From Blautia sp. SC05B48 (GTDB taxonomy: Bacteria > Bacillota > Clostridia > Lachnospirales > Lachnospiraceae): a DNA stretch of 64,000 nucleotides. Shown piece by piece: positions 1-64,000 of this stretch (the first letter of the stretch is position 1; every line of letters starts with the position of its first letter). The DNA lies in assembly GCF_005848555.1 (NCBI RefSeq), contig NZ_CP040518.1:1611001-1675000 (forward strand). Direction: 5' to 3'. The position numbers were made by a program, and so were the translations under genes. The notes beneath the pieces are model-generated. The model saw nothing but the letters and a program-made list of their open reading frames with translations, ran no database searches and had not been told where the DNA came from.

Positions 1-28
1 CCAAAAATTATTTTCTCCCAAAAATATC

Positions 29-71
29 TTGACGGAATTCTTATTTGAATGTAATATGAAAACGGTTTTCA
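29..71 (+). promoter_or_regulatory. Promoter with Zur-like operator for the zinc operon
   Basis: A -35 TTGACG (29-34), 17-base spacer and -10 TAATAT (52-57) lie upstream of the Fur-family gene. The palindrome TGAAAACGGTTTTCA (57-71), a perfect 7-1-7 inverted repeat, starts on the last base of the -10 and covers the likely transcription start. Its shape matches known Zur boxes. Repression by the first gene product under zinc sufficiency is inferred. Confidence 0.8.
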
Positions 72-122
72 AATTCAAATCTGCCATGTAAGGTGCAGTT
101 GATAGAAGAGAGTAGGAATATA

Positions 123-539
123 ATGGAAGAAAAAATGAAATACAGTACCAGGCAGCAGAAAATAATTCTGGAATGCCTGCAGGAATATGGAGATACATTT
201 TATACCATAGATCAATTTATGGAGCTCCTTCATGGAAAAGAGATCCAGATTGGAAGGACAACGGTATACAGAGGACTGGAACGGCTGCAGAAAGAGGGAG
301 CAGTGCTGAAGGTTCCGTCTGTGGAGGGAGCGCCTGCCCAGTATCGTTTTATACGTGACGAGGAACGGAAGAATTACGGTAAGCTTGTGTGTCTTGAATG
401 TGGGCATACGATTCCTCTGCAGTGTGGATGTATCGATCATTTTGTAGGACATGTGCTGGATGAACACGGATTTGAGATCGATCAGAGCCGGACGATCTTT
501 TATGGATATTGTGACAGCTGCAGGAGGCTTAAAAAATGA
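123..539 (+). CDS. zur: Fur-family zinc-responsive repressor (Zur-like)
   Basis: Metal-dependent transcriptional repressor of the Fur superfamily, 138 residues. The N-terminal winged helix includes the recognition-helix segment GRTTVYRGLERL. Two CxxC pairs (CLEC and CDSC) form the usual structural zinc site, with an intervening His/Cys-rich stretch. I choose ATG 123 because an AG-rich ribosome site lies about 6 bases upstream; a GTG at 93 is in frame but its AGG is too close. The gene overlaps znuA by four bases, and a Zur-like palindrome sits in its own promoter, so autoregulated zinc control is the best reading. Fur or PerR function is less likely given the neighbours. Confidence 0.85.
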   Translation: MEEKMKYSTRQQKIILECLQEYGDTFYTIDQFMELLHGKEIQIGRTTVYRGLERLQKEGAVLKVPSVEGAPAQYRFIRDEERKNYGKLVCLECGHTIPLQCGCIDHFVGHVLDEHGFEIDQSRTIFYGYCDSCRRLKK

Positions 540-1486
540 ATGTTAACAGAGGGAAGATGACAGCGGCAGCAGTTCTGGCGGTGACGCTTTTTATTGTGGG
601 CGGTGTGACCAGATATGGCTTGCACAGGGCCGGAACGGTGGGACAGCCATTTATGGAGGATGGCCGACTGAAGGTGATGGCCAGCTTTTATCCCATGTAT
701 GATTTTGCCCGGAAGGTAGGGGGCGACAGGATTCAGGTAAAGGATATGGTTCCGGCGGGAACGGAGCCTCATGACTGGGAGCCGGCGGCAACGGATATCC
801 GGAATCTTGAGGATGCAGATGTGTTTGTCTATAATGGCGCAGACCTGGAGCACTGGGCGGAGGATGTACTGGATACTTTGGAGAATCAGGACCTGGTTGT
901 GTCTGAGGCATCGGATGGTGTGGAGCTTCTGGATGGAGGACATGACCATGCTCATGGTGATGAAGGAAAAGATCCTCATGTCTGGCTTGATCCCATGCGT
1001 GCAAAGCAGGAAATGAAAAATATCAGGGATGCTTTGGTAAAGGCTGATCCTGAGAACGGCAATTATTATGAAGCAAATTATGAGAAATATGCCGGTGAAT
1101 TTGATGAGCTGGATCAGGAATTCAGAGATGGTCTGAAAGGTACGAAGAGCCGGGATATCATAGTGGCTCATGAGGCTTTTGGATATCTGTGCAATGCATA
1201 TGATCTGAAGCAGCTGGCTATCGAAGGGCTGACACCGGATTCAGAGCCTGATCCTGCCAAGATGCAGGAAGTGATCGAGTATGCGAAAAAATACGACATC
1301 CATACCATATTTTTTGAAGAGCTGGCAAGTCCCAAGGTTGCTAAGACAGTGGCGAAGGAAGTGGATGCGGTGACTGCTGTGCTGAATCCGATCGAGGGAT
1401 TAAGTGAGGAGGATATAGAGGCCGGAGAGGATTATTTTTCTGTGATGAGGAAGAATCTGGAGGCGCTCAGGAAGGCATTGAACTGA
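536..1486 (+). CDS. znuA: Zinc ABC transporter substrate-binding protein (ZnuA/AdcA-like)
   Basis: Cluster A-I metal-binding protein (316 aa) that captures extracellular zinc for ZnuBC. Visible features are the early VMASFYPMYDFA strand, the first metal His in EPHDWEP, a short His/Asp-rich loop (HDHAHGDEGKDPH), the PHVWLDP segment and a later AHEAFGYL His. The loop is short compared with proteobacterial ZnuA. An N-terminal hydrophobic helix (residues 8-24) is present, but I see no lipobox cysteine, so the protein may stay anchored by this helix instead of lipid. The start overlaps the repressor stop (ATGA type), indicating translational coupling. Confidence 0.88.
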   Translation: MNVNRGKMTAAAVLAVTLFIVGGVTRYGLHRAGTVGQPFMEDGRLKVMASFYPMYDFARKVGGDRIQVKDMVPAGTEPHDWEPAATDIRNLEDADVFVYNGADLEHWAEDVLDTLENQDLVVSEASDGVELLDGGHDHAHGDEGKDPHVWLDPMRAKQEMKNIRDALVKADPENGNYYEANYEKYAGEFDELDQEFRDGLKGTKSRDIIVAHEAFGYLCNAYDLKQLAIEGLTPDSEPDPAKMQEVIEYAKKYDIHTIFFEELASPKVAKTVAKEVDAVTAVLNPIEGLSEEDIEAGEDYFSVMRKNLEALRKALN

Positions 1487-1525
1487 AGGTGCAGGACAGA
1501 AGCTGTAACAAAAAAAGGAGAAATT

Positions 1526-2188
1526 ATGGGAATTTTGATAGAGAATCTTTCGTTTCACTATACAGGGACACCTGTGCTGGATCAGGTGAACCTGGAGGTG
1601 AAGGATGGCGATTATGCCATCCTTACCGGTGAAAACGGAAGTGGAAAAAGTACATTTCTGAAGCTTCTTCTGGGTGAACTGAAGGCTCAGGAGGGAAGTA
1701 TTACCGTAAATGGAAAAGATATTTCTGCCACATTCGGAAAGGGAGATCTGGGATATGTTCCACAGAACAGTATCAGCAGAAACCAGAATTTTCCGGCGAC
1801 TGTGGAAGAGATCATGATGACAGGCGTGTATTCCTCTTCCTGGAAGGCACGTTTTCGGGCAAAAAAAGAGATCCCGCGCTTGAAAGCCGCACTTGCGGAG
1901 ATGGAAATGGAAGAGTTCTGGAAAAGAAGGATCGGAGATCTTTCCGGCGGACAGCAGCAGAGGGTTATGCTGGCACGTGCACTGGCAGGAAAACCGAAGA
2001 TCCTGATCCTGGATGAGCCTACTACAGGAATGGATATGGCTTCTGTGAAAACACTTGCAGAAGTTCTGAAGAAGCGGAATGAGGAACAGGGGCTGACGAT
2101 CCTTATGGTTACTCATGGAAATTCCGGTGAGTTTAAAGGAGCAAACCGGTTTTTTAAAGCGGAAGAGGGGAGGATCGACGAAGTATGA
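1526..2188 (+). CDS. znuC: Zinc ABC transporter ATP-binding protein
   Basis: ATPase of the zinc importer, 220 aa. Walker A GENGSGKS lies at residues 35-42, signature LSGGQQQR from residue 139, and Walker B LILDEPTTG follows. The size fits the compact metal-type ABC ATPases. A strong site (AAGGAG) precedes ATG 1526. The 3' end overlaps the permease start by four bases, so both products are probably made in matched amounts. Placement between binding protein and permease in a Zur-led operon supports zinc; manganese is the main alternative. Confidence 0.9.
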   Translation: MGILIENLSFHYTGTPVLDQVNLEVKDGDYAILTGENGSGKSTFLKLLLGELKAQEGSITVNGKDISATFGKGDLGYVPQNSISRNQNFPATVEEIMMTGVYSSSWKARFRAKKEIPRLKAALAEMEMEEFWKRRIGDLSGGQQQRVMLARALAGKPKILILDEPTTGMDMASVKTLAEVLKKRNEEQGLTILMVTHGNSGEFKGANRFFKAEEGRIDEV

Positions 2189-2982
2189 GTATTTTACAGT
2201 ATGGATTTATGCAGAGGGCTTTTCTGGTGGGAATCCTTCTGGCTGTGATCACGCCCTGCATCGGGATCACCATTGTTCTGAAACGGATGTCCATGATCGG
2301 AGATGCGCTTTCCCATTCTTCACTGGCCGGTGTTGTGCTGGGACTGATACTTGGAGTGAATCCGGTAGCCGGTGCAGTAGTGATGTGCATCGTAGCTGCT
2401 CTTGGAATTGAGGCTATCCGAAAAAAAATCCCGCGTTATTCGGAGGTAGCGATCTCCATTGTCATGTCTGCCGGGATCGGACTGGCCGGTGTGCTGTCCG
2501 GCTTTGTGGAAAACGGTGCCAGTCTGAACAGCTTTTTGTTTGGAAGTATTGTGTCCATCAGTGAAGGAGAGCTGGCGCTGGTGGTTGTGATCAGTGTGCT
2601 GGTACTGGCAGCAGTGCTGTTTTTTTACAGGGAACTGTTTTATATCGGATTTGATGAAAATGCGGCAAGGATATCCGGTGTTTCCGTGCGGAATATTAAT
2701 TTTCTTTTTACTATTCTGACGGCTCTGACAGTTTCCATTGCGTCCCGTACAGTAGGAACCCTGATCGTTTCCTCCATGCTGGTAGTTCCGGTGGCGTGTG
2801 GCATGCAGATGGCAAAAAGCTATAAGGGTACACTGATCTGTGCCATTATCGTGGCGGTATGTACCACCATTGCCGGACTGTTTCTTTCCTATTACGCCGG
2901 ACTGAAACCAGGCGGAATGATCGTTCTTCTTGAGGTTGCGTGGTTTGTAGTTGTGATGACAGTGAAAAGTTTTAACAAATAA
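2185..2982 (+). CDS. znuB: Zinc ABC transporter membrane permease
   Basis: Integral membrane permease of the ABC-3 family, 265 aa, with about eight hydrophobic helices. The segment MSMIGDALSHSSLAGV (about residues 34-49) is characteristic of ZnuB/MntB/TroC permeases. The start overlaps znuC, and it is the last gene of the operon. No clear intrinsic terminator is seen in the 96 bases before htrA. Confidence 0.9.
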   Translation: MSILQYGFMQRAFLVGILLAVITPCIGITIVLKRMSMIGDALSHSSLAGVVLGLILGVNPVAGAVVMCIVAALGIEAIRKKIPRYSEVAISIVMSAGIGLAGVLSGFVENGASLNSFLFGSIVSISEGELALVVVISVLVLAAVLFFYRELFYIGFDENAARISGVSVRNINFLFTILTALTVSIASRTVGTLIVSSMLVVPVACGMQMAKSYKGTLICAIIVAVCTTIAGLFLSYYAGLKPGGMIVLLEVAWFVVVMTVKSFNK

Positions 2983-3078
2983 AACACATTTTTCCCACAA
3001 AGTAAACACAATTAACCCATATACTTTGAAGCATCAAAAGGAAACAGAGAAGAAATTTTTTCCAGGGAGGACTTAACC

Positions 3079-4536
3079 ATGAACAATAATAGAAAATTAA
3101 AAATAAAGAAAATGATGAAAAAGGGTGCAACCATCAGCCTGTGTGCAGTACTTGCCGGCGGCATTGGAGTTGGTGCATATGAAGGTATAAATTATTTCTC
3201 CGATGCACAGTCCGTACAGGCGGCAACCGACAGCTCCGAGAATCTGACTCTTATGAAGTCTGATAAAAAATCAAATAAAGACAGCGAAGATACAGAGGCT
3301 ACAAAATCCTCCGATACAAAGGGCAGTCTGGATGTATCAGATGTTGCTGAGGAGGCAATGCCTTCTGTAGTTGCCATCACAACCAAGTCCGTTCAGGAGG
3401 TTCAGGATTATTACAGCATGTTTGGTTCCCAGTATGCGCCGAGCCAGGAGCAGGAAGTTGAAGGAAGCGGTTCCGGTATTATCATCGGAAAAACAGATTC
3501 TGAGCTGCTGATCGCCACAAACTATCATGTTGTGGATGGTGCCGATACCTTGTCAGTTGCCTTTGCAGATGGTAAAGCTTATGAGGCTACGGTAAAGGGC
3601 TTTGATGAAAACGAGGATCTTGCAGTTGTTTCTGTTGCAACGAAGGATGTTTCTGATGATACAATGGATGCAATTGCTGTTGCAAAGATCGGAAGCTCTG
3701 ATGATCTGAAGATCGGTGAGCAGGTTGTTGCCATTGGTAATGCACTTGGCTATGGCCAGTCTGTTACTACCGGTATTGTCAGTGCAAAGAACCGTAAGAC
3801 AGATGCATCAGGCCAGATCGAGTCTGGTGATTCTACAGATAACAGCAGCAGTATCAACAAGGGCGTGAACCTGATCCAGACAGATGCGGCTATCAATCCT
3901 GGTAACAGTGGCGGTGCGCTTCTGAATATGGATGGTGAGGTTGTTGGTATTAACTCTTCCAAGCTTGCTTCTACTGAGGTTGAAGGTATGGGTTATGCCA
4001 TTGCAATTTCTGATGTTGCGGATTCTCTTGAGAACATGATGAATGCCAAGGCAAGAGATAAAGTGGATAATCATGGTATTCTTGGTATCACAGGCAGTAC
4101 GGTAAGTACTGAGGCTGTACAGATTTATGGTATCCCACAGGGAGTATTTGTTTCGAAAGTAACCGAGGGCGGCCCTGCCGATGATGCAGGTATTACCAAG
4201 AATATGGTCATTACAGAGTTTGATGGTAAAACGATCACCAGTATCGATCAGCTGGTTGAGCTGCTTCAGTATTATGAGCCGAAGGAAAAAATCGATGTGA
4301 CGGTTGCAGTTCTGGATGGCAATGAGTATAAGACGAAGACACTTACTGTAAAACTTGGTAAGGATGACAGTTCCAACAAGGATAGCAAGGACAGCTCTGA
4401 GGATAGCCAGGATTCCCAGGATGCAGATATCCAGGGAGGACAGGATGACTCCGATCAGGGGAATGCAGATGCATTTGCTGATGATGGAGAAGCCAGCTTG
4501 TTCAGAGATTTTGAGCAGAATGGTTTGCATGACTGA
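3079..4536 (+). CDS. htrA: HtrA/DegP-family trypsin-like serine protease with PDZ domain
   Basis: Envelope quality-control protease, 485 aa. The N-terminal basic stretch plus hydrophobic helix (about residues 17-35) looks like a signal anchor, then a Ser/Lys/Asp-rich linker. The trypsin-like catalytic triad is visible: His150 (NYHVVDG), Asp180 (NEDLAVV) and Ser277 (GNSGGALL). One PDZ domain follows (about 330-425; ILGITGS, GGPADDAGI). The last ~50 residues are an unusually acidic Asp/Ser/Gln tail. The start has a GGGAGG-type site. A strong terminator follows. It is the only member of its transcription unit. Confidence 0.92.
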   Translation: MNNNRKLKIKKMMKKGATISLCAVLAGGIGVGAYEGINYFSDAQSVQAATDSSENLTLMKSDKKSNKDSEDTEATKSSDTKGSLDVSDVAEEAMPSVVAITTKSVQEVQDYYSMFGSQYAPSQEQEVEGSGSGIIIGKTDSELLIATNYHVVDGADTLSVAFADGKAYEATVKGFDENEDLAVVSVATKDVSDDTMDAIAVAKIGSSDDLKIGEQVVAIGNALGYGQSVTTGIVSAKNRKTDASGQIESGDSTDNSSSINKGVNLIQTDAAINPGNSGGALLNMDGEVVGINSSKLASTEVEGMGYAIAISDVADSLENMMNAKARDKVDNHGILGITGSTVSTEAVQIYGIPQGVFVSKVTEGGPADDAGITKNMVITEFDGKTITSIDQLVELLQYYEPKEKIDVTVAVLDGNEYKTKTLTVKLGKDDSSNKDSKDSSEDSQDSQDADIQGGQDDSDQGNADAFADDGEASLFRDFEQNGLHD

Positions 4537-4570
4537 TCATACAGGGTCTTTTTCATCCCTGTCGTTCGAA

Positions 4571-4617
4571 AAGAACACCCCGGGCAAGTGGGATATTGCC
4601 TGGGGTGTTCTTTTTTT
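4571..4617. terminator. Bidirectional intrinsic terminator between htrA and the LacI-type gene
   Basis: A 17-bp stem (AAGAACACCCCGGGCAA at 4571-4587 pairing with 4596-4612, one G-U) has an 8-base loop, a T run on the + side and an A run on the other side. It sits between two convergent genes and can end both transcripts; its 3' edge touches the stop of the minus-strand regulator gene. Confidence 0.9.
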
Positions 4618-5623
4618 ATACAGAGAACCGTTTGATCAATGTGGTGGATACTTCGATTTTTACGGAGTGGGGGACGGGGGTTTTGATCTCCCGGATCAGC
4701 TGGGCGGCGGCTGTCTGTCCCATGAATTTTCGGGGGACGTCGATGGTGGTGAGGGCGGGGTCTATGACGCGGCCTTCGGAGATGTTGTCGAAGCCTGCGA
4801 TGGTGATATCTTCGGGAATCTTGTAGCCGCGGAGTTTCAGGGCCTTGATGGCGCCGATGGCGATGAGGTCGTTGTCTGCGAAGTATGCGCCGGCAAGAGG
4901 GGTTCCGCTGTCTATGATCTCCAGCATGTCAGAGAAGGCTCCTTCGATGGATGGGGAGAGTTCGTGAATGATGGATTTGGCAGTGGACATTCCGTGTTCG
5001 CGTACTGCCCGGTGAAAACCGTGTGTCCGTTCGCGGAAGTTAGTGATCCTGTAAGAAGAGCAGAGGTGTCCAGGCTGGCGGCCACAGCGGTCGATGAGGT
5101 AGCTGGTGGCAAGGTAGGCTCCCTGTGCGTTGTTGATGAGTACGCAGCTGCAGTCGGCAGAGTCAAAGTAAGAGTCCAGAAGAATGACAGGGACGGAGAG
5201 CTGGAGGAATTCATGACATACGGAAGCAGAGACTTCGGTTCCCAGAAGGATGACACCTGCACACTGGGAAATGCGGAGTTCTTCGATATATTTCTGGAGA
5301 TCATCGATTTTTTCATAAAGCTGGAAGGTTTTCAGATGGTATCCGTTTTTTCGGCATTCCTGTTCGATGCCGTCGGTAAGTTCTGAAAAAATAGGTGTGT
5401 AATTTAAGATCGCGTTGTGTGCCCGGCAGATGATGCAGTAGATATCTCCGGACGCATTTTTTTTCATGGAAAGTCGGCTGAAGTCATAGCCGGCTTTTTC
5501 TGCTTCCCGGATGACCATGGCTCTGGTTTCTGTGCTGACGCCAGGTTTTCCGTTCAGTGCCATGGAGACAGCTGTGGCTGAGAGGTTCAGTCTGGCGGCC
5601 AGTTCTTTTGCTGTGATTCCCAT
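4616..5623 (-). CDS. LacI-family transcriptional regulator
   Basis: Sugar-responsive DNA-binding regulator, 335 aa. The N-terminal helix-turn-helix (ITAKELAARLNLSATAVSMALNG, written here as a domain at residues 3-25) is canonical LacI, followed by a periplasmic-binding-protein-like sensor domain with ADNDLIAIGAI and AGFDNI motifs. A good ribosome site (AAAGGAG) precedes ATG 5623. It diverges from the isomerase/transketolase/kinase operon across a 233-base region with repeated AT-rich motifs, so it is the probable local regulator of that operon; effector unknown. Confidence 0.85.
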   Translation of the reverse strand: MGITAKELAARLNLSATAVSMALNGKPGVSTETRAMVIREAEKAGYDFSRLSMKKNASGDIYCIICRAHNAILNYTPIFSELTDGIEQECRKNGYHLKTFQLYEKIDDLQKYIEELRISQCAGVILLGTEVSASVCHEFLQLSVPVILLDSYFDSADCSCVLINNAQGAYLATSYLIDRCGRQPGHLCSSYRITNFRERTHGFHRAVREHGMSTAKSIIHELSPSIEGAFSDMLEIIDSGTPLAGAYFADNDLIAIGAIKALKLRGYKIPEDITIAGFDNISEGRVIDPALTTIDVPRKFMGQTAAAQLIREIKTPVPHSVKIEVSTTLIKRFSV

Positions 5624-5671
5624 AATATAGTTCTCCTTTATCCACGGTAGTGTGTCCTTGAAATTGTTTCA

Positions 5672-5700
5672 ATTATAATCTTTTTCACCTGTATTTACAA
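5672..5700 (-). promoter_or_regulatory. Promoter of the LacI-type regulator gene
   Basis: Read on the minus strand: -35 TTGTAA (5700-5695), 17-base spacer, -10 TATAAT (5677-5672). It lies 49 bases upstream of the regulator start and next to the repeated AATAAAGTGGA motifs. Confidence 0.6.
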
Positions 5701-5701
5701 T

Positions 5702-5756
5702 AATAAAGTGGAAAATAAAGTATAAATAACTTTATTATGTGTATAAATAAAGTGGA
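5702..5756. promoter_or_regulatory. Cluster of repeated candidate operators in the divergent sugar-operon promoter
   Basis: AATAAAGTGGA occurs at 5702-5712 and again at 5746-5756, 44 bases apart (about four helical turns). Between them is an 8-7-8 inverted repeat, AATAAAGT (5714-5721) and ACTTTATT (5729-5736). The paired and palindromic layout suits a dimer-of-dimers LacI-type repressor, but binding is inferred. Confidence 0.5.
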
Positions 5757-5856
5757 TTTCAAGATATCATGCAGATAACAAAAGAGAACAGAGCAAATGG
5801 ATCATATAAGAATAAACGCAAACCAGTAAACCTGGATTCACGAAAGGAGTTCAAAA

Positions 5857-7257
5857 ATGGACAAGATCAAAATTGGTTACGCACCAACCAGAAGAAGTAT
5901 TTTCAGCGCACCGGATGCAGTAAAATATCGCGGACTTACTGCTAAGAGACTTGAGGAGCTTGGCGTTGATTTCGTAGATATCACAGACATTAATGATGAG
6001 GGTCTTCTTTACAATGATGAGGGTCTTGAGAAGATCATCGCCAAATTTAAAAAAGAGAAGGTTGACGGACTTTTCCTTCCACACTGCAACTTCGGTACAG
6101 AGTATGAGTGTGCAAGACTTGCAAAAGCGCTTGATGTTCCGGTCCTTCTGTGGGGACCTCTGGATGAGAGACCTGAGCCGGACGGAACAAGACTTCGTGA
6201 TACACAGTGCGGACTTTTTGCAACAGGTAAAGTTTTAAGAAGATTCCGTGTTCCATTTACATACATGACAAACTGCAGACTGAATGACCCGGTATTCGAA
6301 AGAGGGATCAAAGATTTCCTTGCTGTCTGTAATGTAGTAAAAACATTTAAAAATATCCGTATCCTTCAGATTTCTACAAGACCGTTCGATTTCTGGACAA
6401 CCATGTGCAACGAGGGCGAGCTCCTTGAGAAATTCAATATTCAGCTTGCACCGATCCCGATGCCGGAGCTTACTGATGAAGTAAAGAAAGCAAAAGCAGA
6501 GCAGACAGAGGTTCAGGAGGTTATGCAGTATTGCCGCGACAACATGGAGATCTGCGTCAAAGAGAATGAACTTGAGAATGTAGCTGCTCTTAAGGTTGCC
6601 ATGAAGCATCTGGCAGAGAAATACGGCTGCAAAGCAATTGCGATCCAGTGCTGGAATCAGCTTCAGAGCGAGCTTGGAATCATGCCATGTGCAGCAAACT
6701 CCCTGTTAAATGACGAGGGTATCCCGACTGTATGTGAGACAGATATCCACGGTGCGATCACAGCTCTTATGGTAGAGGCAGCAGGTATGGGTGAAACAAG
6801 AAGCTTCTTCGCTGACTGGACCATCCGCCATCCTGATGTAGAAAACGGCGAGCTTCTTCAGCATTGCGGACCATGGCCGATCTCCATTGCAAAAGAGACA
6901 CCGAAGCTTACTTACCCGCTGGCATTCGAGCATCCAGGAAGCATTACAGCGGAGGCAAAACACGGCGACGTTTCCCTGGTCCGCTTTGACGGAGACAACG
7001 GAGAGTATTCTCTTCTTCTTGGAAACGCAAAAGGTATCGACGGACCGAAAGGTATGGGAACTTACCTCTGGGTTGAGGTTGAGAATATCAAACGTCTTGA
7101 GGCTAAACTGGTTGAAGGACCATACATCCATCATTGTGTCGGTATCCACAAGAACGTTGTTCCGGTACTTTACGAGGCATGCAAATATATCGGCGTAACA
7201 CCGGATCTGTATGACCCGATCGAGGAAGATGTAAAAGCTTATCTTCGCGGAGAATGA
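5857..7257 (+). CDS. L-fucose/L-arabinose isomerase-fold sugar isomerase
   Basis: Aldose-ketose isomerase-like protein, 466 aa, resembling the FucI/AraA fold group without being a standard FucI (about 590 aa) or AraA (about 500 aa). Candidate metal ligands appear in VCETDIHGAI (Glu, Asp, His) and in the C-terminal IHHCVGIH segment. First gene of a four-gene operon with both halves of a transketolase and a sugar kinase, so it probably makes a ketose that is phosphorylated and cleaved. The gene set matches the D-apiose transketolase pathway; a pentose such as xylose or arabinose is the alternative. Strong AAAGGAG site 8 bases from the start. No transporter is encoded alongside. Confidence 0.75.
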   Translation: MDKIKIGYAPTRRSIFSAPDAVKYRGLTAKRLEELGVDFVDITDINDEGLLYNDEGLEKIIAKFKKEKVDGLFLPHCNFGTEYECARLAKALDVPVLLWGPLDERPEPDGTRLRDTQCGLFATGKVLRRFRVPFTYMTNCRLNDPVFERGIKDFLAVCNVVKTFKNIRILQISTRPFDFWTTMCNEGELLEKFNIQLAPIPMPELTDEVKKAKAEQTEVQEVMQYCRDNMEICVKENELENVAALKVAMKHLAEKYGCKAIAIQCWNQLQSELGIMPCAANSLLNDEGIPTVCETDIHGAITALMVEAAGMGETRSFFADWTIRHPDVENGELLQHCGPWPISIAKETPKLTYPLAFEHPGSITAEAKHGDVSLVRFDGDNGEYSLLLGNAKGIDGPKGMGTYLWVEVENIKRLEAKLVEGPYIHHCVGIHKNVVPVLYEACKYIGVTPDLYDPIEEDVKAYLRGE

Positions 7258-7276
7258 TATAGATAAAAAACAGCAG

Positions 7277-7323
7277 CATATTTTTCCGGACTGGGAAAAT
7301 CCCCGATATAAAGGAAAAATATG
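7277..7323 (+). other. Intercistronic hairpin between isomerase and transketolase genes
   Basis: CATATTTTTCC (7277-7287) pairs perfectly with GGAAAAATATG (7313-7323), with a smaller GGG/CCC helix inside. No T run follows, so this is more likely an mRNA stability or processing element that could set isomerase output apart from the enzymes below it. Confidence 0.45.
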
Positions 7324-7373
7324 CGTAAAGCTGTGAGACATATAAACTGAAAAAAGAAAGGACAGGAATCAGC

Positions 7374-8204
7374 ATGGATTTTAGAGAATTAAGCAAACTT
7401 GCGTATGATCTCAGAAAAGACACCGTAGATATGATCGTTGCCGGTAAAGGCGGACATATCGGTGGTGATATGAGTGTTATGGAGACTCTGGTCACACTGT
7501 ATTTTGATCAGATGAATATTTCCCCGGAGAATATGAATGATCCGGACAGAGATCTTTTTGTTATGAGTAAAGGGCATTCCGTAGAAGCTTACTATGCAGT
7601 ACTTGCAAAGAAAGGATTCCTTGATATCAAAGAAGTAAACGAGAAATTCAGTAAATTCGGAACACAGTATATCGGACATCCAAACAACAAGCTTCCGGGA
7701 ATCGAGATGAACTCCGGTTCTCTGGGACATGGACTTCCGGTTTGCGTAGGTATGGCACTTGCAGGAAAAATGAACAAGAAAGACTACCGTGTATACACAG
7801 TAATGGGTGATGGTGAGCTTGCAGAGGGTTCTGTATGGGAAGCAGCTATGGCAGGACATCAGTATAAACTGGATAACCTCTGCGCGATCGTTGACCGCAA
7901 CAGACTCCAGATCTCCGGAAATACAGAGGACGTTATGGGACATGACGATCTTCATGAGAGATTCAGGAGTTTTGGATGGCATGTGATCGATGCTGCTGAC
8001 GGAAACAGCATTGAGCAGCTTCATGCAGCATTTGAGGAAGCGAAACAGACAAAGGGCCAGCCCACAGTTCTGATCGCAAACACTGTTAAAGGTAAAGGCT
8101 CCGCAGTTATGGAAGACAAAGCATCCTGGCATCATCATGTACCGAGTCAGGAAGAGTATGAGCAGATCATGAAGGATTTTGAAGAGAGAAAGGAGCAGCT
8201 GTAA
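7374..8204 (+). CDS. Transketolase N-terminal (thiamine-diphosphate-binding) subunit
   Basis: 276-aa half-transketolase carrying the ThDP-binding region: GHIGGDMSVMETL near the N terminus, MSKGHSVEAYYAVLAKKG, GSLGHGLPVCVGMA, and the GDGELAEGSVWEA motif ending in NRLQISG. It must pair with the 310-aa subunit starting two bases downstream of its stop. In the operon it would transfer a two-carbon unit from a ketose phosphate made by the isomerase and kinase. Homologous split pairs also serve the general pentose phosphate pathway, but the neighbours favour a dedicated catabolic enzyme (for example apulose-4-phosphate transketolase). Confidence 0.88.
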   Translation: MDFRELSKLAYDLRKDTVDMIVAGKGGHIGGDMSVMETLVTLYFDQMNISPENMNDPDRDLFVMSKGHSVEAYYAVLAKKGFLDIKEVNEKFSKFGTQYIGHPNNKLPGIEMNSGSLGHGLPVCVGMALAGKMNKKDYRVYTVMGDGELAEGSVWEAAMAGHQYKLDNLCAIVDRNRLQISGNTEDVMGHDDLHERFRSFGWHVIDAADGNSIEQLHAAFEEAKQTKGQPTVLIANTVKGKGSAVMEDKASWHHHVPSQEEYEQIMKDFEERKEQL

Positions 8205-8206
8205 TT

Positions 8207-9139
8207 ATGAATAAGATCCCAAACCGTAAAGCAATTTGTGACGTACTTTTAAAAGAAGCGGAAACAGATAAAGATATCGTTGTTCTCTGCAGTGACTCCA
8301 GAGGATCTGCATCTTTAGCACCTTTTGCAGAGGCGTATCCGGAGCAGTTCGTTGAGATGGGAATCGCTGAGCAGGACCTTGTCAGCGTGTCCGCCGGTCT
8401 TGCACACTGCGGCAAAAAAGCTTTTGCAGCTTCTCCTGCATGCTTCCTTTCCACAAGAAGCTATGAGCAGTGCAAGATCGATGTTGCATACTCCAACACA
8501 AATGTAAAACTGATCGGAATCAGTGGTGGAATCAGCTATGGTGCCCTTGGAATGAGCCATCATTCCGCACAGGATATCGCAGCTATGTCCGCAATCCCGA
8601 ACATGAGAGTTTACCTTCCAAGTGACCGTTTCCAGACTGCAAAGCTGATCGAGGCGCTTCTGAAGGATGAGAAACCGGCATATATCCGTGTAGGAAGAAA
8701 TCCGGTTGAGGATATCTATACAGAGGACAACTGCCCGTTCGAAATGGATAAGGCAACTGTTCTTGCAGAAGGAACAGACGCAGCGATCATCGCATGTGGC
8801 GAAATGGTACGCCCGGCTTACGAGGCTGCCAAACTTCTTGAGAAAGACGGCATCCACGCAACAGTTCTTGATATGTATTGTGTAAAACCTCTGGATAAAG
8901 AAGCAATCGTAAAAGCTGCATCCAATGCAAAGGTTGTTGTAACTGCTGAGGAGCATGCGCCGTTTGGCGGACTTGGTTCTATGGTAAGTCAGGTTGTTGG
9001 TGCTGAGTGCCCACGCAAAGTCCTGAATATCGCACTTCCGGATGCTCCGGTTGTAAGCGGAACCTCCCAGGAAGTATTTGACTACTACGGAATGAACGCA
9101 GAAGGAATCGCAAAAACTGTAAAAGACGCGCTGAAATAA
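8207..9139 (+). CDS. Transketolase C-terminal (pyrimidine-binding and C-terminal domain) subunit
   Basis: 310-aa partner of the preceding subunit. The catalytic Glu region is seen in FVEMGIAEQDLVSVSAGLAH (about residues 47-66); a Pyr domain and a transketolase C-terminal domain follow, including VVVTAEEHAPFGGLGS. Only two bases separate the stop of the N-terminal subunit from this ATG, which supports 1:1 synthesis. Substrate choice cannot be read from sequence alone. Confidence 0.88.
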   Translation: MNKIPNRKAICDVLLKEAETDKDIVVLCSDSRGSASLAPFAEAYPEQFVEMGIAEQDLVSVSAGLAHCGKKAFAASPACFLSTRSYEQCKIDVAYSNTNVKLIGISGGISYGALGMSHHSAQDIAAMSAIPNMRVYLPSDRFQTAKLIEALLKDEKPAYIRVGRNPVEDIYTEDNCPFEMDKATVLAEGTDAAIIACGEMVRPAYEAAKLLEKDGIHATVLDMYCVKPLDKEAIVKAASNAKVVVTAEEHAPFGGLGSMVSQVVGAECPRKVLNIALPDAPVVSGTSQEVFDYYGMNAEGIAKTVKDALK

Positions 9140-9149
9140 GGTGAAAATT

Positions 9150-10670
9150 ATGGAAAAAAAATATGTTCTTGCGGTTGATCAGAGTACCCAGGGAACAAAA
9201 GCGATCCTGTTCGATGTGAACGGTGATCTGGTCTGCAGAACAGACCTTCCTCACAGACAGCTGATCAACGAAAAAGGATGGGTTTCCCATGATCTTTCCG
9301 AGATCTACAGCAATACGATCCAGGTTGTAAAGAACCTTGTAGAGAAAGCCGGGATCCAGAAAGAAGAGATCGCGTGTCTTGGAATCAGTAATCAGAGAGA
9401 GACATCCGCAGCGTGGAGCCGCAGCACAGGCGAGCCTCTGGCACCTGCCATTGTATGGCAGTGCTCCAGAGCTTCCGAAATCTGTGAGCGTATTAAAACA
9501 AACGTGATGATCGATCCTGACCGTGAGCAGAAGAAAAACGGTGGTGTTGCAGAGATCATCCGCCAGAAGACAGGAATGCACCTTTCCCCGTATTTCCCGG
9601 CAGCGAAATTTGCATGGCTTCAGGAGAACGTAGAAGAGGTAAAACAGGCAAAAAGAGACAACGATCTCTGCCTGGGAACCATTGACACCTGGCTTCTGTT
9701 TAAACTGACAAAAGGCGAGGTTTATGCAACGGATTATTCCAATGCATCCAGAACCCAGCTTTTCAATATCCATAACCTGAAATGGGATAAAGAGATCTGC
9801 ACCTGGTTTGGCATTAATGCAGATATGCTTCCGGAAGTGTGCGATTCCAGCATGCAGTACGGAACAACTGATTTTGAGGGATATTTCCAGACTCCAATCC
9901 CGATCTGCGGTGTGATCGGAGATTCCCAGGGAGCACTGTTCGGACAGGGCTGTATCGAAAAGGGAATGGTCAAGGCTACATATGGGACAGGTTCCTCTGT
10001 TATGATGAACGCAGGAACAGAACCGATCATGTCAGATCTTGGTCTTGTAACTTCTCTTGCATGGGGGCTTAACGGCAAAGTTACCTATGTACTGGAAGGA
10101 AATATCAACTACACAGGCGCAGTTATCACATGGCTGAAAGACGACATGGGACTGATAACTTCTCCGGGAGAGACTCAGGAAATGTCAGAGCAGGCAAACA
10201 AAAACGATACTACATATCTGGTTCCTGCATTTTCCGGTCTGGGAGCACCTTACTGGAAATCCGATGCAAAAGCCATTATCTATGGAATGAGCAGGACAAC
10301 CGGAAAGAAAGAGGTTGTAAAAGCAGCCCTGGAATCTATTGCTTATCAGATCACAGATATCGTTGAGATGATGAAGGCAGAAGATGGAATGACTGTAAAA
10401 GAGCTCTGTGTAGACGGCGGTCCTACAAGAAACCAGTATCTGATGAAGTTCCAGAGTGATATCTTAGGAACAACAGTAAGCCTTCCGAGATGTGAGGAGT
10501 CTTCCGCATTCGGAGCAGGCCTGATGGCCGGATTAAGCTGCGGACTTTATAAGATGGAGAGCATTTTTGAGGTGAAGAACCGTAATCAGTTTATTCCATC
10601 TATGAACTCGCAGGAAAGAAACCAGAAATACAGCGGCTGGAAAAACGCAGTAGAAAAAGTTCTCGTATAA
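9150..10670 (+). CDS. FGGY-family carbohydrate kinase
   Basis: Sugar kinase of the FGGY family, 506 aa, ATP-dependent. N-terminal phosphate-1 motif VLAVDQSTQGTKAILFD, then GISNQRETSAAW (Q-R-E as in glycerol and xylulose kinases), and in the second half YGTGSSVMMN, LCVDGGPTRNQYLMKFQSDIL and SSAFGAGLMAG. I start at ATG 9150, which has AAGGTG 8 bases upstream, over an upstream GTG at 9141. Last gene of the isomerase-transketolase operon, so it most likely phosphorylates the ketose the isomerase makes, for example apulose. Glycerol or xylulose are possible substrates by family. Confidence 0.82.
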   Translation: MEKKYVLAVDQSTQGTKAILFDVNGDLVCRTDLPHRQLINEKGWVSHDLSEIYSNTIQVVKNLVEKAGIQKEEIACLGISNQRETSAAWSRSTGEPLAPAIVWQCSRASEICERIKTNVMIDPDREQKKNGGVAEIIRQKTGMHLSPYFPAAKFAWLQENVEEVKQAKRDNDLCLGTIDTWLLFKLTKGEVYATDYSNASRTQLFNIHNLKWDKEICTWFGINADMLPEVCDSSMQYGTTDFEGYFQTPIPICGVIGDSQGALFGQGCIEKGMVKATYGTGSSVMMNAGTEPIMSDLGLVTSLAWGLNGKVTYVLEGNINYTGAVITWLKDDMGLITSPGETQEMSEQANKNDTTYLVPAFSGLGAPYWKSDAKAIIYGMSRTTGKKEVVKAALESIAYQITDIVEMMKAEDGMTVKELCVDGGPTRNQYLMKFQSDILGTTVSLPRCEESSAFGAGLMAGLSCGLYKMESIFEVKNRNQFIPSMNSQERNQKYSGWKNAVEKVLV

Positions 10671-10854
10671 TTATAAAAAATTTCTCAGTATAAAAATGGG
10701 AGTTCAGGCAGCGGCATTTGCTTGACCCCATGTGTATGTCAGATTATAATAAAATAACAGGCATTTCCGGATACACTCCAGATGTATCGGAAATGACGGA
10801 AAGCCGGTCTTTGTCAGTATCATATGCAGAGGCCGGCAAAAGTTATATTCAGAG
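10671..10854 (+). promoter_or_regulatory. Promoter and two hairpins upstream of a decayed gene
   Basis: A near-consensus promoter, TTGACC (10722-10727), 17-base spacer, TATAAT (10745-10750), is followed by a hairpin CATTTCCGGATAC/GTATCGGAAATG (10762-10795, one bulge) and a second GCCGGTCTTTG/CAGAGGCCGGC hairpin (10803-10838). No T tract follows the first; the second is followed by four A's. Transcription would run through the pseudogene into the LOG gene. Confidence 0.6.
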
Positions 10855-10977
10855 ATAAATGATCATCCATTTGCAGTGGCAGTGCAGTGGCATCCGGAGA
10901 TGATGTATGATTCTTCGGAGCAGCTGAAGCTTCTTCGGGCATTTGTGGAGGCAGCAGGGAAGGAGACAGAAGCATGA
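10855..10977 (+). pseudogene. C-terminal remnant of a class I glutamine amidotransferase (peptidase C26, PuuD-like)
   Basis: In frame up to TGA 10975-10977 the sequence reads IND then HPFAVAVQWHPEMMYDSSEQ and a 20-residue helical tail. The QWHPE motif is the catalytic His-Glu of gamma-glutamyl hydrolase-type amidotransferases. The domain's Cys nucleophile region and all other parts are missing, and no start fits, so only the last ~40 codons survive. Its stop overlaps the ATG of the LOG gene, as in an intact operon. This suggests an internal deletion that kept the promoter and the tail of a former gene. Confidence 0.8.
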
Positions 10978-11531
10978 ATATTTGTATATATGGAGCATCC
11001 AGTGCAGAGCTGAAAAAGATTTATTATGAGAAAACAGAGGAACTGGGACGGCTGATGGGAAAACGTGGTCACGGTCTTGTTTTCGGCGGCGGAAAAGAAG
11101 GTCTGATGGGTGCGGCAGCCAGAGGCGTTGACAGAGAGAATGGTTATATTCTGGGTATTGCGCCGAGATTTTTTGACCAGCCGGGAGTTCTGTATGAGCA
11201 TTGTACAGAGTTTATTTTTACTGAGAACATGAGAGAAAGAAAGCATCTGCTGGAAAGCCGATCTGATGCAACTATTGTGGTACCTGGGGGAATTGGTACT
11301 TATGAGGAGTTTTTTGAGATCCTGACATTGAAGAGTCTGGGACGAATCGACAGGCCGATCGTGCTTTATAATATTCAGGGGTATTATGACAGTATGAGGG
11401 CACTTCTGGAGTATACGGCCGGTGAGAAATTCATGTCCAGAGATGTTGTGGGTAAGTGCCGGTTCATGAAAGACCCGGAGGAGATTCTGGATTATATTGA
11501 GAATTACCGGAATTATGGTGGAAAGTTATAA
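10974..11531 (+). CDS. LOG family protein (TIGR00730, cytokinin riboside phosphoribohydrolase-like)
   Basis: Rossmann-like nucleotide 5'-monophosphate phosphoribohydrolase family, 185 aa. Diagnostic motifs are GGGKEGLMGA near residues 35-44 and PGGIGTYEEFFEIL (about 102-115), which bind the phosphate and carry the catalytic Glu. Members hydrolyse nucleoside monophosphates to base and ribose phosphate; the bacterial role is usually unclear. AAGGAG lies 8 bases before ATG 10974. It overlaps the amidotransferase remnant, so it may once have been the second gene of a two-gene operon. Confidence 0.85.
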   Translation: MNICIYGASSAELKKIYYEKTEELGRLMGKRGHGLVFGGGKEGLMGAAARGVDRENGYILGIAPRFFDQPGVLYEHCTEFIFTENMRERKHLLESRSDATIVVPGGIGTYEEFFEILTLKSLGRIDRPIVLYNIQGYYDSMRALLEYTAGEKFMSRDVVGKCRFMKDPEEILDYIENYRNYGGKL

Positions 11532-11567
11532 AAAGGGTTGTAAGAACAGTGAAAACAAAGTCTGAAT

Positions 11568-11603
11568 TATAGGACAGATTGTAAAGAATACAATAGTCCT
11601 ATA
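11568..11603. promoter_or_regulatory. Large palindrome upstream of the beta-mannosidase gene
   Basis: TATAGGAC-ag-ATTGTA (11568-11583), loop AAGAA, then TACAAT-a-GTCCTATA (11589-11603): two nested inverted repeats with almost perfect symmetry, 48 bases before the start. It could be an operator for an unlinked sugar regulator or an mRNA hairpin; no T run follows, so it is not a terminator. Confidence 0.5.
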
Positions 11604-11650
11604 TATGGGACTGCATAAAAATAGGGTTTTTACAGGAGAAGGTATATTTT

Positions 11651-14128
11651 ATGAGGAAGATCATGTTAAATGGCCGGTGGGAACTGGCGGAAGCGGGGAA
11701 AGATACATTATGTGAGGTGCAGGTTCCGGGATCTGTGCTTTCCGGACTTTACGGGGCCGGAAAGATCGAAGATCCTTTTTACCGCACCAATGAAGATGCT
11801 ACGAGGGAACTGTTCTGGAAGGACTATGAATTTGGCAGAACGTTTGTGGTTGCGGAGGATGCTCTGAAAGAAGAGAAAGTGGTTCTGGTCTGTGAGGGAC
11901 TGGATACACTGACGGATATTTATATCAATGGAAAAAAAGCCGGGTCTACAGACAATATGCACCGTATCTGGAAACTGGATGTAAAAGAATTTCTTCATGC
12001 CGGGGAGAATCAGATCCGGATCGTATTCCGTTCCGTATTCAAATATATCGAAGATTATGAGTATGAAGAAAATAAAGAGATCCACTATGTTCCCTGCGGT
12101 GGAATGAAAGGAAACCAGCTGATCCGGAAGGCGCACTGTATGTTTGGATGGGACTGGGGCCCTCAGACCATTGATGCCGGAATTTTCCGGGATATTTATC
12201 TGGAAGCGTACAGTCATCCAAGGATTGAGGATGTGAAGATTACACAGGTGCATGGGGATGATGCTGTGGATGTGTGTACAACGGTGACTGTAAGCGGAGA
12301 TGATGTGGATAAGTGTCGGGTGAGAGTGAGTGTCCTGGAGGATGCGGAGAGTGTCTGTGGATGTGATCGTGCAGATTACAAGCCGGAAGCAGGAGGGAAA
12401 ATAACTCTGACATCCACGATCCATAACCCGAAACTCTGGTGGCCAAATGGTTACGGCGATCAGCCGCTATATAAAGTTCAGGTGGAGCTTCTGGACGAGG
12501 GCGGCGCAGTTCTGGAAACCATAACGAAACGCATCGGTCTCCGTACCCTTACCATCAGCCAGGAAAAAGATCTCTGGGGAAAAGAGTTCGCGTTCTGTGT
12601 CAATGGCGTGAAGATTTTTGCCATGGGCGGAAACTATATTCCGGAGGACTGTATCTATTCCAGGATCACGCCGGAGCTTCAGGAGTATCTTCTGGAATCC
12701 TGCAAACGTGCCAATTTTAACTGTGTCCGTGTGTGGGGCGGCGGTTATTATCCTTCGGATCATTTTTATGATCTCTGTGATGAGATGGGACTGATCGTAT
12801 GGCAGGATCTGATGTTTGCATGTAATGTTTATGATCTCACGGAAGGATTTGAAGAGAATATCACGAAGGAGATCACGGAGAATGTAAAACGCCTCCGTCA
12901 TTATGCATCCCTTGGACTGTGGTGCGGAAATAACGAGATGGAGTCGGCCTGGGATCACTGGCCGGAGGTGCAGAGTGAGTCGAAATATCTCCGTGCAGAC
13001 TACATAAAAATGTTTGAGCATGTGGTTCCGAAAGCTGTGAAAGCAGCAGACAGCGAGACCTTTTTCTGGCAGTCTTCCCCAAGCTCCGGAGGCTGTTTTG
13101 ATGACCCGGATGATGAGAACCGGGGCGACTGTCATTACTGGGATGTATGGCATGGTCAGAAGCCTTTTACCAATTATCAGAAGCATTATTTCCGTTTCTG
13201 TTCGGAGTTTGGCTTCCAGTCATTTCCGTGCCTGAAAACTGTGGAGAGTTTTACGGAAGAGAAAGACCGGAATATTTTTTCCAGGGTGATGGAGAACCAC
13301 CAGAAAAATCCTGCAGCCAACGGAAAGATCCTGTATTACCTTTCCGAGAATTTCCGTTATCCGGAGAATTTCCGCAAGCTTCTCTATGTGAGCCAGATCC
13401 TCCAGGGAATGGCCATGAAGTATGGAGTGGACCACTGGAGACGCCACAGAGGCCGCTGTATGGGTACTCTTTACTGGCAGATCAACGATAACTGGCCGGT
13501 GGCATCCTGGGCAAGCATCGACTATTTTGGCCGCTGGAAGGCGCTTCACTATATGGCGAAAAAATTCTATGCGCCACAGGCTGTGAGCATGTGCCGGGAT
13601 GAGGATACCATGCAGGTATATCTGGAAAATGAAAGTATGGAAGCGCAGCCATATCAGGTTGTTTTTTATGTGAAAAATATGGAATGCGAGATCCTTGAGA
13701 AGATTACCGGAAAGGGCACTGTGGGTGTGCAGGAGTCCGGGCAGATCCTGGCGGTGGATGTTTCCAGATGGGAAGACAGGAAGTATAAGATTTTCCTTGA
13801 GGCAGAAGTGACACTTGCTGATGGAAAAGTGCTCCGTGATGTGGAGACTCTTGTTCCATATAAATATCTGGAACTGGATAAACCGGAGATCGCCGCTGAG
13901 GTGGAGGAGCAGGAGGATGCGTTTGTGATCCATTTGAAGAACAGCTGCTTCAGCCCGTTTACAGCTATTGAATTTACTGATGCGGATGTAATTCTTGAGG
14001 ATAATTTTTTCCATATGACAGGTGGAGAGGAAATGTGTATCCGGCTTGAGAAAAAAGATATACGAAGTGATGTGTCTCTGGATGCGGCAGAGCTTACACA
14101 TCAGATGGAAATCCTGACGTTGGCGTAG
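11651..14128 (+). CDS. Glycoside hydrolase family 2, beta-mannosidase-like
   Basis: Intracellular GH2 enzyme, 825 aa, no signal peptide. Order: N-terminal sugar-binding beta-sandwich, Ig-like domain, TIM barrel, C-terminal beta domains. Acid/base Glu429 lies in LWCGNNEMESAW and nucleophile Glu519 in CSEFGFQSF. The N-terminal LNGRWEL and VPGSVLSGL, and the HCMFGWDWGPQ segment, are typical of beta-mannosidases instead of beta-galactosidases or glucuronidases. It would release mannose from manno-oligosaccharide non-reducing ends. Single-gene unit with its own upstream palindrome and a downstream hairpin terminator. No transporter or mannanase is adjacent. Confidence 0.88.
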   Translation: MRKIMLNGRWELAEAGKDTLCEVQVPGSVLSGLYGAGKIEDPFYRTNEDATRELFWKDYEFGRTFVVAEDALKEEKVVLVCEGLDTLTDIYINGKKAGSTDNMHRIWKLDVKEFLHAGENQIRIVFRSVFKYIEDYEYEENKEIHYVPCGGMKGNQLIRKAHCMFGWDWGPQTIDAGIFRDIYLEAYSHPRIEDVKITQVHGDDAVDVCTTVTVSGDDVDKCRVRVSVLEDAESVCGCDRADYKPEAGGKITLTSTIHNPKLWWPNGYGDQPLYKVQVELLDEGGAVLETITKRIGLRTLTISQEKDLWGKEFAFCVNGVKIFAMGGNYIPEDCIYSRITPELQEYLLESCKRANFNCVRVWGGGYYPSDHFYDLCDEMGLIVWQDLMFACNVYDLTEGFEENITKEITENVKRLRHYASLGLWCGNNEMESAWDHWPEVQSESKYLRADYIKMFEHVVPKAVKAADSETFFWQSSPSSGGCFDDPDDENRGDCHYWDVWHGQKPFTNYQKHYFRFCSEFGFQSFPCLKTVESFTEEKDRNIFSRVMENHQKNPAANGKILYYLSENFRYPENFRKLLYVSQILQGMAMKYGVDHWRRHRGRCMGTLYWQINDNWPVASWASIDYFGRWKALHYMAKKFYAPQAVSMCRDEDTMQVYLENESMEAQPYQVVFYVKNMECEILEKITGKGTVGVQESGQILAVDVSRWEDRKYKIFLEAEVTLADGKVLRDVETLVPYKYLELDKPEIAAEVEEQEDAFVIHLKNSCFSPFTAIEFTDADVILEDNFFHMTGGEEMCIRLEKKDIRSDVSLDAAELTHQMEILTLA

Positions 14129-14141
14129 GAGTTTTATAATG

Positions 14142-14190
14142 AAAAAGACGCGGCCTTTTATCGGATGATAAAGAGGTACGCGTCTTTTTT
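14142..14190 (+). terminator. Terminator after the GH2 gene
   Basis: AAAAAGACGCG (14142-14152) pairs with CGCGTCTTTTTT (14179-14190), with further inner pairing (CCTTTTATC/GATAAAG), ending in a T run. Sits 14 bases past the stop. Confidence 0.85.
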
Positions 14191-14239
14191 GTATGATATT
14201 AGGGGGGATTTTTATGGGTTTGTGCGTGTTTGCAGTTTC

Positions 14240-15649
14240 TTATTCGTAATTTTTATGTCTTTTGAAGAAATCTTTAGTTTCCTTTACGACCACACCGCTC
14301 AGGGCAAGAAGAGCGATCAGGTTCGGGAATGCCATCAGGGCATTGAAGATATCTGCGATGTTCCATACAGCTGCTACAGTCATATATGGTCCGATGAATA
14401 CGCAGATGATGTACAGCCAGCGGTATGTTGTAACTGCGGCTTTGTTTCTGTTGAAAAGGTATTCCAGACATCTTTCACCGTAGTAATCCCATCCGAGGAT
14501 TGTTGTGAATGCGAAGAATACCAGGCACAGCATCAGTGAGAAGGATGCTACAAACGGCGGGAAAGGAAGACCTTTCTGGAAAGCTGCTGTTGTGATAGCA
14601 ACACCCTCAAGACCTGTGTTCCATGTCTCTGTGATGACGATGGAAAGACCTGTCATGGTACAGATCACGATGGTATCGATGAATGTACCTGTCATGGATA
14701 CAAGACCCTGACGTACCGGCTCCTTTGTCTGAGCGGCTGCAGCTGCGATCGGGGCACTACCAAGACCGGATTCATTGGAGAAGATACCGCGGGCGATACC
14801 CTTCTGCATAGCCACGACCATGGTTCCCATTGCGCCACCTGCAAGTGCACTTCCTGTGAAAGCAGATTTTACGATAGTCACGATCGCTGCAGGTACTGCT
14901 GTGATGTTTGTGATCACGATGATCAGTGCCAGTGCAACATAGAGAACCGCCATAAACGGTACAACGATCTGGGATACCTTTGCGATTCTCTGAATTCCGC
15001 CGAGAACGACAAGTCCTACACATACGGTAAGAATCAGACATGCGACTACAGTTGCCCAGGAATATGTATTTCCGAAAAGTGCTACTGTATGTGCTTTATC
15101 CGGGTCAAAGAAATTGGTAACTGCAGATGCGATACCGTTTACCTGTGTGAAGGTTCCGATACCGAAAAGTCCTACACCTGCTCCGAAAAATGCAAAGATC
15201 TTGGCAAGCCATCTCCACTGTTTTCCCATACCGTTTTCGATGTAGTAGAATGGTCCGCCGAGAACGTGGCCTTCTTTGTCAATGGTACGATACTTGATCG
15301 CCAGAAGTCCTTCTGCATATTTGGTTGCCATTCCGAAGAATGCGGCTACGATCATCCAGAAAAGTGCTCCTGGTCCGCCGGCTGCGATAGCAGTTGCGAC
15401 ACCTACGATATTTCCGGTTCCGATGGTTGCTGAAAGTGCAGTACACAGAGCTCCGAAGCTTGTGACCTCACCATCGCCGCCTTCTTCATTTTTTACCATG
15501 AATTTCAGTGCCTTTCCGAGGTGCCTTACCTGTAAAAGACCTAACCGAGCGGTTAACAGAATTCCTGTGAACAGGATCAGAATGATCAGCGGAAGTCCCC
15601 AAACGACTCCGTCAAACCATGTGATAAAGTTGTTGATTTGTGTAAACAT
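14240..15649 (-). CDS. Sodium:alanine/glycine symporter (AGCS family)
   Basis: Na+-coupled amino-acid symporter, 469 aa, about ten membrane helices. Family hallmarks include ALCTALSATIGTGNIVGVATAI, GGPGALFWM, and NESGLGSAPIAAAAAQT. I set the start at ATG 15649 (MFTQINNF), with GGAGG nine bases upstream; a longer in-frame reading would run into the riboswitch, so it is not protein. The upstream leader is a glycine riboswitch, which points to glycine as a physiological substrate and to glycine-dependent control of uptake. Confidence 0.92.
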   Translation of the reverse strand: MFTQINNFITWFDGVVWGLPLIILILFTGILLTARLGLLQVRHLGKALKFMVKNEEGGDGEVTSFGALCTALSATIGTGNIVGVATAIAAGGPGALFWMIVAAFFGMATKYAEGLLAIKYRTIDKEGHVLGGPFYYIENGMGKQWRWLAKIFAFFGAGVGLFGIGTFTQVNGIASAVTNFFDPDKAHTVALFGNTYSWATVVACLILTVCVGLVVLGGIQRIAKVSQIVVPFMAVLYVALALIIVITNITAVPAAIVTIVKSAFTGSALAGGAMGTMVVAMQKGIARGIFSNESGLGSAPIAAAAAQTKEPVRQGLVSMTGTFIDTIVICTMTGLSIVITETWNTGLEGVAITTAAFQKGLPFPPFVASFSLMLCLVFFAFTTILGWDYYGERCLEYLFNRNKAAVTTYRWLYIICVFIGPYMTVAAVWNIADIFNALMAFPNLIALLALSGVVVKETKDFFKRHKNYE

Positions 15650-15659
15650 TACTCTTTCC

Positions 15660-15752
15660 TCCATCCTTTTGCCTGAGAGATTTACAGCATTTTGTGTGCT
15701 GCGTACACCTTCGGCGCTCTTCCCTTTTGATTTGAAGAGACTCTCCTGAGTT
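15660..15752 (-). ncRNA. Glycine riboswitch (single aptamer) in the symporter leader
   Basis: On the minus strand the conserved glycine aptamer core is clear: AGGAGAG near the 5' side, GCCGAAGG (plus-strand 15708-15715), and CTCTCAGGC followed by AAAAGGA (plus-strand 15662-15679), then the ribosome site of the symporter. Only one full aptamer is visible; an upstream tandem partner is not seen. The closeness of aptamer and GGAGG suggests control of translation initiation, although the 5' half of the leader may also fold. Confidence 0.9.
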
Positions 15753-15834
15753 TTTTTATTTTTGAATGCTGCCAGGACCTTTTTGTGTGCGGCGGTGGCG
15801 GTCATTCGTTTTGTGTAGAAAAACACTGTAACAC

Positions 15835-15863
15835 AGAGTATCACATGAATTGATGGATTTCAA
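15835..15863 (-). promoter_or_regulatory. Probable promoter for the glycine riboswitch-symporter unit
   Basis: Minus-strand TTGAAA (15863-15858), 17-base spacer, TACTCT (15840-15835), about 80 bases upstream of the aptamer. The -35 is good and the -10 is weak, so the call is tentative. Confidence 0.4.
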
Positions 15864-15986
15864 TGGGTTTTTTAAAAAAAATGCATTTATTAGAAAAATT
15901 AATCGACATATAATCGGGAGTTTGGGGATTTTTTATGCCTGCCTGATCTGCCAGTTGTTTTTTTGTTGTTTTTTGAGGTTTTGCGT

Positions 15987-16016
15987 TTTACAGGGAGTGG
16001 TTGGGTGTGATAGAAT
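15987..16016 (+). promoter_or_regulatory. Probable promoter for the YczE-like gene
   Basis: TTTACA (15987-15992), 18-base spacer, TAGAAT (16011-16016), followed by a small ACAGAG/CTCTGT hairpin (16029-16058) in the leader. About 105 bases before the ATG. Confidence 0.5.
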
Positions 16017-16121
16017 GAAAGAGCTGTTACAGAGTGATCGTTTGGGATCGTGCTCTGTGTAGTGAGGGCGGATAGTGTATTCGTCTGATATATTTTTCAG
16101 AGAGGATGAGGTAGACGGTTT

Positions 16122-16763
16122 ATGGGGGATTATTTAAGAAACATCAACTGGAAGCATGTTCTGATCATGTGTATCGGTAACATTCTGGCCGGTATGGGAA
16201 TCGCGATCTTTAAGCTGGCTGGTCTGGGAACAGATCCGTTCAGTGGGATGAATATGGCTGTTGCGGCTAAGCTTGGTATGGCTTATGGTAATTTTCAGCT
16301 GCTGGTGAATGTTGTATTGCTGGTTGTGCAGGTTGCGTTCGGACGGAAGTTTCTGGGAATCGGTACGGTTGTGAATGCGGTGTTCCTGGCTTATATCTGT
16401 ACGTTTTTTTATTATATTTTTACGGGTGTTATGGGGCTGGAACTGGTGGCTATGCCGGTGAGACTTGTGGCATTGTGCGTTGGCGTTGCGATTATCTGTC
16501 TGGGATTGTCGATGTATCAGATGCCGGATGAGGGTGTTGCGCCTTATGACAGTTTGTCATTGATCATGACGGACAAATGGCCGAAAATTCCTTATTTCTG
16601 GCACAGGATGTCCAATGATGTGGTTTGTGCGCTGATTTGTTATTTTGCCGGTGGTGTGATTGGAATTGGTACGCTGGTGACGGCTTTTGGGCTGGGACCG
16701 GTGATTCATTTCTTTAACCGGCATTTTACCGGGAAGCTGCTTGCCAGGGTTGATGGTGAGTGA
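16122..16763 (+). CDS. YczE/YyaS/YitT-type integral membrane protein
   Basis: 213-aa membrane protein with about five to six hydrophobic helices. The opening GNILAGMGIAIFKLAGLGTDPFSGMNM and the YQMPDEGVAPYDSLSLI segment are typical of the YczE-like group (B. subtilis YczE family), whose biochemical role is not established. It stands alone between its own promoter and a strong terminator, so context gives no substrate. Confidence 0.75.
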   Translation: MGDYLRNINWKHVLIMCIGNILAGMGIAIFKLAGLGTDPFSGMNMAVAAKLGMAYGNFQLLVNVVLLVVQVAFGRKFLGIGTVVNAVFLAYICTFFYYIFTGVMGLELVAMPVRLVALCVGVAIICLGLSMYQMPDEGVAPYDSLSLIMTDKWPKIPYFWHRMSNDVVCALICYFAGGVIGIGTLVTAFGLGPVIHFFNRHFTGKLLARVDGE

Positions 16764-16785
16764 GTTTGTAGTTGTATGGGTTGAG

Positions 16786-16826
16786 CTGAACTGGCTGCGG
16801 AATGTGGCTGGTTCAGTTTTTTTTTT
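16786..16826 (+). terminator. Terminator after the YczE-like gene
   Basis: CTGAACTGGC (16786-16795) pairs with GCTGGTTCAG (16807-16816; one G-U) and is followed by nine to ten T residues. Confidence 0.88.
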
Positions 16827-16838
16827 GTGAAAAGGGAC

Positions 16839-17052
16839 GCCCGCCAGGTGTGTGCTGCCTGTCACCGGGGCTTCGTCGGGGGCTGGCTTCTAGGCTGCCG
16901 GAATTCTGCTAAAAGCGTTTTCCAAAAGTCCGAACTCGCGTCTTGTAGCCGCTCAGACAGCGGACTTTTGTAAAACAACGCAGATTTCTGGCAGCCAAGA
17001 ATCAGCTCCCCTCCTGCAGAGTCCGGTGACAGGCAGCACACGCCTGGCGGGC
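16839..17052. repeat. Long intergenic palindrome, element A (about 214 bp)
   Basis: Outer arms 16839-16868 and 17023-17052 pair over 30 bp with one G-U. Inner arms also pair almost throughout: GGCTGCC...TTCTGC with GCAGA...GGCAGCC, and CAAAAGTCCG with CGGACTTTTG, leaving a short loop that holds AACTCGC (16933-16939) and GCTCAGACAG (16951-16960). No coding capacity is evident. The loop motif recurs in element B near 52.95 kb, so this is a dispersed repeat or structured RNA, not a terminator. Confidence 0.8.
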
Positions 17053-17439
17053 TGGCTTTTCAGGGTGGTAGGGTAGTGTGGCTGCTTGGGAGTTGGATGG
17101 GCTATCAGCGCTTCGCTGGATAGCTGGGATGACAGGTTGGGTTTTTATGTGATGAGATATGAGGAAACGATATTAAGAAGCAGAATTGTAATGTTCGTGG
17201 TTATGTAAAAAGTGCATATTGCTTTTTGACGGTATTACAGAACTGCTATGATGTGTTAAAATATAAACAATGTTAATATAATACAGTTACATTATTCATT
17301 TTATAACTATTTATAAATGTGTTATGATATCCTCTGATGAGAGATATATAATGAACACAGTCGTATGAAATGAGAGTGTTCATGAATAGCTGGCTGTCCG
17401 GGTTGCCGGGGCTTATGTGATGAAGGAGAGGATACGATT
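17053..17439 (+). other. Non-coding region upstream of the class V aminotransferase
   Basis: No credible gene. Contains a hairpin GCTATCAGCG-ctt-CGCTGGATAGC (17111-17134) and an AT-rich leader with several -10-like motifs (TATGAT at 17247 and 17322). A GAACAC...GTGTTC inverted repeat (17352-17380) precedes the ribosome site. A TTGACG...TATGAT pair near 17226-17252 has only a 15-base spacer. I cannot assign a definite promoter. Confidence 0.4.
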
Positions 17440-18735
17440 ATGGAATTTAATCATGGCGTTTTGTTTTCAGATACATATCAGAAGAAGCTGAAATCTCAGT
17501 TTTATTATGCAGATAAGGATCCGCAGTATGGTGCGAGACTTTTCTTTGAGAACTCCGGTGGTTCTCTGCGGCTTAAGAAGGCGGTTGAGGCTAAGGCTGC
17601 TATCGAGGAGTTCCCGGATTGCCCGGAGCGTGCTCGTGGCAGAGGTTTTGATCTGGCGGATTATGTTAAGAATGGTACTCGGGAGATCCTGGAGGTTATT
17701 TTTGGTGCAAAGAGTGGTGCTCTTATCACTGAGCTGACTGCTTCCCAGACCATGTTCCATGCGGTTGGTACGATCATGGAAGGTGTTGACTGGGGTAAGA
17801 ACGCAGTTACTTCTGCTCTGGAACATCCGTCTGCTCATGATGCGGTTGAGTATTACTGTAAAAAAACCGGCAGGGAGTTCCGTGAGGTTCCGGCTAATAA
17901 GGTGACTGGTGGCCTTGATCCGGATGAGATCATGAAGTATGTAGATAAGGATACGGTTCTTCTCAGTATTATGGCTGCTTCCAATATTTCCGGTAATATC
18001 ATGGATATCAAGGAGATCGCACGTCGTGCAAAAGAGATCAACCCGGATATCTACATTGTAAGTGATGCAGTTCAGCATGCTCCTCATGCAGTGATCGATG
18101 TTGAGGACTGGGATGTGGATGTCTGCAACTTTGCACCGTATAAGTTCTTTGGTGTTCGTGGCTGCGGTTATGCTTATGTTTCTGACCGTGTTGCTGTGAT
18201 GCCGCATATCAAGCTGACCTGCAAGGATGATAATGTATGGGCTCTTGGTACTCCGGCTCCGGCTAACTTTGCGGCTATGATGGCGGTTATTGATTATGTT
18301 TGCAGTATCGGGAAGCATTTCCTGGGTGATTCTGCACAGAAATATAATAAGCGTGAGCTTTTTGTTGAGGGTATGAATCACATTCATCTTCAGGAGAGAG
18401 CGCTTCTGTACCGTATGCTGGAAGGTACCGATAAGGTTCCGGGGCTTCGTCATATTCCGGGTGTTCAGGTTTATGTAGATATGGAGGATCTTACGTACAA
18501 AGATCTCATTGTTGCGATGGGTATCGAGGGTATTGAGTATGCAGAGTGTGCAAGAAGATATCTTGAGCACGGTGTTACTCTGTTCGAGCGTGTAAAGAGC
18601 AGCCCGTATTCCAAACGTATTGTTGAGACTCTTGGTCTTGAAGGTGCGTTGCGTGTTTCTCCGCTTCACTGTCACGGAACAGATGATATTGATAAGTTCC
18701 TGAAGATCACTAAGGATATTGCTGAAGGTAAATAA
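17440..18735 (+). CDS. Class V aminotransferase-fold PLP enzyme (cysteine desulfurase-like)
   Basis: 431-aa fold-type I PLP enzyme of aminotransferase class V. Visible are the NSGGSLRL anchor near the N terminus, ASNISGNIMDIKEIA, SDAVQHAPHAVIDV (Asp/Gln/His contacting PLP) and the Schiff-base Lys in FAPYKFFGVRGCG. A Cys lies near the C terminus in RVSPLHCHGTDDI, at about the place of the SufS active cysteine but in an unusual HCH context. No SufBCD/IscU genes are nearby, so a role in Fe-S assembly is not supported; it might be a lyase or desulfurase for another substrate. Confidence 0.75.
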   Translation: MEFNHGVLFSDTYQKKLKSQFYYADKDPQYGARLFFENSGGSLRLKKAVEAKAAIEEFPDCPERARGRGFDLADYVKNGTREILEVIFGAKSGALITELTASQTMFHAVGTIMEGVDWGKNAVTSALEHPSAHDAVEYYCKKTGREFREVPANKVTGGLDPDEIMKYVDKDTVLLSIMAASNISGNIMDIKEIARRAKEINPDIYIVSDAVQHAPHAVIDVEDWDVDVCNFAPYKFFGVRGCGYAYVSDRVAVMPHIKLTCKDDNVWALGTPAPANFAAMMAVIDYVCSIGKHFLGDSAQKYNKRELFVEGMNHIHLQERALLYRMLEGTDKVPGLRHIPGVQVYVDMEDLTYKDLIVAMGIEGIEYAECARRYLEHGVTLFERVKSSPYSKRIVETLGLEGALRVSPLHCHGTDDIDKFLKITKDIAEGK

Positions 18736-18764
18736 AAACAGTTTTTGTAAAAAAATGAAACAGG

Positions 18765-18812
18765 AACCGCCCTTTTTTCATGTTTTGGCATGGAAGAAAA
18801 GGGCGGTTTTTT
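18765..18812 (+). terminator. Terminator after the class V aminotransferase gene
   Basis: AACCGCCCTTTTTTCATG (18765-18782) pairs with CATGgaAGAAAAGGGCGGTT (18789-18808), then a T run. Strong Rho-independent structure. Confidence 0.9.
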
Positions 18813-18955
18813 ATGTTATAGGAAATTACTTCGTAATGTTCCTATAACATAAAAAAGTCCTCCGGGCAGGATCACACTGCGACGGAGAGGAATAATGTCG
18901 CTGAAGCGACCCGTCGCAGGCGGAGAATCCTGCAAGCAGGATTCTTTCTTATAAG
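18813..18955. repeat. Cluster of three perfect inverted repeats in the 348-bp gap before the GH42 gene
   Basis: First, ATGTTATAGGAAATTAC (18813-18829) pairs with GTAATGTTCCTATAACAT (18833-18850). Second, CTGCGACGG pairs with CCGTCGCAG around an inner GTCGCTGAAGCGAC (about 18877-18921), itself inside CTCCG/CGGAG arms. Third, AATCCTGC-AAGCAGGATT (about 18926-18943). None has a proper T tract on the plus strand. No gene is seen. The rest of the gap to 19083 is AT-rich leader. Confidence 0.6.
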
Positions 18956-19083
18956 GATATTGGGGATTTTTCAGGCAAGTGATACTGATGTGGGATAAAT
19001 GATAATTATATTGAATAAATGATATTCTGTGCAGGAAATTTCTGCTAAGATAGGATTATCAAAACACACAGTGGGAGGCAGAG

Positions 19084-21156
19084 ATGAAGGAAATTCTTTT
19101 TGGTGCGGCATACTACGACGAATACATGCCGTATGACAGACTTGATAAAGATATAGATATGATGAAAAAAGCCGGGATCAATACGGTGCGTATTGCGGAA
19201 TCTACGTGGAGCACCTGCGAGCCCCAGGATGGGGTGTTTGACTTTTCTCATGTGGAGCGTGTGATGGATGCCATGGAGGAAGCCGGAATCAATGTGATCA
19301 TCGGAACGCCTACGTACGCAGTGCCTGCGTGGATGGTGAAAGCTCACCCGGATGTGATCGCTACAACGAAAAAAGGCGCAGGGATCTATGGTGCAAGACA
19401 GATCATGGACATTACCAATCCGGTATATCTTTTTTATGCGGAGCGTGTGATCCGCAAGCTGATGGAGATCAGTGCCCACAGGAAATGTGTTATAGGTTTC
19501 CAGGTGGATAATGAGACAAAATATTACGGCACAGCAGGTAAGAATGTACAGCTGGCTTTTGTGAAATATTTAAGAGAAAAATTTCATGATAATCTGGATG
19601 CCATGAATTATGAATTCGGGCTGGATTACTGGAGCAATCGGATTGATGCCTGGGAGGATTTTCCGGATGTGAGAGGAACCATCAACGGCAGCCTGGGAGC
19701 AGAGTTTGAGAAATTTCAGAGGACTCTGGTGGATAGATTCTTAAGCTGGCAGGCCGGAATCGTCAGTGAGTATAAGAGAGAAGACCAGTTTATTACTCAC
19801 AATATGGATTTTGAGTGGAGAGGTTATTCTTACGGAGTGCAGCCGGATGTGAACCATCTGCATGTTTCGGAGGCTCTGACCATTGCCGGAACCGATATTT
19901 ATCATCCCTCTCAGGATGAGCTGACCGGTACGGAGATCGCTTTTGGTGGGGATATGATCCGTAGTCTGAAGCATGATAATTATCTGGTGCTGGAGACGGA
20001 AGCGCAGGGATTTCCATGCTGGACGCCGTATAAGGGACAGCTTCGGCTTTGTGCTTACAGCCATCTTGCGTCCGGGGCCAACAGTGTGATGTACTGGCAC
20101 TGGCATTCTATCCATAATTCATTTGAGACATACTGGAAGGGGCTTCTCAGCCATGATCTTGCGGAGAATGATACTTACCGGGAGGCTTGCATCATTGGAA
20201 AGGAATTTCGGGAAAAAGGCAGTCATATGGTAAATCTCAAGAAGAAAAATGATGTGGCTGTGATGGTGAGTAATGAGGCTCTGACTGCACTGAACTGGTT
20301 TGGTATCCAGGCGACTTCCGGGGATAATGGAGAGATCCGATACAATGATGTGGTGCGTTGGATTTACGATGCACTGTACCGGATGAATGTGGAGTGTGAT
20401 TTCGTCTGGCCGGAATCTGAGGATCTTTCTCAGTATAAGGCGATTTTTGTACCGGCGCTTTATGCTGCACCTGACAGCACTTTAGAGAGGCTGAATCAGT
20501 ATGTGAAAGACGGTGGCACGTTGGTCGTGACATTTAAAAGCGGTTTTGCCAATGAGAATGTGAAGGTTCATGCAGATGCACAGCCGCATATCCTTAAAGA
20601 TGCTCTGGGTATCAGCTATGATCAGTTTACCTTTCCGCGCAATGTGAAGCTGTCAGGAAAACTGTATGGTGCGGAAAGTTTGGATGATTTTGCAAGGAGT
20701 GCAGATGCAGATATAAATTCTGATGATGCGGATTCGGCAGAGGTTGGAGAAGCCAGGGTCTTTATGGAACTTCTCAAACCGGAAGGCGCAGAGGTGCTTG
20801 CAGGATATGAACATTATAACTGGAAAGGATATGCTGCAATAACAAGAAACAAGTATGGAATGGGTATGGCATACTATCTGGGATGCATGACAGATAATGC
20901 CACACTTCAGAATGTGATAAAAGCTGTTCTTGGCGATGCAGGGGTAAAGTTATCCGGTTATGAATATCCGGTGATCGTTCGTGAAGGAACGAATGATTTT
21001 GGAAAAACTGTCCGGTATTTTCTGAATTATTCTGCAAAGGAACAGTCTGTTGCGTATAAATACAGTGATGGAGAAGACGTACTTACTGGTGAGACGATCA
21101 AAGCTGAGTCACTGCTGATCATTCCTGCGTGGGATGTACGGATTGTTGAAGCATGA
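19084..21156 (+). CDS. Glycoside hydrolase family 42 beta-galactosidase
   Basis: 690-aa intracellular beta-galactosidase. The opening FGAAYYDEYMP and RIAESTWSTCEPQDGVFDF are the usual GH42 N-terminal signature; acid/base Glu is in GFQVDNETKYYG, nucleophile Glu in YLVLETEAQGF. Then a Trp-rich YWHWHSIHNSFETYWKGLLSHDL, a glutaminase-like trimerisation domain (about 400-600) and a short C-terminal beta domain. The family cleaves beta-galactosides such as lactose or galacto-oligosaccharides. GGGAGG precedes ATG 19084. No transporter or regulator adjoins. Confidence 0.92.
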   Translation: MKEILFGAAYYDEYMPYDRLDKDIDMMKKAGINTVRIAESTWSTCEPQDGVFDFSHVERVMDAMEEAGINVIIGTPTYAVPAWMVKAHPDVIATTKKGAGIYGARQIMDITNPVYLFYAERVIRKLMEISAHRKCVIGFQVDNETKYYGTAGKNVQLAFVKYLREKFHDNLDAMNYEFGLDYWSNRIDAWEDFPDVRGTINGSLGAEFEKFQRTLVDRFLSWQAGIVSEYKREDQFITHNMDFEWRGYSYGVQPDVNHLHVSEALTIAGTDIYHPSQDELTGTEIAFGGDMIRSLKHDNYLVLETEAQGFPCWTPYKGQLRLCAYSHLASGANSVMYWHWHSIHNSFETYWKGLLSHDLAENDTYREACIIGKEFREKGSHMVNLKKKNDVAVMVSNEALTALNWFGIQATSGDNGEIRYNDVVRWIYDALYRMNVECDFVWPESEDLSQYKAIFVPALYAAPDSTLERLNQYVKDGGTLVVTFKSGFANENVKVHADAQPHILKDALGISYDQFTFPRNVKLSGKLYGAESLDDFARSADADINSDDADSAEVGEARVFMELLKPEGAEVLAGYEHYNWKGYAAITRNKYGMGMAYYLGCMTDNATLQNVIKAVLGDAGVKLSGYEYPVIVREGTNDFGKTVRYFLNYSAKEQSVAYKYSDGEDVLTGETIKAESLLIIPAWDVRIVEA

Positions 21157-21172
21157 GAGACTTTTCTTTACC

Positions 21173-21201
21173 TTGACATCTTCCGCGAGAGCATGCACAA
21201 T
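21173..21201 (+). promoter_or_regulatory. Probable promoter for the cysteine hydrolase gene
   Basis: TTGACA (21173-21178), 17-base spacer, CACAAT (21196-21201). Good -35, weak -10, 57 bases before the start. Confidence 0.5.
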
Positions 21202-21257
21202 AAAGGTATCATAAACTTGCCGGACAGAAATAAATTATGAAACAAGGGGTGACAAAC

Positions 21258-21779
21258 ATGCAGAACATTCTCATTGTAGTAGACATGCAAAATGATTTCA
21301 TCGACGGTGCACTTGGCACGAAGGAGGCAGCTGCCATTGTTCCGAAGGTGGAGGAGAAGATCCGGGATTTTGACGGAAAGGTATTTTTCACAAGAGATAC
21401 CCATGAAACGTATTATCTGGAGACACAGGAGGGGAAAAACCTTCCGGTTCCTCACTGTATCCGGGGCACAGATGGATGGCAGATTCGGGAAGAACTGGAC
21501 GCCTTAAGGAAAACAGAACCCATTGACAAAGAAACCTTCGGCTCCACCGATCTGGCGGGAGAACTGGTTGCACTCAATGAGGATGAAGAAATCGGAAGCA
21601 TTACTCTTGTGGGACTTTGCACAGATATCTGTGTGATCTCCAATGCCCTTCTGATCAAGGCATCCCTTCCGGAAGTGCCGATCTGTGTTGATGCCACATG
21701 CTGCGCAGGTGTAACACCGGAGAGTCATGAGAATGCACTGAAAGCCATGGAGGCGTGCCAGATCAGGATTATCCGGTAA
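21258..21779 (+). CDS. Isochorismatase/nicotinamidase-family cysteine hydrolase
   Basis: 173-aa cysteine hydrolase. The catalytic triad can be read as Asp in IVVDMQNDF (residue 9), Lys in PIDKETFGS, and Cys in VGLCTDICVISNAL. The TRDTH segment resembles the metal site of nicotinamidases (PncA), so hydrolysis of nicotinamide to nicotinate for NAD salvage is plausible but not certain. I place the start at ATG 21258, eight bases after AGGGG; an upstream in-frame ATG at 21237 lacks a site. Confidence 0.8.
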   Translation: MQNILIVVDMQNDFIDGALGTKEAAAIVPKVEEKIRDFDGKVFFTRDTHETYYLETQEGKNLPVPHCIRGTDGWQIREELDALRKTEPIDKETFGSTDLAGELVALNEDEEIGSITLVGLCTDICVISNALLIKASLPEVPICVDATCCAGVTPESHENALKAMEACQIRIIR

Positions 21780-21810
21780 GAAGGATGAAACCGCAGGAAA
21801 GGAGGATACT

Positions 21811-23811
21811 ATGAAAAAGAAGCTTCTGAAAAAATTGATGGTCCTTGCGCTGTCCGCAGTAACTGCCTTCAGTGCGGTGCCGGCGGCAATGGTAACAGCC
21901 GCCGGTAATCCCTATCCTACAACACAGGATGTGGATCGAGATGGCTTATATGAGATCCCCTGCACACGCTTTGCATGGCAGTGCGTGTATGACAGACAGG
22001 GAATCGCGCTGCCTGCATGGGGAAATGCGGTAAACTGGTGGCAAAATGCTATCAACCAGGGCTATGCAGTAGGAAATGAGCCTGTTCCCGGTTCCATTGC
22101 TGTATGGAGCGGAGATTATTACGGACATGTTGCTTATGTAACAGCCAATCTTGGAAACAACAGATTTACGGTAGATGAGGGAGGAAGAACGGACAAAGAT
22201 CAGACATCCTCTCATGGAGTTGCATATGGATATACACTGACCAATGCAGTCGGAGGAAGGCGTCCTTATGATTCCAATAAGGTGCTGCTTGGCTTTATCT
22301 ATCCGGGCGTTCGTGTACCGGGCAAGCCATATGTGAGCGTGAATCCGGGAAAAGCGAATCAGACTACAACGTTTTCCTGGAATGCAACAAGCTATGCCAG
22401 ATATTATGATGTATATGTGTATAAAGCAGGAGAATCCAATGCGACGCAAGTTAAGTATGGAGTGAATGGAACAAGTTGGTCCTGCACACTGCCGGCGGGG
22501 AATTACAGGGTAGCGGTGGCATCTGTGAATCATGCACAGTATGCATATACATTTTCGGATTCTGTGAATTTCACTGTCCAGGCAGCTCCGGTCACACATA
22601 CACATAACTATCAGAGAGTAACAGTAAAGGCAACCACCACTGCCAACGGATATACACAGGAGCAGTGCAGCTGCGGAAGTATACAGAATAAACAGATCAT
22701 CTATTATCCGAAGACAATAAAGCTTTCCAGAACAAGCTATACTTATAATGGAAAAGTAAAAAAGCCAACGGTAAAGGTTACAGACAGCAATAATAAGGTG
22801 ATCAGTGCAGACAACTATACAGTTACCTATTCTGCCGGAAGAAAATATGTTGGAACTTACCGGGTAACAGTTCGGTTTAAGGGCAATTACTCGGGAACCG
22901 TTACAAAAACCTTTAAGATCACCGGAAAAGCTCATAAACACAGCTACAAAAAACAGGTAAAGAAAGCAACTACATCCAGAAACGGATATGTTCAGTATCT
23001 TTGTTCCTGCGGTGCGGTGACCGGAAAGAAAACCATCTATTATCCGAAGACAATAAAGCTTTCCACCACAAGCTATACATACGACGGAAAAGTAAAAACA
23101 CCGAAGGTAAAAGTAACCGGTGCGAATAAAAAAACCATCAGTTCCGGTAATTACAAGGTGTCATATTCCCGGGGAAGAAAAAATGTTGGCACTTATAAGG
23201 TAACGGTGAAGTTTAAGGGAAACTACAGCGGAACCGTAACAAAGACCTTTAAGATCAAGGCGAAACCTAAAAACTGGGTTTATGTGGATACGCTTCCAAA
23301 GAATATCACTTCCGATAAATATACGATCCAGTATAAACACACCTATCAGAAAACAACCTTCAGCTATGTCAATGATGGTGGTGTTTATGAGTCCGTAAGA
23401 CCACTGGAGACATCTGCTTCCAGACAGCTGGTGGGCTATTATTACTATCATTTCTGCGGACCGAATACCGGAAAGAATGTAAACTTTGCACAGACGGGCT
23501 CTTATGTACATTTTGACAGTGTGGCAGCCAGTCAGGTAACCGTAGCTGCTTCCGGCGCAGATGGAGATGACCCGAGCATTACCTATTATCTGCTGAACTG
23601 GAAAGGAAACGGCAGCCGGGTATGGTGCTCCAGCGGAACTACCTGCAACGGCGCCTACGGAAGCCACGGAGCCAGAGGCCAGGCCTGGTACCGCATGAAC
23701 CAGTACCAGAACAAAAAACTCCAGACTCAGACTACAACCTCCGAAAGTGATTGGACAATCGGTAAAGACAGCACAGCAGTGAAAACCGTTTACCGTTATA
23801 AAGCAAAATAG
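21811..23811 (+). CDS. Secreted CHAP-domain cell-wall hydrolase with two repeated modules
   Basis: 666-aa exported protein; signal peptide residues 1-31 (KKK, hydrophobic core, VTAAG). The CHAP amidase/peptidase domain covers about 35-160 with catalytic Cys in IPCTRFAWQCVYD and His in YYGHVAYVT. A fibronectin-like domain follows (about 165-260). Then come two related ~120-residue modules, each starting with a His-rich HTHNY/HKHSY, a CSCG pair and an IYYPKTIKLS strand leading to GNYSGTVTKTFKI. The C-terminal ~170 residues are unassigned. Likely acts on peptidoglycan outside the cell. Confidence 0.85.
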   Translation: MKKKLLKKLMVLALSAVTAFSAVPAAMVTAAGNPYPTTQDVDRDGLYEIPCTRFAWQCVYDRQGIALPAWGNAVNWWQNAINQGYAVGNEPVPGSIAVWSGDYYGHVAYVTANLGNNRFTVDEGGRTDKDQTSSHGVAYGYTLTNAVGGRRPYDSNKVLLGFIYPGVRVPGKPYVSVNPGKANQTTTFSWNATSYARYYDVYVYKAGESNATQVKYGVNGTSWSCTLPAGNYRVAVASVNHAQYAYTFSDSVNFTVQAAPVTHTHNYQRVTVKATTTANGYTQEQCSCGSIQNKQIIYYPKTIKLSRTSYTYNGKVKKPTVKVTDSNNKVISADNYTVTYSAGRKYVGTYRVTVRFKGNYSGTVTKTFKITGKAHKHSYKKQVKKATTSRNGYVQYLCSCGAVTGKKTIYYPKTIKLSTTSYTYDGKVKTPKVKVTGANKKTISSGNYKVSYSRGRKNVGTYKVTVKFKGNYSGTVTKTFKIKAKPKNWVYVDTLPKNITSDKYTIQYKHTYQKTTFSYVNDGGVYESVRPLETSASRQLVGYYYYHFCGPNTGKNVNFAQTGSYVHFDSVAASQVTVAASGADGDDPSITYYLLNWKGNGSRVWCSSGTTCNGAYGSHGARGQAWYRMNQYQNKKLQTQTTTSESDWTIGKDSTAVKTVYRYKAK

Positions 23812-23834
23812 ATCATAGATCAGTCATAAATCAG

Positions 23835-23880
23835 AAACTCCCTCATGTATCAGAAAAACTGATATGTGAGGGAGTTTTTT
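23835..23880 (+). terminator. Terminator after the CHAP gene
   Basis: AAACTCCCTCATgTATCAG pairs with CTGATAtGTGAGGGAGTTT across a five-A loop and ends in TTTTTT. Confidence 0.92.
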
Positions 23881-23981
23881 GATAAATGTGAAGGAGCTTA
23901 TTTCAAAACGGATCGAAATTTTGCAGTAAGCAACCGACAAAGTTTTACATATATTGTACAGTTTGTGAAATACAGGAAAAA

Positions 23982-24119
23982 ATGACGGGATATCTGCAGC
24001 TTGCACCGAAGGTGGGCGGTGACAATATTGCCTGTGTATCCATGTTTGGCTTCCAGGAGAAGATGAATAAACAGGCTCCGGAGGCAGGGGAAAGGATTGA
24101 AAAAGAACTGCTGAAGTAA
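23982..24119 (+). CDS. Short orphan reading frame (45 codons), probable gene remnant
   Basis: ATG 23982 follows AGGAAAA and reads MTGYLQLAPKVGGDNIACVS to a stop at 24117. The ending EAGERIEKELLK looks like the tail of a larger folded protein; I do not recognise it. A strong terminator lies 16 bases after the stop, which suggests the last exon-like piece of a formerly larger, expressed gene, or a genuine small protein. Confidence 0.4.
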   Translation: MTGYLQLAPKVGGDNIACVSMFGFQEKMNKQAPEAGERIEKELLK

Positions 24120-24370
24120 ACTGAATATTCTTGTATAAGCTGTCGCATTAATGTGCTACAGCTTATTTTTTTGAAAAATACCGATAAAAATATGGACAAA
24201 ACCGAAAATAATGGTTAATATATACACATGCCTAAAAAACAAAAAATGAAAATTATACGAAATATATAATATAAATCCGGCACAGAAAAAATATATATAG
24301 ACATATTTACAAAGCGACATCGTGGATATCAATACCGGAGGAAGTGGGAAAATAACGGGAGGAAGAGAAT
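24120..24370 (+). terminator. Terminator (24135-24172) and AT-rich leader before the PTS genes
   Basis: ATAAGCTGT (24135-24143) pairs with ACAGCTTAT (24158-24166) and a T run follows. The remaining ~200 bases to the EIIA start are strongly AT-rich with TATAAT-like motifs but no well-spaced -35/-10 pair that I trust. A GGAGGAAG site is repeated before the start. Confidence 0.7.
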
Positions 24371-24850
24371 ATGTTGAAATTTTTTAAAGGAAAAGATAAA
24401 GGAAATTTAATTTATGCACCCTGCAGAGGAAGAGTGGTTCCCCTTGCAGAGGTTCCGGACCCTGTTTTTGCGGATAAGGTACTGGGTGACGGTTTTGCAG
24501 TGATCCCGGCAGACGGCAGGATATATGCTCCGGCAGACGGTGAAGTGGCAATGGTATTTGATACTCTTCATGCAGTTACGCTGACAAGCACTCAGGGAGC
24601 GGAAATACTGATACATATCGGACTGGATACAGTCACACTTAAGGGCGAACCCTTTAAAGCGCACGTTGCAGCAGGTGACAAGGTTAAAAAGGGTGATCTT
24701 CTGATAGAGGCTGATCTGGACAAAATCGAGAAAGCCGGTTTAAATACAATTATCCCGGTTCTGATCTGCAACACAGATGATTACGGAAAGATAAGCCTCC
24801 AGAAGGAGGGGGATGTTTCGGCGGATGAAGCCGTCCTCAAGCTTTCATGA
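24371..24850 (+). CDS. PTS glucose-superfamily EIIA component
   Basis: 159-aa phosphocarrier of the glucose/N-acetylglucosamine PTS class. The fold signature LYAPADGEV-like segment IYAPADGEVAMVFDTLHAV and the phosphorylated His in EILIHIGLDTVTLKG are present. It accepts phosphate from HPr and hands it to the EIIB domain of the adjacent transporter. It is encoded as a separate gene 113 bases upstream of EIICB. Such EIIA proteins may also serve other EII complexes of the class. Confidence 0.92.
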   Translation: MLKFFKGKDKGNLIYAPCRGRVVPLAEVPDPVFADKVLGDGFAVIPADGRIYAPADGEVAMVFDTLHAVTLTSTQGAEILIHIGLDTVTLKGEPFKAHVAAGDKVKKGDLLIEADLDKIEKAGLNTIIPVLICNTDDYGKISLQKEGDVSADEAVLKLS

Positions 24851-24963
24851 TCATCTTCATGCAGCTGACAGGCTTATAACAGCCCGGAGATAGTAGTAAT
24901 TTTCGGGGTGTTATAACCGGAGTGATCCGGTCAAATATATTTATTTTAAGGGAGGGGAAATAT

Positions 24964-26436
24964 ATGAAATTTCTTCAAAAACTGGGAAAAGCGTTAATGC
25001 TTCCAGTGGCAGTACTGCCAATCTGTGGTATCCTCATGGGTATCGGATACTGGTTATGTCCGGCAACCATGCAGGGTGGAGACATTCACGGCGCAGCCAA
25101 TCTGATAGGTCTGTTTTTGGTTAAGGCAGGCGGAGCGCTGATCGACAACATGGCGATCCTTTTTGCTATCGGTGTTGGTGTCGGTATGTCAGAAAAGAAT
25201 GACGGAACCGGCGGAATTGCTGCACTTGCATCCTGGCTGATGCTCACAACACTTCTTTCTACAGGATTTGTTACAACCATCATTCCATCAATCGCTGACA
25301 GTGCAACAAAAACTCTTGCATTTGACAAAATTGCGAATCCTTTTATCGGAATCCTTGCCGGTATCATCGGATCTACATGCTATAACAAATTCAAGAGCAC
25401 CAAGCTTCCTGACTGGCTGTCATTCTTCAGTGGCAAGCGTTGCGTAGCGATCATCGCAGGAGTGGTTTCCATTGTCGTATCTGTTGTATTACTGTTTGTA
25501 TGGCCATTACTTTTCAGTGCACTTGTAGCATTAGGAAAAGCGGTTGCAGGTATGGATGTTGTTGGTGCAGGTATCTATGCATTCCTGAACCGTCTGCTGA
25601 TCCCTACCGGATTACATCACGCACTGAACAATGTATTCTGGTTTGATACCATCGGACTTGGCGATCTTCAGCACTTCTGGGCAGGTGAAACTTCTGCAGA
25701 TGTATCCTGGAGCCTTGGAATGTACATGTCCGGATTCTTCCCATGTATGATGTTTGGTATTCCTGGTGCAGCACTTGCAATGGTTAAATGTGCGAAACCT
25801 GCAAAGAAAAAAATCGCGATCGGTCTTGTTGCATCTGCAGCAATTTGTGCATTTATCTGTGGTGTAACTGAGCCGTTCGAGTTTGGATTTATGTTCCTTG
25901 CTCCTGGCCTCTATGTGATCTATGCATTACTTTACGGTATCTTTACCATGATCACAGTTGCTCTTGGATTCCGTGCAGGCTTCAGCTTCTCCGCCGGTGC
26001 GATGGATTTACTTTTCTCATCCTCACTTCCGGCAGCACAGAAGACATGGCTCATCCTTCCTCTTGGAATTGCAGCATTCATCGTATTCTATGTTGTATTC
26101 CTTTTTGCCATCAAGAAATTTGATCTGAAGACTCCGGGAAGAGAAGACGATGACGATCTTGAGGCAGAGAAGAATATTGAGCTTGCAAATGATGATTATA
26201 CTGCTATTGCCGCAAAAATCCTTGAAGGCTGTGGCGGAAAAGAGAACATCACAAGCATTGATAACTGCATCACAAGACTGAGACTTGAGGTTAAGGATAT
26301 TACAGCTGTAAATGATAAAGTGATCAAATCTGCAGGTGTTGCAGGCGTGATCAAACCTGGAAAAACTTCTGTACAGGTTATCATCGGAACCAAGGTTCAG
26401 TTTGTTGCAGATGCATTTTCTGAGCTTTGTAAATAA
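24964..26436 (+). CDS. PTS transporter EIICB (N-acetylglucosamine/glucose type)
   Basis: 490-aa membrane permease with a fused EIIB domain. EIIC begins at KLGKALMLPVAVLPICGILMGIGYW and includes the sugar-site loop LIPTGLHHALNNVFWFD and GVTEPFEFGFMFLAPGLY, which match the NagE/PtsG/MalX superfamily. The EIIB domain (about 410-490) has the phosphocysteine in IDNCITRLRL. GGGAGGGG precedes ATG 24964. The HHALNNVFWF pattern favours GlcNAc or glucose; the exact sugar is not certain. Forms one unit with the upstream EIIA. Confidence 0.88.
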   Translation: MKFLQKLGKALMLPVAVLPICGILMGIGYWLCPATMQGGDIHGAANLIGLFLVKAGGALIDNMAILFAIGVGVGMSEKNDGTGGIAALASWLMLTTLLSTGFVTTIIPSIADSATKTLAFDKIANPFIGILAGIIGSTCYNKFKSTKLPDWLSFFSGKRCVAIIAGVVSIVVSVVLLFVWPLLFSALVALGKAVAGMDVVGAGIYAFLNRLLIPTGLHHALNNVFWFDTIGLGDLQHFWAGETSADVSWSLGMYMSGFFPCMMFGIPGAALAMVKCAKPAKKKIAIGLVASAAICAFICGVTEPFEFGFMFLAPGLYVIYALLYGIFTMITVALGFRAGFSFSAGAMDLLFSSSLPAAQKTWLILPLGIAAFIVFYVVFLFAIKKFDLKTPGREDDDDLEAEKNIELANDDYTAIAAKILEGCGGKENITSIDNCITRLRLEVKDITAVNDKVIKSAGVAGVIKPGKTSVQVIIGTKVQFVADAFSELCK

Positions 26437-26478
26437 TGGCTTTTTTGGAGTCAGGTATTTGTTAAAATAATTATGGGG

Positions 26479-26519
26479 CAGCAGCAGAATTGTGAAAACG
26501 GTTCTGCTGCTGTTTTTTT
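26479..26519 (+). terminator. Terminator after the PTS genes
   Basis: CAGCAGCAGAA (26479-26489) pairs with TTCTGCTGCTG (26502-26512), followed by seven T's. Confidence 0.93.
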
Positions 26520-26531
26520 GTATACCTTATA

Positions 26532-26560
26532 TTGACCGATACTTTCAAAAAGCGTACAAT
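26532..26560 (+). promoter_or_regulatory. Promoter for the YibE/F pair
   Basis: TTGACC (26532-26537), exactly 17 bases, TACAAT (26555-26560); 70 bases before the start of the first gene. Confidence 0.75.
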
Positions 26561-26630
26561 GTTACTTCGATAAAAAGCAATAGGTCATTGCATTTACGAT
26601 TGCAATATTTCTACAGGGGGAATGAAGTTA

Positions 26631-27731
26631 ATGAAATCCTGCGTATTTCACAAAAAATATCTTTTAGCCGGCATATATATTATTTTTGTTCTGTTTACCT
26701 GCTGTAATTCCCGATTTTATCATACACCGCTGGCAAAAATATGTTCTGTAACAGAAAAACAGACTCTGAGCAGAGAAGGAACCAGGGGCTCAAAAGAATA
26801 TTACTATACTCAGAAGATTACAGCACGGATATTAAACGGTTCGCATAAAGGGGAAAAAATAACAGTCTCTAATGAATATACATCTTCTCAGGTTCAGACC
26901 AAGAAATATCATAAAGGAGACACCGTTCTTTTAAGTGGTTCAAAGGAAAGCCCCGGAAAAACGATACGTTCTGTAAAAAGGGATGGGTATCTGGCCTTAT
27001 TGGCAGGAGGATTATTTTTTCTTCTGATCTGCATTACAGGAAAGCAGGGATTTTACACGATAATATCACTGATACTGAATACGGTCATATTTGCATATGG
27101 ATTTCAGGCTTTTACAGAGGGGAAAAATATTTTAAATATCTGTAATGTCATCGCAGTTCTTTTTTCACTGACTACATTGATCTGCTTGAATGGAATTCAC
27201 AGAAAAACATTTTCCTCAGTTCTTTCAACACTGTGTGTTCTGTTTCTGATCATGGCATTGTTTGAATTTTCTATTTATATGTACGGAGATCTGGATTATT
27301 CCAATCTGGAATACCTTGGAAGTATGGGCAATTCTGCGGATATATTCTGGGCAGATATTATGCTGACAGGACTTGGTGCAATTATGGACGTGACGGTGAC
27401 GATCAGCGCAGCAGTAGGAGAAATCGTGCGGAAAAATCCATCGGTTTCTCTGAGAAGACTGATACATTCCGGTCGTGAAATCGGATATGATATTATGGGA
27501 ACCATGATAAATGTACTGTTGTTTGTTCTGGCAAGTGGCATGATTCCCATGTTCATACTTAAGATGAATAATGATGTAAGCTTTATAACGATCGTGAGAT
27601 ATCACATTCCATATGATATCTGTCGTTTTCTGATAGAAAGTATTGGAATTGTACTGGCAATACCGGTATCTGTTTTTATTGCTTCAGCGATTATGAAAAT
27701 ACCATCACGGAAAAGGAGTGTCAGAGAATGA
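26631..27731 (+). CDS. YibE/F family membrane protein (long form)
   Basis: 366-aa membrane protein. An N-terminal membrane segment is followed by a ~90-residue extracytoplasmic beta-rich domain (SVTEKQTL to VKRDGYLAL), then about seven helices. The segments IMLTGLGAIMDVTVTISAAVGEI and REIGYDIMGTMINVLLFVLASG are the YibE/F signature. I use ATG 26631, ten bases after AGGGGG, not the ATG at 26622 that abuts it. Overlaps the next gene by four bases. Family function is unknown; export or import of an ion is only a guess. Confidence 0.85.
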   Translation: MKSCVFHKKYLLAGIYIIFVLFTCCNSRFYHTPLAKICSVTEKQTLSREGTRGSKEYYYTQKITARILNGSHKGEKITVSNEYTSSQVQTKKYHKGDTVLLSGSKESPGKTIRSVKRDGYLALLAGGLFFLLICITGKQGFYTIISLILNTVIFAYGFQAFTEGKNILNICNVIAVLFSLTTLICLNGIHRKTFSSVLSTLCVLFLIMALFEFSIYMYGDLDYSNLEYLGSMGNSADIFWADIMLTGLGAIMDVTVTISAAVGEIVRKNPSVSLRRLIHSGREIGYDIMGTMINVLLFVLASGMIPMFILKMNNDVSFITIVRYHIPYDICRFLIESIGIVLAIPVSVFIASAIMKIPSRKRSVRE

Positions 27732-28507
27732 TCATTTTTCTTGCATTGATTTTAATTTTTCTGGTGATCTTGATTGGCGGAGAGCGTGGAGCCATGTCAA
27801 TTATGACACTGGCGGGGAATATTGTAATTTTATTTTTTTCAATTATGCTGATGTCTGCCGGTTTTCCTGTACTGCTCCTGATATTGGTGGCAGGTGCAGG
27901 TGTCTGTTATATTTCTCTGTTTTATCAGAACGGAAATAATCCAAAGACGCGGGCGGCTTTTCTGGCTACACTGCTGGTAATGTTACTTTTGTTTATTCCG
28001 ATTTATATTATTACATGGAGATCAGGAAGTTACGGGTTAAATGAGCTGCAGATTTCGGAAGATGATTTTATGTATTATTACAGTACGGACCTTCATATTA
28101 ACATGCTTCATGTAGGAATATTTGTAACTGTTTTCAGTACTCTTGGGGCTGTTATCGACACAGCATTATCTGTAACATCTTCTGTATATGAAGTCTGGAC
28201 TCATAAAAACGGTCTGACAGCGAAAGAACTTACAGCTTCCGGCTATCAGGTTGGAAAAGAGATTATCGGAACAACGGTAAATACGTTGCTGTTTGCCTAT
28301 CTTGGAGGAACTATTTTATTATTTTCATACATTCAGACACAGCAATATACCATGGAGATCATTCTTAATTCTCAGTTCCTATTCCAGGATGTTGCAGTCA
28401 TGCTATCTGGTGCGGTAGCCTGCCTTATTACCGTCCCGGTATCGATCGGATGTATTATTCGACAGATTCACCGTACTGATTCGGAAGAAAAATCTGAAGT
28501 TATATAA
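27728..28507 (+). CDS. YibE/F family membrane protein (short form)
   Basis: 259-aa partner of the preceding protein, sharing its membrane part (STLGAVIDTALSVTSSVYEV, GYQVGKEIIGTTVNTLLFAYLGG) but lacking the N-terminal extracytoplasmic domain. Translationally coupled through an ATGA overlap, so the two probably make a heteromeric membrane complex. The downstream region is interrupted by the IS30 element, which may have separated it from its original terminator. Confidence 0.85.
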   Translation: MIIFLALILIFLVILIGGERGAMSIMTLAGNIVILFFSIMLMSAGFPVLLLILVAGAGVCYISLFYQNGNNPKTRAAFLATLLVMLLLFIPIYIITWRSGSYGLNELQISEDDFMYYYSTDLHINMLHVGIFVTVFSTLGAVIDTALSVTSSVYEVWTHKNGLTAKELTASGYQVGKEIIGTTVNTLLFAYLGGTILLFSYIQTQQYTMEIILNSQFLFQDVAVMLSGAVACLITVPVSIGCIIRQIHRTDSEEKSEVI

Positions 28508-28563
28508 TAGCGTTAAAAAACAGTCAGACCTGTGGGGAAGAATGTGAAAATGTGAAGAGGTTG

Positions 28564-30277
28564 AATGAAAAAGTAACTTCCACCATGTGCTAGTACTGAT
28601 AAGTAAAGGGATTTCTGCAGAATTAATTTCTACAAGATATAGATATTTACACAAAACAAAACTATAATATAAGGAGAAAACACCGTGTTTTTACGGGATT
28701 GGAACATCACGAAAGGACCGCTGGCTGTTCTTTGCAAGGGTAACTTCCACCGGTCTGGAGAATACGATGCCGGAAATGAATGTGATATTTAGTGCTTTAA
28801 CAGCGTGGGTTTTAATATCACCTGATCCGCGGGTATATCTTTAAGATCGCAAAGTTCCAATAGTTTTCTGTCTATCAGTAACTGAGCCAGTTTAAATGGG
28901 GTACAGCCGTTTAAACTGGCTCTTGCCACGCTATTGATATGGTTAGCTATCAGAGTTACCTTGCTCTGGTTCAGTTGTGCGAAGCCGATACCTTTGGGAA
29001 GGATATAACGGATAAATTCATGGTTTTTTTCCAACTTGCCTTTCTGCCAGGACGACATAGGATCACAGTAGAAAACCCGGGATAAACGAGCTGTATCTCC
29101 AGGACGTTCAAATATTTCAGGGTCTTTAAAAGAGGAGCCATTGTCTGTGAGGATGACAGGAAATAACTTGTGGTATAGATCAGCTCCAAGCTGTTCATAC
29201 AGCCAAAGGAAAACTTCCCTGATATTTTTACGGTTATCGGCTTCAAGCAAAAAAATGAGCATAAGGTTACAGTTACGGAATAACATAGTCAGAAGGACTT
29301 TCTCAGATTTTCCACCAGCTCCTTCCACAACATCTAACTCTACAACATTTGTGTCTGGATATTCTTCAAGATATTTTTCAAAATGATGGTATGTCCTGTT
29401 TTCCCGGTAGCCGGTGTTTTCAGGGGCTTTTCTGGTCTTGCGACGCTTTTTATAGCGTACTTTGCGGGGGAGGTCCAAATTGATAGCAGTAAAATATCCA
29501 TGATCAATGTAGTTATACAATGTACGGATGGAACAATCGATAAGATGTTGATTGGAAGCGTAAATATGAGATAATGGCTGCCCTTTAAGGAGAAAAGGCG
29601 AAACCAGTTGATCCAATTGTTCCAGCGATTCAGGAGTCTGATTGATACCGGAACGGGAAGAAACCTTGATCTCATTATAAAGGTCATGGGCATAATGGGC
29701 ACGGTAAAAATAGAAGTCATGGGAACAGGTCCGGATCTGTTTACAGTTATTACAGACGTAAGGTGGTTTTTTAAGTCTGTCACAAAGTATAGGAGTAAAA
29801 TCACGGCAGTACACGGCGCAGCGTTTGGAACGGCATTTAAAGCATAATGACTGGCAGGAAAGGCTGCCACATACATTTCTTTTTTCACAGAAATGAAAGA
29901 ACTGGCATTCTGAGCGTTTCTTCTGTAGGTCGTCCTGATAATGAGGAACATGTATGAGATGCCGCCGTATCTCCTTTGAGATGGTAGAGGAATCCTTGTT
30001 TAACCTCTGAGCGATCTGTGTAAAGTTTTCGCCAATCTGTATACCATGTTCGATAGCAGCACGGTCAGCGAGAGTAAGGTGTTTGTGATTCCCAATATTA
30101 TTAGTAGCCATAAGTAAATCCTCCTTTGTAATAAAAATGGATCATTTCCGGTGATCGGAGGATATGGGCCAGTGTACCCTGGCATTTGTTATAGGATAGC
30201 TTATTGCAGGACTAAGTTCCACCCCTAATTTCAGCAAAAGAACATAAAGGGCTGAGAGTGGAAATTAGTTTTTCATT
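28564..30277 (-). mobile_element. IS30-family insertion sequence
   Basis: Terminal inverted repeats are AATGAAAAAGTAACTTCCAC (28564-28583) and its partner at 30258-30277, which differs at two positions when reverse-complemented. A second GTAACTTCCACC lies at 28740-28751, and CTAAGTTCCAC near 30211 also pairs with the right terminal repeat. A 13-base direct repeat GAAAATGTGAAGA flanks the element at 28546-28558 and 30283-30295, five bases outside each repeat. Exact ends are therefore uncertain by a few bases. It carries one intact transposase gene. Confidence 0.82.
28789..30111 (-). CDS. IS30-family transposase with Cys-rich insert
   Basis: 440-aa DDE transposase. N-terminal HTH: LTLADRAAIEHGIQIGENFT and IAQRLNKDSSTISKEIRRH. 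Catalytic-core residues are plausible in VVELDVVEG, VILTDNGSSF and KGKLEKNHEFIRYILPKG. Between HTH and core lies a ~65-residue segment (about 68-130) with a dozen or more cysteines in CxxC-type spacings, probably a zinc-binding domain, making the protein longer than classical IS30 transposases of roughly 310-380 aa. No frameshift or stop is seen, so it may be active. Confidence 0.93.
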   Translation of the reverse strand: MATNNIGNHKHLTLADRAAIEHGIQIGENFTQIAQRLNKDSSTISKEIRRHLIHVPHYQDDLQKKRSECQFFHFCEKRNVCGSLSCQSLCFKCRSKRCAVYCRDFTPILCDRLKKPPYVCNNCKQIRTCSHDFYFYRAHYAHDLYNEIKVSSRSGINQTPESLEQLDQLVSPFLLKGQPLSHIYASNQHLIDCSIRTLYNYIDHGYFTAINLDLPRKVRYKKRRKTRKAPENTGYRENRTYHHFEKYLEEYPDTNVVELDVVEGAGGKSEKVLLTMLFRNCNLMLIFLLEADNRKNIREVFLWLYEQLGADLYHKLFPVILTDNGSSFKDPEIFERPGDTARLSRVFYCDPMSSWQKGKLEKNHEFIRYILPKGIGFAQLNQSKVTLIANHINSVARASLNGCTPFKLAQLLIDRKLLELCDLKDIPADQVILKPTLLKH

Positions 30278-30305
30278 TTAGGGAAAATGTGAAGAAAGTG
30301 TGAAA

Positions 30306-30348
30306 TTAGCACTCGCCTCTTGACAGTGCTAATAATGCGTGTTATAGT
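30306..30348 (+). promoter_or_regulatory. CIRCE operator overlapping the hsp20 promoter
   Basis: TTAGCACTC (30306-30314), nine bases, CAGTGCTAA (30324-30332): the HrcA-binding CIRCE element with one mismatch in the right arm. The promoter TTGACA (30320-30325), 17 bases, TATAGT (30343-30348) overlaps it, so bound HrcA would block polymerase. This predicts heat induction of the Hsp20 gene. Confidence 0.92.
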
Positions 30349-30473
30349 ACATACAGAACAAAGGAAGAGAGAAAAAGAAATCTTCCGGAGAAAGTTCTTA
30401 CAGAGTTTTCAGAAACAGTAAATTAAAAACGCCTGCATAATACGCAGCGAATATAGATCAGGAGGAATGAGTT

Positions 30474-30911
30474 ATGTTAATGCCAAGTATTTTCGGAGAA
30501 GATTTATTTGATGATTTTATGGGATATCCTGCAGGCCGTCAGGCAGCTGCCAATGCTTATCCTCAGGTGAAGGATATGATGAAGACAGATATCCGTGATG
30601 TAGATGGCAATTATGAACTGGAGATCGATCTTCCGGGATTTAAGAAAGAGGATGTGAAGATCCAGCTGAAGAATGGTTATCTGAACATTCAGGCAACCAG
30701 AGAAGAGAAGAAGGACGAGAAGGATGATAAAGGTAAATATGTTCGCAGAGAACGTTATACAGGAACCTGCAACAGAAGCTTTTATGTAGGCTCGAGCATT
30801 AAGCATGAAGATATCCATGCGAAATATGAGAACGGAATCCTTTATGTAACCTTCCCGAAGGAAGAGACCAAGAAAGAAGCAGAAGAGAAGAAATTTGTTT
30901 CTATTGATTGA
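30474..30911 (+). CDS. Hsp20/alpha-crystallin small heat-shock protein
   Basis: 145-aa ATP-independent chaperone that binds unfolding proteins. Alpha-crystallin domain spans about 36-135 (MKTDIRDVDGNYELEIDLPGF to ENGILYVTFPKE), with the conserved ENGILYVTFPK end of the domain and a charged, KE-rich C-terminal tail. Controlled by a CIRCE/HrcA promoter 125 bases upstream. Single gene followed by a terminator. The IS30 element lies only about 30 bases beyond the operator. Confidence 0.93.
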   Translation: MLMPSIFGEDLFDDFMGYPAGRQAAANAYPQVKDMMKTDIRDVDGNYELEIDLPGFKKEDVKIQLKNGYLNIQATREEKKDEKDDKGKYVRRERYTGTCNRSFYVGSSIKHEDIHAKYENGILYVTFPKEETKKEAEEKKFVSID

Positions 30912-31081
30912 TCGGCATTTACTTTGAAGCAAATATCCGGAACAACCCAAACGGATATTGCAGAGATAACCAGATAATGGCTGGTTGACCGAATGCGGAT
31001 AATTTTATCCGCCTGACTTAAAACTCCAAATTGCACATTGCATTTGTTTATATAAATGAATATAACCCCCTTTTTTTTCCA

Positions 31082-31114
31082 CCCCTCTGCCAATGCCCGG
31101 CAGAGGGGTTCTTT
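31082..31114 (+). terminator. Terminator downstream of hsp20
   Basis: CCCCTCTGCC (31082-31091) pairs perfectly with GGCAGAGGGG (31099-31108), followed by TTCTTT. A smaller GCGGATAA/TTATCCGC hairpin lies near 30993-31012. Confidence 0.85.
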
Positions 31115-31153
31115 ACGTTTCAGCCTGAAGTACAGAGGTGAATTCTGATTAAC

Positions 31154-31182
31154 TTTACACTCCCTCCCCACTCTGTTATACT
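31154..31182 (+). promoter_or_regulatory. Promoter for the nucleoside hydrolase gene
   Basis: TTTACA (31154-31159), 17-base pyrimidine-rich spacer, TATACT (31177-31182), 72 bases before the start. Confidence 0.7.
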
Positions 31183-31253
31183 TGGAACAGGTAAACAGCG
31201 GAAATTCGGCAATACTATAAAACTGGGGAAAGAGTTTTTACAGAGGTGAATAT

Positions 31254-32216
31254 ATGGGAGATAAGATCAAGGTTATCATGGACTGTGATCCCGGAATCGA
31301 TGACGGGATCGCACTGGCATATGCGGCAGCACATCAGGATGAACTGGAGCTGCTTGCAGTGACGACATCTGCAGGAAGTACCAGGATAGAAAGAGTGACC
31401 AAAAATGCACTGGAGCTGGTGGATTTTTACGGACTGAAGGTTCCGGTGGCAGGAGGCCAGGATCGTCCTCTTGTGAAAGCGGCAATTTATGCGGAAGAAT
31501 TTCACGGAGAGACAGGGCTTGGCCATTGCGTACTGCCGGAAGCAAAAACAGAGGCTGCTTCTGACAATGCAGTGCTTTTTATCCGTGATATTCTGAATAC
31601 CCTTCCGGAGGGCGAGCAGGTAGTAATGATTGAAACTGCACCAATGACTAATCTTGCACTTCTGTTGAAGGTTTTTCCTGAAATAAAGAATAAGATCAGA
31701 AAAATTGTATTTACAGGCGGTGCAGCAAAAGGCGGAAACATCACACCGGCAGCAGAATTCAATATCTACGCAGATCCGGAGGCGGCAAAGATCGTATTCG
31801 ATTCCGGAATCCCACTGATCATGTGCGGACTGGATGCTACCCTGAAATGTAATCTTACCAGAAACCAGATCATGAAGCTGTGCCAGTCCGGTGATCAGGC
31901 AGCCAGAGCCTGTGGAGATATGGCCGGCTACGTACTTGAAAATTTTTCCAAATATCGCTGCGTGGCAAGTATCCATGCTGCTGTACCGTTTATGTATCTC
32001 ATCCATCCGGAGTTCTTTAAAACAGAAAAAGTATTCCTGGATGTGGACTGTTCAGACGGTGCCGGACGGGGTGCCACATTATGCGATTTCCGCTGGTGGC
32101 TACACGAAGAAGATGAAATGAAAGATATGATTCTGACAGATGCAGATACAGAAAGCTTCCAGCAGGAGCTGTTTGAAGCAATTTATTCTGTTTCTGAGTG
32201 CAGAACCGGGAAATAA
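31254..32216 (+). CDS. Inosine/uridine-type nucleoside hydrolase
   Basis: 320-aa Ca2+-dependent N-ribohydrolase that splits nucleosides into base and ribose. The metal-binding DCDPGIDDG motif is near residue 10, with AEFNIYADPEAAKIVF later. The active-site His common in DVTH-type members is replaced here (GLDATLKC), placing the protein in a subgroup with altered leaving-group activation. It probably serves nucleoside salvage in the cytosol. Own promoter; the next gene starts 113 bases on. Confidence 0.87.
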   Translation: MGDKIKVIMDCDPGIDDGIALAYAAAHQDELELLAVTTSAGSTRIERVTKNALELVDFYGLKVPVAGGQDRPLVKAAIYAEEFHGETGLGHCVLPEAKTEAASDNAVLFIRDILNTLPEGEQVVMIETAPMTNLALLLKVFPEIKNKIRKIVFTGGAAKGGNITPAAEFNIYADPEAAKIVFDSGIPLIMCGLDATLKCNLTRNQIMKLCQSGDQAARACGDMAGYVLENFSKYRCVASIHAAVPFMYLIHPEFFKTEKVFLDVDCSDGAGRGATLCDFRWWLHEEDEMKDMILTDADTESFQQELFEAIYSVSECRTGK

Positions 32217-32329
32217 CCGGGATCAGACCATGAAGCAGTTGCGTTCATAAGATATAGAGGAGCAGAACACAGTGCCTGCTCTTCATAAAGATATCTGTGC
32301 ACACTGTCAGATAAGAGGACAGAAAACCC

Positions 32330-33286
32330 ATGAACTATATTGTATTTGACCTGGAATGGAACCAGAATCCGGATGGAAGAAGACATCCGGATAGTCGGCT
32401 CCCGTTTGAGATCATAGAGATCGGGGCAGTAAAATTAAATGAAAAAAGAGAGATCGTTGATACCTTTCAGTGCCTGATCAAGCCCAAAGTGTACCATTGG
32501 ATCCACGACAGTATCCACGAAGTGATCCACGTGGATTATCATGAACTGGAAAACGGCATTCCTTTTCCAAGGGCGATTCGCAGATTTCTGGAATGGTGCG
32601 GGGAGGAGTATCGCTTTTTTACCTGGGGAGACCAGGATGTGATGGAACTTCAGCGCAATATGAAATACTATAATCTTTTGAAGCTGATGCCAGGGCCAGT
32701 GCATTACTATGATGTGCAGAAACTTTTCAGCATAAAATTCGAGGATGGAATATCCAGGCGTTCCCTGGAATATGCCACAGACTATCTGGAGCTTCCCAAA
32801 AAACGTGATTTTCACCGGGCACTGGCAGACGCCAGCTATACTGCCAGGATACTCCTGGAGATCGATGAAGCATGCATGATCCGTCATCCGTCCCTGGATG
32901 TATATCAGAATCCCAAATCCAGAGACAGCGAGATCTATATTTCCTATACAGACCATGATAAGTTTGTGTCCAGGGAATTTGTATCAAAGGAGCGTCTGAT
33001 GAAGGATCGCATCATGGTAAGTACCATGTGTCCCATCTGCAGATGTCCTGCCAAGCGGAAAATCCGCTGGTTCAGTACCAACAATCCCAAGGTGTATTAC
33101 AGCCTTGCCCTTTGCCATGAGCATGGACCCGTTGCCGGAAAGATCAGGATCCGAAAAACGGATGAGGGAAAATATTTCGGGGTGAAGACCCTGAGAGCAG
33201 AAGATACAGAAGCGGCGGATGAGATCCGTGAAAAGCACGAATCTCTCCGCCGCAGGAAAATGTTACGAAGCCAGGAGAAGATCTGA
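32330..33286 (+). CDS. DEDDh 3'-5' exonuclease with C-terminal zinc-binding segment
   Basis: 318-aa DnaQ/KapD-like exonuclease. ExoI FDLEWN (Asp8, Glu10), ExoII Asp in WGDQDVMEL, and ExoIII HRALADASYTA (His and Asp) give the DEDDh active site over residues 1-180. The C-terminal part holds CPICRCPAKRK and a CHEHG, a likely zinc ribbon, which is not part of the exonuclease core and may bind nucleic acid. The substrate, DNA or RNA, cannot be told. Its 3' end overlaps the convergent carboxypeptidase gene by 24 bases. Confidence 0.82.
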   Translation: MNYIVFDLEWNQNPDGRRHPDSRLPFEIIEIGAVKLNEKREIVDTFQCLIKPKVYHWIHDSIHEVIHVDYHELENGIPFPRAIRRFLEWCGEEYRFFTWGDQDVMELQRNMKYYNLLKLMPGPVHYYDVQKLFSIKFEDGISRRSLEYATDYLELPKKRDFHRALADASYTARILLEIDEACMIRHPSLDVYQNPKSRDSEIYISYTDHDKFVSREFVSKERLMKDRIMVSTMCPICRCPAKRKIRWFSTNNPKVYYSLALCHEHGPVAGKIRIRKTDEGKYFGVKTLRAEDTEAADEIREKHESLRRRKMLRSQEKI

Positions 33287-34567
33287 TACGATGTTTCGTT
33301 CGTATTGCATTCCCCATCCGACCATTTGTTTCTTATAATAATATTTGCTTTTCAGACGCAGTGGGCCGACAGCATTCTGAAGAACGGCCTGGCGTTTGTT
33401 GAGCTGTGATTTTTTGATACCTTTTGGAATAGTCACATAAACCTTTGTCTGATAATAAAACGGATAGGTGTTTCCGTTATTCTTAAGGATATATTTGTCA
33501 CAGGGGAGTACCTTAAACGGGACTGGCTCCATGGACACCTTCATATCCACCTTTTCAAAATTTTCAAAACCATAATTAAAAAGAGAAGCAGTATCGCTGT
33601 AAGCATTTGCCGCGGAAGTAGAATTCAGGATTACGGCTACCAACGTTATATTTCCTCGTTTGCAGTAGGTGACAAGCGTGTTTCCGGATGCATCGGTATA
33701 TCCTGTTTTTCCGCCACGGACACCTTCATAATAGTATTCGCCGTTTTTCATCATCTTGTGATGATTGAGCAGCTGTCGGGCTTCGGTAAATTTATTGGTA
33801 GGCGGGATCTCGTAATAACGTTTGGTACAGTATCGCCGGAAAAGAGGGTTTAGCCAGGCGGATTTGGCGATCTTTGCCATGTCGGAGGCTGTGGTGTAAT
33901 GATTCTCATCCGGAAGACCGTTAGGATTGTTAAAGTGTGTGTTCTTGCAGCCAAAAAGCTTGGCGCGCCAGTTCATGAGTTCTGTGAATTTCTTTACAGA
34001 ACCGGAAACTTCTTCCGCAACGGCGACAGACATTTCATTAGCGGACTGGAGCATGACGGCCATCAGGGCCTGATCCCTGGTAAATTCTTCACCGGGAGCC
34101 GCATAAATACTGGAATCTCCGGCAGTTACACTGGTGGAAGCGTTCTCAGATACGGTAATATTTGTCTTAGCGTTCAGATTTTCGCAGGCAAGCAGTGTAG
34201 TCAGGATCTTTGTGATGCTGGCAGGATAGAGCTGTGTGTCCGCATTTTTGGAATAAAGAACGGCTTCTGTATTTACGTCCATAAGGACTGCAGCCTGTGC
34301 TTCGATGCCGGGACCTTTGGGCCACCCGTCAATGGAATCGGTGTCGGCGGCCTGAGAATAATAGCTGGAGTGAGCAGGCATGATTGCTGCGGCCTGACCG
34401 GATGACTGTCCATCAGGAACCGGTGTGGCAGTGACGATAGGATCACCATATTCATCGTATCCAAGAGGCGCGGAAGCGCTGCATGGCTCGGCGCCTGTAA
34501 GCAGGATTCCCACACAGAGAATACCGGCAAAGATCCGGCGCAGGGATCGTTTTTTCATATTTTTCAT
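33263..34567 (-). CDS. D-alanyl-D-alanine carboxypeptidase (DacF-like, penicillin-binding protein)
   Basis: 434-aa exported serine D,D-carboxypeptidase that trims peptidoglycan stem peptides. N-terminal signal (KKRSLRRIF then hydrophobic stretch to about residue 32) is followed by a Ser/Pro linker. Catalytic S117-x-x-K120 (ASITKI), SxN-type SANEMSVAVAEE and KTGYTDASGNTLV are all present. A C-terminal PBP5-like beta domain follows. AAAGG lies nine bases before ATG 34567. No membrane anchor helix is clear at the end. Confidence 0.9.
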   Translation of the reverse strand: MKNMKKRSLRRIFAGILCVGILLTGAEPCSASAPLGYDEYGDPIVTATPVPDGQSSGQAAAIMPAHSSYYSQAADTDSIDGWPKGPGIEAQAAVLMDVNTEAVLYSKNADTQLYPASITKILTTLLACENLNAKTNITVSENASTSVTAGDSSIYAAPGEEFTRDQALMAVMLQSANEMSVAVAEEVSGSVKKFTELMNWRAKLFGCKNTHFNNPNGLPDENHYTTASDMAKIAKSAWLNPLFRRYCTKRYYEIPPTNKFTEARQLLNHHKMMKNGEYYYEGVRGGKTGYTDASGNTLVTYCKRGNITLVAVILNSTSAANAYSDTASLFNYGFENFEKVDMKVSMEPVPFKVLPCDKYILKNNGNTYPFYYQTKVYVTIPKGIKKSQLNKRQAVLQNAVGPLRLKSKYYYKKQMVGWGMQYERNIVSDLLLAS

Positions 34568-34831
34568 AATAAGATACCTTTCAGTAATAAATCCGGGAGA
34601 GAAGGTTATTATTCATTTGGAAATCAGTAACCGAAAAAACTCTTGCCCGTTTTGTGATGAGGTGCAGTATTTCATTAATTATAGCATTGTATTAATGAAA
34701 AGCTGTATTTTTGCCCTCAAGATTCTGTAGTAGTATACCACTTTCCTCCCGGAAAAACTACTTGCAGTCTGTGAAAATTCCATTAAGAAGAAGTGAACAT
34801 ACATATAATAAGAAAAAATCCCTGAAAACAC

Positions 34832-34861
34832 TTGACATATGGATTTTCCCCAACCTATAAT
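34832..34861 (+). promoter_or_regulatory. Promoter for the T-box-ileS transcript
   Basis: TTGACA (34832-34837), 18-base spacer, TATAAT (34856-34861): both hexamers consensus. Transcript start is expected near 34868. The 264 bases between this promoter and the divergent carboxypeptidase gene hold no other gene. Confidence 0.85.
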
Positions 34862-34867
34862 AGACAG

Positions 34868-35242
34868 CGTATATAGAAAAAGCTGTGATGGAGACAGTAA
34901 GCCATATGGAAAGCTTGCAGCGAACCGGGGATGGTGGAAGCCCGGGACGAGTAAATATGGCGGAATATCACTCCTGAGCTTCAGTTCCGAAGTTGTCCGG
35001 CAGCAGCCGGGAAGAATATCTGATGTACAGATGATCATCAAGTAAGAGCTGACGGATTTCCTCCGTTACAGGGAACATATATCGGCAGATACAAAGAATT
35101 GTCCGCTATGAACAGACATGGAACAACGGCCCGCGCCATAACACAGAGCATAAGACGCAGGAATCCGGACACAGGCCCGTATAATGTAACAGGTGGTACA
35201 GCGAATCAGACTTCGTCCTTTTACAGGATGGGGTCTTTTTTT
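34868..35242 (+). ncRNA. T-box riboswitch leader, isoleucine specifier
   Basis: The leader contains the T-box motif AGGTGGTACAGCG (35191-35203). A terminator follows, AGACTTCGTCC (35208-35218) pairing with GGATGGGGTCT (35226-35236) and ending in a T run. In Stem I the specifier region reads gaatATCact, with ATC at 34967-34969 followed by A, matching isoleucine and the downstream ileS. Uncharged tRNA-Ile would stabilise the antiterminator and allow transcription. Confidence 0.9.
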
Positions 35243-35348
35243 ATAAGTGCCCGAAGCATTGGCACGAACAGGTATCTGTGAGGAAAGAATCCGCTGTGGC
35301 CTTACAGATGAGGCAGCAGCCAGTAATCAGACACAGGAGGTAAATATT

Positions 35349-38300
35349 GTGTATCGTAAAGTTGACACGAATCTGAATTTTGTTGACCGTGAAAAAGAAG
35401 TTGAGAAATTCTGGAAAGACAACAAGATTTTCGAAAAGAGTATGGACAGCCGTAAAGAGGGCGAGACATACACATTCTATGACGGACCGCCTACCGCTAA
35501 CGGTAAGCCACATATCGGACATGTTCTGACACGAGTTATCAAGGATATGATCCCGAGATACCGTACAATGAAGGGCTACATGGTTCCGAGAAAAGCAGGA
35601 TGGGATACTCACGGACTTCCGGTTGAGCTTGAGGTTGAGAAGAAGCTTGGTCTTGACGGAAAAGAGCAGATCGAGGAGTACGGAATGGAGCCGTTCATCC
35701 AGCAGTGCAAAGAGAGCGTATGGAAATATAAAGGAATGTGGGAGGATTTTTCCTCTACAGTTGGTTTCTGGGCTGACATGGAGCATCCTTATGTAACATA
35801 CGACAACAATTTCATCGAGTCTGAGTGGTGGGCACTGAAAGAAATCTGGAACAAAGGTCTTCTTTACAAAGGCTTCAAGATCGTTCCTTACTGCCCGCGT
35901 TGTGGAACTCCGCTTTCCGCACAGGAGGTTTCCCAGGGCTACAAGACTGTTAAAGAGCGTTCTGCTATCGTTCGTTTCAAGGTTGTCGGTGAGGACGCAT
36001 ACTTCCTGGCATGGACAACAACACCATGGACACTTCCATCCAACGTTGCACTTTGTGTAAACCCGGATGAGATCTATTGTAAGGTAAAAGCAGCAGACGG
36101 ATATACCTACTACATGGCAGAAGCACTTCTGGACAAGGTTCTCGGCAAGCTTGCAAAGGATGATGAGCCTGCATATGAGATTCTTGAGAAATATAAAGGA
36201 ACAGACCTTGAGCGTAAGGAATATGAGCCGCTTTTTGCATGCACAGGCGAGGCAGCAGCAAAACAGCGCAAAAAAGCTCATTTCGTAACCTGTGACAACT
36301 ACGTTACCATGAGCGATGGTACCGGTATCGTTCATATCGCACCTGCATTTGGTGAGGATGACAGCCGTGTCGGACGTGAGTATGACCTTCCGTTCGTACA
36401 GTTCGTAGACGGACAGGGCAACATGACCAAAGAGACACCATATGCCGGTGTATTCGTAAAGAAAGCGGACCCTATGGTTCTCACAGACCTTGACAAAGAG
36501 GGCAAGCTTTTTGACGCACCGAAATTCGAGCATGATTATCCGCACTGCTGGAGATGTGACACACCGCTTATCTACTATGCACGTGAGTCCTGGTTCATCA
36601 AGATGACAGCAGTAAAGGATGATCTGATCCGTAACAATAATACTATCAACTGGATTCCGGAGAGCATCGGTAAGGGACGTTTCGGTGACTGGCTTGAGAA
36701 CGTTCAGGACTGGGGTATTTCCAGAAACCGTTACTGGGGAACACCACTGAACATCTGGCAGTGTGAGTGCGGACATATGGAATCCGTGGGAAGCCGCCAG
36801 GATCTCTATGAGAAGAGTGGTGACGAGCGTGCGAAGACCATCGAGCTTCACCGCCCATACATTGACGACATCACTATGAAGTGTCCGGATTGCGGCAAGA
36901 CCATGCATCGTGTACCGGAGGTTATCGACTGCTGGTTTGATTCCGGAGCAATGCCTTTTGCACAGCATCATTATCCGTTTGAGAATAAAGACCTGTTTGA
37001 GCAGCAGTTCCCGGCAGACTTCATCTCCGAGGCTGTTGACCAGACAAGAGGATGGTTCTACTCCCTTCTTGCTGAGTCCACACTGCTTTTCAATAAGGCT
37101 CCGTATAAGAATGTAATCGTTCTGGGACATGTACAGGATGAGAACGGACAGAAGATGAGTAAGTCCAAAGGAAATGCCGTAGATCCGTTTGACGCACTGA
37201 ACAAATACGGCGCAGATGCTATCCGCTGGTACTTCTACATCAACAGTGCTCCATGGCTTCCGAACCGTTTCCACGGCAAGGCAGTTGTAGAGGGACAGAG
37301 AAAGTTCATGAGCACTCTGTGGAACACTTACGCATTCTTCGTATTGTATGCGAACATTGACAATTTTGATGCGACTAAATATACTTTAAATTACGATAAG
37401 CTTCCGGTTATGGATAAATGGCTGCTCAGCAAGCTGAATACCATGGTGAAGACTGTCGATGCAGATCTTGATTCCTACAAGATTCCGGAGGCTGCAAGAG
37501 CACTTCAGGAATTTGTTGACGATATGAGTAACTGGTATGTAAGAAGAAGCCGTGAACGTTTCTGGGCTAAGGGCATGGAGCAGGATAAGATCAATGCTTA
37601 CATGACACTTTACACAGCACTGGTAACGGTTGCCAAGGCTGCAGCTCCGATGATCCCGTTTATGACTGAGGATATCTACCAGAACCTTGTAAGAAGCATT
37701 GACACAGACGCTCCGGAGAGTATCCATCTCTGCGATTACCCGGAGGTAAACGAGGCATGGATCGACAAGGATCTTGAGGCAAACATGGAAGAGCTTCTTG
37801 AGATCGTTGTTCTCGGACGTGCATGCAGAAATACCGCAAACATCAAGAACCGTCAGCCGATCGGAACCATGTATGTAAAAGCTGAGAAAGCTATGGATAA
37901 ATTCTACACAGATATCATCGCAGATGAGCTTAACGTAAAAGAAGTGAAATTCGCAGATGATGTAGAGTCCTTCATTTCCTACAGCTTCAAGCCGCAGCTC
38001 CGTACAGTAGGACCGAAATACGGCAAGCTTCTGAACGGCATCCGTACCGCACTCTCCGAGATCGACGGAACCGCAGCAATGAAAGAGCTGAGAGACAATG
38101 GTGTTCTCGTTCTTGACATTGCCGGAAACAAAGTCGAGCTTGCAGAGGAAGACTTATTGATCGAAACAGCCCAGAGCGAGGGCTATGTGACAGAGACAGA
38201 CGGTGAAACATCCGTTGTCCTTGATACAAACCTTACACCTGAACTGATCCAGGAGGGCTTTGTCCGCGAGATCATCAGCAAGGTTCAGACCATGCGTAAA

Positions 38301-38513
38301 GAGGCTGGTTTCGAAGTCATGGACAAGATCATTGTCTATGCAAAAGATAACGATAAGATCATGGATATCATGAAAGCAAACCAGGATGAGATCAAACGTG
38401 AAGTACTGGCAGAAAACATTGTTCTGGGAGAAGCAGAGGGTTACACCAAAGAATGGAATATCAACAAAGAGGCTGTAACACTGGGAGTATCCAAAGTACA
38501 GGAGGAAAACTAA
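35349..38513 (+). CDS. ileS: Isoleucyl-tRNA synthetase (long, eukaryote-like class)
   Basis: 1054-aa class I synthetase charging tRNA-Ile. HIGH motif at 55-58 (GKPHIGHVLTRV), editing domain (WTTTPWTLPSN, GTGIVHIAPAFGEDD), KMSKS at 602-606. The length, the WDTHGLPVE and SEWWALKEIW patterns and lack of a clear C-terminal zinc knuckle fit the IleS2 (eukaryote-like) type rather than the ~930-aa IleS1. I choose GTG 35349, eight bases after AGGAGG. A longer in-frame reading would overlap the T-box and is rejected. Ends one base into glgP, so it leads a two-gene operon. Confidence 0.93.
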   Translation: MYRKVDTNLNFVDREKEVEKFWKDNKIFEKSMDSRKEGETYTFYDGPPTANGKPHIGHVLTRVIKDMIPRYRTMKGYMVPRKAGWDTHGLPVELEVEKKLGLDGKEQIEEYGMEPFIQQCKESVWKYKGMWEDFSSTVGFWADMEHPYVTYDNNFIESEWWALKEIWNKGLLYKGFKIVPYCPRCGTPLSAQEVSQGYKTVKERSAIVRFKVVGEDAYFLAWTTTPWTLPSNVALCVNPDEIYCKVKAADGYTYYMAEALLDKVLGKLAKDDEPAYEILEKYKGTDLERKEYEPLFACTGEAAAKQRKKAHFVTCDNYVTMSDGTGIVHIAPAFGEDDSRVGREYDLPFVQFVDGQGNMTKETPYAGVFVKKADPMVLTDLDKEGKLFDAPKFEHDYPHCWRCDTPLIYYARESWFIKMTAVKDDLIRNNNTINWIPESIGKGRFGDWLENVQDWGISRNRYWGTPLNIWQCECGHMESVGSRQDLYEKSGDERAKTIELHRPYIDDITMKCPDCGKTMHRVPEVIDCWFDSGAMPFAQHHYPFENKDLFEQQFPADFISEAVDQTRGWFYSLLAESTLLFNKAPYKNVIVLGHVQDENGQKMSKSKGNAVDPFDALNKYGADAIRWYFYINSAPWLPNRFHGKAVVEGQRKFMSTLWNTYAFFVLYANIDNFDATKYTLNYDKLPVMDKWLLSKLNTMVKTVDADLDSYKIPEAARALQEFVDDMSNWYVRRSRERFWAKGMEQDKINAYMTLYTALVTVAKAAAPMIPFMTEDIYQNLVRSIDTDAPESIHLCDYPEVNEAWIDKDLEANMEELLEIVVLGRACRNTANIKNRQPIGTMYVKAEKAMDKFYTDIIADELNVKEVKFADDVESFISYSFKPQLRTVGPKYGKLLNGIRTALSEIDGTAAMKELRDNGVLVLDIAGNKVELAEEDLLIETAQSEGYVTETDGETSVVLDTNLTPELIQEGFVREIISKVQTMRKEAGFEVMDKIIVYAKDNDKIMDIMKANQDEIKREVLAENIVLGEAEGYTKEWNINKEAVTLGVSKVQEEN

Positions 38514-40975
38514 TGATTGACAAGCAGTTTGAGAAAGAGGAGTTCAAAAAAAGCGTAAAAGAAAACGTAAAATTCCTTTATCGAAAAACACTGGAAGAGG
38601 CTACACAGGAGCAGATTTTTCAGGCTGTAAGCTACACTGTGAAAGACGTGATCATTGACAACTGGCTTAAGAGCCAGAAGGCGTATGAAAAACAGGACCC
38701 GAAGATCGTATATTATATGTCCATGGAGTTCCTTATGGGCCGTGCCCTTGGAAACAACCTGATCAACCTTGGCGCATACGGCGAGGTTAAGGAGGCTCTT
38801 GAGGAGCTTGGACTTGACATTAACTGCATCGAAGACCAGGAGCCGGATCCGGCTCTTGGAAACGGTGGACTCGGAAGACTGGCAGCGTGCTTCCTGGATT
38901 CCCTTGCAACTCTGAATTACTGTGCATACGGATGCGGAATCCGTTACCGTTACGGTATGTTCAAGCAGGAAGTACGCGATGGTTATCAGGTAGAGGTACC
39001 GGATAACTGGCTGAAGAACGGATATCCTTTCGAACTCCGTCGTCCGGAGTATGCAAAAGAGGTTCATTTCGGCGGATATGTACGCGTTGAGTGGGATCCG
39101 GTGAAGAACGAGAATAAATTCATCCATGAAGGATATCAGGCAGTTAAGGCTGTTCCTTACGATATGCCGATCACAGGTTATAACAACGATGTTGTAAACA
39201 CACTTCGTATCTGGGATGCAGAGTCGATCGTAGACTTCAACCTTGACTCTTTCGACAAGGGTGATTATCACAACGCAGTAGAGCAGGAGAACCTTGCACG
39301 TACTATCGTAGAGGTGCTTTATCCGAATGATAACCATATGGCAGGTAAAGAGCTTCGTCTGAAACAGCAGTACTTCTTCGTATCTGCCAGCCTTCAGGCA
39401 GCCATTGCCAAATATAAGAAAACTCATGATGATATCACAAAACTTCATGAGAAGGTTGTATTCCAGATGAACGATACTCATCCGACTGTTGCAGTAGCAG
39501 AGCTGATGCGTATCCTCATTGATGAGGAAGGTCTTGGCTGGGATCAGGCATGGGATATCACAACAAAATGCTGTGCTTACACTAACCACACTATCATGTC
39601 CGAGGCACTTGAGAAATGGCCAATCGAGCTGTTCTCCAGACTGCTTCCGCGTGTATACCAGATCATCGAGGAGATCAACCGTCGTTTCATTCTTGAGATC
39701 CAGCAGAAATATCCTGGAAACTTCGAGAAGATCAAGAAGATGGCGATCATCTATGACGGACAGGTTAAGATGGCTCACCTCGCGATCGTTGCAGGCTACT
39801 CTGTAAACGGTGTTGCACGCCTTCATACTGAGATTCTCAAGAATCAGGAGCTGAAGGATTTCTATGAGATGATGCCTGAGAAGTTCAACAACAAAACAAA
39901 CGGTATCACACAGAGACGTTTCCTTGCTCATGGAAACCCGCTTCTGGCTGACTGGGTAACGGACAAGATCGGACCGGACTGGATCACAGATCTTTCCCAG
40001 CTTTCCAAGCTTAAGGTTTACGCAGACGATGAGAAGGCTCTTCAGGAGTTCATGACCATCAAGTTCAAGAACAAAGAGCGTCTTGCAAAATATATCCTGG
40101 AGCACAATGGTGTTGAGGTTGATCCGCACTCCATCTTCGATATCCAGGTTAAGAGACTTCATGAGTACAAACGTCAGCTCCTCAACATCCTGCATGTGAT
40201 CTATCTGTACAACCAGATCAAGGCACATCCGGAGATGGATTTCTATCCGAGAACATTTATCTTTGGTGCAAAAGCTTCCGCAGCTTATGCACGTGCAAAG
40301 AAGATCATCAAGCTGATCAACTGTGTGGCAGATGTTGTAAACAATGATGCTTCCATCAACGGTAAGCTGAAGGTTGTATTCATCGAGAACTACCGTGTAT
40401 CCAACGCCGAGATCATTTTTGCGGCAGCAGATGTTTCCGAGCAGATCTCCACAGCAAGTAAAGAGGCTTCCGGTACAGGTAACATGAAATTCATGCTGAA
40501 CGGTGCTCCGACACTTGGAACCATGGATGGTGCCAACGTCGAGATCGTACAGGAGGTTGGCGAGGAGAACGCATTTATCTTCGGTATGAGCTCTGACCAG
40601 ATTATCAACTATGAGAATAACGGCGGTTACGATCCGGACTTCATCTACAACACAGATCCGGAGATCCGTCAGGTACTGATGCAGCTGATCAACGGAACCT
40701 TCTCCAGCGATACAGAGATGTTCCGTGACATCTACAATTCACTTCTCGACAAACGCAACATGCCGAGACCTGACCAGTACTTTATCCTTGGCGACTTCCG
40801 TTCCTATGCAGAAGCACAGAAACATGTTGAGGAAGCATACAAAGATGAGAAACGCTGGGCTAAGATGGCACTTCTGAACACAGCATGCAGCGGTAAGTTC
40901 ACATCCGACAGAACTATCCAGGAGTATGTAGATGATATCTGGCACCTGGATAAGGTTGTTGTGAAAGAGAACTAA
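38513..40975 (+). CDS. glgP: Glycogen/maltodextrin phosphorylase (GT35)
   Basis: 820-aa PLP-dependent alpha-glucan phosphorylase producing glucose 1-phosphate. Diagnostic are EPDPALGNGGLGRLAACFLDSLA, FQMNDTHPTVAVAELMR and the PLP Lys in EASGTGNMKFMLNG. Start ATG 38513 shares one base with the ileS stop and has AGGAGG seven bases upstream. An operon with ileS is unexpected functionally and would place glucan use partly under the isoleucine T-box unless an internal promoter exists; none is obvious. Confidence 0.95.
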   Translation: MIDKQFEKEEFKKSVKENVKFLYRKTLEEATQEQIFQAVSYTVKDVIIDNWLKSQKAYEKQDPKIVYYMSMEFLMGRALGNNLINLGAYGEVKEALEELGLDINCIEDQEPDPALGNGGLGRLAACFLDSLATLNYCAYGCGIRYRYGMFKQEVRDGYQVEVPDNWLKNGYPFELRRPEYAKEVHFGGYVRVEWDPVKNENKFIHEGYQAVKAVPYDMPITGYNNDVVNTLRIWDAESIVDFNLDSFDKGDYHNAVEQENLARTIVEVLYPNDNHMAGKELRLKQQYFFVSASLQAAIAKYKKTHDDITKLHEKVVFQMNDTHPTVAVAELMRILIDEEGLGWDQAWDITTKCCAYTNHTIMSEALEKWPIELFSRLLPRVYQIIEEINRRFILEIQQKYPGNFEKIKKMAIIYDGQVKMAHLAIVAGYSVNGVARLHTEILKNQELKDFYEMMPEKFNNKTNGITQRRFLAHGNPLLADWVTDKIGPDWITDLSQLSKLKVYADDEKALQEFMTIKFKNKERLAKYILEHNGVEVDPHSIFDIQVKRLHEYKRQLLNILHVIYLYNQIKAHPEMDFYPRTFIFGAKASAAYARAKKIIKLINCVADVVNNDASINGKLKVVFIENYRVSNAEIIFAAADVSEQISTASKEASGTGNMKFMLNGAPTLGTMDGANVEIVQEVGEENAFIFGMSSDQIINYENNGGYDPDFIYNTDPEIRQVLMQLINGTFSSDTEMFRDIYNSLLDKRNMPRPDQYFILGDFRSYAEAQKHVEEAYKDEKRWAKMALLNTACSGKFTSDRTIQEYVDDIWHLDKVVVKEN

Positions 40976-41015
40976 GATATATAAAGTAATCTGCAAAGTA
41001 TTACCATAAAATAAA

Positions 41016-41074
41016 TTTCCACACAAAAACAGGGCTCGTCAGAATTGGCGACAGCCCTGTTTTTTGTGTGGAAA
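41016..41074. terminator. Bidirectional terminator between glgP and the HD gene
   Basis: TTTCCACACAAAAACAGGGCT (41016-41036) pairs with AGCCCTGTTTTTTGTGTGGAAA (41053-41074). The T run on one strand and A run on the other serve both convergent genes. Confidence 0.92.
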
Positions 41075-41569
41075 TTATGCCGGATTGATGACGATCCGGT
41101 TCCGCCTGGCCAGTGCAATGGCGATATGGCAGCCTTCCGCGATGGCGCAGGCTTTATCGGCAAAGCTGATGATCCAGGCTTCTTTGTTGCGTGGAAGAGG
41201 TCCCAGAGGGAACATATGTGAGAGTATCGCATCCAGCTCTCTGTCTGTGACATCAAAGTGTGTGGCACTGTTGTCTGCGGCAGCCTTCGGGTGATAAAAC
41301 GCCTGATGCTCACCGGTCGGAGTCTCCGCCCTGAAGTCATAGGGACAGAAGTCGTGGAGAAGCCCTGCCCTTGCGGCGGCTTTCTCGTCACATCCCAGCT
41401 TCCTGGCAATGAACCAGGAGAGGTAAGAAACATTGATACTGTGCATGAGCCGTGTGGTCCACTGGTGGTGGGTGTACAGGCTCAGCTTCAGGAACTCTCT
41501 GTTACAGAGGATGTTCTTCACAAGCGCATGATATTCCTGTGAGACCTCATCCGACACCGTGATATCCAT
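41075..41569 (-). CDS. HD-domain protein (putative metal-dependent phosphohydrolase)
   Basis: 164 aa. The HD superfamily ligands can be read as His in LMHSINVSYLSW, the His-Asp pair in GLLHDFCPYD, and Asp in FADKAC. The C-terminal CHIAIALARRNRIVINP is typical of HDIG-like single-domain proteins that hydrolyse nucleotides. I start at ATG 41569 with AGAAGG upstream; an in-frame TTG two codons earlier is less likely. No partner gene. Substrate unknown. The upstream 287 bases before the next gene hold no other gene. Confidence 0.75.
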   Translation of the reverse strand: MDITVSDEVSQEYHALVKNILCNREFLKLSLYTHHQWTTRLMHSINVSYLSWFIARKLGCDEKAAARAGLLHDFCPYDFRAETPTGEHQAFYHPKAAADNSATHFDVTDRELDAILSHMFPLGPLPRNKEAWIISFADKACAIAEGCHIAIALARRNRIVINPA

Positions 41570-41856
41570 CGGCAATCACCTTCTTTCTTTTGTTTATAAT
41601 TTCATTATGACGATTATGGAGAAAAATGCAATATGGTTTATAGTTTTTTTAGAAATTAGCTTGGACAAATTTATTTGGGATGGGAAATGTCAGCGCGCAG
41701 AAGTAAGGAGAATGTTTTTGGGGGTCTGTTCTTTGGGAAATTATGGTATAGTAAAGTGAAAATGCTATAACGGTTTTATGGACAGCTATATAAGATAGGC
41801 TGAAAATAGCTGATTTAGATGGTTGACATAATAAAAAGAAGAGGAGCGTAATATAT

Positions 41857-42420
41857 ATGAAACCAGAAAAACTGATCGAAGTACTTTCCGTTGCAGAGTG
41901 GTTAAAGGATGCAGTGCGTCATAGTTATACTTCCGGTGGCAGGCGGGAGAGCGTTGCAGAGCATTCCTGGAGGATCACGTTGATGGCATATTTTGTCAGT
42001 GATGAGTTTCCTGAGGCAGATCTTCTGAAAATTATGAAAATGTGCCTGATCCATGATCTGGGAGAAGCTTTTACCGGTGATATCCCGGCCTTTGAAAAAA
42101 CGGATAAGGATTCGGAGAAAGAAGCCGATGTGCTGGGAGAATGGGTGAAGACTCTGCCGGAGCCGTTCAATAAAGAAATGTCAGAACTCTATCAGGAAAT
42201 GGAAGAGCAGCAGACTCTGGAGGCCAGGATCTATAAAGCTCTGGACAAGCTGGAAGCTCTGATCCAGCACAATGAATCTGATATTAAAACCTGGATTCCG
42301 CTGGAGTATGATCTGCAGATGACTTACGGAAATGAACAGGTGAAATTCTCAGAATATCTGACGGAGCTTCGCGCAAAGGTTCGGGAAGATAGTGTACAGA
42401 AAATTCAGAAAAAACATTGA
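41857..42420 (+). CDS. HD-domain 5'-nucleotidase-like protein (HDDC2/YfbR type)
   Basis: 187 aa, matching the HDDC2/YfbR family of deoxynucleoside 5'-monophosphatases. Motifs: VAEHSWRITLMAYF (first His), LIHDLGEAFTGDIPAFEK (His-Asp plus Glu of the family), and ALDKLEALIQHN (late Asp). Family members dephosphorylate dNMPs with Co/Mn/Mg. It has its own leader; the stop partly overlaps the promoter of the next gene. Confidence 0.82.
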   Translation: MKPEKLIEVLSVAEWLKDAVRHSYTSGGRRESVAEHSWRITLMAYFVSDEFPEADLLKIMKMCLIHDLGEAFTGDIPAFEKTDKDSEKEADVLGEWVKTLPEPFNKEMSELYQEMEEQQTLEARIYKALDKLEALIQHNESDIKTWIPLEYDLQMTYGNEQVKFSEYLTELRAKVREDSVQKIQKKH

Positions 42421-42445
42421 TGAAGATGAAAAACTCCTGTATACT
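42417..42445 (+). promoter_or_regulatory. Promoter for the small secreted protein gene
   Basis: TTGATG (42417-42422), 17 bases, TATACT (42440-42445). The -35 starts in the last codon of the HDDC2 gene. Confidence 0.72.
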
Positions 42446-42493
42446 AATATGTATAGAATAAGTCCAAAATGCTTATAAAAGGGGGAAAAAGTA

Positions 42494-43153
42494 ATGAAAA
42501 AAGCAGTAAAGAGATTATTGGTGTTATTTCTGGCACTTACATTTATCGTGACAGATCTTGCAGTAGCACCGGTCACAGCACAGGCGGCGGGTACGCTCAA
42601 ATTTACTAAGTCTGTTGCTCTTATGAAAGGTGAGGAAATCGGATATGGAATCATAAACTCCGTCAGATCCGACAAAGTTCTGGGACTGAAATCCAGTAAT
42701 ACCAGTGTGGTGTCAGTAAGAAAAATGCCGTTTCTGGGTGATTATACCATTACGCTGAAGGCAAAAAAAGCAGGAACTTCTATTGTATCCTTCAAAGTAA
42801 GAAGAAAGAATGGAAAAACATATTCTTTCAAATCTAAAGTTACGGTACATAATTATACAAACCCATTAAATGTGTGCAAATTCGGAAGAAAAGATTATAA
42901 AAAATCCTTTGATAAAAAGACCATGGTCCCGGTTACAAAAGGTTATCCCAGAAAGGCAAAAGTATGTATCACTGCAAAGAAGGGCTACAAGATAGTTGCA
43001 ATATATTACAGTGAACACGGAACCGGAAGACAGAGAAAGATCAAAAACGGAAGTACAGTCACTATGGATGGATCACATTATCTGCAGATACTGTATAAGA
43101 ATACCAGCAAAAATTATGTATCATCGGTATATCTGGATGGATATAGTATGTAG
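42494..43153 (+). CDS. Small secreted Ig-like (Big_2-type) protein of unknown role
   Basis: 219 aa. Signal peptide about 1-33 (KKAVKRLL, hydrophobic core, AQAAG cleavage-like site). Residues ~34-120 resemble a bacterial Ig-like Big_2 strand pattern (VLGLKSSNTSVVSVRK ... KAKKAGTSIVSFKVRRKNGKTYSF). The C-terminal half is Lys/Tyr-rich and unassigned, with no sortase or other anchor seen. Flanked by its own promoter and a strong terminator. Role unknown; adhesion or wall association is only possible. Confidence 0.72.
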   Translation: MKKAVKRLLVLFLALTFIVTDLAVAPVTAQAAGTLKFTKSVALMKGEEIGYGIINSVRSDKVLGLKSSNTSVVSVRKMPFLGDYTITLKAKKAGTSIVSFKVRRKNGKTYSFKSKVTVHNYTNPLNVCKFGRKDYKKSFDKKTMVPVTKGYPRKAKVCITAKKGYKIVAIYYSEHGTGRQRKIKNGSTVTMDGSHYLQILYKNTSKNYVSSVYLDGYSM

Positions 43154-43161
43154 AGATGACG

Positions 43162-43193
43162 AAAAAAGGAACCGGGAGACCGGTTCCTTTTTT
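43162..43193 (+). terminator. Terminator after the secreted protein gene
   Basis: AAAAAAGGAACCGG (43162-43175) pairs with CCGGTTCC (43180-43187) plus a TTTTTT run. Confidence 0.92.
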
Positions 43194-43205
43194 GGTGATT
43201 TCCTG

Positions 43206-43394
43206 CTAAATTGAAAACTTTTTAATTTCATCCTGTGTAAGATCGATAAGTTTTTTTCTATGTTTTTTTGCATATCTTGATAATTCGAGTAAATTTACAT
43301 GGCAGGATGGGGCATTCATGTAGGGGTTAGGTTTTTTAAAGTATTCTGGATTGAGGGCTGATTTTTTTAAAAATTTAGGTTTCGTTCCATTCAT
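43206..43394 (-). CDS. Small basic protein (62 aa) paired with an acetyltransferase
   Basis: ATG 43394 has GGAGG nine bases upstream. The protein reads MNGTKPKFLKKSALNPEYFK with a C-terminal LLELSRYAKKHRKKLIDLTQ helix, so it is small, Lys-rich and probably helical. I recognise no family. It overlaps the end of the acetyltransferase gene by 20 bases and so is its cotranscribed partner. The pair sits in an AT-rich island, which suggests horizontal gain; an antitoxin-like role is a guess. Confidence 0.6.
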   Translation of the reverse strand: MNGTKPKFLKKSALNPEYFKKPNPYMNAPSCHVNLLELSRYAKKHRKKLIDLTQDEIKKFSI

Positions 43395-43935
43395 AATGAT
43401 ACACCTCCAATAGATTCTTTGCCTGTTCTTCATCAATGAAAAACTGATATTGATGAAGCATTCCCAAATATTCTGCATGGAATACATTTATATAATGTTG
43501 TAACAGTTCTTCATTAGCAGCAAATCCATGAACAGCACCTTCATATCCCCATTCCATAGATTTATCTGCAGCTATAGCAAAAAGATGTCCGCCTACACCA
43601 ACATATTTCTGCTTATCGTATTCATGTTTATTGTTATGTGGAGCAGTACAGGCCCAATGGATATAAGCTGCATTGGAATCTTTATCATTTTTTATGCCTA
43701 TGAGCCCTTGAATAGAATTATCTTCTTTTAGTGCAAGAGCGTAAACATCAACATTTCTGGGGAGTTCATTCCAATTAATGTGCCAGCCATTAGATTTCTG
43801 AAATTCCTTCAGGTATGCACGACTTTGGATTTTAAAAACAACCGTTTCTTTAATTTCTCCAGTTTTAGTGTTCTTTAAACAAGGAACAATTTCATCTATC
43901 CATATGTTAATACAGCCTTGTTCTAATAAGATCAT
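43375..43935 (-). CDS. GNAT-like N-acetyltransferase
   Basis: 186 aa. The acetyl-CoA site looks like QKYVGVGGHLFAIAADKSME (motif A, Q/RxxGxG/A), preceded by beta strands with GLIGIKND and HWACTAPHN. Start ATG 43935 follows GGGAGG with a six-base gap; longer readings lack a site. A promoter lies 105 bases upstream. First gene of a two-gene unit with a 62-residue protein. Local sequence is much more AT-rich than its neighbours, suggesting acquisition. The substrate is unknown. Confidence 0.65.
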   Translation of the reverse strand: MILLEQGCINIWIDEIVPCLKNTKTGEIKETVVFKIQSRAYLKEFQKSNGWHINWNELPRNVDVYALALKEDNSIQGLIGIKNDKDSNAAYIHWACTAPHNNKHEYDKQKYVGVGGHLFAIAADKSMEWGYEGAVHGFAANEELLQHYINVFHAEYLGMLHQYQFFIDEEQAKNLLEVYHYEWNET

Positions 43936-44039
43936 GGAATCCTCCCAATAAAGAAATGTAGTGATGTGAAATAAATAAAGAAATTTCCATACGTTGGAAA
44001 TTGCGAAGAACTTGTAATACTTAAGAATTTGTTTATATA

Positions 44040-44068
44040 AGTATACTATTTTGGACACGATTTTTCAA
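44040..44068 (-). promoter_or_regulatory. Promoter for the acetyltransferase/small-protein pair
   Basis: Minus-strand TTGAAA (44068-44063), 17 bases, TATACT (44045-44040). Confidence 0.7.
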
Positions 44069-44144
44069 TTAAAATATTTCGACAATTTATGACATATTAG
44101 TTAAGATCACTTGCAAAGTTGCACACTAATTTGCACATATTCAT

Positions 44145-44180
44145 CAAAAAAGAGGGAACCATTTTGAATGATTCCCTCTC
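44145..44180 (-). terminator. Terminator of the rubrerythrin gene
   Basis: On the minus strand AGAGGGAA (44179-44172) pairs with TTCCCTCT (44158-44151), followed by a T run. Confidence 0.88.
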
Positions 44181-44208
44181 GTAAAGATCCTTATTTTATG
44201 CGGCTTTA

Positions 44209-44754
44209 TTATTTGCCGAAATATCTCTTAAGCAGACCAGCGAATGCTTTTCCGTGTCTTGCCTCATCCTTAGCCATCTCATGTACTGTGTCATGGATTG
44301 CGTCAAGGTCAGCTGCTTTCGCACGTTTTGCAAGGTCGAATTTACCTGCTGTAGCGCCGTTCTCAGCCTCTACACGCATCTGAAGGTTCTTCTCTGTGCT
44401 GTCTGTTACAACCTCACCAAGGAGCTCTGCGAATTTAGCTGCATGCTCTGCTTCCTCGTAAGCTGCTTTCTCATAGTACATACCAACTTCCGGATATCCT
44501 TCTCTGTGAGCAACTCTAGCCATTGCAAGATACATACCAACCTCAGAGCACTCGCCCTCGAAGTTAGCTCTCAGATCTGCAAGGATGTCCTCGCTGACGC
44601 CTTTAGCAACGCCTACAACATGCTCAGCTGCCCATGAGAGCTCGCCTTCCTGTTTCTGGAATTTAGAAGCTGGTGCTTTACATACTGGACAGGCTTCCGG
44701 TGCCTGCTCGCCTTCATAAACATATCCACATACTGTACATACCCATTTAGCCAT
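44209..44754 (-). CDS. rbr: Rubrerythrin with N-terminal rubredoxin domain (reverse rubrerythrin)
   Basis: 181-aa non-haem iron peroxidase that reduces H2O2 in anaerobes. Unlike classic rubrerythrin, the rubredoxin Fe(Cys)4 domain is at the N terminus (CTVCGY ... CPVCK), as in reverse rubrerythrins. The four-helix di-iron domain follows with [35 protein letters not shown] and [10 protein letters not shown] ligands. Its promoter carries a Fur/PerR-type palindrome, and the perR-like gene lies directly upstream on the same strand, so peroxide derepression is likely. Confidence 0.93.
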
Positions 44755-44815
44755 AGTAATGATCTCCTTTTCTTTTTTGAAATATATTGTTTATTTTTGT
44801 TTCTTTTGAATTAAT

Positions 44816-44865
44816 AATAGTAATTATTACTATTTTATAGTATCATATGATCTTTATTTTGTCAA
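44816..44865 (-). promoter_or_regulatory. rbr promoter with PerR-type operator
   Basis: Minus-strand TTGACA (44865-44860), 17 bases, TACTAT (44842-44837). The perfect palindrome AATAGTAATTATTACTATT (44816-44834, 9-1-9) covers the expected start. The same motif is found before perR. The -35 overlaps the end of the perR coding sequence. Confidence 0.88.
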
Positions 44866-45266
44866 GCTTGTTTTTCTTCTTTTTTCAGGCATTCCTTGCA
44901 GATCCCATAGAAGCTTGCGTCTACGTCAAAGACTTTTCCGTGGATAAATTCTGCAGCTGCCTGTTCAAGAATTCCGTTAAGGCTGTCTGACTGCATATCG
45001 ATCACCCGGTTGCATCTGGTACACATGAAATGTGAGTGTGGTGCGACCCTTCCATCGTAGCGATCCGCGCTTCCGAAATTGGTCAGCTTCCGGATCTCAC
45101 CGATGTCACTGAGAAGAGAAAGATTACGGTAGACAGTTCCGAGGCTGATGTTCGGGTAGATCTGTCGAAGATTCTCGTATACTGTATCTGCCGTTGGATG
45201 ATCTGTTCTGGATCTCAGAAATTCCTTGATGGATTCTCGCTGACGGCTGTATTTAAGTGCTGCCAT
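44862..45266 (-). CDS. perR: Fur-family peroxide-response repressor (PerR-like)
   Basis: 134-aa Fur-family regulator. The winged helix includes HPTADTVYENLRQIYPNISLGTVYRNLSLLSDIGEI, followed by the dimerisation domain with HSHFMCTRCNRVIDM (metal His/Cys, CxxC) and GICKECLKK (second CxxC). The pairing with rubrerythrin and the shared palindrome in both promoters fit PerR better than Fur or Zur. Sequence alone does not prove peroxide sensing. Transcribed in the same direction as rbr, but each gene has its own promoter. Confidence 0.87.
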   Translation of the reverse strand: MAALKYSRQRESIKEFLRSRTDHPTADTVYENLRQIYPNISLGTVYRNLSLLSDIGEIRKLTNFGSADRYDGRVAPHSHFMCTRCNRVIDMQSDSLNGILEQAAAEFIHGKVFDVDASFYGICKECLKKEEKQA

Positions 45267-45285
45267 AATGTCCTCTCCTTTCGGT

Positions 45286-45336
45286 AATAGTAATTATTAC
45301 TGATATTATAATACATGACAGAGGGAGGTTTGTCAA
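45286..45336 (-). promoter_or_regulatory. perR promoter with PerR-type operator
   Basis: Minus-strand TTGACA (45336-45331), 17 bases, TATTAT (45313-45308). A near-perfect copy of the rbr palindrome, centred at 45295, lies between the -10 and the gene, about 20 bases from the start codon. This predicts autoregulation. Confidence 0.85.
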
Positions 45337-45574
45337 GAGGTTTTGATCTGATTATCCTGAAATATTTTCATTTTATGAGCTGGATGTAAATAAGTATTTT
45401 TACGCTGCAGGTGTAGTGGATATTTGCAACCATGCAGGGGACTTACCTGATTCGGTTAAATGGTGAGAACTGGCAGTCAGATGTCTGACAGAGTGTTTGT
45501 TATAAGGAATATTGTGTCCTTAATGATGAGATTTTATCAATAAAGATTTGTGTTGAAAATTTTTAAAAAATAAG

Positions 45575-45627
45575 TTGACACAGACTAACTATGGTAGTAT
45601 ATTTACAACAGTTAGATAAATCTAACT
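45575..45627 (+). promoter_or_regulatory. Promoter with palindromic operator for DUF3793-flavodoxin
   Basis: TTGACA (45575-45580), 17 bases, TATATT (45598-45603), then AGTTAGATAAATCTAACT (45610-45627), a perfect 7-4-7 inverted repeat at the transcription start. The TTAG...CTAA layout resembles DtxR/IdeR-type metal boxes. Iron control is inferred. The ~230 bases before the promoter hold no gene I can see. Confidence 0.72.
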
Positions 45628-45648
45628 AACGTGTAAAGGAGAATGCAA

Positions 45649-46242
45649 ATGACTTGTGAAAAATTTGAATCTGTCATGGGTTATCATTGTTCCCCTGTAT
45701 TAATGGGAATGAAACCGGCGAATCTTGTTTCCTTTTCCAAGGAAAAAATGCCGGAACTGCCGGAGATCATTTCGGATTATGAGGAGAGTCTTAAACGGGA
45801 AGGTATCCGTATGGAGATCATCTGTGGATGCAGGAAGCATTATCTTCTTCTGGTGTACCGGCCGGATATGCTTCAGGAATATCTTAAGCAGGATGAAGCC
45901 AGGAAACTTTTGCTCCAGGATGGGTATAATATAGATGGTTCTCTGGATGAGATGATCGCTCGTTTGAAGGAGAGATTTTTTCATAAGACGGAGTTTCCTC
46001 ATGAAATCGGACTTTTCCTGGGTTATCCCATTGAAGACGTGAAGGGTTTCCGGAAATTCGGAGGCAGTGGCTGTAAGATGTGTGGTTATTGGAAGGTTTA
46101 TGATAATGTGGAGCAGGCTCGCAGGATTTTTGACAGCTATGATAAGTGCCGGGAGTTTACTGCGGCGCAGATCCGTGCGGGGTATTCGATTTTGCAGGTT
46201 GTTGGTATGAGGCATCTCTGTACATCTCAGATGTGCGTATAA
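45649..46242 (+). CDS. DUF3793-family protein
   Basis: 197 aa, cytosolic, no membrane segments. It resembles the DUF3793 family: N-terminal CSPVLMGMKPANLVSF, ICGCRKHYLLLVYR, HEIGLFLGYPIEDVKGF and SGCKMCGYWKVYDN with conserved Cys residues. These genes often sit beside flavodoxin and iron-uptake genes in Clostridia, and here a flavodoxin follows 30 bases on. Function unknown. I use ATG 45649, eight bases after AAGGAG, because the ATG at 45643 touches the site. Confidence 0.8.
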   Translation: MTCEKFESVMGYHCSPVLMGMKPANLVSFSKEKMPELPEIISDYEESLKREGIRMEIICGCRKHYLLLVYRPDMLQEYLKQDEARKLLLQDGYNIDGSLDEMIARLKERFFHKTEFPHEIGLFLGYPIEDVKGFRKFGGSGCKMCGYWKVYDNVEQARRIFDSYDKCREFTAAQIRAGYSILQVVGMRHLCTSQMCV

Positions 46243-46272
46243 TATAAAGTTTAAAAACAGGAGGTTTTTGAG

Positions 46273-46698
46273 ATGAGCAAGGTAGGAATTATTTACTGGT
46301 CTTCTACAGGTAACACAGAGGCTATGGCGCAGGCTGTTGAGGAAGGTGCCAAGGCTGCCGGTGCGGATGTTGAGATTATGGAAGTGGCTGATGCGGATGT
46401 GGATAAAGCGCTTTCTTTTGATGTTCTGGCTCTTGGTTGTCCGGCTATGGGGGATGAGGAGCTTGAGGAGGGTGAGTTTGAACCGTTCTTTTCTGATCTG
46501 GAAGGTAAACTTTCCGGTAAAAAAGTTGCACTTTTCGGTTCCTATGACTGGGGCGACGGAGAGTGGATGAGAACATGGTGCGGCAGAGCAAAAGACGCAG
46601 GCGCAGAGCTTGTTGAGGATGAGGGTCTCATTGTAAACAACACTCCTGATGATGAAGGACTTGCAGCTTGCCGTGAACTTGGCGGAAAACTCGCATAA
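46273..46698 (+). CDS. Flavodoxin
   Basis: 141-aa FMN-binding electron carrier. The phosphate loop is YWSSTGNTEAMA at the N terminus; LGCPAMGDEELEE and FGSYDWGDGEWM supply the flavin-stacking loops. It replaces ferredoxin when iron is short, consistent with the DtxR-like box before the operon. Its second position after DUF3793 is a recurrent layout. Confidence 0.93.
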   Translation: MSKVGIIYWSSTGNTEAMAQAVEEGAKAAGADVEIMEVADADVDKALSFDVLALGCPAMGDEELEEGEFEPFFSDLEGKLSGKKVALFGSYDWGDGEWMRTWCGRAKDAGAELVEDEGLIVNNTPDDEGLAACRELGGKLA

Positions 46699-46755
46699 GA
46701 TTTGTTAGATTTCAGATAAATAAAAACTGAGCAGAGCATTGGATTTTCAAACACC

Positions 46756-46807
46756 AACACCATCCGGACAGAAGAGATAGACATCTTTTTTGTCCGGGTG
46801 GTGTTTT
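46756..46807 (+). terminator. Terminator after the flavodoxin gene
   Basis: AACACCATCCGGACA (46756-46770) pairs with TGTCCGGGTGGTGTT (46791-46805), then T-rich sequence. Confidence 0.8.
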
Positions 46808-46950
46808 ATTTTGAACAAAAATATCTGCTTATTACTTTGAGGAAATATAGAAGAAATGAATATTAAGACAAAAAATCCTTGTTGATTTTAATATTTACGT
46901 GTCCTAAAATAGATAAAAATGAAATAAAGCAGGAAAGTGAGGGATGCCGG

Positions 46951-47706
46951 ATGACGCGGGAGGAAGCGGAACAGTATTTATATTATGCGATGACAATTGG
47001 TGAACAGCTTCTTTGCTGCGGAGCAGAGGTTGGACGTGTGGAAGATACCATACGGCGGATCTGCCTGGCATATGGAGCCACCCGGGCAGATGTTTTTTCT
47101 ATCACATCCAGTATTGTGACGACTATTTATGGAGAGGATTTCGGTATTTGCACCCAGACGCGGCGTGTGCCGGGAATGTCCAATGATCTGGGACGGCTGG
47201 ATGACCTGAACCAGCTTTCCAGATACATCTGTGAGTATCGGCCGAAGCCGGAGGAGATCCAGAAGGGGCTGGAAAAGATCCGGGATAAACAAGGATATTC
47301 TTTTAAAACGCAGATTTTGATCTATGCTGTAATTTCAGGTTCTTTTTCCGTGTTTTTCGGAGGAGATGTCAACGATATGATCGCTTCTGCGCTGATTGGT
47401 ATCGCCCTGAAGCTGTTTGAGGCTTTTGTAAAAAAGGGCGCATTAAACTCGCTGCTGACAGTGCTTCTTTGCTGCGGGGCCGGCGGAGTACTTTCCAATC
47501 TTACAGTTCTGATCGGGCTTGGACATCATGCGGATCTGATCAGCATCGGAAATATCATGCTTCTGATACCGGGAATTGCATTTACCAATTCATTGCGCGA
47601 TATGTTTTCAGGAGATACCATTACAGGTTTGATCCGATGTATGGAGGCACTTTTGCTGGCATTGGTCGTGGGCCTTGGTTTTACGGTGGCGAATCTGTTG
47701 TTTTAA
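46951..47706 (+). CDS. Threonine/serine exporter ThrE family, N-terminal-type subunit
   Basis: 251 aa. The soluble start (EQLLCCGAEVGRVEDTIRRICLAYG and TRRVPGMSNDLGRLDDLNQLSR) plus about five helices match the DUF1212/ThrE domain. In Corynebacterium ThrE is one protein; here it is split into two genes, this and the next. Start ATG 46951 follows GAGGG; an upstream reading to 46879 lacks a site. Proposed to export Thr/Ser using the proton motive force. Confidence 0.83.
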   Translation: MTREEAEQYLYYAMTIGEQLLCCGAEVGRVEDTIRRICLAYGATRADVFSITSSIVTTIYGEDFGICTQTRRVPGMSNDLGRLDDLNQLSRYICEYRPKPEEIQKGLEKIRDKQGYSFKTQILIYAVISGSFSVFFGGDVNDMIASALIGIALKLFEAFVKKGALNSLLTVLLCCGAGGVLSNLTVLIGLGHHADLISIGNIMLLIPGIAFTNSLRDMFSGDTITGLIRCMEALLLALVVGLGFTVANLLF

Positions 47707-47852
47707 CCGAATCAGGGAAGTTCTCTTGAAGGTTGCGAAAAGCAATAAGCAGTGAATGAGGAGTTTAGATACTGCATCAATTGCGGAGTAGCGAAATGCA
47801 GCAGATGATGGGAGTATTTGAGAGTAGTTATGATTTTATTCAGGAGGAAAAC

Positions 47853-48299
47853 ATGCGGGAAATCATACAGCTGGTCGTATCCTTCACAGGATCCCTCGGC
47901 TTTGCGGCATTATTTAATATCCATGGAAAAAAACTCTGGTTTGCGGCATTGGGTGGATGTCTGTCCTGGGCTGTATATCTGGCAGTAGAGTTCATAACGC
48001 CAAGTCCGTATGTGTGCGGTTTCTGGTCAACAGTAGCTATTACTTTGTATGCAGAATGTATGGCAAGAATTCATAAAACGCCGGTAACTGTATTTCTGGT
48101 TTCTGCGACAATTCCGTTGATTCCGGGAGCAGCACTTTACCGGACAATGAACTGGATGTTGATGAAGGACTGGGCAAAATTCCAGAAAGACGGAATCTAT
48201 ACGATCCTTTTTGCGGTGAGCATGGCAGCAGGAATGACGCTGACAACCATTGCGTTCCGGATGGCGTGGCGGTGGATGTACAGGCAGAGGAGAATGTAA
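47853..48299 (+). CDS. Threonine/serine exporter ThrE family, C-terminal-type subunit (ThrE_2)
   Basis: 148 aa, four or five helices, matching the ThrE_2/DUF3815 family (SFTGSLGFAALFNIHGKKLWFAALGG, IPLIPGAALYRTMNWMLMKD). AGGAGG lies before ATG 47853. The 146-base gap from the first subunit has no terminator, so both are likely cotranscribed and form one exporter. Confidence 0.82.
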   Translation: MREIIQLVVSFTGSLGFAALFNIHGKKLWFAALGGCLSWAVYLAVEFITPSPYVCGFWSTVAITLYAECMARIHKTPVTVFLVSATIPLIPGAALYRTMNWMLMKDWAKFQKDGIYTILFAVSMAAGMTLTTIAFRMAWRWMYRQRRM

Positions 48300-48899
48300 T
48301 ACAGTATCGAAATTCCCCGTTTACAAACCATCGGAAATGTGTTACGATTTTCCCATATGGAAAACTCATGGAAGAAGAGAGTACATGTGTACACCGTACT
48401 ACAGGGAAATCCCCGGAGGACTTTTTAGATGCAGGCTGTGATGTAGTTGAGGTCATAGATCTGCAGCAGGGTGAATGGTAAAGGTTCACTTTATGCAGGA
48501 GTTCTGAGACTGAGAGGGATGTGCAGGCGCAGATGGAAGATGGCTTCGGAGAGGCATTGCTGAACCGGTTTAAACGCGATAAGCGAAGTGTGAATGTCCG
48601 ATTTAACGGACACCGGCAGGTAGTGACAGGACCGCCTGTTATAGCGGAAGGGTATAGAGCTTGCTGTACCTGATGAGGTTTTTGCCGCGAGGCAGGAACG
48701 AAAAGAAGTGGTAACACGGGTAATAACTCGTCTTCTCATATCGTTATGGTATGAGAAGGCGTTTTTTTATGTCGCTGAGAATTACTTGGTAATCTTCCAA
48801 TGTCCCCGGACAGGAATTTTCCTGTTCTGACGGAATATATTTTCAGTCCGTTATGAGTAAGTACACAATTTATTTTTATATTTATGGAGGAAAGAAAAG
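48300..48899 (+). other. 600-bp region of decayed coding sequence and metG leader
   Basis: No complete gene. Two stretches translate into protein-like sequence without starts: about 48300-48481 (ending GKSPEDFLDAGCDVVEVIDL) and about 48483-48674 (containing MEDGFGEALLNRFKRDKRSV and GPPVIAEGYRACC). I do not recognise either. A strong terminator, CGTCTTCTCATA/TATGAGAAGGCG with seven T's (48729-48768), ends the region. The 130 bases before metG show no T-box motif. Confidence 0.5.
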
Positions 48900-50867
48900 A
48901 TGGAAAAGCAGAGATATTATATCAGCACTGCCATTGCGTACACATCCGGTAAACCGCATATCGGAAATACCTATGAGGTTGTTCTTGCGGATGCGATCGC
49001 ACGTTTTAAAAGACAGCAGGGCTATGACGTATATTTTCAGACAGGTACTGACGAGCATGGCCAGAAGATCGAGCTGAAGGCTGAAGAGGCTGGTGTTACA
49101 CCGAAGGAATTCGTAGATAACGTTTCCGGCGAGATCAAACGTATCTGGGATCTGATGAATACATCCTATGATAAATTCATCCGTACAACAGATAAAGACC
49201 ATGAAGAGCAGGTCAAAAAAATCTTCAAAAAAATGTATGCAAAGGGAGATATCTACAAGGGTCATTACGAAGGAATGTACTGTACACCATGTGAGTCCTT
49301 CTTTACAGAGTCCCAGCTTGTAGACGGTAAATGTCCGGACTGCGGACGCCCATGCGTACCTGCTAAGGAAGAGGCATATTTCTTCAAAATGAGTAAGTAT
49401 GCAGACAAGCTTATTGACTACATCAACACACATCCGGATTTCATCCAGCCGGAGTCTCGTAAAAATGAGATGATGAACAACTTCCTTCTTCCGGGACTTC
49501 AGGATCTCTGTGTATCCAGAACATCCTTTAAATGGGGAATCCCGGTAGATTTTGATCCGAAGCACGTTGTATATGTATGGCTGGATGCTCTGACAAACTA
49601 TATCACAGGTATTGGTTATGACTGTGACGGAAACAGCAGCGATACATTCAACAAATACTGGCCGGCAGATCTTCATCTGATCGGAAAAGATATCATCCGT
49701 TTCCATACCATTTACTGGCCGATTTTCCTGATGTCTCTGGATCTTCCGCTTCCGAAACAGGTATTCGGACATCCATGGCTGCTTCAGGGTGATGGAAAAA
49801 TGAGTAAATCAAAAGGAAATGTAATCTATGCAGATGAGCTTGTTGAGTTCTTCGGTGTAGATGCTGTCCGTTATTTCGTACTCCATGAGATGCCATTTGA
49901 GAATGACGGTGTGATCACATGGGAGCTGATGGTTGAGAGACTGAATTCCGACCTTGCAAACACACTTGGAAATCTTGTAAACCGTACAATTTCCATGTCC
50001 AACAAATATTTTAACGGAGTCGTTGAGAATAAGAATGTTACTGAGCCGGTTGATGAGGATCTTAAGAACTTCATCCTTCAGGTTCCGAAGAACGTTTCCG
50101 CAAAAATGGACAAGCTTCGTGTTGCAGATGCTATCACAGAGGTATTCTCTCTGTTCAAACGCTGCAACAAATATATCGACGAGACAATGCCATGGGCACT
50201 TGCAAAGGATGAGACAAAGCAGGATCGTCTTGCAACAGTTCTCTACAACCTGGTTGAGGGTATCTGCATCGGCGCATCTCTTCTGAAATCCTTTATGCCG
50301 CGTACAACAGAGCGTATTCTTGTACAGCTCAACGCAAACGAGAGAACTCTTGAGGAGATGGAGCAGTTTGGTCTTTATCCTTCAGGAAACCGCGTAACCG
50401 ACAAACCGGAGATCCTTTTTGCGAGACTTGATCTGAAAGAGGTTCTTGAGAAGGTTGAGAAGCTTCATCCGAAGAAAGAAGAGCCGAAGGAAGAGGTAGA
50501 AGAGGAGAAAACAGAGAACGTGATCGATATCGAGGCAAAGCCGGAGATTACTTTCGATGATTTTGAGAAGCTGCAGTTCCAGGTTGGTGAGATCATCGCC
50601 TGTGAGGAGGTTAAAAAATCCAGAAAACTTCTCTGCTCTCAGGTTAAGATCGGAAGTCAGGTTCGTCAGATCGTATCCGGAATCAAAGCTCATTACTCAG
50701 CAGAGGAAATGGTGGGCAAAAAGGTTATGGTCGTTACAAACCTGAAACCTGCCAAGCTTGCCGGAATCCTCAGCGAGGGTATGATCCTCTGTGCAGAGGA
50801 TGCAGACGGAAATCTTTCCCTGATGGTACCGGAGAAAGAGATGCCTGCAGGCGCTGAGATCTGCTAA
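48900..50867 (+). CDS. metG: Methionyl-tRNA synthetase with C-terminal tRNA-binding domain
   Basis: 655-aa class I synthetase. HIGH-type motif at 20-23 (PHIGNTYEV), zinc knuckle CTPC...CPDCGRPC, KMSKS at 300-304. A Lys/Glu-rich linker leads to a C-terminal EMAP-like tRNA-binding domain (about 545-655; FEKLQFQVGEIIACEEV). GGAGG precedes ATG 48900. moaC starts 12 bases after the stop, so molybdopterin genes appear to be transcribed from the metG promoter. Confidence 0.95.
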   Translation: MEKQRYYISTAIAYTSGKPHIGNTYEVVLADAIARFKRQQGYDVYFQTGTDEHGQKIELKAEEAGVTPKEFVDNVSGEIKRIWDLMNTSYDKFIRTTDKDHEEQVKKIFKKMYAKGDIYKGHYEGMYCTPCESFFTESQLVDGKCPDCGRPCVPAKEEAYFFKMSKYADKLIDYINTHPDFIQPESRKNEMMNNFLLPGLQDLCVSRTSFKWGIPVDFDPKHVVYVWLDALTNYITGIGYDCDGNSSDTFNKYWPADLHLIGKDIIRFHTIYWPIFLMSLDLPLPKQVFGHPWLLQGDGKMSKSKGNVIYADELVEFFGVDAVRYFVLHEMPFENDGVITWELMVERLNSDLANTLGNLVNRTISMSNKYFNGVVENKNVTEPVDEDLKNFILQVPKNVSAKMDKLRVADAITEVFSLFKRCNKYIDETMPWALAKDETKQDRLATVLYNLVEGICIGASLLKSFMPRTTERILVQLNANERTLEEMEQFGLYPSGNRVTDKPEILFARLDLKEVLEKVEKLHPKKEEPKEEVEEEKTENVIDIEAKPEITFDDFEKLQFQVGEIIACEEVKKSRKLLCSQVKIGSQVRQIVSGIKAHYSAEEMVGKKVMVVTNLKPAKLAGILSEGMILCAEDADGNLSLMVPEKEMPAGAEIC

Positions 50868-50879
50868 GTATAGACAGAT

Positions 50880-51359
50880 ATGGAATTGAATCATTTTGAT
50901 AAAAATGGAAATGCTGTTATGGTGGATGTGTCCGACAAACCGGTCACTCACCGTACAGCAATAGCCACGGGTTCCATTCAGGTAAGCCCGGAGATCATGG
51001 CCGCGGTAAAAAGCGGAAATGTGAAAAAAGGTGATGTACTTGGTGTGGCCCGTGTGGCAGGTATCATGGGTGTGAAGCGTACTTCTGAGCTGATTCCCAT
51101 GTGCCATCCACTTCCCATCCAGAAATGTTCCGTGGATTTTGAGATCGATGAGGATGCGGGAGTGATCCGTGTATTCTGCACGGTAAAAACAGAGGGAAAA
51201 ACAGGCGTGGAGATGGAGGCCCTGACAGGTGTTCAGGTGACGCTTCTGACTATTTATGATATGTGCAAGGCAATTGACAAGCACATGGTCATGTCTGATA
51301 TCCATCTGGAAGAAAAAACAGGAGGCAAAAGCGGAGATTTCCGTTTTGAGGAAAAATAA
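50880..51359 (+). CDS. moaC: Cyclic pyranopterin monophosphate synthase
   Basis: 159 aa, second step of molybdopterin synthesis: converts the MoaA product (3',8-cyclo-dihydro-GTP) to cPMP. Signature segments [28 protein letters not shown] (catalytic His region), [10 protein letters not shown] and [11 protein letters not shown] with the catalytic Lys. A clear Shine-Dalgarno is missing, so translation may depend on coupling with metG. The stop overlaps the moaA start by one base. Confidence 0.95.
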
Positions 51360-52348
51360 TGATAGACAGGTGCGGAAGAAATATTGATTATCTCAGGATT
51401 TCCGTAACTGACAGATGTAATTTGCGGTGTATTTATTGTATGCCGGAGGAGGGAGTGCAGCATGTGGAGCGCTCCCTCATTTTGCAGGAAGAGGAAATTT
51501 TGAGGATCTGCCGGGTGATGGCAGAGCTGGGTATCCGGAAGATCAAGCTGACCGGCGGGGAACCGCTTGTGCGGCCGCGGATGCCTCAGCTGGTGGAAAA
51601 ACTGAAAAATATGCCGGGGATCGAGAAGGTGACTCTGACTACAAATGGTGTGCTTCTGAAAGATCAGATGAGTGATTTTGCCCGGGCGGGGCTGGACGGA
51701 TTGAATATCAGCCTGGATACGCTGGATGAGGTCTGCAGCAGGAGAATTACCCGGCGTGATGAATTGGATCGGACGCTTGAAGGGATCTCAGAGGTATTGA
51801 AGTATCCGGAGATTTCGCTGAAGATCAACTGCGTGCCACTGGGAATTCCGGAGCAGGATCTTTGCAGGGTGGCGTTTCTGGCCAGGGATTATAAGGTGCA
51901 TGTGCGGTTTATTGAGATGATGCCCATTGGGATGGGAAAAGAATTTCATGGGGTGTCGGAGGAGGAATTGCTTCGGATCCTTAGGGAAAAGCTTCCGCGG
52001 TTTTCGCCGTATGTTGGGGAGCCCCTTGGGAATGGACCGTGTCATTATTATGATGTGGATGGGTTTTCCGGAAAGATCGGGTTTATCAGCGCGGTGAGTC
52101 ATAAGTTCTGTGGGGAGTGTAACCGGATACGGCTGACTTCACAGGGCTTTTTGAAGACCTGTCTGCAGTATGCGGCGGGAAGGGATCTTCGGGAGGTGAT
52201 CCGCGGTGGTGGTTCGGATGAGGTGCTGAAGGCTGTGATCCTGGAGGCTCTGGCGGAGAAACCGGACGGGCATGCTTTTGGCGGAAGTCTGGAGAAACAG
52301 AAGGATGATAAGACGGAGAAGCTTTGTATGGCACAGATCGGAGGTTGA
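51359..52348 (+). CDS. moaA: GTP 3',8-cyclase (radical SAM)
   Basis: 329-aa radical-SAM enzyme that starts molybdopterin synthesis from GTP. N-terminal 4Fe-4S Cys20-x3-Cys24-x2-Cys27 (RCNLRCIYC) and the second cluster site in CGECNRIRLTSQGFLKTCL are both complete, and the protein ends in the conserved Gly-Gly tail needed for activity. One-base overlap with moaC and a three-base gap to mogA show a tight operon. Confidence 0.95.
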   Translation: MIDRCGRNIDYLRISVTDRCNLRCIYCMPEEGVQHVERSLILQEEEILRICRVMAELGIRKIKLTGGEPLVRPRMPQLVEKLKNMPGIEKVTLTTNGVLLKDQMSDFARAGLDGLNISLDTLDEVCSRRITRRDELDRTLEGISEVLKYPEISLKINCVPLGIPEQDLCRVAFLARDYKVHVRFIEMMPIGMGKEFHGVSEEELLRILREKLPRFSPYVGEPLGNGPCHYYDVDGFSGKIGFISAVSHKFCGECNRIRLTSQGFLKTCLQYAAGRDLREVIRGGGSDEVLKAVILEALAEKPDGHAFGGSLEKQKDDKTEKLCMAQIGG

Positions 52349-52351
52349 GTG

Positions 52352-52840
52352 ATGAAGAGAGTTGCTGTGATCACTTCTAGTGATAAGGGTTACAGAGGGG
52401 AGCGTGAGGATCTTAGTGGTCCTGCTGTGAAGGAAATTATGGAGGCGGCCGGGTATGAGGTTGTTTCTGTGGATGTTTTGCCGGATGACCGTGGGATGCT
52501 TGGAAGCCGGATGGCTGAGATCGCAGATCTGGGGCTTGCGGAGCTGATTTTGACTACGGGTGGTACCGGGTTTTCTCAGAGGGATGTGACACCGGAGGCT
52601 ACGGAGGATGTGATCGAGCGGCGTGTGCCGGGGATTCCGGAGGCGATGAGGGCGTTTAGTATGACGATCACGAAGCGGGCGATGCTGAGCCGGGCTACGG
52701 CTGGGATCCGGAAGGGGACGTTGATCGTTAATCTGCCGGGGAGTCCTAAGGCTGTCAGGGAATGCCTGGAGGTTATTATTGAGGCGTTGGGGCATGGGAT
52801 TGAGATTTTGACTGGAGATGTGGGGGAGTGTGGTCGGTAG
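52352..52840 (+). CDS. mogA: Molybdopterin adenylyltransferase (MogA/MoaB family)
   Basis: 162 aa. Binds molybdopterin and adenylates it before metal insertion. LILTTGGTGFSQRDVTPEATEDVIERRVPGIPEAMR is the MoCF-biosynthesis signature, here spread over residues 68-103, and LIVNLPGSPKAVRECLEVI closes the fold. ATG 52352 has GGAGG seven bases upstream. MoeA and MobA/MobB proper are not in the cluster; MoaD/MoaE are also absent here. Confidence 0.9.
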   Translation: MKRVAVITSSDKGYRGEREDLSGPAVKEIMEAAGYEVVSVDVLPDDRGMLGSRMAEIADLGLAELILTTGGTGFSQRDVTPEATEDVIERRVPGIPEAMRAFSMTITKRAMLSRATAGIRKGTLIVNLPGSPKAVRECLEVIIEALGHGIEILTGDVGECGR

Positions 52841-52851
52841 AACGGGGGTGT

Positions 52852-53042
52852 TAACGAACGGACGGTCCGCGCAGCCGGGGCCGTCCTGCAGACACGCTTC
52901 GTGCCCTGTTCGGCTGCGGCGCCGGTTTGCTGCCAGTCGCGCCAACTCGCCTGCGGCTCAAACAGGGCGCTTGGTGGCAGCAGCTATCCTCGCCTCTCGA
53001 CGGGCACTTCGCTGACGTCTGCAGGACGGCCCCGGCTGCGCG
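52852..53042. repeat. Long intergenic palindrome, element B
   Basis: Outer arms 52868-52893 and 53017-53042 pair perfectly over 26 bp (CGCGCAGCCGGGGCC...). Inner segments CTGCCA...GCGCC and GGCGC...TGGCAG pair, and the loop contains AACTCGC (52944-52950) and GCTCAAACAG (52956-52965), nearly the same motif as element A. GC content is far above the flanks. The element begins with TAACGAACGGACG (52852-52864), a sequence repeated in the truncated copy downstream. Confidence 0.8.
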
Positions 53043-53149
53043 GGTCTGACGTTTGGGGATGTTAGGTTCTACCGGACATAGAGAGAAGTGTGGCTGCGCG
53101 GGCCTGGTGTTTGAGGATAGTAGGTTTTAGCGGACACGGAGAGAAATGA
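53034..53149. repeat. 58-bp tandem duplication at the right end of element B
   Basis: 53034-53091 and 53092-53149 align without gaps over 58 bases with 46 identities, both starting GGCTGCGCGGG and including CGGACA and GAGAGAA. The first copy contains the end of element B's right arm. Confidence 0.75.
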
Positions 53150-53170
53150 GAGAGGTGTGGGCGGATATAC

Positions 53171-53250
53171 TAACGAACGGACGCTCAACGGAGGCAGGGC
53201 CAGTTCGATGACACGCTACGCGGCCTGTTTTTTTACGGGTGTTGAGCTCT
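53171..53250. repeat. Truncated third copy of the palindrome family (left end only)
   Basis: TAACGAACGGACG (53171-53183) and GACACGCT (53210-53217) lie the same 39 bases apart as in element B, and the following CCTGTT also matches. The matching right arm is missing, leaving only a short GCTCAAC/GTTGAGC pairing (53183-53189 with 53241-53247). Confidence 0.7.
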
Positions 53251-53331
53251 GCTGGTGATGATGGTTAAATGGTGTGAGAGATAGAGAGAAATAAATTTGG
53301 TAATGATGTGTAATTAATAGGAGTTATTATT

Positions 53332-54546
53332 ATGGGAAAAGTACTTGCGGTTTGTATCAGTGAGAAGAAAGGAACACAGAAGAAGAATGTTGGGTCTGCG
53401 GTTTTTGTGGAGGACTGGGGGCTTGAGGGGGATGCTCATGCCGGAAAGTGGCATCGGCAGGTGAGTCTTCTTTCCGGTGAAAAGATCGATGCGTTTCGTG
53501 CGAAGGGCGCAGAGGTCGAGGATGGTGCTTTTGGTGAGAACCTGGTTGTGGAAGGGATTGATTTTGCAAAGCTTCCGGTTGGCACCAGATTTCGCTGTGG
53601 TGAGGTTGTGCTGGAGCTGACTCAGATCGGAAAGGAGTGCCACAATGGCTGTGCCATTTTTCAGAAGATGGGTGAATGTATCATGCCCCGAGAAGGTGTG
53701 TTTACAAGAGTGCTGAAAGGTGGAAAAGTTTCCGTCGGTGACGAGATGACTGTGGATAAAGCTATGATTTTTGATACCCATGCACATTACGATGATGAGG
53801 CTTTTGATGAGGATCGTTCTGACATGCTGGATAGTATGCAGGAGAACGGGATCGGGCATATTGTGGATGTGTGTGCTTCTGTGGGACATTTTGACCGGGT
53901 TTATGATTTGGTGGAGAAGTATCCTTTTATTTATGGCGCAGTGGGTGTTCATCCGGATGATGCGGATAAGGTGGATGCAGCAGTTCTGGATGAGATCCGC
54001 AGATATTGCGACATGGAAAAGACTGTGGCTGTAGGTGAGATCGGTTTGGATTATTACTGGCATAAGGAGAAGGAGGAGCATCTTCTCCAGCAGAAGGTAT
54101 TCCGCCAGCAGATGGACATTGCCCGTGAGAAACAGCTTCCGTTTATCATTCATAGCCGTGACGCTGCGGAGGATACGTTGAATATCGTGAAAGAATATAT
54201 GAAGGACGGGATGTATGGTGGAGTTATCCATTGCTTTTCCTATAGCAAAGAAATTGCGAGAGAGTATCTGAATATGGGACTTTATCTCGGAATCGGCGGA
54301 GTGGTTACTTTTAAGAATTCCCGGAAGCTGAAGGAAGTGGCAGAGTATGCACCGCTGAATCAGATTCTGCTGGAAACCGACTGCCCGTACATGGCACCTG
54401 TGCCGAACCGTGGGAAGAGGAACAGCTCCCTGTATCTGCCGGAGGTTGTGAAGACGATTGCGGAGATTAAGGGGATCAGCTGCGAGGAGGTTGTGGCTGT
54501 GACGGAGAGTAATGCGTTGAAGGTGTTTGGGGTGATTTTAGAATAA
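53332..54546 (+). CDS. MOSC domain-TatD hydrolase fusion protein
   Basis: 404 aa in two domains. Residues 1-143 form a MOSC domain (GLEGDAHAGKWHRQVSLL, FGENLVVEGID, KECHNGCAI with Cys103 and Cys107), a family tied to sulfur and molybdenum-cofactor handling. Residues 145-404 form a TatD-type metal hydrolase (FDTHAHYDD HxH, GEIGLDYYW, PFIIHSRDA, LLETDCPYM). The junction has no stop, ATG 53764 has no ribosome site, so this is a true fusion. It follows the moa genes across the palindrome region. The TatD half is usually a nuclease; a coupling to the MOSC half is unexplained. Confidence 0.85.
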   Translation: MGKVLAVCISEKKGTQKKNVGSAVFVEDWGLEGDAHAGKWHRQVSLLSGEKIDAFRAKGAEVEDGAFGENLVVEGIDFAKLPVGTRFRCGEVVLELTQIGKECHNGCAIFQKMGECIMPREGVFTRVLKGGKVSVGDEMTVDKAMIFDTHAHYDDEAFDEDRSDMLDSMQENGIGHIVDVCASVGHFDRVYDLVEKYPFIYGAVGVHPDDADKVDAAVLDEIRRYCDMEKTVAVGEIGLDYYWHKEKEEHLLQQKVFRQQMDIAREKQLPFIIHSRDAAEDTLNIVKEYMKDGMYGGVIHCFSYSKEIAREYLNMGLYLGIGGVVTFKNSRKLKEVAEYAPLNQILLETDCPYMAPVPNRGKRNSSLYLPEVVKTIAEIKGISCEEVVAVTESNALKVFGVILE

Positions 54547-54630
54547 AAATATTGAAAATACACAAAGAGATTTCTCAAAAGCTACTTGACCCTTTGGTTA
54601 GTTCCGAGCGCATAGCCCCGGGAGTAATTA

Positions 54631-55167
54631 TTAAGGAGATGAGATTTTATATTGAATGTGATTAAGTAAAGAGCAATCATTTCGATTGTCTTCAGAAATT
54701 ATAATGATTTCTACCTTTGGGTGATTTACGATTTCAGGCCAGAAAGATTCTGCAGGTTCTTGCAATACCCCTAAAATGGGAGTCTGCCCATCCAAAAGGT
54801 TTAGGATTTTTCTCCGAAATAAAGCTGCGTCTGCTTCATGTGGACCAAGCTCATCCATAACAATTAAAGAGCAGTCAGAACACATGGAAAGAATATTGCA
54901 TCCAAGGCGATCAAAGGTATCGGCAGTGTGTTCATCTGTTTTTCCGCATAAAAACAAAAGATTAGATTCGTTTGGGAGCTCCTTCTCTTTTAGATGGTAC
55001 ATATGAACTGAATACTGATCCTTCAGATAGTTTTTTGTGCGGACAGTCAGGAATCCATCAGAGGTTTTCTTATAATCATCTAATATCTTTTGGATCAATG
55101 TAGATTTTCCAATGTGTTTTTTACCAGTTAAAAATATATGTTGAGTCATAGTAAAGTCCCATTTCAT
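54631..55167 (-). CDS. P-loop nucleoside-triphosphatase (THEP1-like)
   Basis: 178 aa. Walker A in FLTGKKHIGKSTLI and a Walker B-like VMDELGPHEADAALFR match the NTPase_1/THEP1 family. The start at 55167 overlaps the methyltransferase stop (ATGA); ATG 55149, right before TQHIFLTG, is an equally reasonable start. Last gene of the permease-ATPase-methyltransferase operon. NTPases of this kind occur with molybdenum transport and cofactor genes, but the role here is open. Confidence 0.78.
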   Translation of the reverse strand: MKWDFTMTQHIFLTGKKHIGKSTLIQKILDDYKKTSDGFLTVRTKNYLKDQYSVHMYHLKEKELPNESNLLFLCGKTDEHTADTFDRLGCNILSMCSDCSLIVMDELGPHEADAALFRRKILNLLDGQTPILGVLQEPAESFWPEIVNHPKVEIIIISEDNRNDCSLLNHIQYKISSP

Positions 55168-56048
55168 TTTATAATAGTTCTATAGTCAGGTCGTATTGTT
55201 TTGTTTCGAACATCCCAGAGAATTCTTCCATAAGTGGAATCAGTTATTTCCTTGATCTGCCCATCTTTGTTTAAGTGAGATTGAATCCATTGCATGATTT
55301 TATTTGCGTTTTCCTGTGTATATTCTTCAGAAGGAAGCATGTGCTCCATGAGGGAATCAATATATTGTTCATCCGGAGTTACCCAGGTTTCACGATGGAG
55401 TTTTTCATAGCTTGTTTCAGGATTATATCCAAGCAGAAATAATATATTGAAAAGAGAGAAAAACCATCGCCCATTCCATTGGGGTGCTGTTTGTTTGCCA
55501 AATACTTCCTGTAAGATCTGTTCCCTGAGTGAATTTCGTCTGTCAAGATGCGTGATATTACAGCACCATGCCCTGCTCATTTCCATAGATTTTATCAGTC
55601 CGTCCATATTGTGGATTGCAGGTGTCATGGAACTGAATACCAAATCAAATGCATGCGTATACCCCGATTTATCAATATCTAATGTCTGAAAATTACATGT
55701 ATAGAGTATAGCGTTATTTAAGCCTTCATTTTGGATATGTTCCATTCCGTGTTTAACCATTTTATCAGAAATATCCAGCCCCACTACTTTGTGTACATAT
55801 TTGGCAAATGCAGCAGCAAACCGTCCGGGACCGCATCCAATATCTGCGACATCATAATTTTTTTCAAGAAGTCCTTTGGAATCCAGGTAGTTTATTGCGC
55901 TGATGACACGTTCATCACCTTTTTCTTTCTTTTTGCGTGCGTCTTCCCAAAAGTCTGCACGTTTATTCCATCTTTCTATAGCCCGCTCAGGTAATTCTGC
56001 AGGCTCAGATTCCTGCAGAGAAATAAAATAATCCAATATAGAGTCCAT
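55164..56048 (-). CDS. Class I SAM-dependent methyltransferase in the ABC transporter operon
   Basis: 294 aa. SAM motif I is VADIGCGPGRFAAAFA with VVGLDIS as motif II (about residues 66-95), and a C-terminal extension of ~150 residues with many aromatic residues. The acceptor cannot be told. It sits between an FecCD-type importer and a THEP1-like NTPase, an arrangement suggesting chemical handling of an imported metal complex or cofactor precursor, for which I know no established example. Start ATG 56048, 12 bases after the ATPase stop. Confidence 0.75.
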   Translation of the reverse strand: MDSILDYFISLQESEPAELPERAIERWNKRADFWEDARKKKEKGDERVISAINYLDSKGLLEKNYDVADIGCGPGRFAAAFAKYVHKVVGLDISDKMVKHGMEHIQNEGLNNAILYTCNFQTLDIDKSGYTHAFDLVFSSMTPAIHNMDGLIKSMEMSRAWCCNITHLDRRNSLREQILQEVFGKQTAPQWNGRWFFSLFNILFLLGYNPETSYEKLHRETWVTPDEQYIDSLMEHMLPSEEYTQENANKIMQWIQSHLNKDGQIKEITDSTYGRILWDVRNKTIRPDYRTIIK

Positions 56049-56060
56049 GTATCATTTCTC

Positions 56061-56858
56061 CTAAAATGCTTTTGGTGAGCTATTTACCGGTAAACAGATA
56101 GTTCGTTCACGGCCATAGCGGTCGTGTGTAGTTATCACATCCATTTCAATATCGTAAACAGATTGTAAGGTTTCAGATGTAATGATTTCTTTGGGAGAGC
56201 CGAATCCCATAACCTTTCCGGATTTCATGAGAAGAACTTTGTTTCCCACGGAAAAGGGATGCTCAGGACTATGTGTTGACATAATAATGCAATAGCCCTG
56301 ATTGGCCAGCCCTGAAATTACTTCCATGAGAAGCTGATGATTGGCATAATCCAGATTGGCGGCTGGCTCGTCCATGATGAAGATTTTTGCAGACTGACAG
56401 ATTGCACGGGCAATTAAAACCAATTGCCTTTGTCCTCCGCTTAAGGAAGTATATTTCCTGTTGGCAAGAGGCAGGGCATTTACTTTCTCCAAGGCAGCAA
56501 AAGCTGCTTCCTGATCAGGCTCTTTTGGGGTTTCAAATGCGGAGAAATGAGAAGCACGCCCCATAATTACCATATCAAGAACTGTATAGGCAAATACAGG
56601 GGAATGATATTGGGGAATATATGCAATCATATTTGCCAGTGTTTTGGTTGTAAAGTCACTAATATTTTTTCCGGCTATCTTTATTTTTCCATTAGAAACA
56701 GGAAGGGAACCTAATATCATGCGGAACAGAGTGGTCTTTCCGCAACCATTAGGGCCAAGCAGACAAAGCACATCACCATAGTCTGCGCTGCAGCTGATAC
56801 CCTTTAAAATATCACCATTGCCGTAACCGCCAAAAACATTTTCAATTTCCAGAAGCAT
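56061..56858 (-). CDS. FecCD-type ABC transporter ATP-binding protein
   Basis: 265 aa. Walker A GPNGCGKTTLFRM, signature LSGGQRQLVLIARAI, Walker B IFIMDEPAANLDYANH, as in the FecE/BtuD/MolC subfamily. I start at ATG 56858 (MLLEIENVFGG), four bases after the permease stop; longer readings run into the permease. It energises the adjacent FecCD permease. Family substrates are iron complexes, cobalamin, and molybdate or tungstate. Confidence 0.88.
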   Translation of the reverse strand: MLLEIENVFGGYGNGDILKGISCSADYGDVLCLLGPNGCGKTTLFRMILGSLPVSNGKIKIAGKNISDFTTKTLANMIAYIPQYHSPVFAYTVLDMVIMGRASHFSAFETPKEPDQEAAFAALEKVNALPLANRKYTSLSGGQRQLVLIARAICQSAKIFIMDEPAANLDYANHQLLMEVISGLANQGYCIIMSTHSPEHPFSVGNKVLLMKSGKVMGFGSPKEIITSETLQSVYDIEMDVITTHDRYGRERTICLPVNSSPKAF

Positions 56859-56862
56859 ATAA

Positions 56863-57906
56863 TTACGCGCGCTCCTTTCGTTTGATGATAAGATAGATAA
56901 AGAAGGGGGCGCCCATGATACTTGTGACAACGCCAAGTGGAAGTTCCATGGACAAAAGGGAACGGGAAATATCATCAACAAGTATCAGGTATCCGCCGCC
57001 AAGGATCGCACTTGCAGGTATCAGCCTTCTGTAATCAACACCAACCAGTGCACGTGCCAGATGGGGGATCATCAGCCCGACCCATCCGATCAATCCTCCA
57101 AGACAGACTGCAGCGGCGCTGAGTAATGTGGAAGCGACTATAAAAATCAGACGATATTTACGCACATTGATTCCTAAACTTTTGGCTTCTTCTTCATCCA
57201 AAGTCAGCAGATTGATCTGCCATCGAAAAATAAAAATCAGACTTAATCCAATGATCATTGGAAGAACACTCCAGCAAAAGGATTTGGTTGTGGTTTTGGT
57301 TAAGCTGCCCATAAGCCAGAAAGTAATTTGCTGGAGAACATCATTGGGGTCTGCCACATATTTGATCATTGTGACACCGGCATTGCAGAGTGACATGATC
57401 ATAGTTCCGGTCAGAACAAGACTGAGGGTCTGGGAATGTGCGGATTTTCGGCTGATAAGATAGGATGCGGCTACTGCGGCCACACCACCTGCAAAAGCAG
57501 AAAGCTGAATCATCCAGTTGGAAGCTCCGTTTAAAATTGCAAAAGCAGCTCCGAGACTTGCACCGGAAGAAACTCCAAGGATATCCGGAGATACCAGTGG
57601 ATTGCGAAACATTCCCTGATAGGTTGCACCTGCTACCGAGAGGGAAGCACCAATAAATAAAGCAGACAGAATACGGGGCAGACGGATATTCCAGAATATG
57701 GTAACTGCCTGGGGTAAAATATCTCCTTTAAAACCAAATTTTGATAAAAATGCATTTAGTACCTGCACTGGTGTAAGCGGATAATATCCCACCCAGAATG
57801 AGAGTACTATAATGATAAACAAAAGTACCAGCATAACCGCCAACAGCAGAACATATCGTCTTTGTCGGGCAGCGGCGGCATTTTTTTCATTATCTGTCAG
57901 ATTCAT
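56863..57906 (-). CDS. FecCD-family ABC transporter permease
   Basis: 347 aa, about ten transmembrane helices. The region WNIRLPRILSALFIGASLSVAGATYQGMFRNPLVSPDILGVSSGA is the FecCD signature (residues about 69-115), followed by LVLTGTMIMSLCNAG, LGINVRKYR and GLIGWVGLMIPHLARALVG. First gene on the minus strand, with a consensus promoter and a divergent binding-protein gene. The surrounding Mo genes suggest a MolB-like molybdate/tungstate role; iron-siderophore remains possible. Confidence 0.88.
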   Translation of the reverse strand: MNLTDNEKNAAAARQRRYVLLLAVMLVLLFIIIVLSFWVGYYPLTPVQVLNAFLSKFGFKGDILPQAVTIFWNIRLPRILSALFIGASLSVAGATYQGMFRNPLVSPDILGVSSGASLGAAFAILNGASNWMIQLSAFAGGVAAVAASYLISRKSAHSQTLSLVLTGTMIMSLCNAGVTMIKYVADPNDVLQQITFWLMGSLTKTTTKSFCWSVLPMIIGLSLIFIFRWQINLLTLDEEEAKSLGINVRKYRLIFIVASTLLSAAAVCLGGLIGWVGLMIPHLARALVGVDYRRLIPASAILGGGYLILVDDISRSLLSMELPLGVVTSIMGAPFFIYLIIKRKERA

Positions 57907-57925
57907 AATCCTTCATCCTTGTAAC

Positions 57926-57954
57926 TTGACTAATCAAATTTACGGTGTTATACT
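57926..57954 (+). promoter_or_regulatory. Promoter for the binding-protein gene
   Basis: TTGACT (57926-57931), 17 bases, TATACT (57949-57954), plus strand, directed to the substrate-binding protein. Confidence 0.8.
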
Positions 57955-57994
57955 CAGAAAAACCGAATTGTTTTTAAAAACTATTCGCATATAT

Positions 57995-58023
57995 ATTATA
58001 ATACTTAAAAATTGTATAGTCAA
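57995..58023 (-). promoter_or_regulatory. Promoter for the FecCD permease operon
   Basis: Minus-strand TTGACT (58023-58018), 17 bases, TATAAT (58000-57995). The two divergent promoters face across each other with overlapping transcripts, so one bound regulator could control both. Confidence 0.8.
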
Positions 58024-58075
58024 TTTCAATAAGCGTCAATTATGAGTAATGCGGAGAAAAGAAAGGAGAGAGTCT

Positions 58076-59200
58076 ATGAAAAAGCACAGACAACTTTTGG
58101 CTCTGTTTATATGTCTGGTGATGTCAGTCAGTCTTTTAACAGGATATTCTGAGACGAAAGCTGCTACTGAAGAGCCGACGCAGAGTGCGGAGCAGGATGC
58201 CACGCAGGAAACTGCTGAAACCCGTGAGATCACAGACATGGCAGGAAGAAAAGTAACTGTCCCAACAGCAGAAAATATTGAATCTGTTTTTTCAGCGGGT
58301 CCTGTAGCTGCAATTTTTCTGTATATGGTTGCACCGGATAAGCTTCTTGGGTGGAATTATGAACTGAATGATGTTGAGAAATCTATTATTCTGGACAAAT
58401 ATCAGGATCTTCCTAATTTTGGAATGGGTGATGCTGTCAATTATGAAGCAGTAATTGCTGCCAATCCTACAATTGCTATTAATAGTGGAAAGATTAATGA
58501 TGCAATGGTTTCTGATTGCGATGCGTTATCAGAAAGCCTTGGAATTCCGGTTGTTGCAGTAGACAACGAGCTTAATAATTCTGCGGAAGCTTTTCGTTTT
58601 ATGGGCGAACTTCTTGGTGTAGAAGATCATGCAGAAGAGCTTGCCCAGTATGCGGAGCAGGTATTTACTGATATTAATGCACTTTCAGATATTCCAGAAG
58701 AAAAGAAAGTCAGTGTATACTTCGGTAATGGAGAGGATTCACTGGAAACTGCACCCAGGGGATCCCAGCATGCACAGATTTTTGATGTCATCAATGCAGT
58801 CAATGTTGCAGATCTGGAATTGGGAGATGGATCTCGTGTTCAGATTTCAGCAGAACAGCTTCTTGCATGGGATCCGGATGTGATTGTTGTAAATGGTGAA
58901 CCAAAGGCAGATAAAAGCGGAAGTTCTGCAGCAGAAGATATCCTGAGCAATCCTGATTATGCTTCATTAAAAGCAGTACAGGACCAAAAGGTTTATGGAA
59001 CTCCGAATGCACCGTTTAGCTGGGTGGATCGTCCGGCAGGACCAAATCGTCTGATCGGTATGCGATGGTTCTCAGCATTGATTTATCCGGAATATATTAA
59101 ATGTGATATCAATGAAGAAATACATAAATTTTTCGATCTTTTTTATCATGTTGATCTGTCCGATGAACAGTTGGAAAATGTTCTGAAAGGAACTTTATAA
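58076..59200 (+). CDS. ABC transporter substrate-binding protein (Peripla_BP_2 class)
   Basis: 374 aa. An export signal (KKHRQLLALFICLVMSVSLLTGYSE) is followed by a Thr/Glu-rich linker and two lobes with ITDMAGRKVTVPTAENIESVF, LPNFGMGDAVNYEAVIAANP and, near the end, PFSWVDRPAGPNRLIGMRWF. The spot where a lipobox cysteine is expected (LLTGx) holds Tyr24, coded TAT where TGT would give Cys, so lipidation would fail. I choose ATG 58076 with GGAGAG upstream. It partners the divergent FecCD permease and ATPase. The WxxRP...N signature is typical of Class III binding proteins of this kind. Confidence 0.85.
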   Translation: MKKHRQLLALFICLVMSVSLLTGYSETKAATEEPTQSAEQDATQETAETREITDMAGRKVTVPTAENIESVFSAGPVAAIFLYMVAPDKLLGWNYELNDVEKSIILDKYQDLPNFGMGDAVNYEAVIAANPTIAINSGKINDAMVSDCDALSESLGIPVVAVDNELNNSAEAFRFMGELLGVEDHAEELAQYAEQVFTDINALSDIPEEKKVSVYFGNGEDSLETAPRGSQHAQIFDVINAVNVADLELGDGSRVQISAEQLLAWDPDVIVVNGEPKADKSGSSAAEDILSNPDYASLKAVQDQKVYGTPNAPFSWVDRPAGPNRLIGMRWFSALIYPEYIKCDINEEIHKFFDLFYHVDLSDEQLENVLKGTL

Positions 59201-59244
59201 AGGTTAGGCATGGACGTGAAAAAGGGCTATACAATAAATAAACG

Positions 59245-59292
59245 AAAAAGAAACGCTGGTTCCGGTAAATACCGGTTCCGGCGTTTCTTTTT
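59245..59292. terminator. Bidirectional terminator between the binding protein and the maturation operon
   Basis: AAAAAGAAACGC (59245-59256) pairs with GCGTTTCTTTTT (59281-59292), with an inner CCGGTA/TACCGG helix. It serves convergent genes on both strands. Confidence 0.92.
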
Positions 59293-60151
59293 ATAATTTT
59301 CGGATTATTGCGCTTCCATGCAGATCGCATACAGGATCTGCAAACAGATGGTTTTTCAGACAGAATTCCCCAACCGCTTTTCGGCATCCGGAAAACTGTG
59401 TACTGTACACATCGTGAACCAAGAGAACTCCTCCGGTGGCCAGGCGTTCATAGAACAGAGGAAGTGCAGCAGCAGTTGGAGCATAAAGATCCGCGTCCAG
59501 AGATACAAAACAAAAAGTTTCATCTCTAACATCGGAAAAGGTATCTGGAAACCATCCTTTGTGGATCACAGTACGTGTAGGATCTGGCATAACATGAAGA
59601 ACAGAGTCAATATCAGTAGAAGAAAAATCACCTGTTTTGGCGCGGGACAGATTACCGGAGGCTTCTATTGTGATATCCTTTTCTGAAAAGCCCTCAAAAG
59701 TATCAAAAAGATGGATTTTTCGGTCTGGAAAGGCTGCACTGATCAGGGAAGAAAATTCACCTCGGAAAACACCCAGTTCTGCAACATTTCCCGGAATATC
59801 CAATTGATAGATCTGCTCAGATAAAAGACGCATAACAGCAACCCGTGCGTCAAACATGCGAAGGACGGAGGGATCACGAAAAGGTCCGTGATAACCCAGG
59901 TTTTCCATCTGTTTTATCATAGAATTACGCCGTTCTTCATCCAGAACTCCCAGGATGACCAGATCCGGGAGAAGTGCTACTGCAGCATCCGGAGAACAGA
60001 CTGGAATATTCCCAATATAGGATCCGTGTTTATGGGGGTCATTATCAGCAAAGCACAGGAGCTGACAGGGACTGTTGAGAAGTCTTGCTGTCATTTGTCC
60101 AATTTGTCCGGCACCAAATATTACAGCTTTATATACGGATTTTGCCATCAT
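59291..60151 (-). CDS. Rossmann-fold domain fused to TylF/macrocin-type methyltransferase-like domain
   Basis: 286 aa. Residues 1-95: dinucleotide-binding-like GAGQIG (13-18) followed by FADNDPHKHG, as in short Rossmann sensors. Residues ~105-285: AdoMet-fold domain with VAELGVFRGEFSSLI, KIHLFDTFEGF, SLDADLYAPTAAALPLFY and HDVY, close to the TylF/MycF O-methyltransferase family. Start overlaps the xdhC stop (ATGATG). As last gene of a molybdenum-hydroxylase maturation operon it is unexpected, and I know of no assigned step for such a protein there. A two-domain methyltransferase on a cofactor or small molecule is the plainest reading. Confidence 0.75.
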   Translation of the reverse strand: MMAKSVYKAVIFGAGQIGQMTARLLNSPCQLLCFADNDPHKHGSYIGNIPVCSPDAAVALLPDLVILGVLDEERRNSMIKQMENLGYHGPFRDPSVLRMFDARVAVMRLLSEQIYQLDIPGNVAELGVFRGEFSSLISAAFPDRKIHLFDTFEGFSEKDITIEASGNLSRAKTGDFSSTDIDSVLHVMPDPTRTVIHKGWFPDTFSDVRDETFCFVSLDADLYAPTAAALPLFYERLATGGVLLVHDVYSTQFSGCRKAVGEFCLKNHLFADPVCDLHGSAIIRKL

Positions 60152-61173
60152 TTTGATGTAGCCTTTCTGTCAGCACGAACCTGGATTATCTGTCCTGTGA
60201 TGGAAATGGCGATTTCAGCCGGTGTTTCTGCTTTGATCTCCAGTCCTATAGGTGAGATGATACGGTTTAAATCTTGTTCATTAATGTTGTATTCTTCAAT
60301 CAGACGGCGAAATACAGCAGCTTTTTTTGCGCGGCTTCCAATAACGCCTATATAGCATGCAGGTGTAGCAAGAAGCTGTGCCTGTACAATGGTATCATAG
60401 GAATGTCCGCGTGTCATGACGCAGCAATAATCAGCAGCTGTGATAGAAACATACTGCTTTAGATGGTTGAAATCACAAAGTATTGTTTCAACTGCTCCCG
60501 GGAAAAGAGCAGGATCTGTAAATTCCGGCCGGTCATCCAGGACAACACAGCGAAAATCAACGCTTGCAAGGATTGGGACAAGCTTTTGTGAGACATGTCC
60601 GCCGCCGAATACATAGACAGTTCCTGAGGTTCCAATCTGTTCAGAAAACAGATCATAATCTTCACTATGATATCGGTGTGGCTTTGCAGATAAAGAAGAT
60701 AATACAGAAGAAGGAACATTGGCAGTTCCGATGAGACCGCATGCAGGACTGTAGAGGCTCACACCGGAGGTGGTGAGAAGATCGCAGATCAGCCAGAAAT
60801 CTTTTCGCTCTTCATAGAATTTTTCCGCAGTTTCCGTGATTTCCATAATAATCGGATCGTTATGATCAAGATACTGGAAAAAGGCCGTAACATCACCACC
60901 ACAGATCATACCAATATTTTCAACATCTTTATGATTCAGCCGGAATTCATGCTGGCAGGATTCCTTTTTTTCAAGAATATCCAATGCCATACATTCAGCA
61001 CGATATTCTACAGCTCCACCTCCGATGGTTCCGGAAATTCTGCCGCTTTTTCCGACCAGCATGCGGGAACCGGCACCTCTTGGTGTAGACCCTGAGGATG
61101 CTGTAACGGAAACAAGTACAAGATCGTTTTCCTCTAGGAATTGTTGTTTTATTGTCTGAAATAATGTTCTCAT
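60148..61173 (-). CDS. xdhC: XdhC-family molybdenum-hydroxylase maturation factor
   Basis: 341 aa, XdhC/CoxI family, which binds molybdenum cofactor and helps sulfurate and insert it into xanthine dehydrogenase-type enzymes. The N-terminal XdhC domain has SSGSTPRGAGSRMLV and GTIGGGAVEYRAE; the C-terminal Rossmann domain has VYVFGGGHVSQKLVPI, VVLDDRPEF and MTRGHSYDTIV. AGGAGG precedes the start. It overlaps the downstream Rossmann-TylF gene by four bases. The target enzyme is likely the divergent MOP-family protein. Confidence 0.92.
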   Translation of the reverse strand: MRTLFQTIKQQFLEENDLVLVSVTASSGSTPRGAGSRMLVGKSGRISGTIGGGAVEYRAECMALDILEKKESCQHEFRLNHKDVENIGMICGGDVTAFFQYLDHNDPIIMEITETAEKFYEERKDFWLICDLLTTSGVSLYSPACGLIGTANVPSSVLSSLSAKPHRYHSEDYDLFSEQIGTSGTVYVFGGGHVSQKLVPILASVDFRCVVLDDRPEFTDPALFPGAVETILCDFNHLKQYVSITAADYCCVMTRGHSYDTIVQAQLLATPACYIGVIGSRAKKAAVFRRLIEEYNINEQDLNRIISPIGLEIKAETPAEIAISITGQIIQVRADRKATSK

Positions 61174-61238
61174 ATAATAAAATACCTCCTAACTAAATTA
61201 AGTGATTTTTTTGCTCCAGTTGTGTATGTCTGCCTGGA

Positions 61239-62312
61239 CTAAAGCGTGATATGGCAGAGCGACTGTATCATGTCCTGCAGTTTGCGGGCTTGTTCTAACT
61301 GCTGCTCATGAGCTTTGCAAGCTTCCGGACTTTTGCATTTACTCATGCTGTCGGCAAATCTTTTTTCTATGGTTACACGTTGTGTTTCCTGAATCAGTTT
61401 ATCAGCCAGAAATACAATAGCTGCTTCATCCAGCTTGGTTTCCAGCAGACCATGGTGCTGTGAAATAATCTGGCTGATCTCAGGATAACCTAACTGTAAG
61501 AAAAGTTCACCGCCTGTTTTGGTGTGATGCCTCTGAAGTCTGGCAATATCATGCAGAAGTGCACCGGAGCGAACAAGCTTCTGATCAAAGATATAACCAT
61601 TGGATTCCAACATATTGCATAAACAACAGGCAAGTTCAGTAACAGCATCACTGTGAGCCTGTACATGACGGGGCAGAGAAACCGCATTGCGAAGCCTGAA
61701 GCATAGCCCGTCATTTAATTCAGGATGAGGCAGTATATAACTGGGATCAGAGAAAGAAATATTATTTCTTTCATTCACTTCCAGATGATAGTAAGAGCCA
61801 CAGGGAAGACGAAACCGCTGCCTGCTGTACATACCGGAATGTAATGCATATATATAAGAAGAGATTACATCTGTATGAGCTACCACTGCAATATCACCTT
61901 TAGAAGCGCAAAGAATCTTATGAACTGCCTGCGAAAAGCGAAAACCAGATGCAGCAGGAGTTTCTGCTCCCGGGATCGGATGATCAGGGTTATTTTCACG
62001 GGCTTTATAAATGTCCGGCCATCTCTGGCGTATTTTATCAAAAGAAAGGCCATCCCATTCTCCCAGATTTCGTTCTGACAGATCAGAAACAATTATATGT
62101 GGAAGCTCAGGTGCCATATGGCCTGCTGTCTCAACAGCTCTTAACAAAGGACTGCAGTATATCCTTGATATTTTATCGGACAATTCTTCATTAAGAAGGA
62201 CTGCCTGCAAGTGTCCAAGCATGGATAGAGAGAAATCTGTCTGTCCCACACAGTAAGAATGTTCATCCGGATACTGTGGTTTTCCATGCCGGACCAGATA
62301 AAGGCTACGCAT
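61239..62312 (-). CDS. Histidine phosphatase-HD domain fusion protein
   Basis: 357 aa, two domains. Residues 1-190 are a histidine phosphatase with VRHGKPQ (His9), SPLLRAVETA, LSERNLGEWDGL and AHTDVI (His146). Residues ~205-350 form an HD phosphohydrolase (His220, LLHDIARL with His254-Asp255, YPEISQIISQHHG). The N-terminal part resembles cobalamin-type CobC phosphatases. Overlaps the end of the MobA-like gene by eight bases. A phosphate removal step on a nucleotide or pterin intermediate is an inference. The fusion recurs with MobA-like genes in Mo clusters, to my recollection. Confidence 0.78.
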   Translation of the reverse strand: MRSLYLVRHGKPQYPDEHSYCVGQTDFSLSMLGHLQAVLLNEELSDKISRIYCSPLLRAVETAGHMAPELPHIIVSDLSERNLGEWDGLSFDKIRQRWPDIYKARENNPDHPIPGAETPAASGFRFSQAVHKILCASKGDIAVVAHTDVISSYIYALHSGMYSRQRFRLPCGSYYHLEVNERNNISFSDPSYILPHPELNDGLCFRLRNAVSLPRHVQAHSDAVTELACCLCNMLESNGYIFDQKLVRSGALLHDIARLQRHHTKTGGELFLQLGYPEISQIISQHHGLLETKLDEAAIVFLADKLIQETQRVTIEKRFADSMSKCKSPEACKAHEQQLEQARKLQDMIQSLCHITL

Positions 62313-63234
62313 TTAAAAATCCTCCGAAACATTCTTCAAATATTTTTTTTGAACAGGAACGTGTTTCTTCTGAAAAACGGGCATATCGTTTCAGAAATTC
62401 TTCGCCGTATGGTGTCAGTTCGCTATGGCTTCCCCTTGTACCGCCCTGGCTTCTGATGATCAGAGGTTCATGAAGCTGTGATTCCAGGGTATGGATCAGG
62501 TTCCAGCTGGTAGAATAGGAAATGTGCATGCGCTCACAGGCATCACGGACAGATCCTGTTTCATGGATCAGTGTAAGCAGCGAATAGAGCTTTTCATCAA
62601 AAAAAACTTTTTCCCGGGCTAGCTGAATATGGATTTCAGAACGGATTAGGCTCTGGTTGTGTATGCGGAGGAGTTCATCGTAATCCTCTGGTGTATCAGC
62701 ATCATGAATAATACCGGGATCCTCTACATTAAGATAATACATGGGTTCCCCGCAATTATCCACAGCACCTTTAAGTCCTGATTTTCCGTCATCACTTAGA
62801 ATGGAATCAATCAGTGTGGAACGAATCAGAATGGGATGACCGGGATTGCCATTACAGACCGGAGTTACAAGGGGACGCCCCAGAGAGAGCATTTGCGTGA
62901 CTGTCTGGGCTGTGAACAGCGGAACATCAACAGGTGTAAAGAGTACCGTATCCACTTTGTCTTTCAGATACTCAAGTCCGATCCTGACAGAATCAAACAT
63001 ATGAGTGTTTGCATAGTTCTCATTTCGAAGAAAGACTACATTATTGGAAGCCAGGTGGCATTCCAGAACATCTGCATGATATCCGGTTACCACTACTACT
63101 TTGGAGATTCCGGCCTGCCGGAAATTATTGATCACGCGCTGTGCGATGGAAATGGAGCCAAGCTGAAGCATGGGTTTAAAGTCTCCCATTCGTGATGATT
63201 TCCCCGCAGCCACGATGAGGGCGCCTGTCTGCAT
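62305..63234 (-). CDS. MobA-like nucleotidyltransferase fused to a ModE-like DNA-binding domain
   Basis: 309 aa. Residues 1-195 are an NTP transferase of the MobA/MocA group: LIVAAGKSSRMGDFKPMLQL, VVTGYHADVLE, FTPVDVPLF, GNPGHPILI. Residues ~210-290 are a winged HTH of the ModE N-terminal/LysR type: LLTLIHETGSVRDACERMHISYSTSWNLIHTLES and SQGGTRGSHSELTPYGEEFLKRY. MocA-type enzymes make cytosine dinucleotide molybdenum cofactor for xanthine dehydrogenase-like enzymes. The fused DNA-binding domain suggests the enzyme also senses cofactor state and controls the divergent promoter. First gene of its operon. Confidence 0.85.
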   Translation of the reverse strand: MQTGALIVAAGKSSRMGDFKPMLQLGSISIAQRVINNFRQAGISKVVVVTGYHADVLECHLASNNVVFLRNENYANTHMFDSVRIGLEYLKDKVDTVLFTPVDVPLFTAQTVTQMLSLGRPLVTPVCNGNPGHPILIRSTLIDSILSDDGKSGLKGAVDNCGEPMYYLNVEDPGIIHDADTPEDYDELLRIHNQSLIRSEIHIQLAREKVFFDEKLYSLLTLIHETGSVRDACERMHISYSTSWNLIHTLESQLHEPLIIRSQGGTRGSHSELTPYGEEFLKRYARFSEETRSCSKKIFEECFGGFLNA

Positions 63235-63444
63235 TCAGATACCTCCTTCTTTCAATGACATTATACAAATTTGATATTATTATAACATATAAAAGAATAA
63301 AAATAGTTAAAATTTTAAATACAACAAAATAAAATTGTCTGGAATATATAAAATAGCCAACTATTAATTATTTGTAATTTGTATAATTGTGCAAAATCAT
63401 GGTAGTATGGATATATAAAATAACGTGGACAGGAGAACTTTTTT
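63235..63444. promoter_or_regulatory. Divergent intergenic region with repeated AT-rich motifs
   Basis: 210-base AT-rich region between the maturation operon and the enzyme operon. A motif ATATATAAAATARC occurs at 63344-63357 and 63411-63424, 67 bases apart. A TTGTAT...TAGTAT pair (about 63379-63408, 18-base spacing) is a weak plus-strand promoter. The ATATAA-type motif is reminiscent of ModE half-sites, so the ModE-like fusion is a candidate binder. Evidence is limited to pattern. Confidence 0.45.
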
Positions 63445-63705
63445 ATGGATAAGATTTTTGAGATTACCGCAAAAGAAGTTACTGTACAGGTAAAAGATGA
63501 GCGTACAGGGGTTGTATACAGCCGGACGCTTCCCATCGATTATTATGAGAATGCAAATGTTTTAAAGCTCAGCGGTGAGAATCTGGACGGAAGCAGTTCT
63601 TCCATTGTTTTCTATTCCGCCAGAGGAATAGAGAGACTGAAAGATCTGACAGGCAGAGGAGCTGACCATGATCCGTGCGGAACGCATAAGCCTGAAGATC
63701 AGTAA
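63445..63705 (+). CDS. Small protein (86 aa) ahead of the aldehyde oxidoreductase gene
   Basis: No family recognised. ITAKEVTVQVKDERTGVVYSRTLPIDY looks like an all-beta start, and the C-terminal tail ends GRGADHDPCGTHKPEDQ, with closely spaced His, Asp and Cys that could bind a metal. AGGAGA lies ten bases from the ATG. The next gene begins 37 bases downstream. Conserved placement directly before the enzyme would suggest an accessory or cofactor-related role; that is not shown here. Confidence 0.65.
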   Translation: MDKIFEITAKEVTVQVKDERTGVVYSRTLPIDYYENANVLKLSGENLDGSSSSIVFYSARGIERLKDLTGRGADHDPCGTHKPEDQ

Positions 63706-63741
63706 GATGGAAACGAATATTTTTAAAAGGAGGAATGGGAC

Positions 63742-64000
63742 ATGATTAAAAAGACATTGAAGATTAATGGTGTTGAGAGAATACTTATTCTTGATAAGGA
63801 TGAGACACTGGCGCAGGTACTCCGTAATCACCTTCTTCTTACAGGATGTAAGATCGGCTGCGGTGAAGGTCACTGTGGAGCCTGTAATGTTATTATGAAC
63901 GGAAAAGTTACAAGATCCTGTATCTATAAGATGAGTCGTGTTCCCGATCATGCAGAGATCACAACCATTGAAGGTGTGGGAACAATTTCTGATATGCACC
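63742..64000 (+). CDS. MOP-family molybdopterin aldehyde oxidoreductase/xanthine dehydrogenase-type enzyme (5' end)
   Basis: Only the first 86 residues lie in the window; the gene runs off the end. N-terminal plant-type [2Fe-2S] domain with Cys40, Cys45, Cys48 and Cys60 (GCGEGHCGACNVIMNG...SC), closely resembling Desulfovibrio MOP (aldehyde oxidoreductase) over KINGVERILI and EITTIEGVG. The full enzyme is expected to be about 850-900 aa with a second [2Fe-2S] and a molybdopterin domain. AGGAGG precedes ATG 63742. Divergent XdhC and MobA-like genes fit its maturation. Substrate unknown: aldehyde, purine or another heterocycle. Confidence 0.9.
   Translation, partial: MIKKTLKINGVERILILDKDETLAQVLRNHLLLTGCKIGCGEGHCGACNVIMNGKVTRSCIYKMSRVPDHAEITTIEGVGTISDMH

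Follow-up and report, generated by a model that had tools for sequence, protein, structure and literature searches.

A putative molybdenum-hydroxylase maturation operon with phosphatase-HD and Rossmann-TylF proteins in Blautia

Among described systems, the DVU_1551-1559 type aldehyde oxidoreductase (AOR) set is represented in NCBIfam by the models NF045665, NF045664, NF045668, NF045663, NF045646, NF045666, NF045667 and NF045669; although the DVU_155x genes are curated, our literature search found no paper explaining them. In the literature on selenium-dependent molybdenum hydroxylase loci (PMC2276186, PMC2432076), MobA-related, AOR-like, XdhC and ModE genes are adjacent in Enterococcus faecalis (EF2569-EF2572).

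We analysed a window of 64,000 nucleotides from Blautia sp. SC05B48, in which an earlier note had proposed a maturation operon of four overlapping or closely spaced genes (59291..63234), divergent from a MOP-family enzyme. The ORF listing holds all four on one strand (Table 1); gene 1 and gene 2 overlap by 8 bp, a gap of 65 bp separates gene 2 from xdhC, and xdhC and the TylF gene overlap by 4 bp. The divergent enzyme was borne out as well, as an NF045668 'molybdopterin-dependent aldehyde oxidoreductase' (1521.3 bits, over the cut-off of 1100). Beyond the window, 3' of this AOR, lie TrsS (NF045646, 606 bits, cut-off 490), DVU_1553 (341.5 bits, cut-off 300) and DVU_1555 (156.5 bits, cut-off 103) proteins, all over their cut-offs, and a methyltransferase with DVU_1556 as its best family match (123.2 bits, under the cut-off of 155); a diclust oxidoreductase also scores over its cut-off (791.9 bits vs. 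530). This succession argues that the locus works like a DVU_1551-1559 type AOR set; the earlier note had missed the resemblance to the curated set. It had likewise passed over the 86-codon ORF upstream of AOR (no NCBIfam match), the TrsS/DVU_155x genes past AOR, and the correspondence of the HD half of gene 2 to the C-terminal half of DVU_1551. At E 0.001 the DVU_1551 and TrsS models match 244/246 and 242/246 genomes of the order of the source organism, and over cut-off 1/246 and 3/246; because the former are near-universal, we restricted counts to matches over cut-off. The gene order is preserved in 5/5 Blautia loci (L095-L099, among the best 80 of 478 loci) and partly in other genera, which is more than chance. 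Within Blautia, loci of this kind occur in records of B. luti, B. wexlerae, B. schinkii and B. massiliensis.

Table 1. Features of the window and the evidence used to name them.
Feature	Position	Strand	Basis
MobA-type nucleotidyltransferase + ModE-like HTH (gene 1)	62305..63234	-	NF045665, TIGR00637, PF12804, PF00126
CobC-like histidine phosphatase + HD phosphohydrolase (gene 2)	61239..62312	-	TIGR03162, NF045665, invariant catalytic residues
XdhC-family AOR maturation factor (gene 3)	60148..61173	-	NF045664, PF13478, PF02625
Rossmann-TylF protein, Mo-linked TylF clade (gene 4)	59291..60151	-	PF05711, contexts, tree, fold
Conserved 86-codon ORF, immediately upstream of AOR	63445..63705	+	cluster of 6 loci
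Single-chain aldehyde oxidoreductase start, 920 aa, runs past window end	63742..64000	+	NF045668 (L003:743-3505)
FecCD-type ABC importer, periplasmic binding protein	58049..59200	+	PF01497 90.1 bits; neighbours in relatives
FecCD-type permease	56863..57906	-	PF01032 304.8 bits
ABC ATPase	56061..56981	-	named from sequence; coordinates of longest ORF
MoaC ORF, upstream cofactor gene	50880-51359	+	named from sequence
MoaA ORF, upstream cofactor gene	51359-52348	+	named from sequence
MogA/MoaB-type ORF, upstream cofactor gene	52349-52840	+	MoCF_biosynth 117.1 bits

The FecCD-type importer in the window is a possible Mo/W importer, and the real start of the ABC ATPase is probably further in. The methyltransferase at 55164-56048, which the earlier note had listed beside gene 4 as a methyltransferase-fold protein of the Mo region, groups with an ABC transporter and a THEP1-type NTPase and is a separate matter.

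What is new here is that the one-chain DVU_1551 protein is split, with its MobA half on a ModE-like HTH and its HD half on a CobC-like phosphatase. Residues 4-199 of gene 1 are of the MobA type and form the N-terminal half of the DVU_1551 family (NF045665 profile positions 2-200, 196.1 bits; NTP_transf_3, PF12804, 101.6 bits), and residues 212-289 are the HTH (TIGR00637, ModE/LysR, 53.7 bits, under the cut-off of 98.5; PF00126, 39 bits), with no molybdate-binding domain among the profile-search matches of this gene. In gene 2, the CobC-like phosphatase (residues 4-182; His_Phos_1 126.6 bits, TIGR03162 100.9 bits) is followed by the HD half (residues 202-353; HD 44.2 bits), which corresponds to the C-terminal half of the family (NF045665 profile positions 202-358, 131 bits), so that two chains each stay under the 315 bits set for MobA and HD in one chain. 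The earlier view of the phosphatase-HD protein as foreign to maturation fails here, its HD half being the missing half of the curated MobA-HD protein. Gene 3 is an XdhC (PF13478 133.6 bits, PF02625 58.0 bits) whose best family is NF045664 (XdhC_rel_AOR; 296.6 bits, under the cut-off of 350), and gene 4 carries TylF (PF05711, 74.3 bits, over cut-off) behind a Rossmann-like N-terminal part. The Rossmann part matches TIGR03570 at 24.9 bits (residues 9-88). Between mobA and AOR lie an A+T-rich inverted repeat (63260-63282 / 63365-63387, 82 nt spacer) and the stretch AATAGCCAA, conserved in 5/5 aligned Blautia sequences; we considered a regulatory site for the HTH here and dropped it, since these established no ModE site.

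Both catalytic halves of gene 2 are intact: R8 H9, R58, E80 and H146, which we take to be the Arg-His, second Arg, Glu and second His of the histidine phosphatase superfamily, and H220, H254-D255 and D304, presumably the H, HD and D metal ligands of HD phosphohydrolases, are invariant in 35 aligned sequences, the window's included (structure model pLDDT 95.7). In a family sample of 150 genomes, 96 of them with a PF02738 Mo hydroxylase, full-length phosphatase-HD (E <= 5.5e-45) occurs in 13 genomes, all with PF02738 (13/13); counting a weaker, distant 14th protein (G409, 25% identity, no PF02738 match) gives 13/14 and moves the Fisher value from 0.004 to 0.019, values that overstate independence because the rows are related. 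With any match at 1e-15, the count is 27/30. The earlier note named TylF-like and phosphatase-HD genes lying mostly away from Mo enzymes as a refutation; these counts and those for the TylF clade did not refute it. Its interpretation is partly borne out, with a cofactor-modifying or quality-control step still a candidate function.

The proposed co-occurrence of TylF with molybdenum genes held within one clade and not outside it. This supported clade, with membership taken from the tree, comprises 72/100 rows, gene 4 included, and is marked by the signature GAGQ[IV]G (also GAGQxG) plus DLHG. A locus was labelled Mo if two or more out of ten core families reached at least 60 bits in it; the loci, for which the main search kept the best 80 of 478, come mostly from metagenome assemblies, and flanks are shorter where contigs end. 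By this label, Mo genes lie within about 10 kb of TylF in 47/72 clade rows and in 1/28 rows outside the clade, the remaining 25/72 and 27/28 having none nearby (69 vs. 28 rows once the near-copies L112, L198 and L199 are removed). Where clade TylF stands alone, 22/24 genomes have a Mo hydroxylase and 18/24 a full-length phosphatase-HD; among the 25 in-clade genomes searched for the latter, six have no full-length match (three with the HD half only, three with nothing). G257 and G279 have clade TylF and phosphatase-HD, yet no PF02738 match, although in G279 (L111) Mo genes adjoin TylF; G429 has clade TylF and no PF02738 match. Incomplete assembly is possible for genomes with parts of the module and no PF02738 match. 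In G285, outside the tree, TylF lies beside AOR, MobA-HTH, phosphatase-HD, XdhC, MoaA, MogA and TrsS, and elsewhere it adjoins FecCD-type importers and varied Mo-hydroxylase types, both single-chain and split-subunit. Mo hydroxylases as such can do without TylF: a match at 1e-30 is absent from 85/96 PF02738 genomes of the family sample, and even at 0.001 there is none in G139, whose one-chain DVU_1551 is complete.

Distant TylF matches in the order of the source organism were rejected as evidence of linkage: 0/13 contexts (L185-L197; some of them are short, the shortest 3.9 kb) have a Mo gene, and 4/13 genomes (G018, G035, G061, G178) have PF02738, against a baseline of 67/246. Another conserved neighbourhood for stand-alone TylF was sought by unbiased neighbour clustering and also rejected; only TylF itself recurred in more than 3/18 loci (a count that includes L105, to which one Mo gene was afterwards assigned). 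A plasmid search gave no TylF match at 1e-30, and our literature search found no paper with both 'TylF' and 'molybd'.

In relatives, continuous frames join MobA-TylF, TylF-phosphatase-HD, MobA-phosphatase and phosphatase-MobA-HD, the last in G275 as one 568-codon frame in a genome with TylF outside the clade and no PF02738 match. These fusions place the MobA, TylF, phosphatase and HD families in one module, and the split and re-fused forms reveal the catalytic parts that go together. Judged from sequence, the four genes very probably form one functional module of Mo-hydroxylase maturation. The linkage of the TylF and phosphatase families to molybdenum genes is well supported, the mechanism weakly so. 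Their recurrence with such gene sets in other gut bacteria is a hint that some chemical step on the Mo cofactor has gone unrecognised, and the GAGQ[IV]G plus DLHG clade is an exact candidate for one step in molybdenum cofactor handling.

Our best explanation, to which we give somewhat less than an even chance, is a maturation arm of a DVU_1551-1559-like AOR locus in which HD and phosphatase would act on nucleotides and TylF would O-methylate the cofactor or an intermediate. We infer the substrates of all four proteins and the order of steps as follows. MobA-HTH would turn Mo-molybdopterin into MCD by adding a nucleotide (CMP from CTP, judging by its family), and its HTH may couple expression to the state of the cofactor or of Mo; XdhC would serve cofactor binding, sulfuration and insertion; the HD half on its CobC-like phosphatase would most likely hydrolyse nucleotide by-products or nucleotides filling the MCD pocket, or alternatively act on damaged cofactor; and Rossmann-TylF would be an O-methyltransferase of the vicinal-diol type that depends on SAM and a metal and is directed at a nucleotide-bearing cofactor or delivery intermediate, with the cytidine ribose as first candidate site. 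The fold of gene 4 resembles SpnH, NovP, MycF and CalS11. Clade TylF keeps D219 and D247 and has H246 where SpnH and NovP carry Asp, a position that we take to be a metal ligand of their Asp / Asp-Asp metal site, so it may use another metal or another chemistry. Methylation of the cofactor or its precursor by TylF is a tentative, somewhat doubtful reading of these sequences. A more specific version is unlikely, namely that clade TylF makes O-methylated MCD (e.g. on the cytidine ribose), phosphatase-HD clears unmodified or free cytidine nucleotides, and certain enzymes of the xanthine oxidase family in gut Clostridia receive the marked cofactor alone. We know of no methylated MCD, and to our knowledge an O-methylated MCD cofactor form has not been described.

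The module could instead serve cofactor turnover, with HD splitting MCD, the phosphatase stripping molybdopterin of its terminal phosphate and TylF methylating the freed pterin, so that damaged or metal-free cofactor is removed and no modified one made. A parallel is urothione, which arises from Moco breakdown in humans and is S-methylated. Turnover would suit a linked phosphatase, phosphohydrolase and methyltransferase fused to a nucleotidyltransferase, the invariant motifs of both hydrolase domains and the optional TylF; however, the solved TylF relatives are named O-methyltransferases and a disposal route would be expected to accompany other Mo enzyme families too, and we consider it fairly improbable. 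Equally hard to favour is a TylF target other than the cofactor that accompanies these enzymes (AOR itself, a compound that AOR uses or makes, or a small molecule involved in Mo uptake): the neighbouring FecCD-type importers and different Mo-hydroxylase types speak for it, but the MobA-TylF and TylF-phosphatase-HD fusions place TylF with cofactor nucleotide chemistry, and the variety of adjoining enzymes makes a common substrate unlikely. An ordinary variant of the known set, with domains reshuffled and phosphatase and TylF in minor regulation or without function, is quite unlikely, for although almost all of the known set is present downstream, relatives keep the catalytic residues of phosphatase, HD and TylF. 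A TylF that methylates sugars or the cell surface and lies in Mo regions by accident is highly improbable, since the unlinked rows outside the clade, the weak NeuD-type likeness of its N-terminus (typical of sugar pathways) and the lack of a common neighbourhood for stand-alone clade genes are opposed by clade-wide linkage, co-occurrence in genomes when unlinked, fusions and clade-specific residues.

The locus differs in some respects from each described system. Se-dependent Mo hydroxylase loci also bring MobA-related, AOR-like, XdhC and ModE genes together, whereas the main texts describing them have 0 occurrences of the words phosphatase or methyltransferase (PMC2276186, PMC2432076). The Blautia AOR scores 409.1 bits against the Se-dependent model TIGR03311, far under its cut-off of 830.45. 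MocA/XdhC maturation of the xanthine oxidase family shares a MocA-like transferase (TIGR03310, 124.3 bits) and XdhC (TIGR02964, 147.9 bits), but the Blautia scores lie under the cut-offs (186.45 and 161.6) and the operon adds two catalytic proteins. Unlike the sugar O-methyltransferases TylF, MycF, NovP, SpnH and CalS11, Blautia TylF has an N-terminal Rossmann part, DLHG/GAGQxG motifs and a Mo neighbourhood. The DVU_1551-1559 set shares AOR, diclust oxidoreductase, TrsS, AMP-dependent ligase and C-GCAxxG-C-C protein over cut-offs, and its models are the best matches of the XdhC-type and DVU_1556-type proteins, though these stay under cut-offs; Blautia differs in splitting DVU_1551 into MobA-HTH and phosphatase-HD and in adding the phosphatase and a Rossmann-TylF gene.

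The earlier note had described four genes encoding a MobA-like transferase with a ModE-like DNA-binding domain (MobA-HTH, gene 1), a histidine phosphatase with an HD domain (phosphatase-HD, gene 2), XdhC (gene 3) and a Rossmann-TylF protein (gene 4), and we found this observation to be right: ORF and domain searches bore out all four minus-strand genes and their domain content. The genes overlap or are spaced by a 65 bp gap, with the Rossmann-TylF start overlapping the xdhC stop by 4 bp, and the TylF protein is 100% identical over its length in records of Blautia schinkii and Blautia wexlerae. Beyond the window, the divergent aldehyde oxidoreductase (AOR) is followed by a diclust oxidoreductase, a DVU_1556-like methyltransferase, a C-GCAxxG-C-C protein, TrsS and a DVU_1553 ligase; these AOR-side families are NCBIfam families named for Desulfovibrio vulgaris genes DVU_1551 to DVU_1556 or neighbours, and DVU_1559 is entered as an AOR under ethanol metabolism in the proteome table of PMC10920352. 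The genome containing the window (3.73 Mb, one contig) also encodes a second Mo enzyme of three separate subunits (L004) and a second, plain MobA-size protein. The small ORF directly upstream of the AOR, to which NCBIfam gave no match at either 1e-5 or 5, is possibly a small AOR partner.

Coordinates of features in the window, its genome and related loci
Feature	Location	Strand	Remarks
MOSC domain + TatD-type DNase	window 53332-54546	+	one 404-aa frame; separate MOSC ORF of 186 codons in L099
THEP1-type NTPase	window 54631-55167	-	
SAM methyltransferase	window 55164-56048	-	overlaps THEP1-type NTPase, adjoining FecCD-type importer
Four-gene set	window 59291-63234	-	
Phosphatase-HD	window 61239-62312	-	Cys21 invariant across 35 aligned sequences, Cys326 nearly so
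86-codon ORF	window 63445-63705	+	DxCGxH motif close to end; kept in cluster of 6 loci (4 Blautia, L106, L162)
AOR, NF045668	window from 63742		920 residues; divergent from four-gene set
Plain MobA-size protein	G000:C1:3118178		205-residue frame
NifS-type cysteine desulfurase	L121 10905-12086	-	TIGR03402 523.4 bits (cut-off 530.75)
Two MobA-type genes and the phosphatase-HD gene between them	L126 5613-9019	-	
Phosphatase-MobA-HD in one frame	L205 7349-9052	+	genome (G275) without PF02738 match

A TylF alignment of 24 relatives (A1), scanned once against a genome collection, gave 478 loci, of which the best 80 were labelled; together with a contrast set of 20 further TylF contexts, these made up the 100 rows of a maximum-likelihood tree, in which a branch supported at 99/97 set 72 rows apart (the clade). 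At least two core Mo genes were present in the locus for 35 clade rows, one for 12 and none for 25, while 27 of the 28 rows outside had none, the other (L201) having moaA, moaC, MOSC and mogA nearby; with three near-copies dropped, Mo genes lay near TylF in 33 + 12 of 69 rows inside vs. 1/28 outside. These 69 loci held MobA (28), phosphatase (25), AOR-type subunits (25), XdhC (21) and MoaA (16). Clade TylF accompanies single-chain AORs and split-subunit enzymes alike, and is therefore not tied to TrsS. A NifS-type cysteine desulfurase directly adjoins clade TylF and a TrsS/AOR operon in L115 and L121, and is a likely sulfur donor for XdhC. A methyltransferase and a THEP1-type protein, as paired in the window, are likewise found together near clade TylF in L151, L159 and L163.

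The 25 clade rows without a nearby Mo gene represent 24 genomes, and a PF02738 Mo hydroxylase was encoded in 22 of these (20/21 + 2/3; misses, G257 and G429) vs. 5/10 outside-clade TylF genomes. Full-length phosphatase-HD was present in 18/24; the two-domain protein of the window's kind was found in 0/10 outside-clade genomes, one of which (G275) carries the fused phosphatase-MobA-HD form. Sixteen stand-alone genomes and G251, which has one Mo gene near TylF, were taken together as 17 genomes, most of them recorded as Oscillospiraceae or Ruminococcaceae. Phosphatase-HD was present in 17/17 and PF02738 in 16/17; in 10/17, phosphatase-HD lay 3.1-3.6 kb away from the Mo enzyme.

Among 150 genomes of one family (PF02738 baseline, 96/150), full-length phosphatase-HD occurred in 13 with E values no higher than 5.5e-45, all with PF02738 (Fisher 0.004; these values ignore relatedness and so overstate independence); including G409, a much weaker match (25% identity) without PF02738, gives 13/14 (Fisher 0.019), and counting every genome that matches at 1e-15, over the full length or one half, gives 27/30. 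Phosphatase-HD was present in 4/6 clade-TylF genomes (by tree) vs. 9/144 others (Fisher 0.0005). Any TylF match at 1e-30, some outside the clade, marked 11 genomes, with PF02738 in 11/11 (Fisher 0.008); in G285, which is not in the tree, TylF sits inside a complete local set (L207). TylF is optional for PF02738 genomes, since 85/96 in this sample lack a match at 1e-30, and full-length phosphatase-HD was absent from 6/25 in-clade genomes searched. Module parts occur without a PF02738 match in G257, G279, G429, G275 and G409, assemblies that may be incomplete; the fused gene of G275 reflects either an incomplete assembly or module use outside the xanthine oxidase family. The link between the four-gene families and Mo hydroxylases is strong, with exceptions.

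In a literature search mostly outside subscription papers, 'TylF' and 'molybd' occurred in no single paper, and no title among the matches listed dealt with a phosphatase or with TylF in the maturation of Mo hydroxylases. The main texts of two 2008 selenium-hydroxylase papers (PMC2276186, PMC2432076) lack the words 'phosphatase' and 'methyltransferase', and that of PMC10102598 does not mention DVU155x. From a published passage it follows that nucleotides can occupy such an enzyme in place of molybdopterin cytosine dinucleotide; a candidate function of phosphatase-HD, which adjoins MobA and XdhC, would be the removal of such nucleotides or of pyrophosphate left by the MobA reaction. The substrates of both methyltransferase and phosphatase are directly testable.

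The MobA-HD chain of DVU_1551 is split in the window, with a ModE-like HTH behind MobA and a CobC-like phosphatase before HD, because the 359-position DVU_1551 model, in which HD follows MobA, matches gene 1 at positions 2-200 and gene 2 at positions 202-358. Counting only single frames without stops or Ns, we found relatives with phosphatase-MobA-HD (L164, whose MobA-HD part exceeds the DVU_1551 cut-off, and L205), MobA-phosphatase (L148), TylF-phosphatase-HD (L156), MobA-TylF (L161, where the contig stops before TylF is complete) and classic MobA-HD (L162). These loci are mostly from metagenome assemblies, with some risk in any single case, but error would not easily produce one set of parts in five distinct arrangements. 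Of the two MobA-type genes in L126, one is a plain MobA and the other a MobA-HTH whose N-terminal signature is altered and which has additional N-terminal sequence; this hints that a MobA-HTH copy is becoming a regulator. We regard the locus as a new form of a gene set that is curated but for which we found no explanation in the literature searched: in the DVU_1551 family MobA and HD form one chain, whereas in the window they lie on two, each with an added domain.
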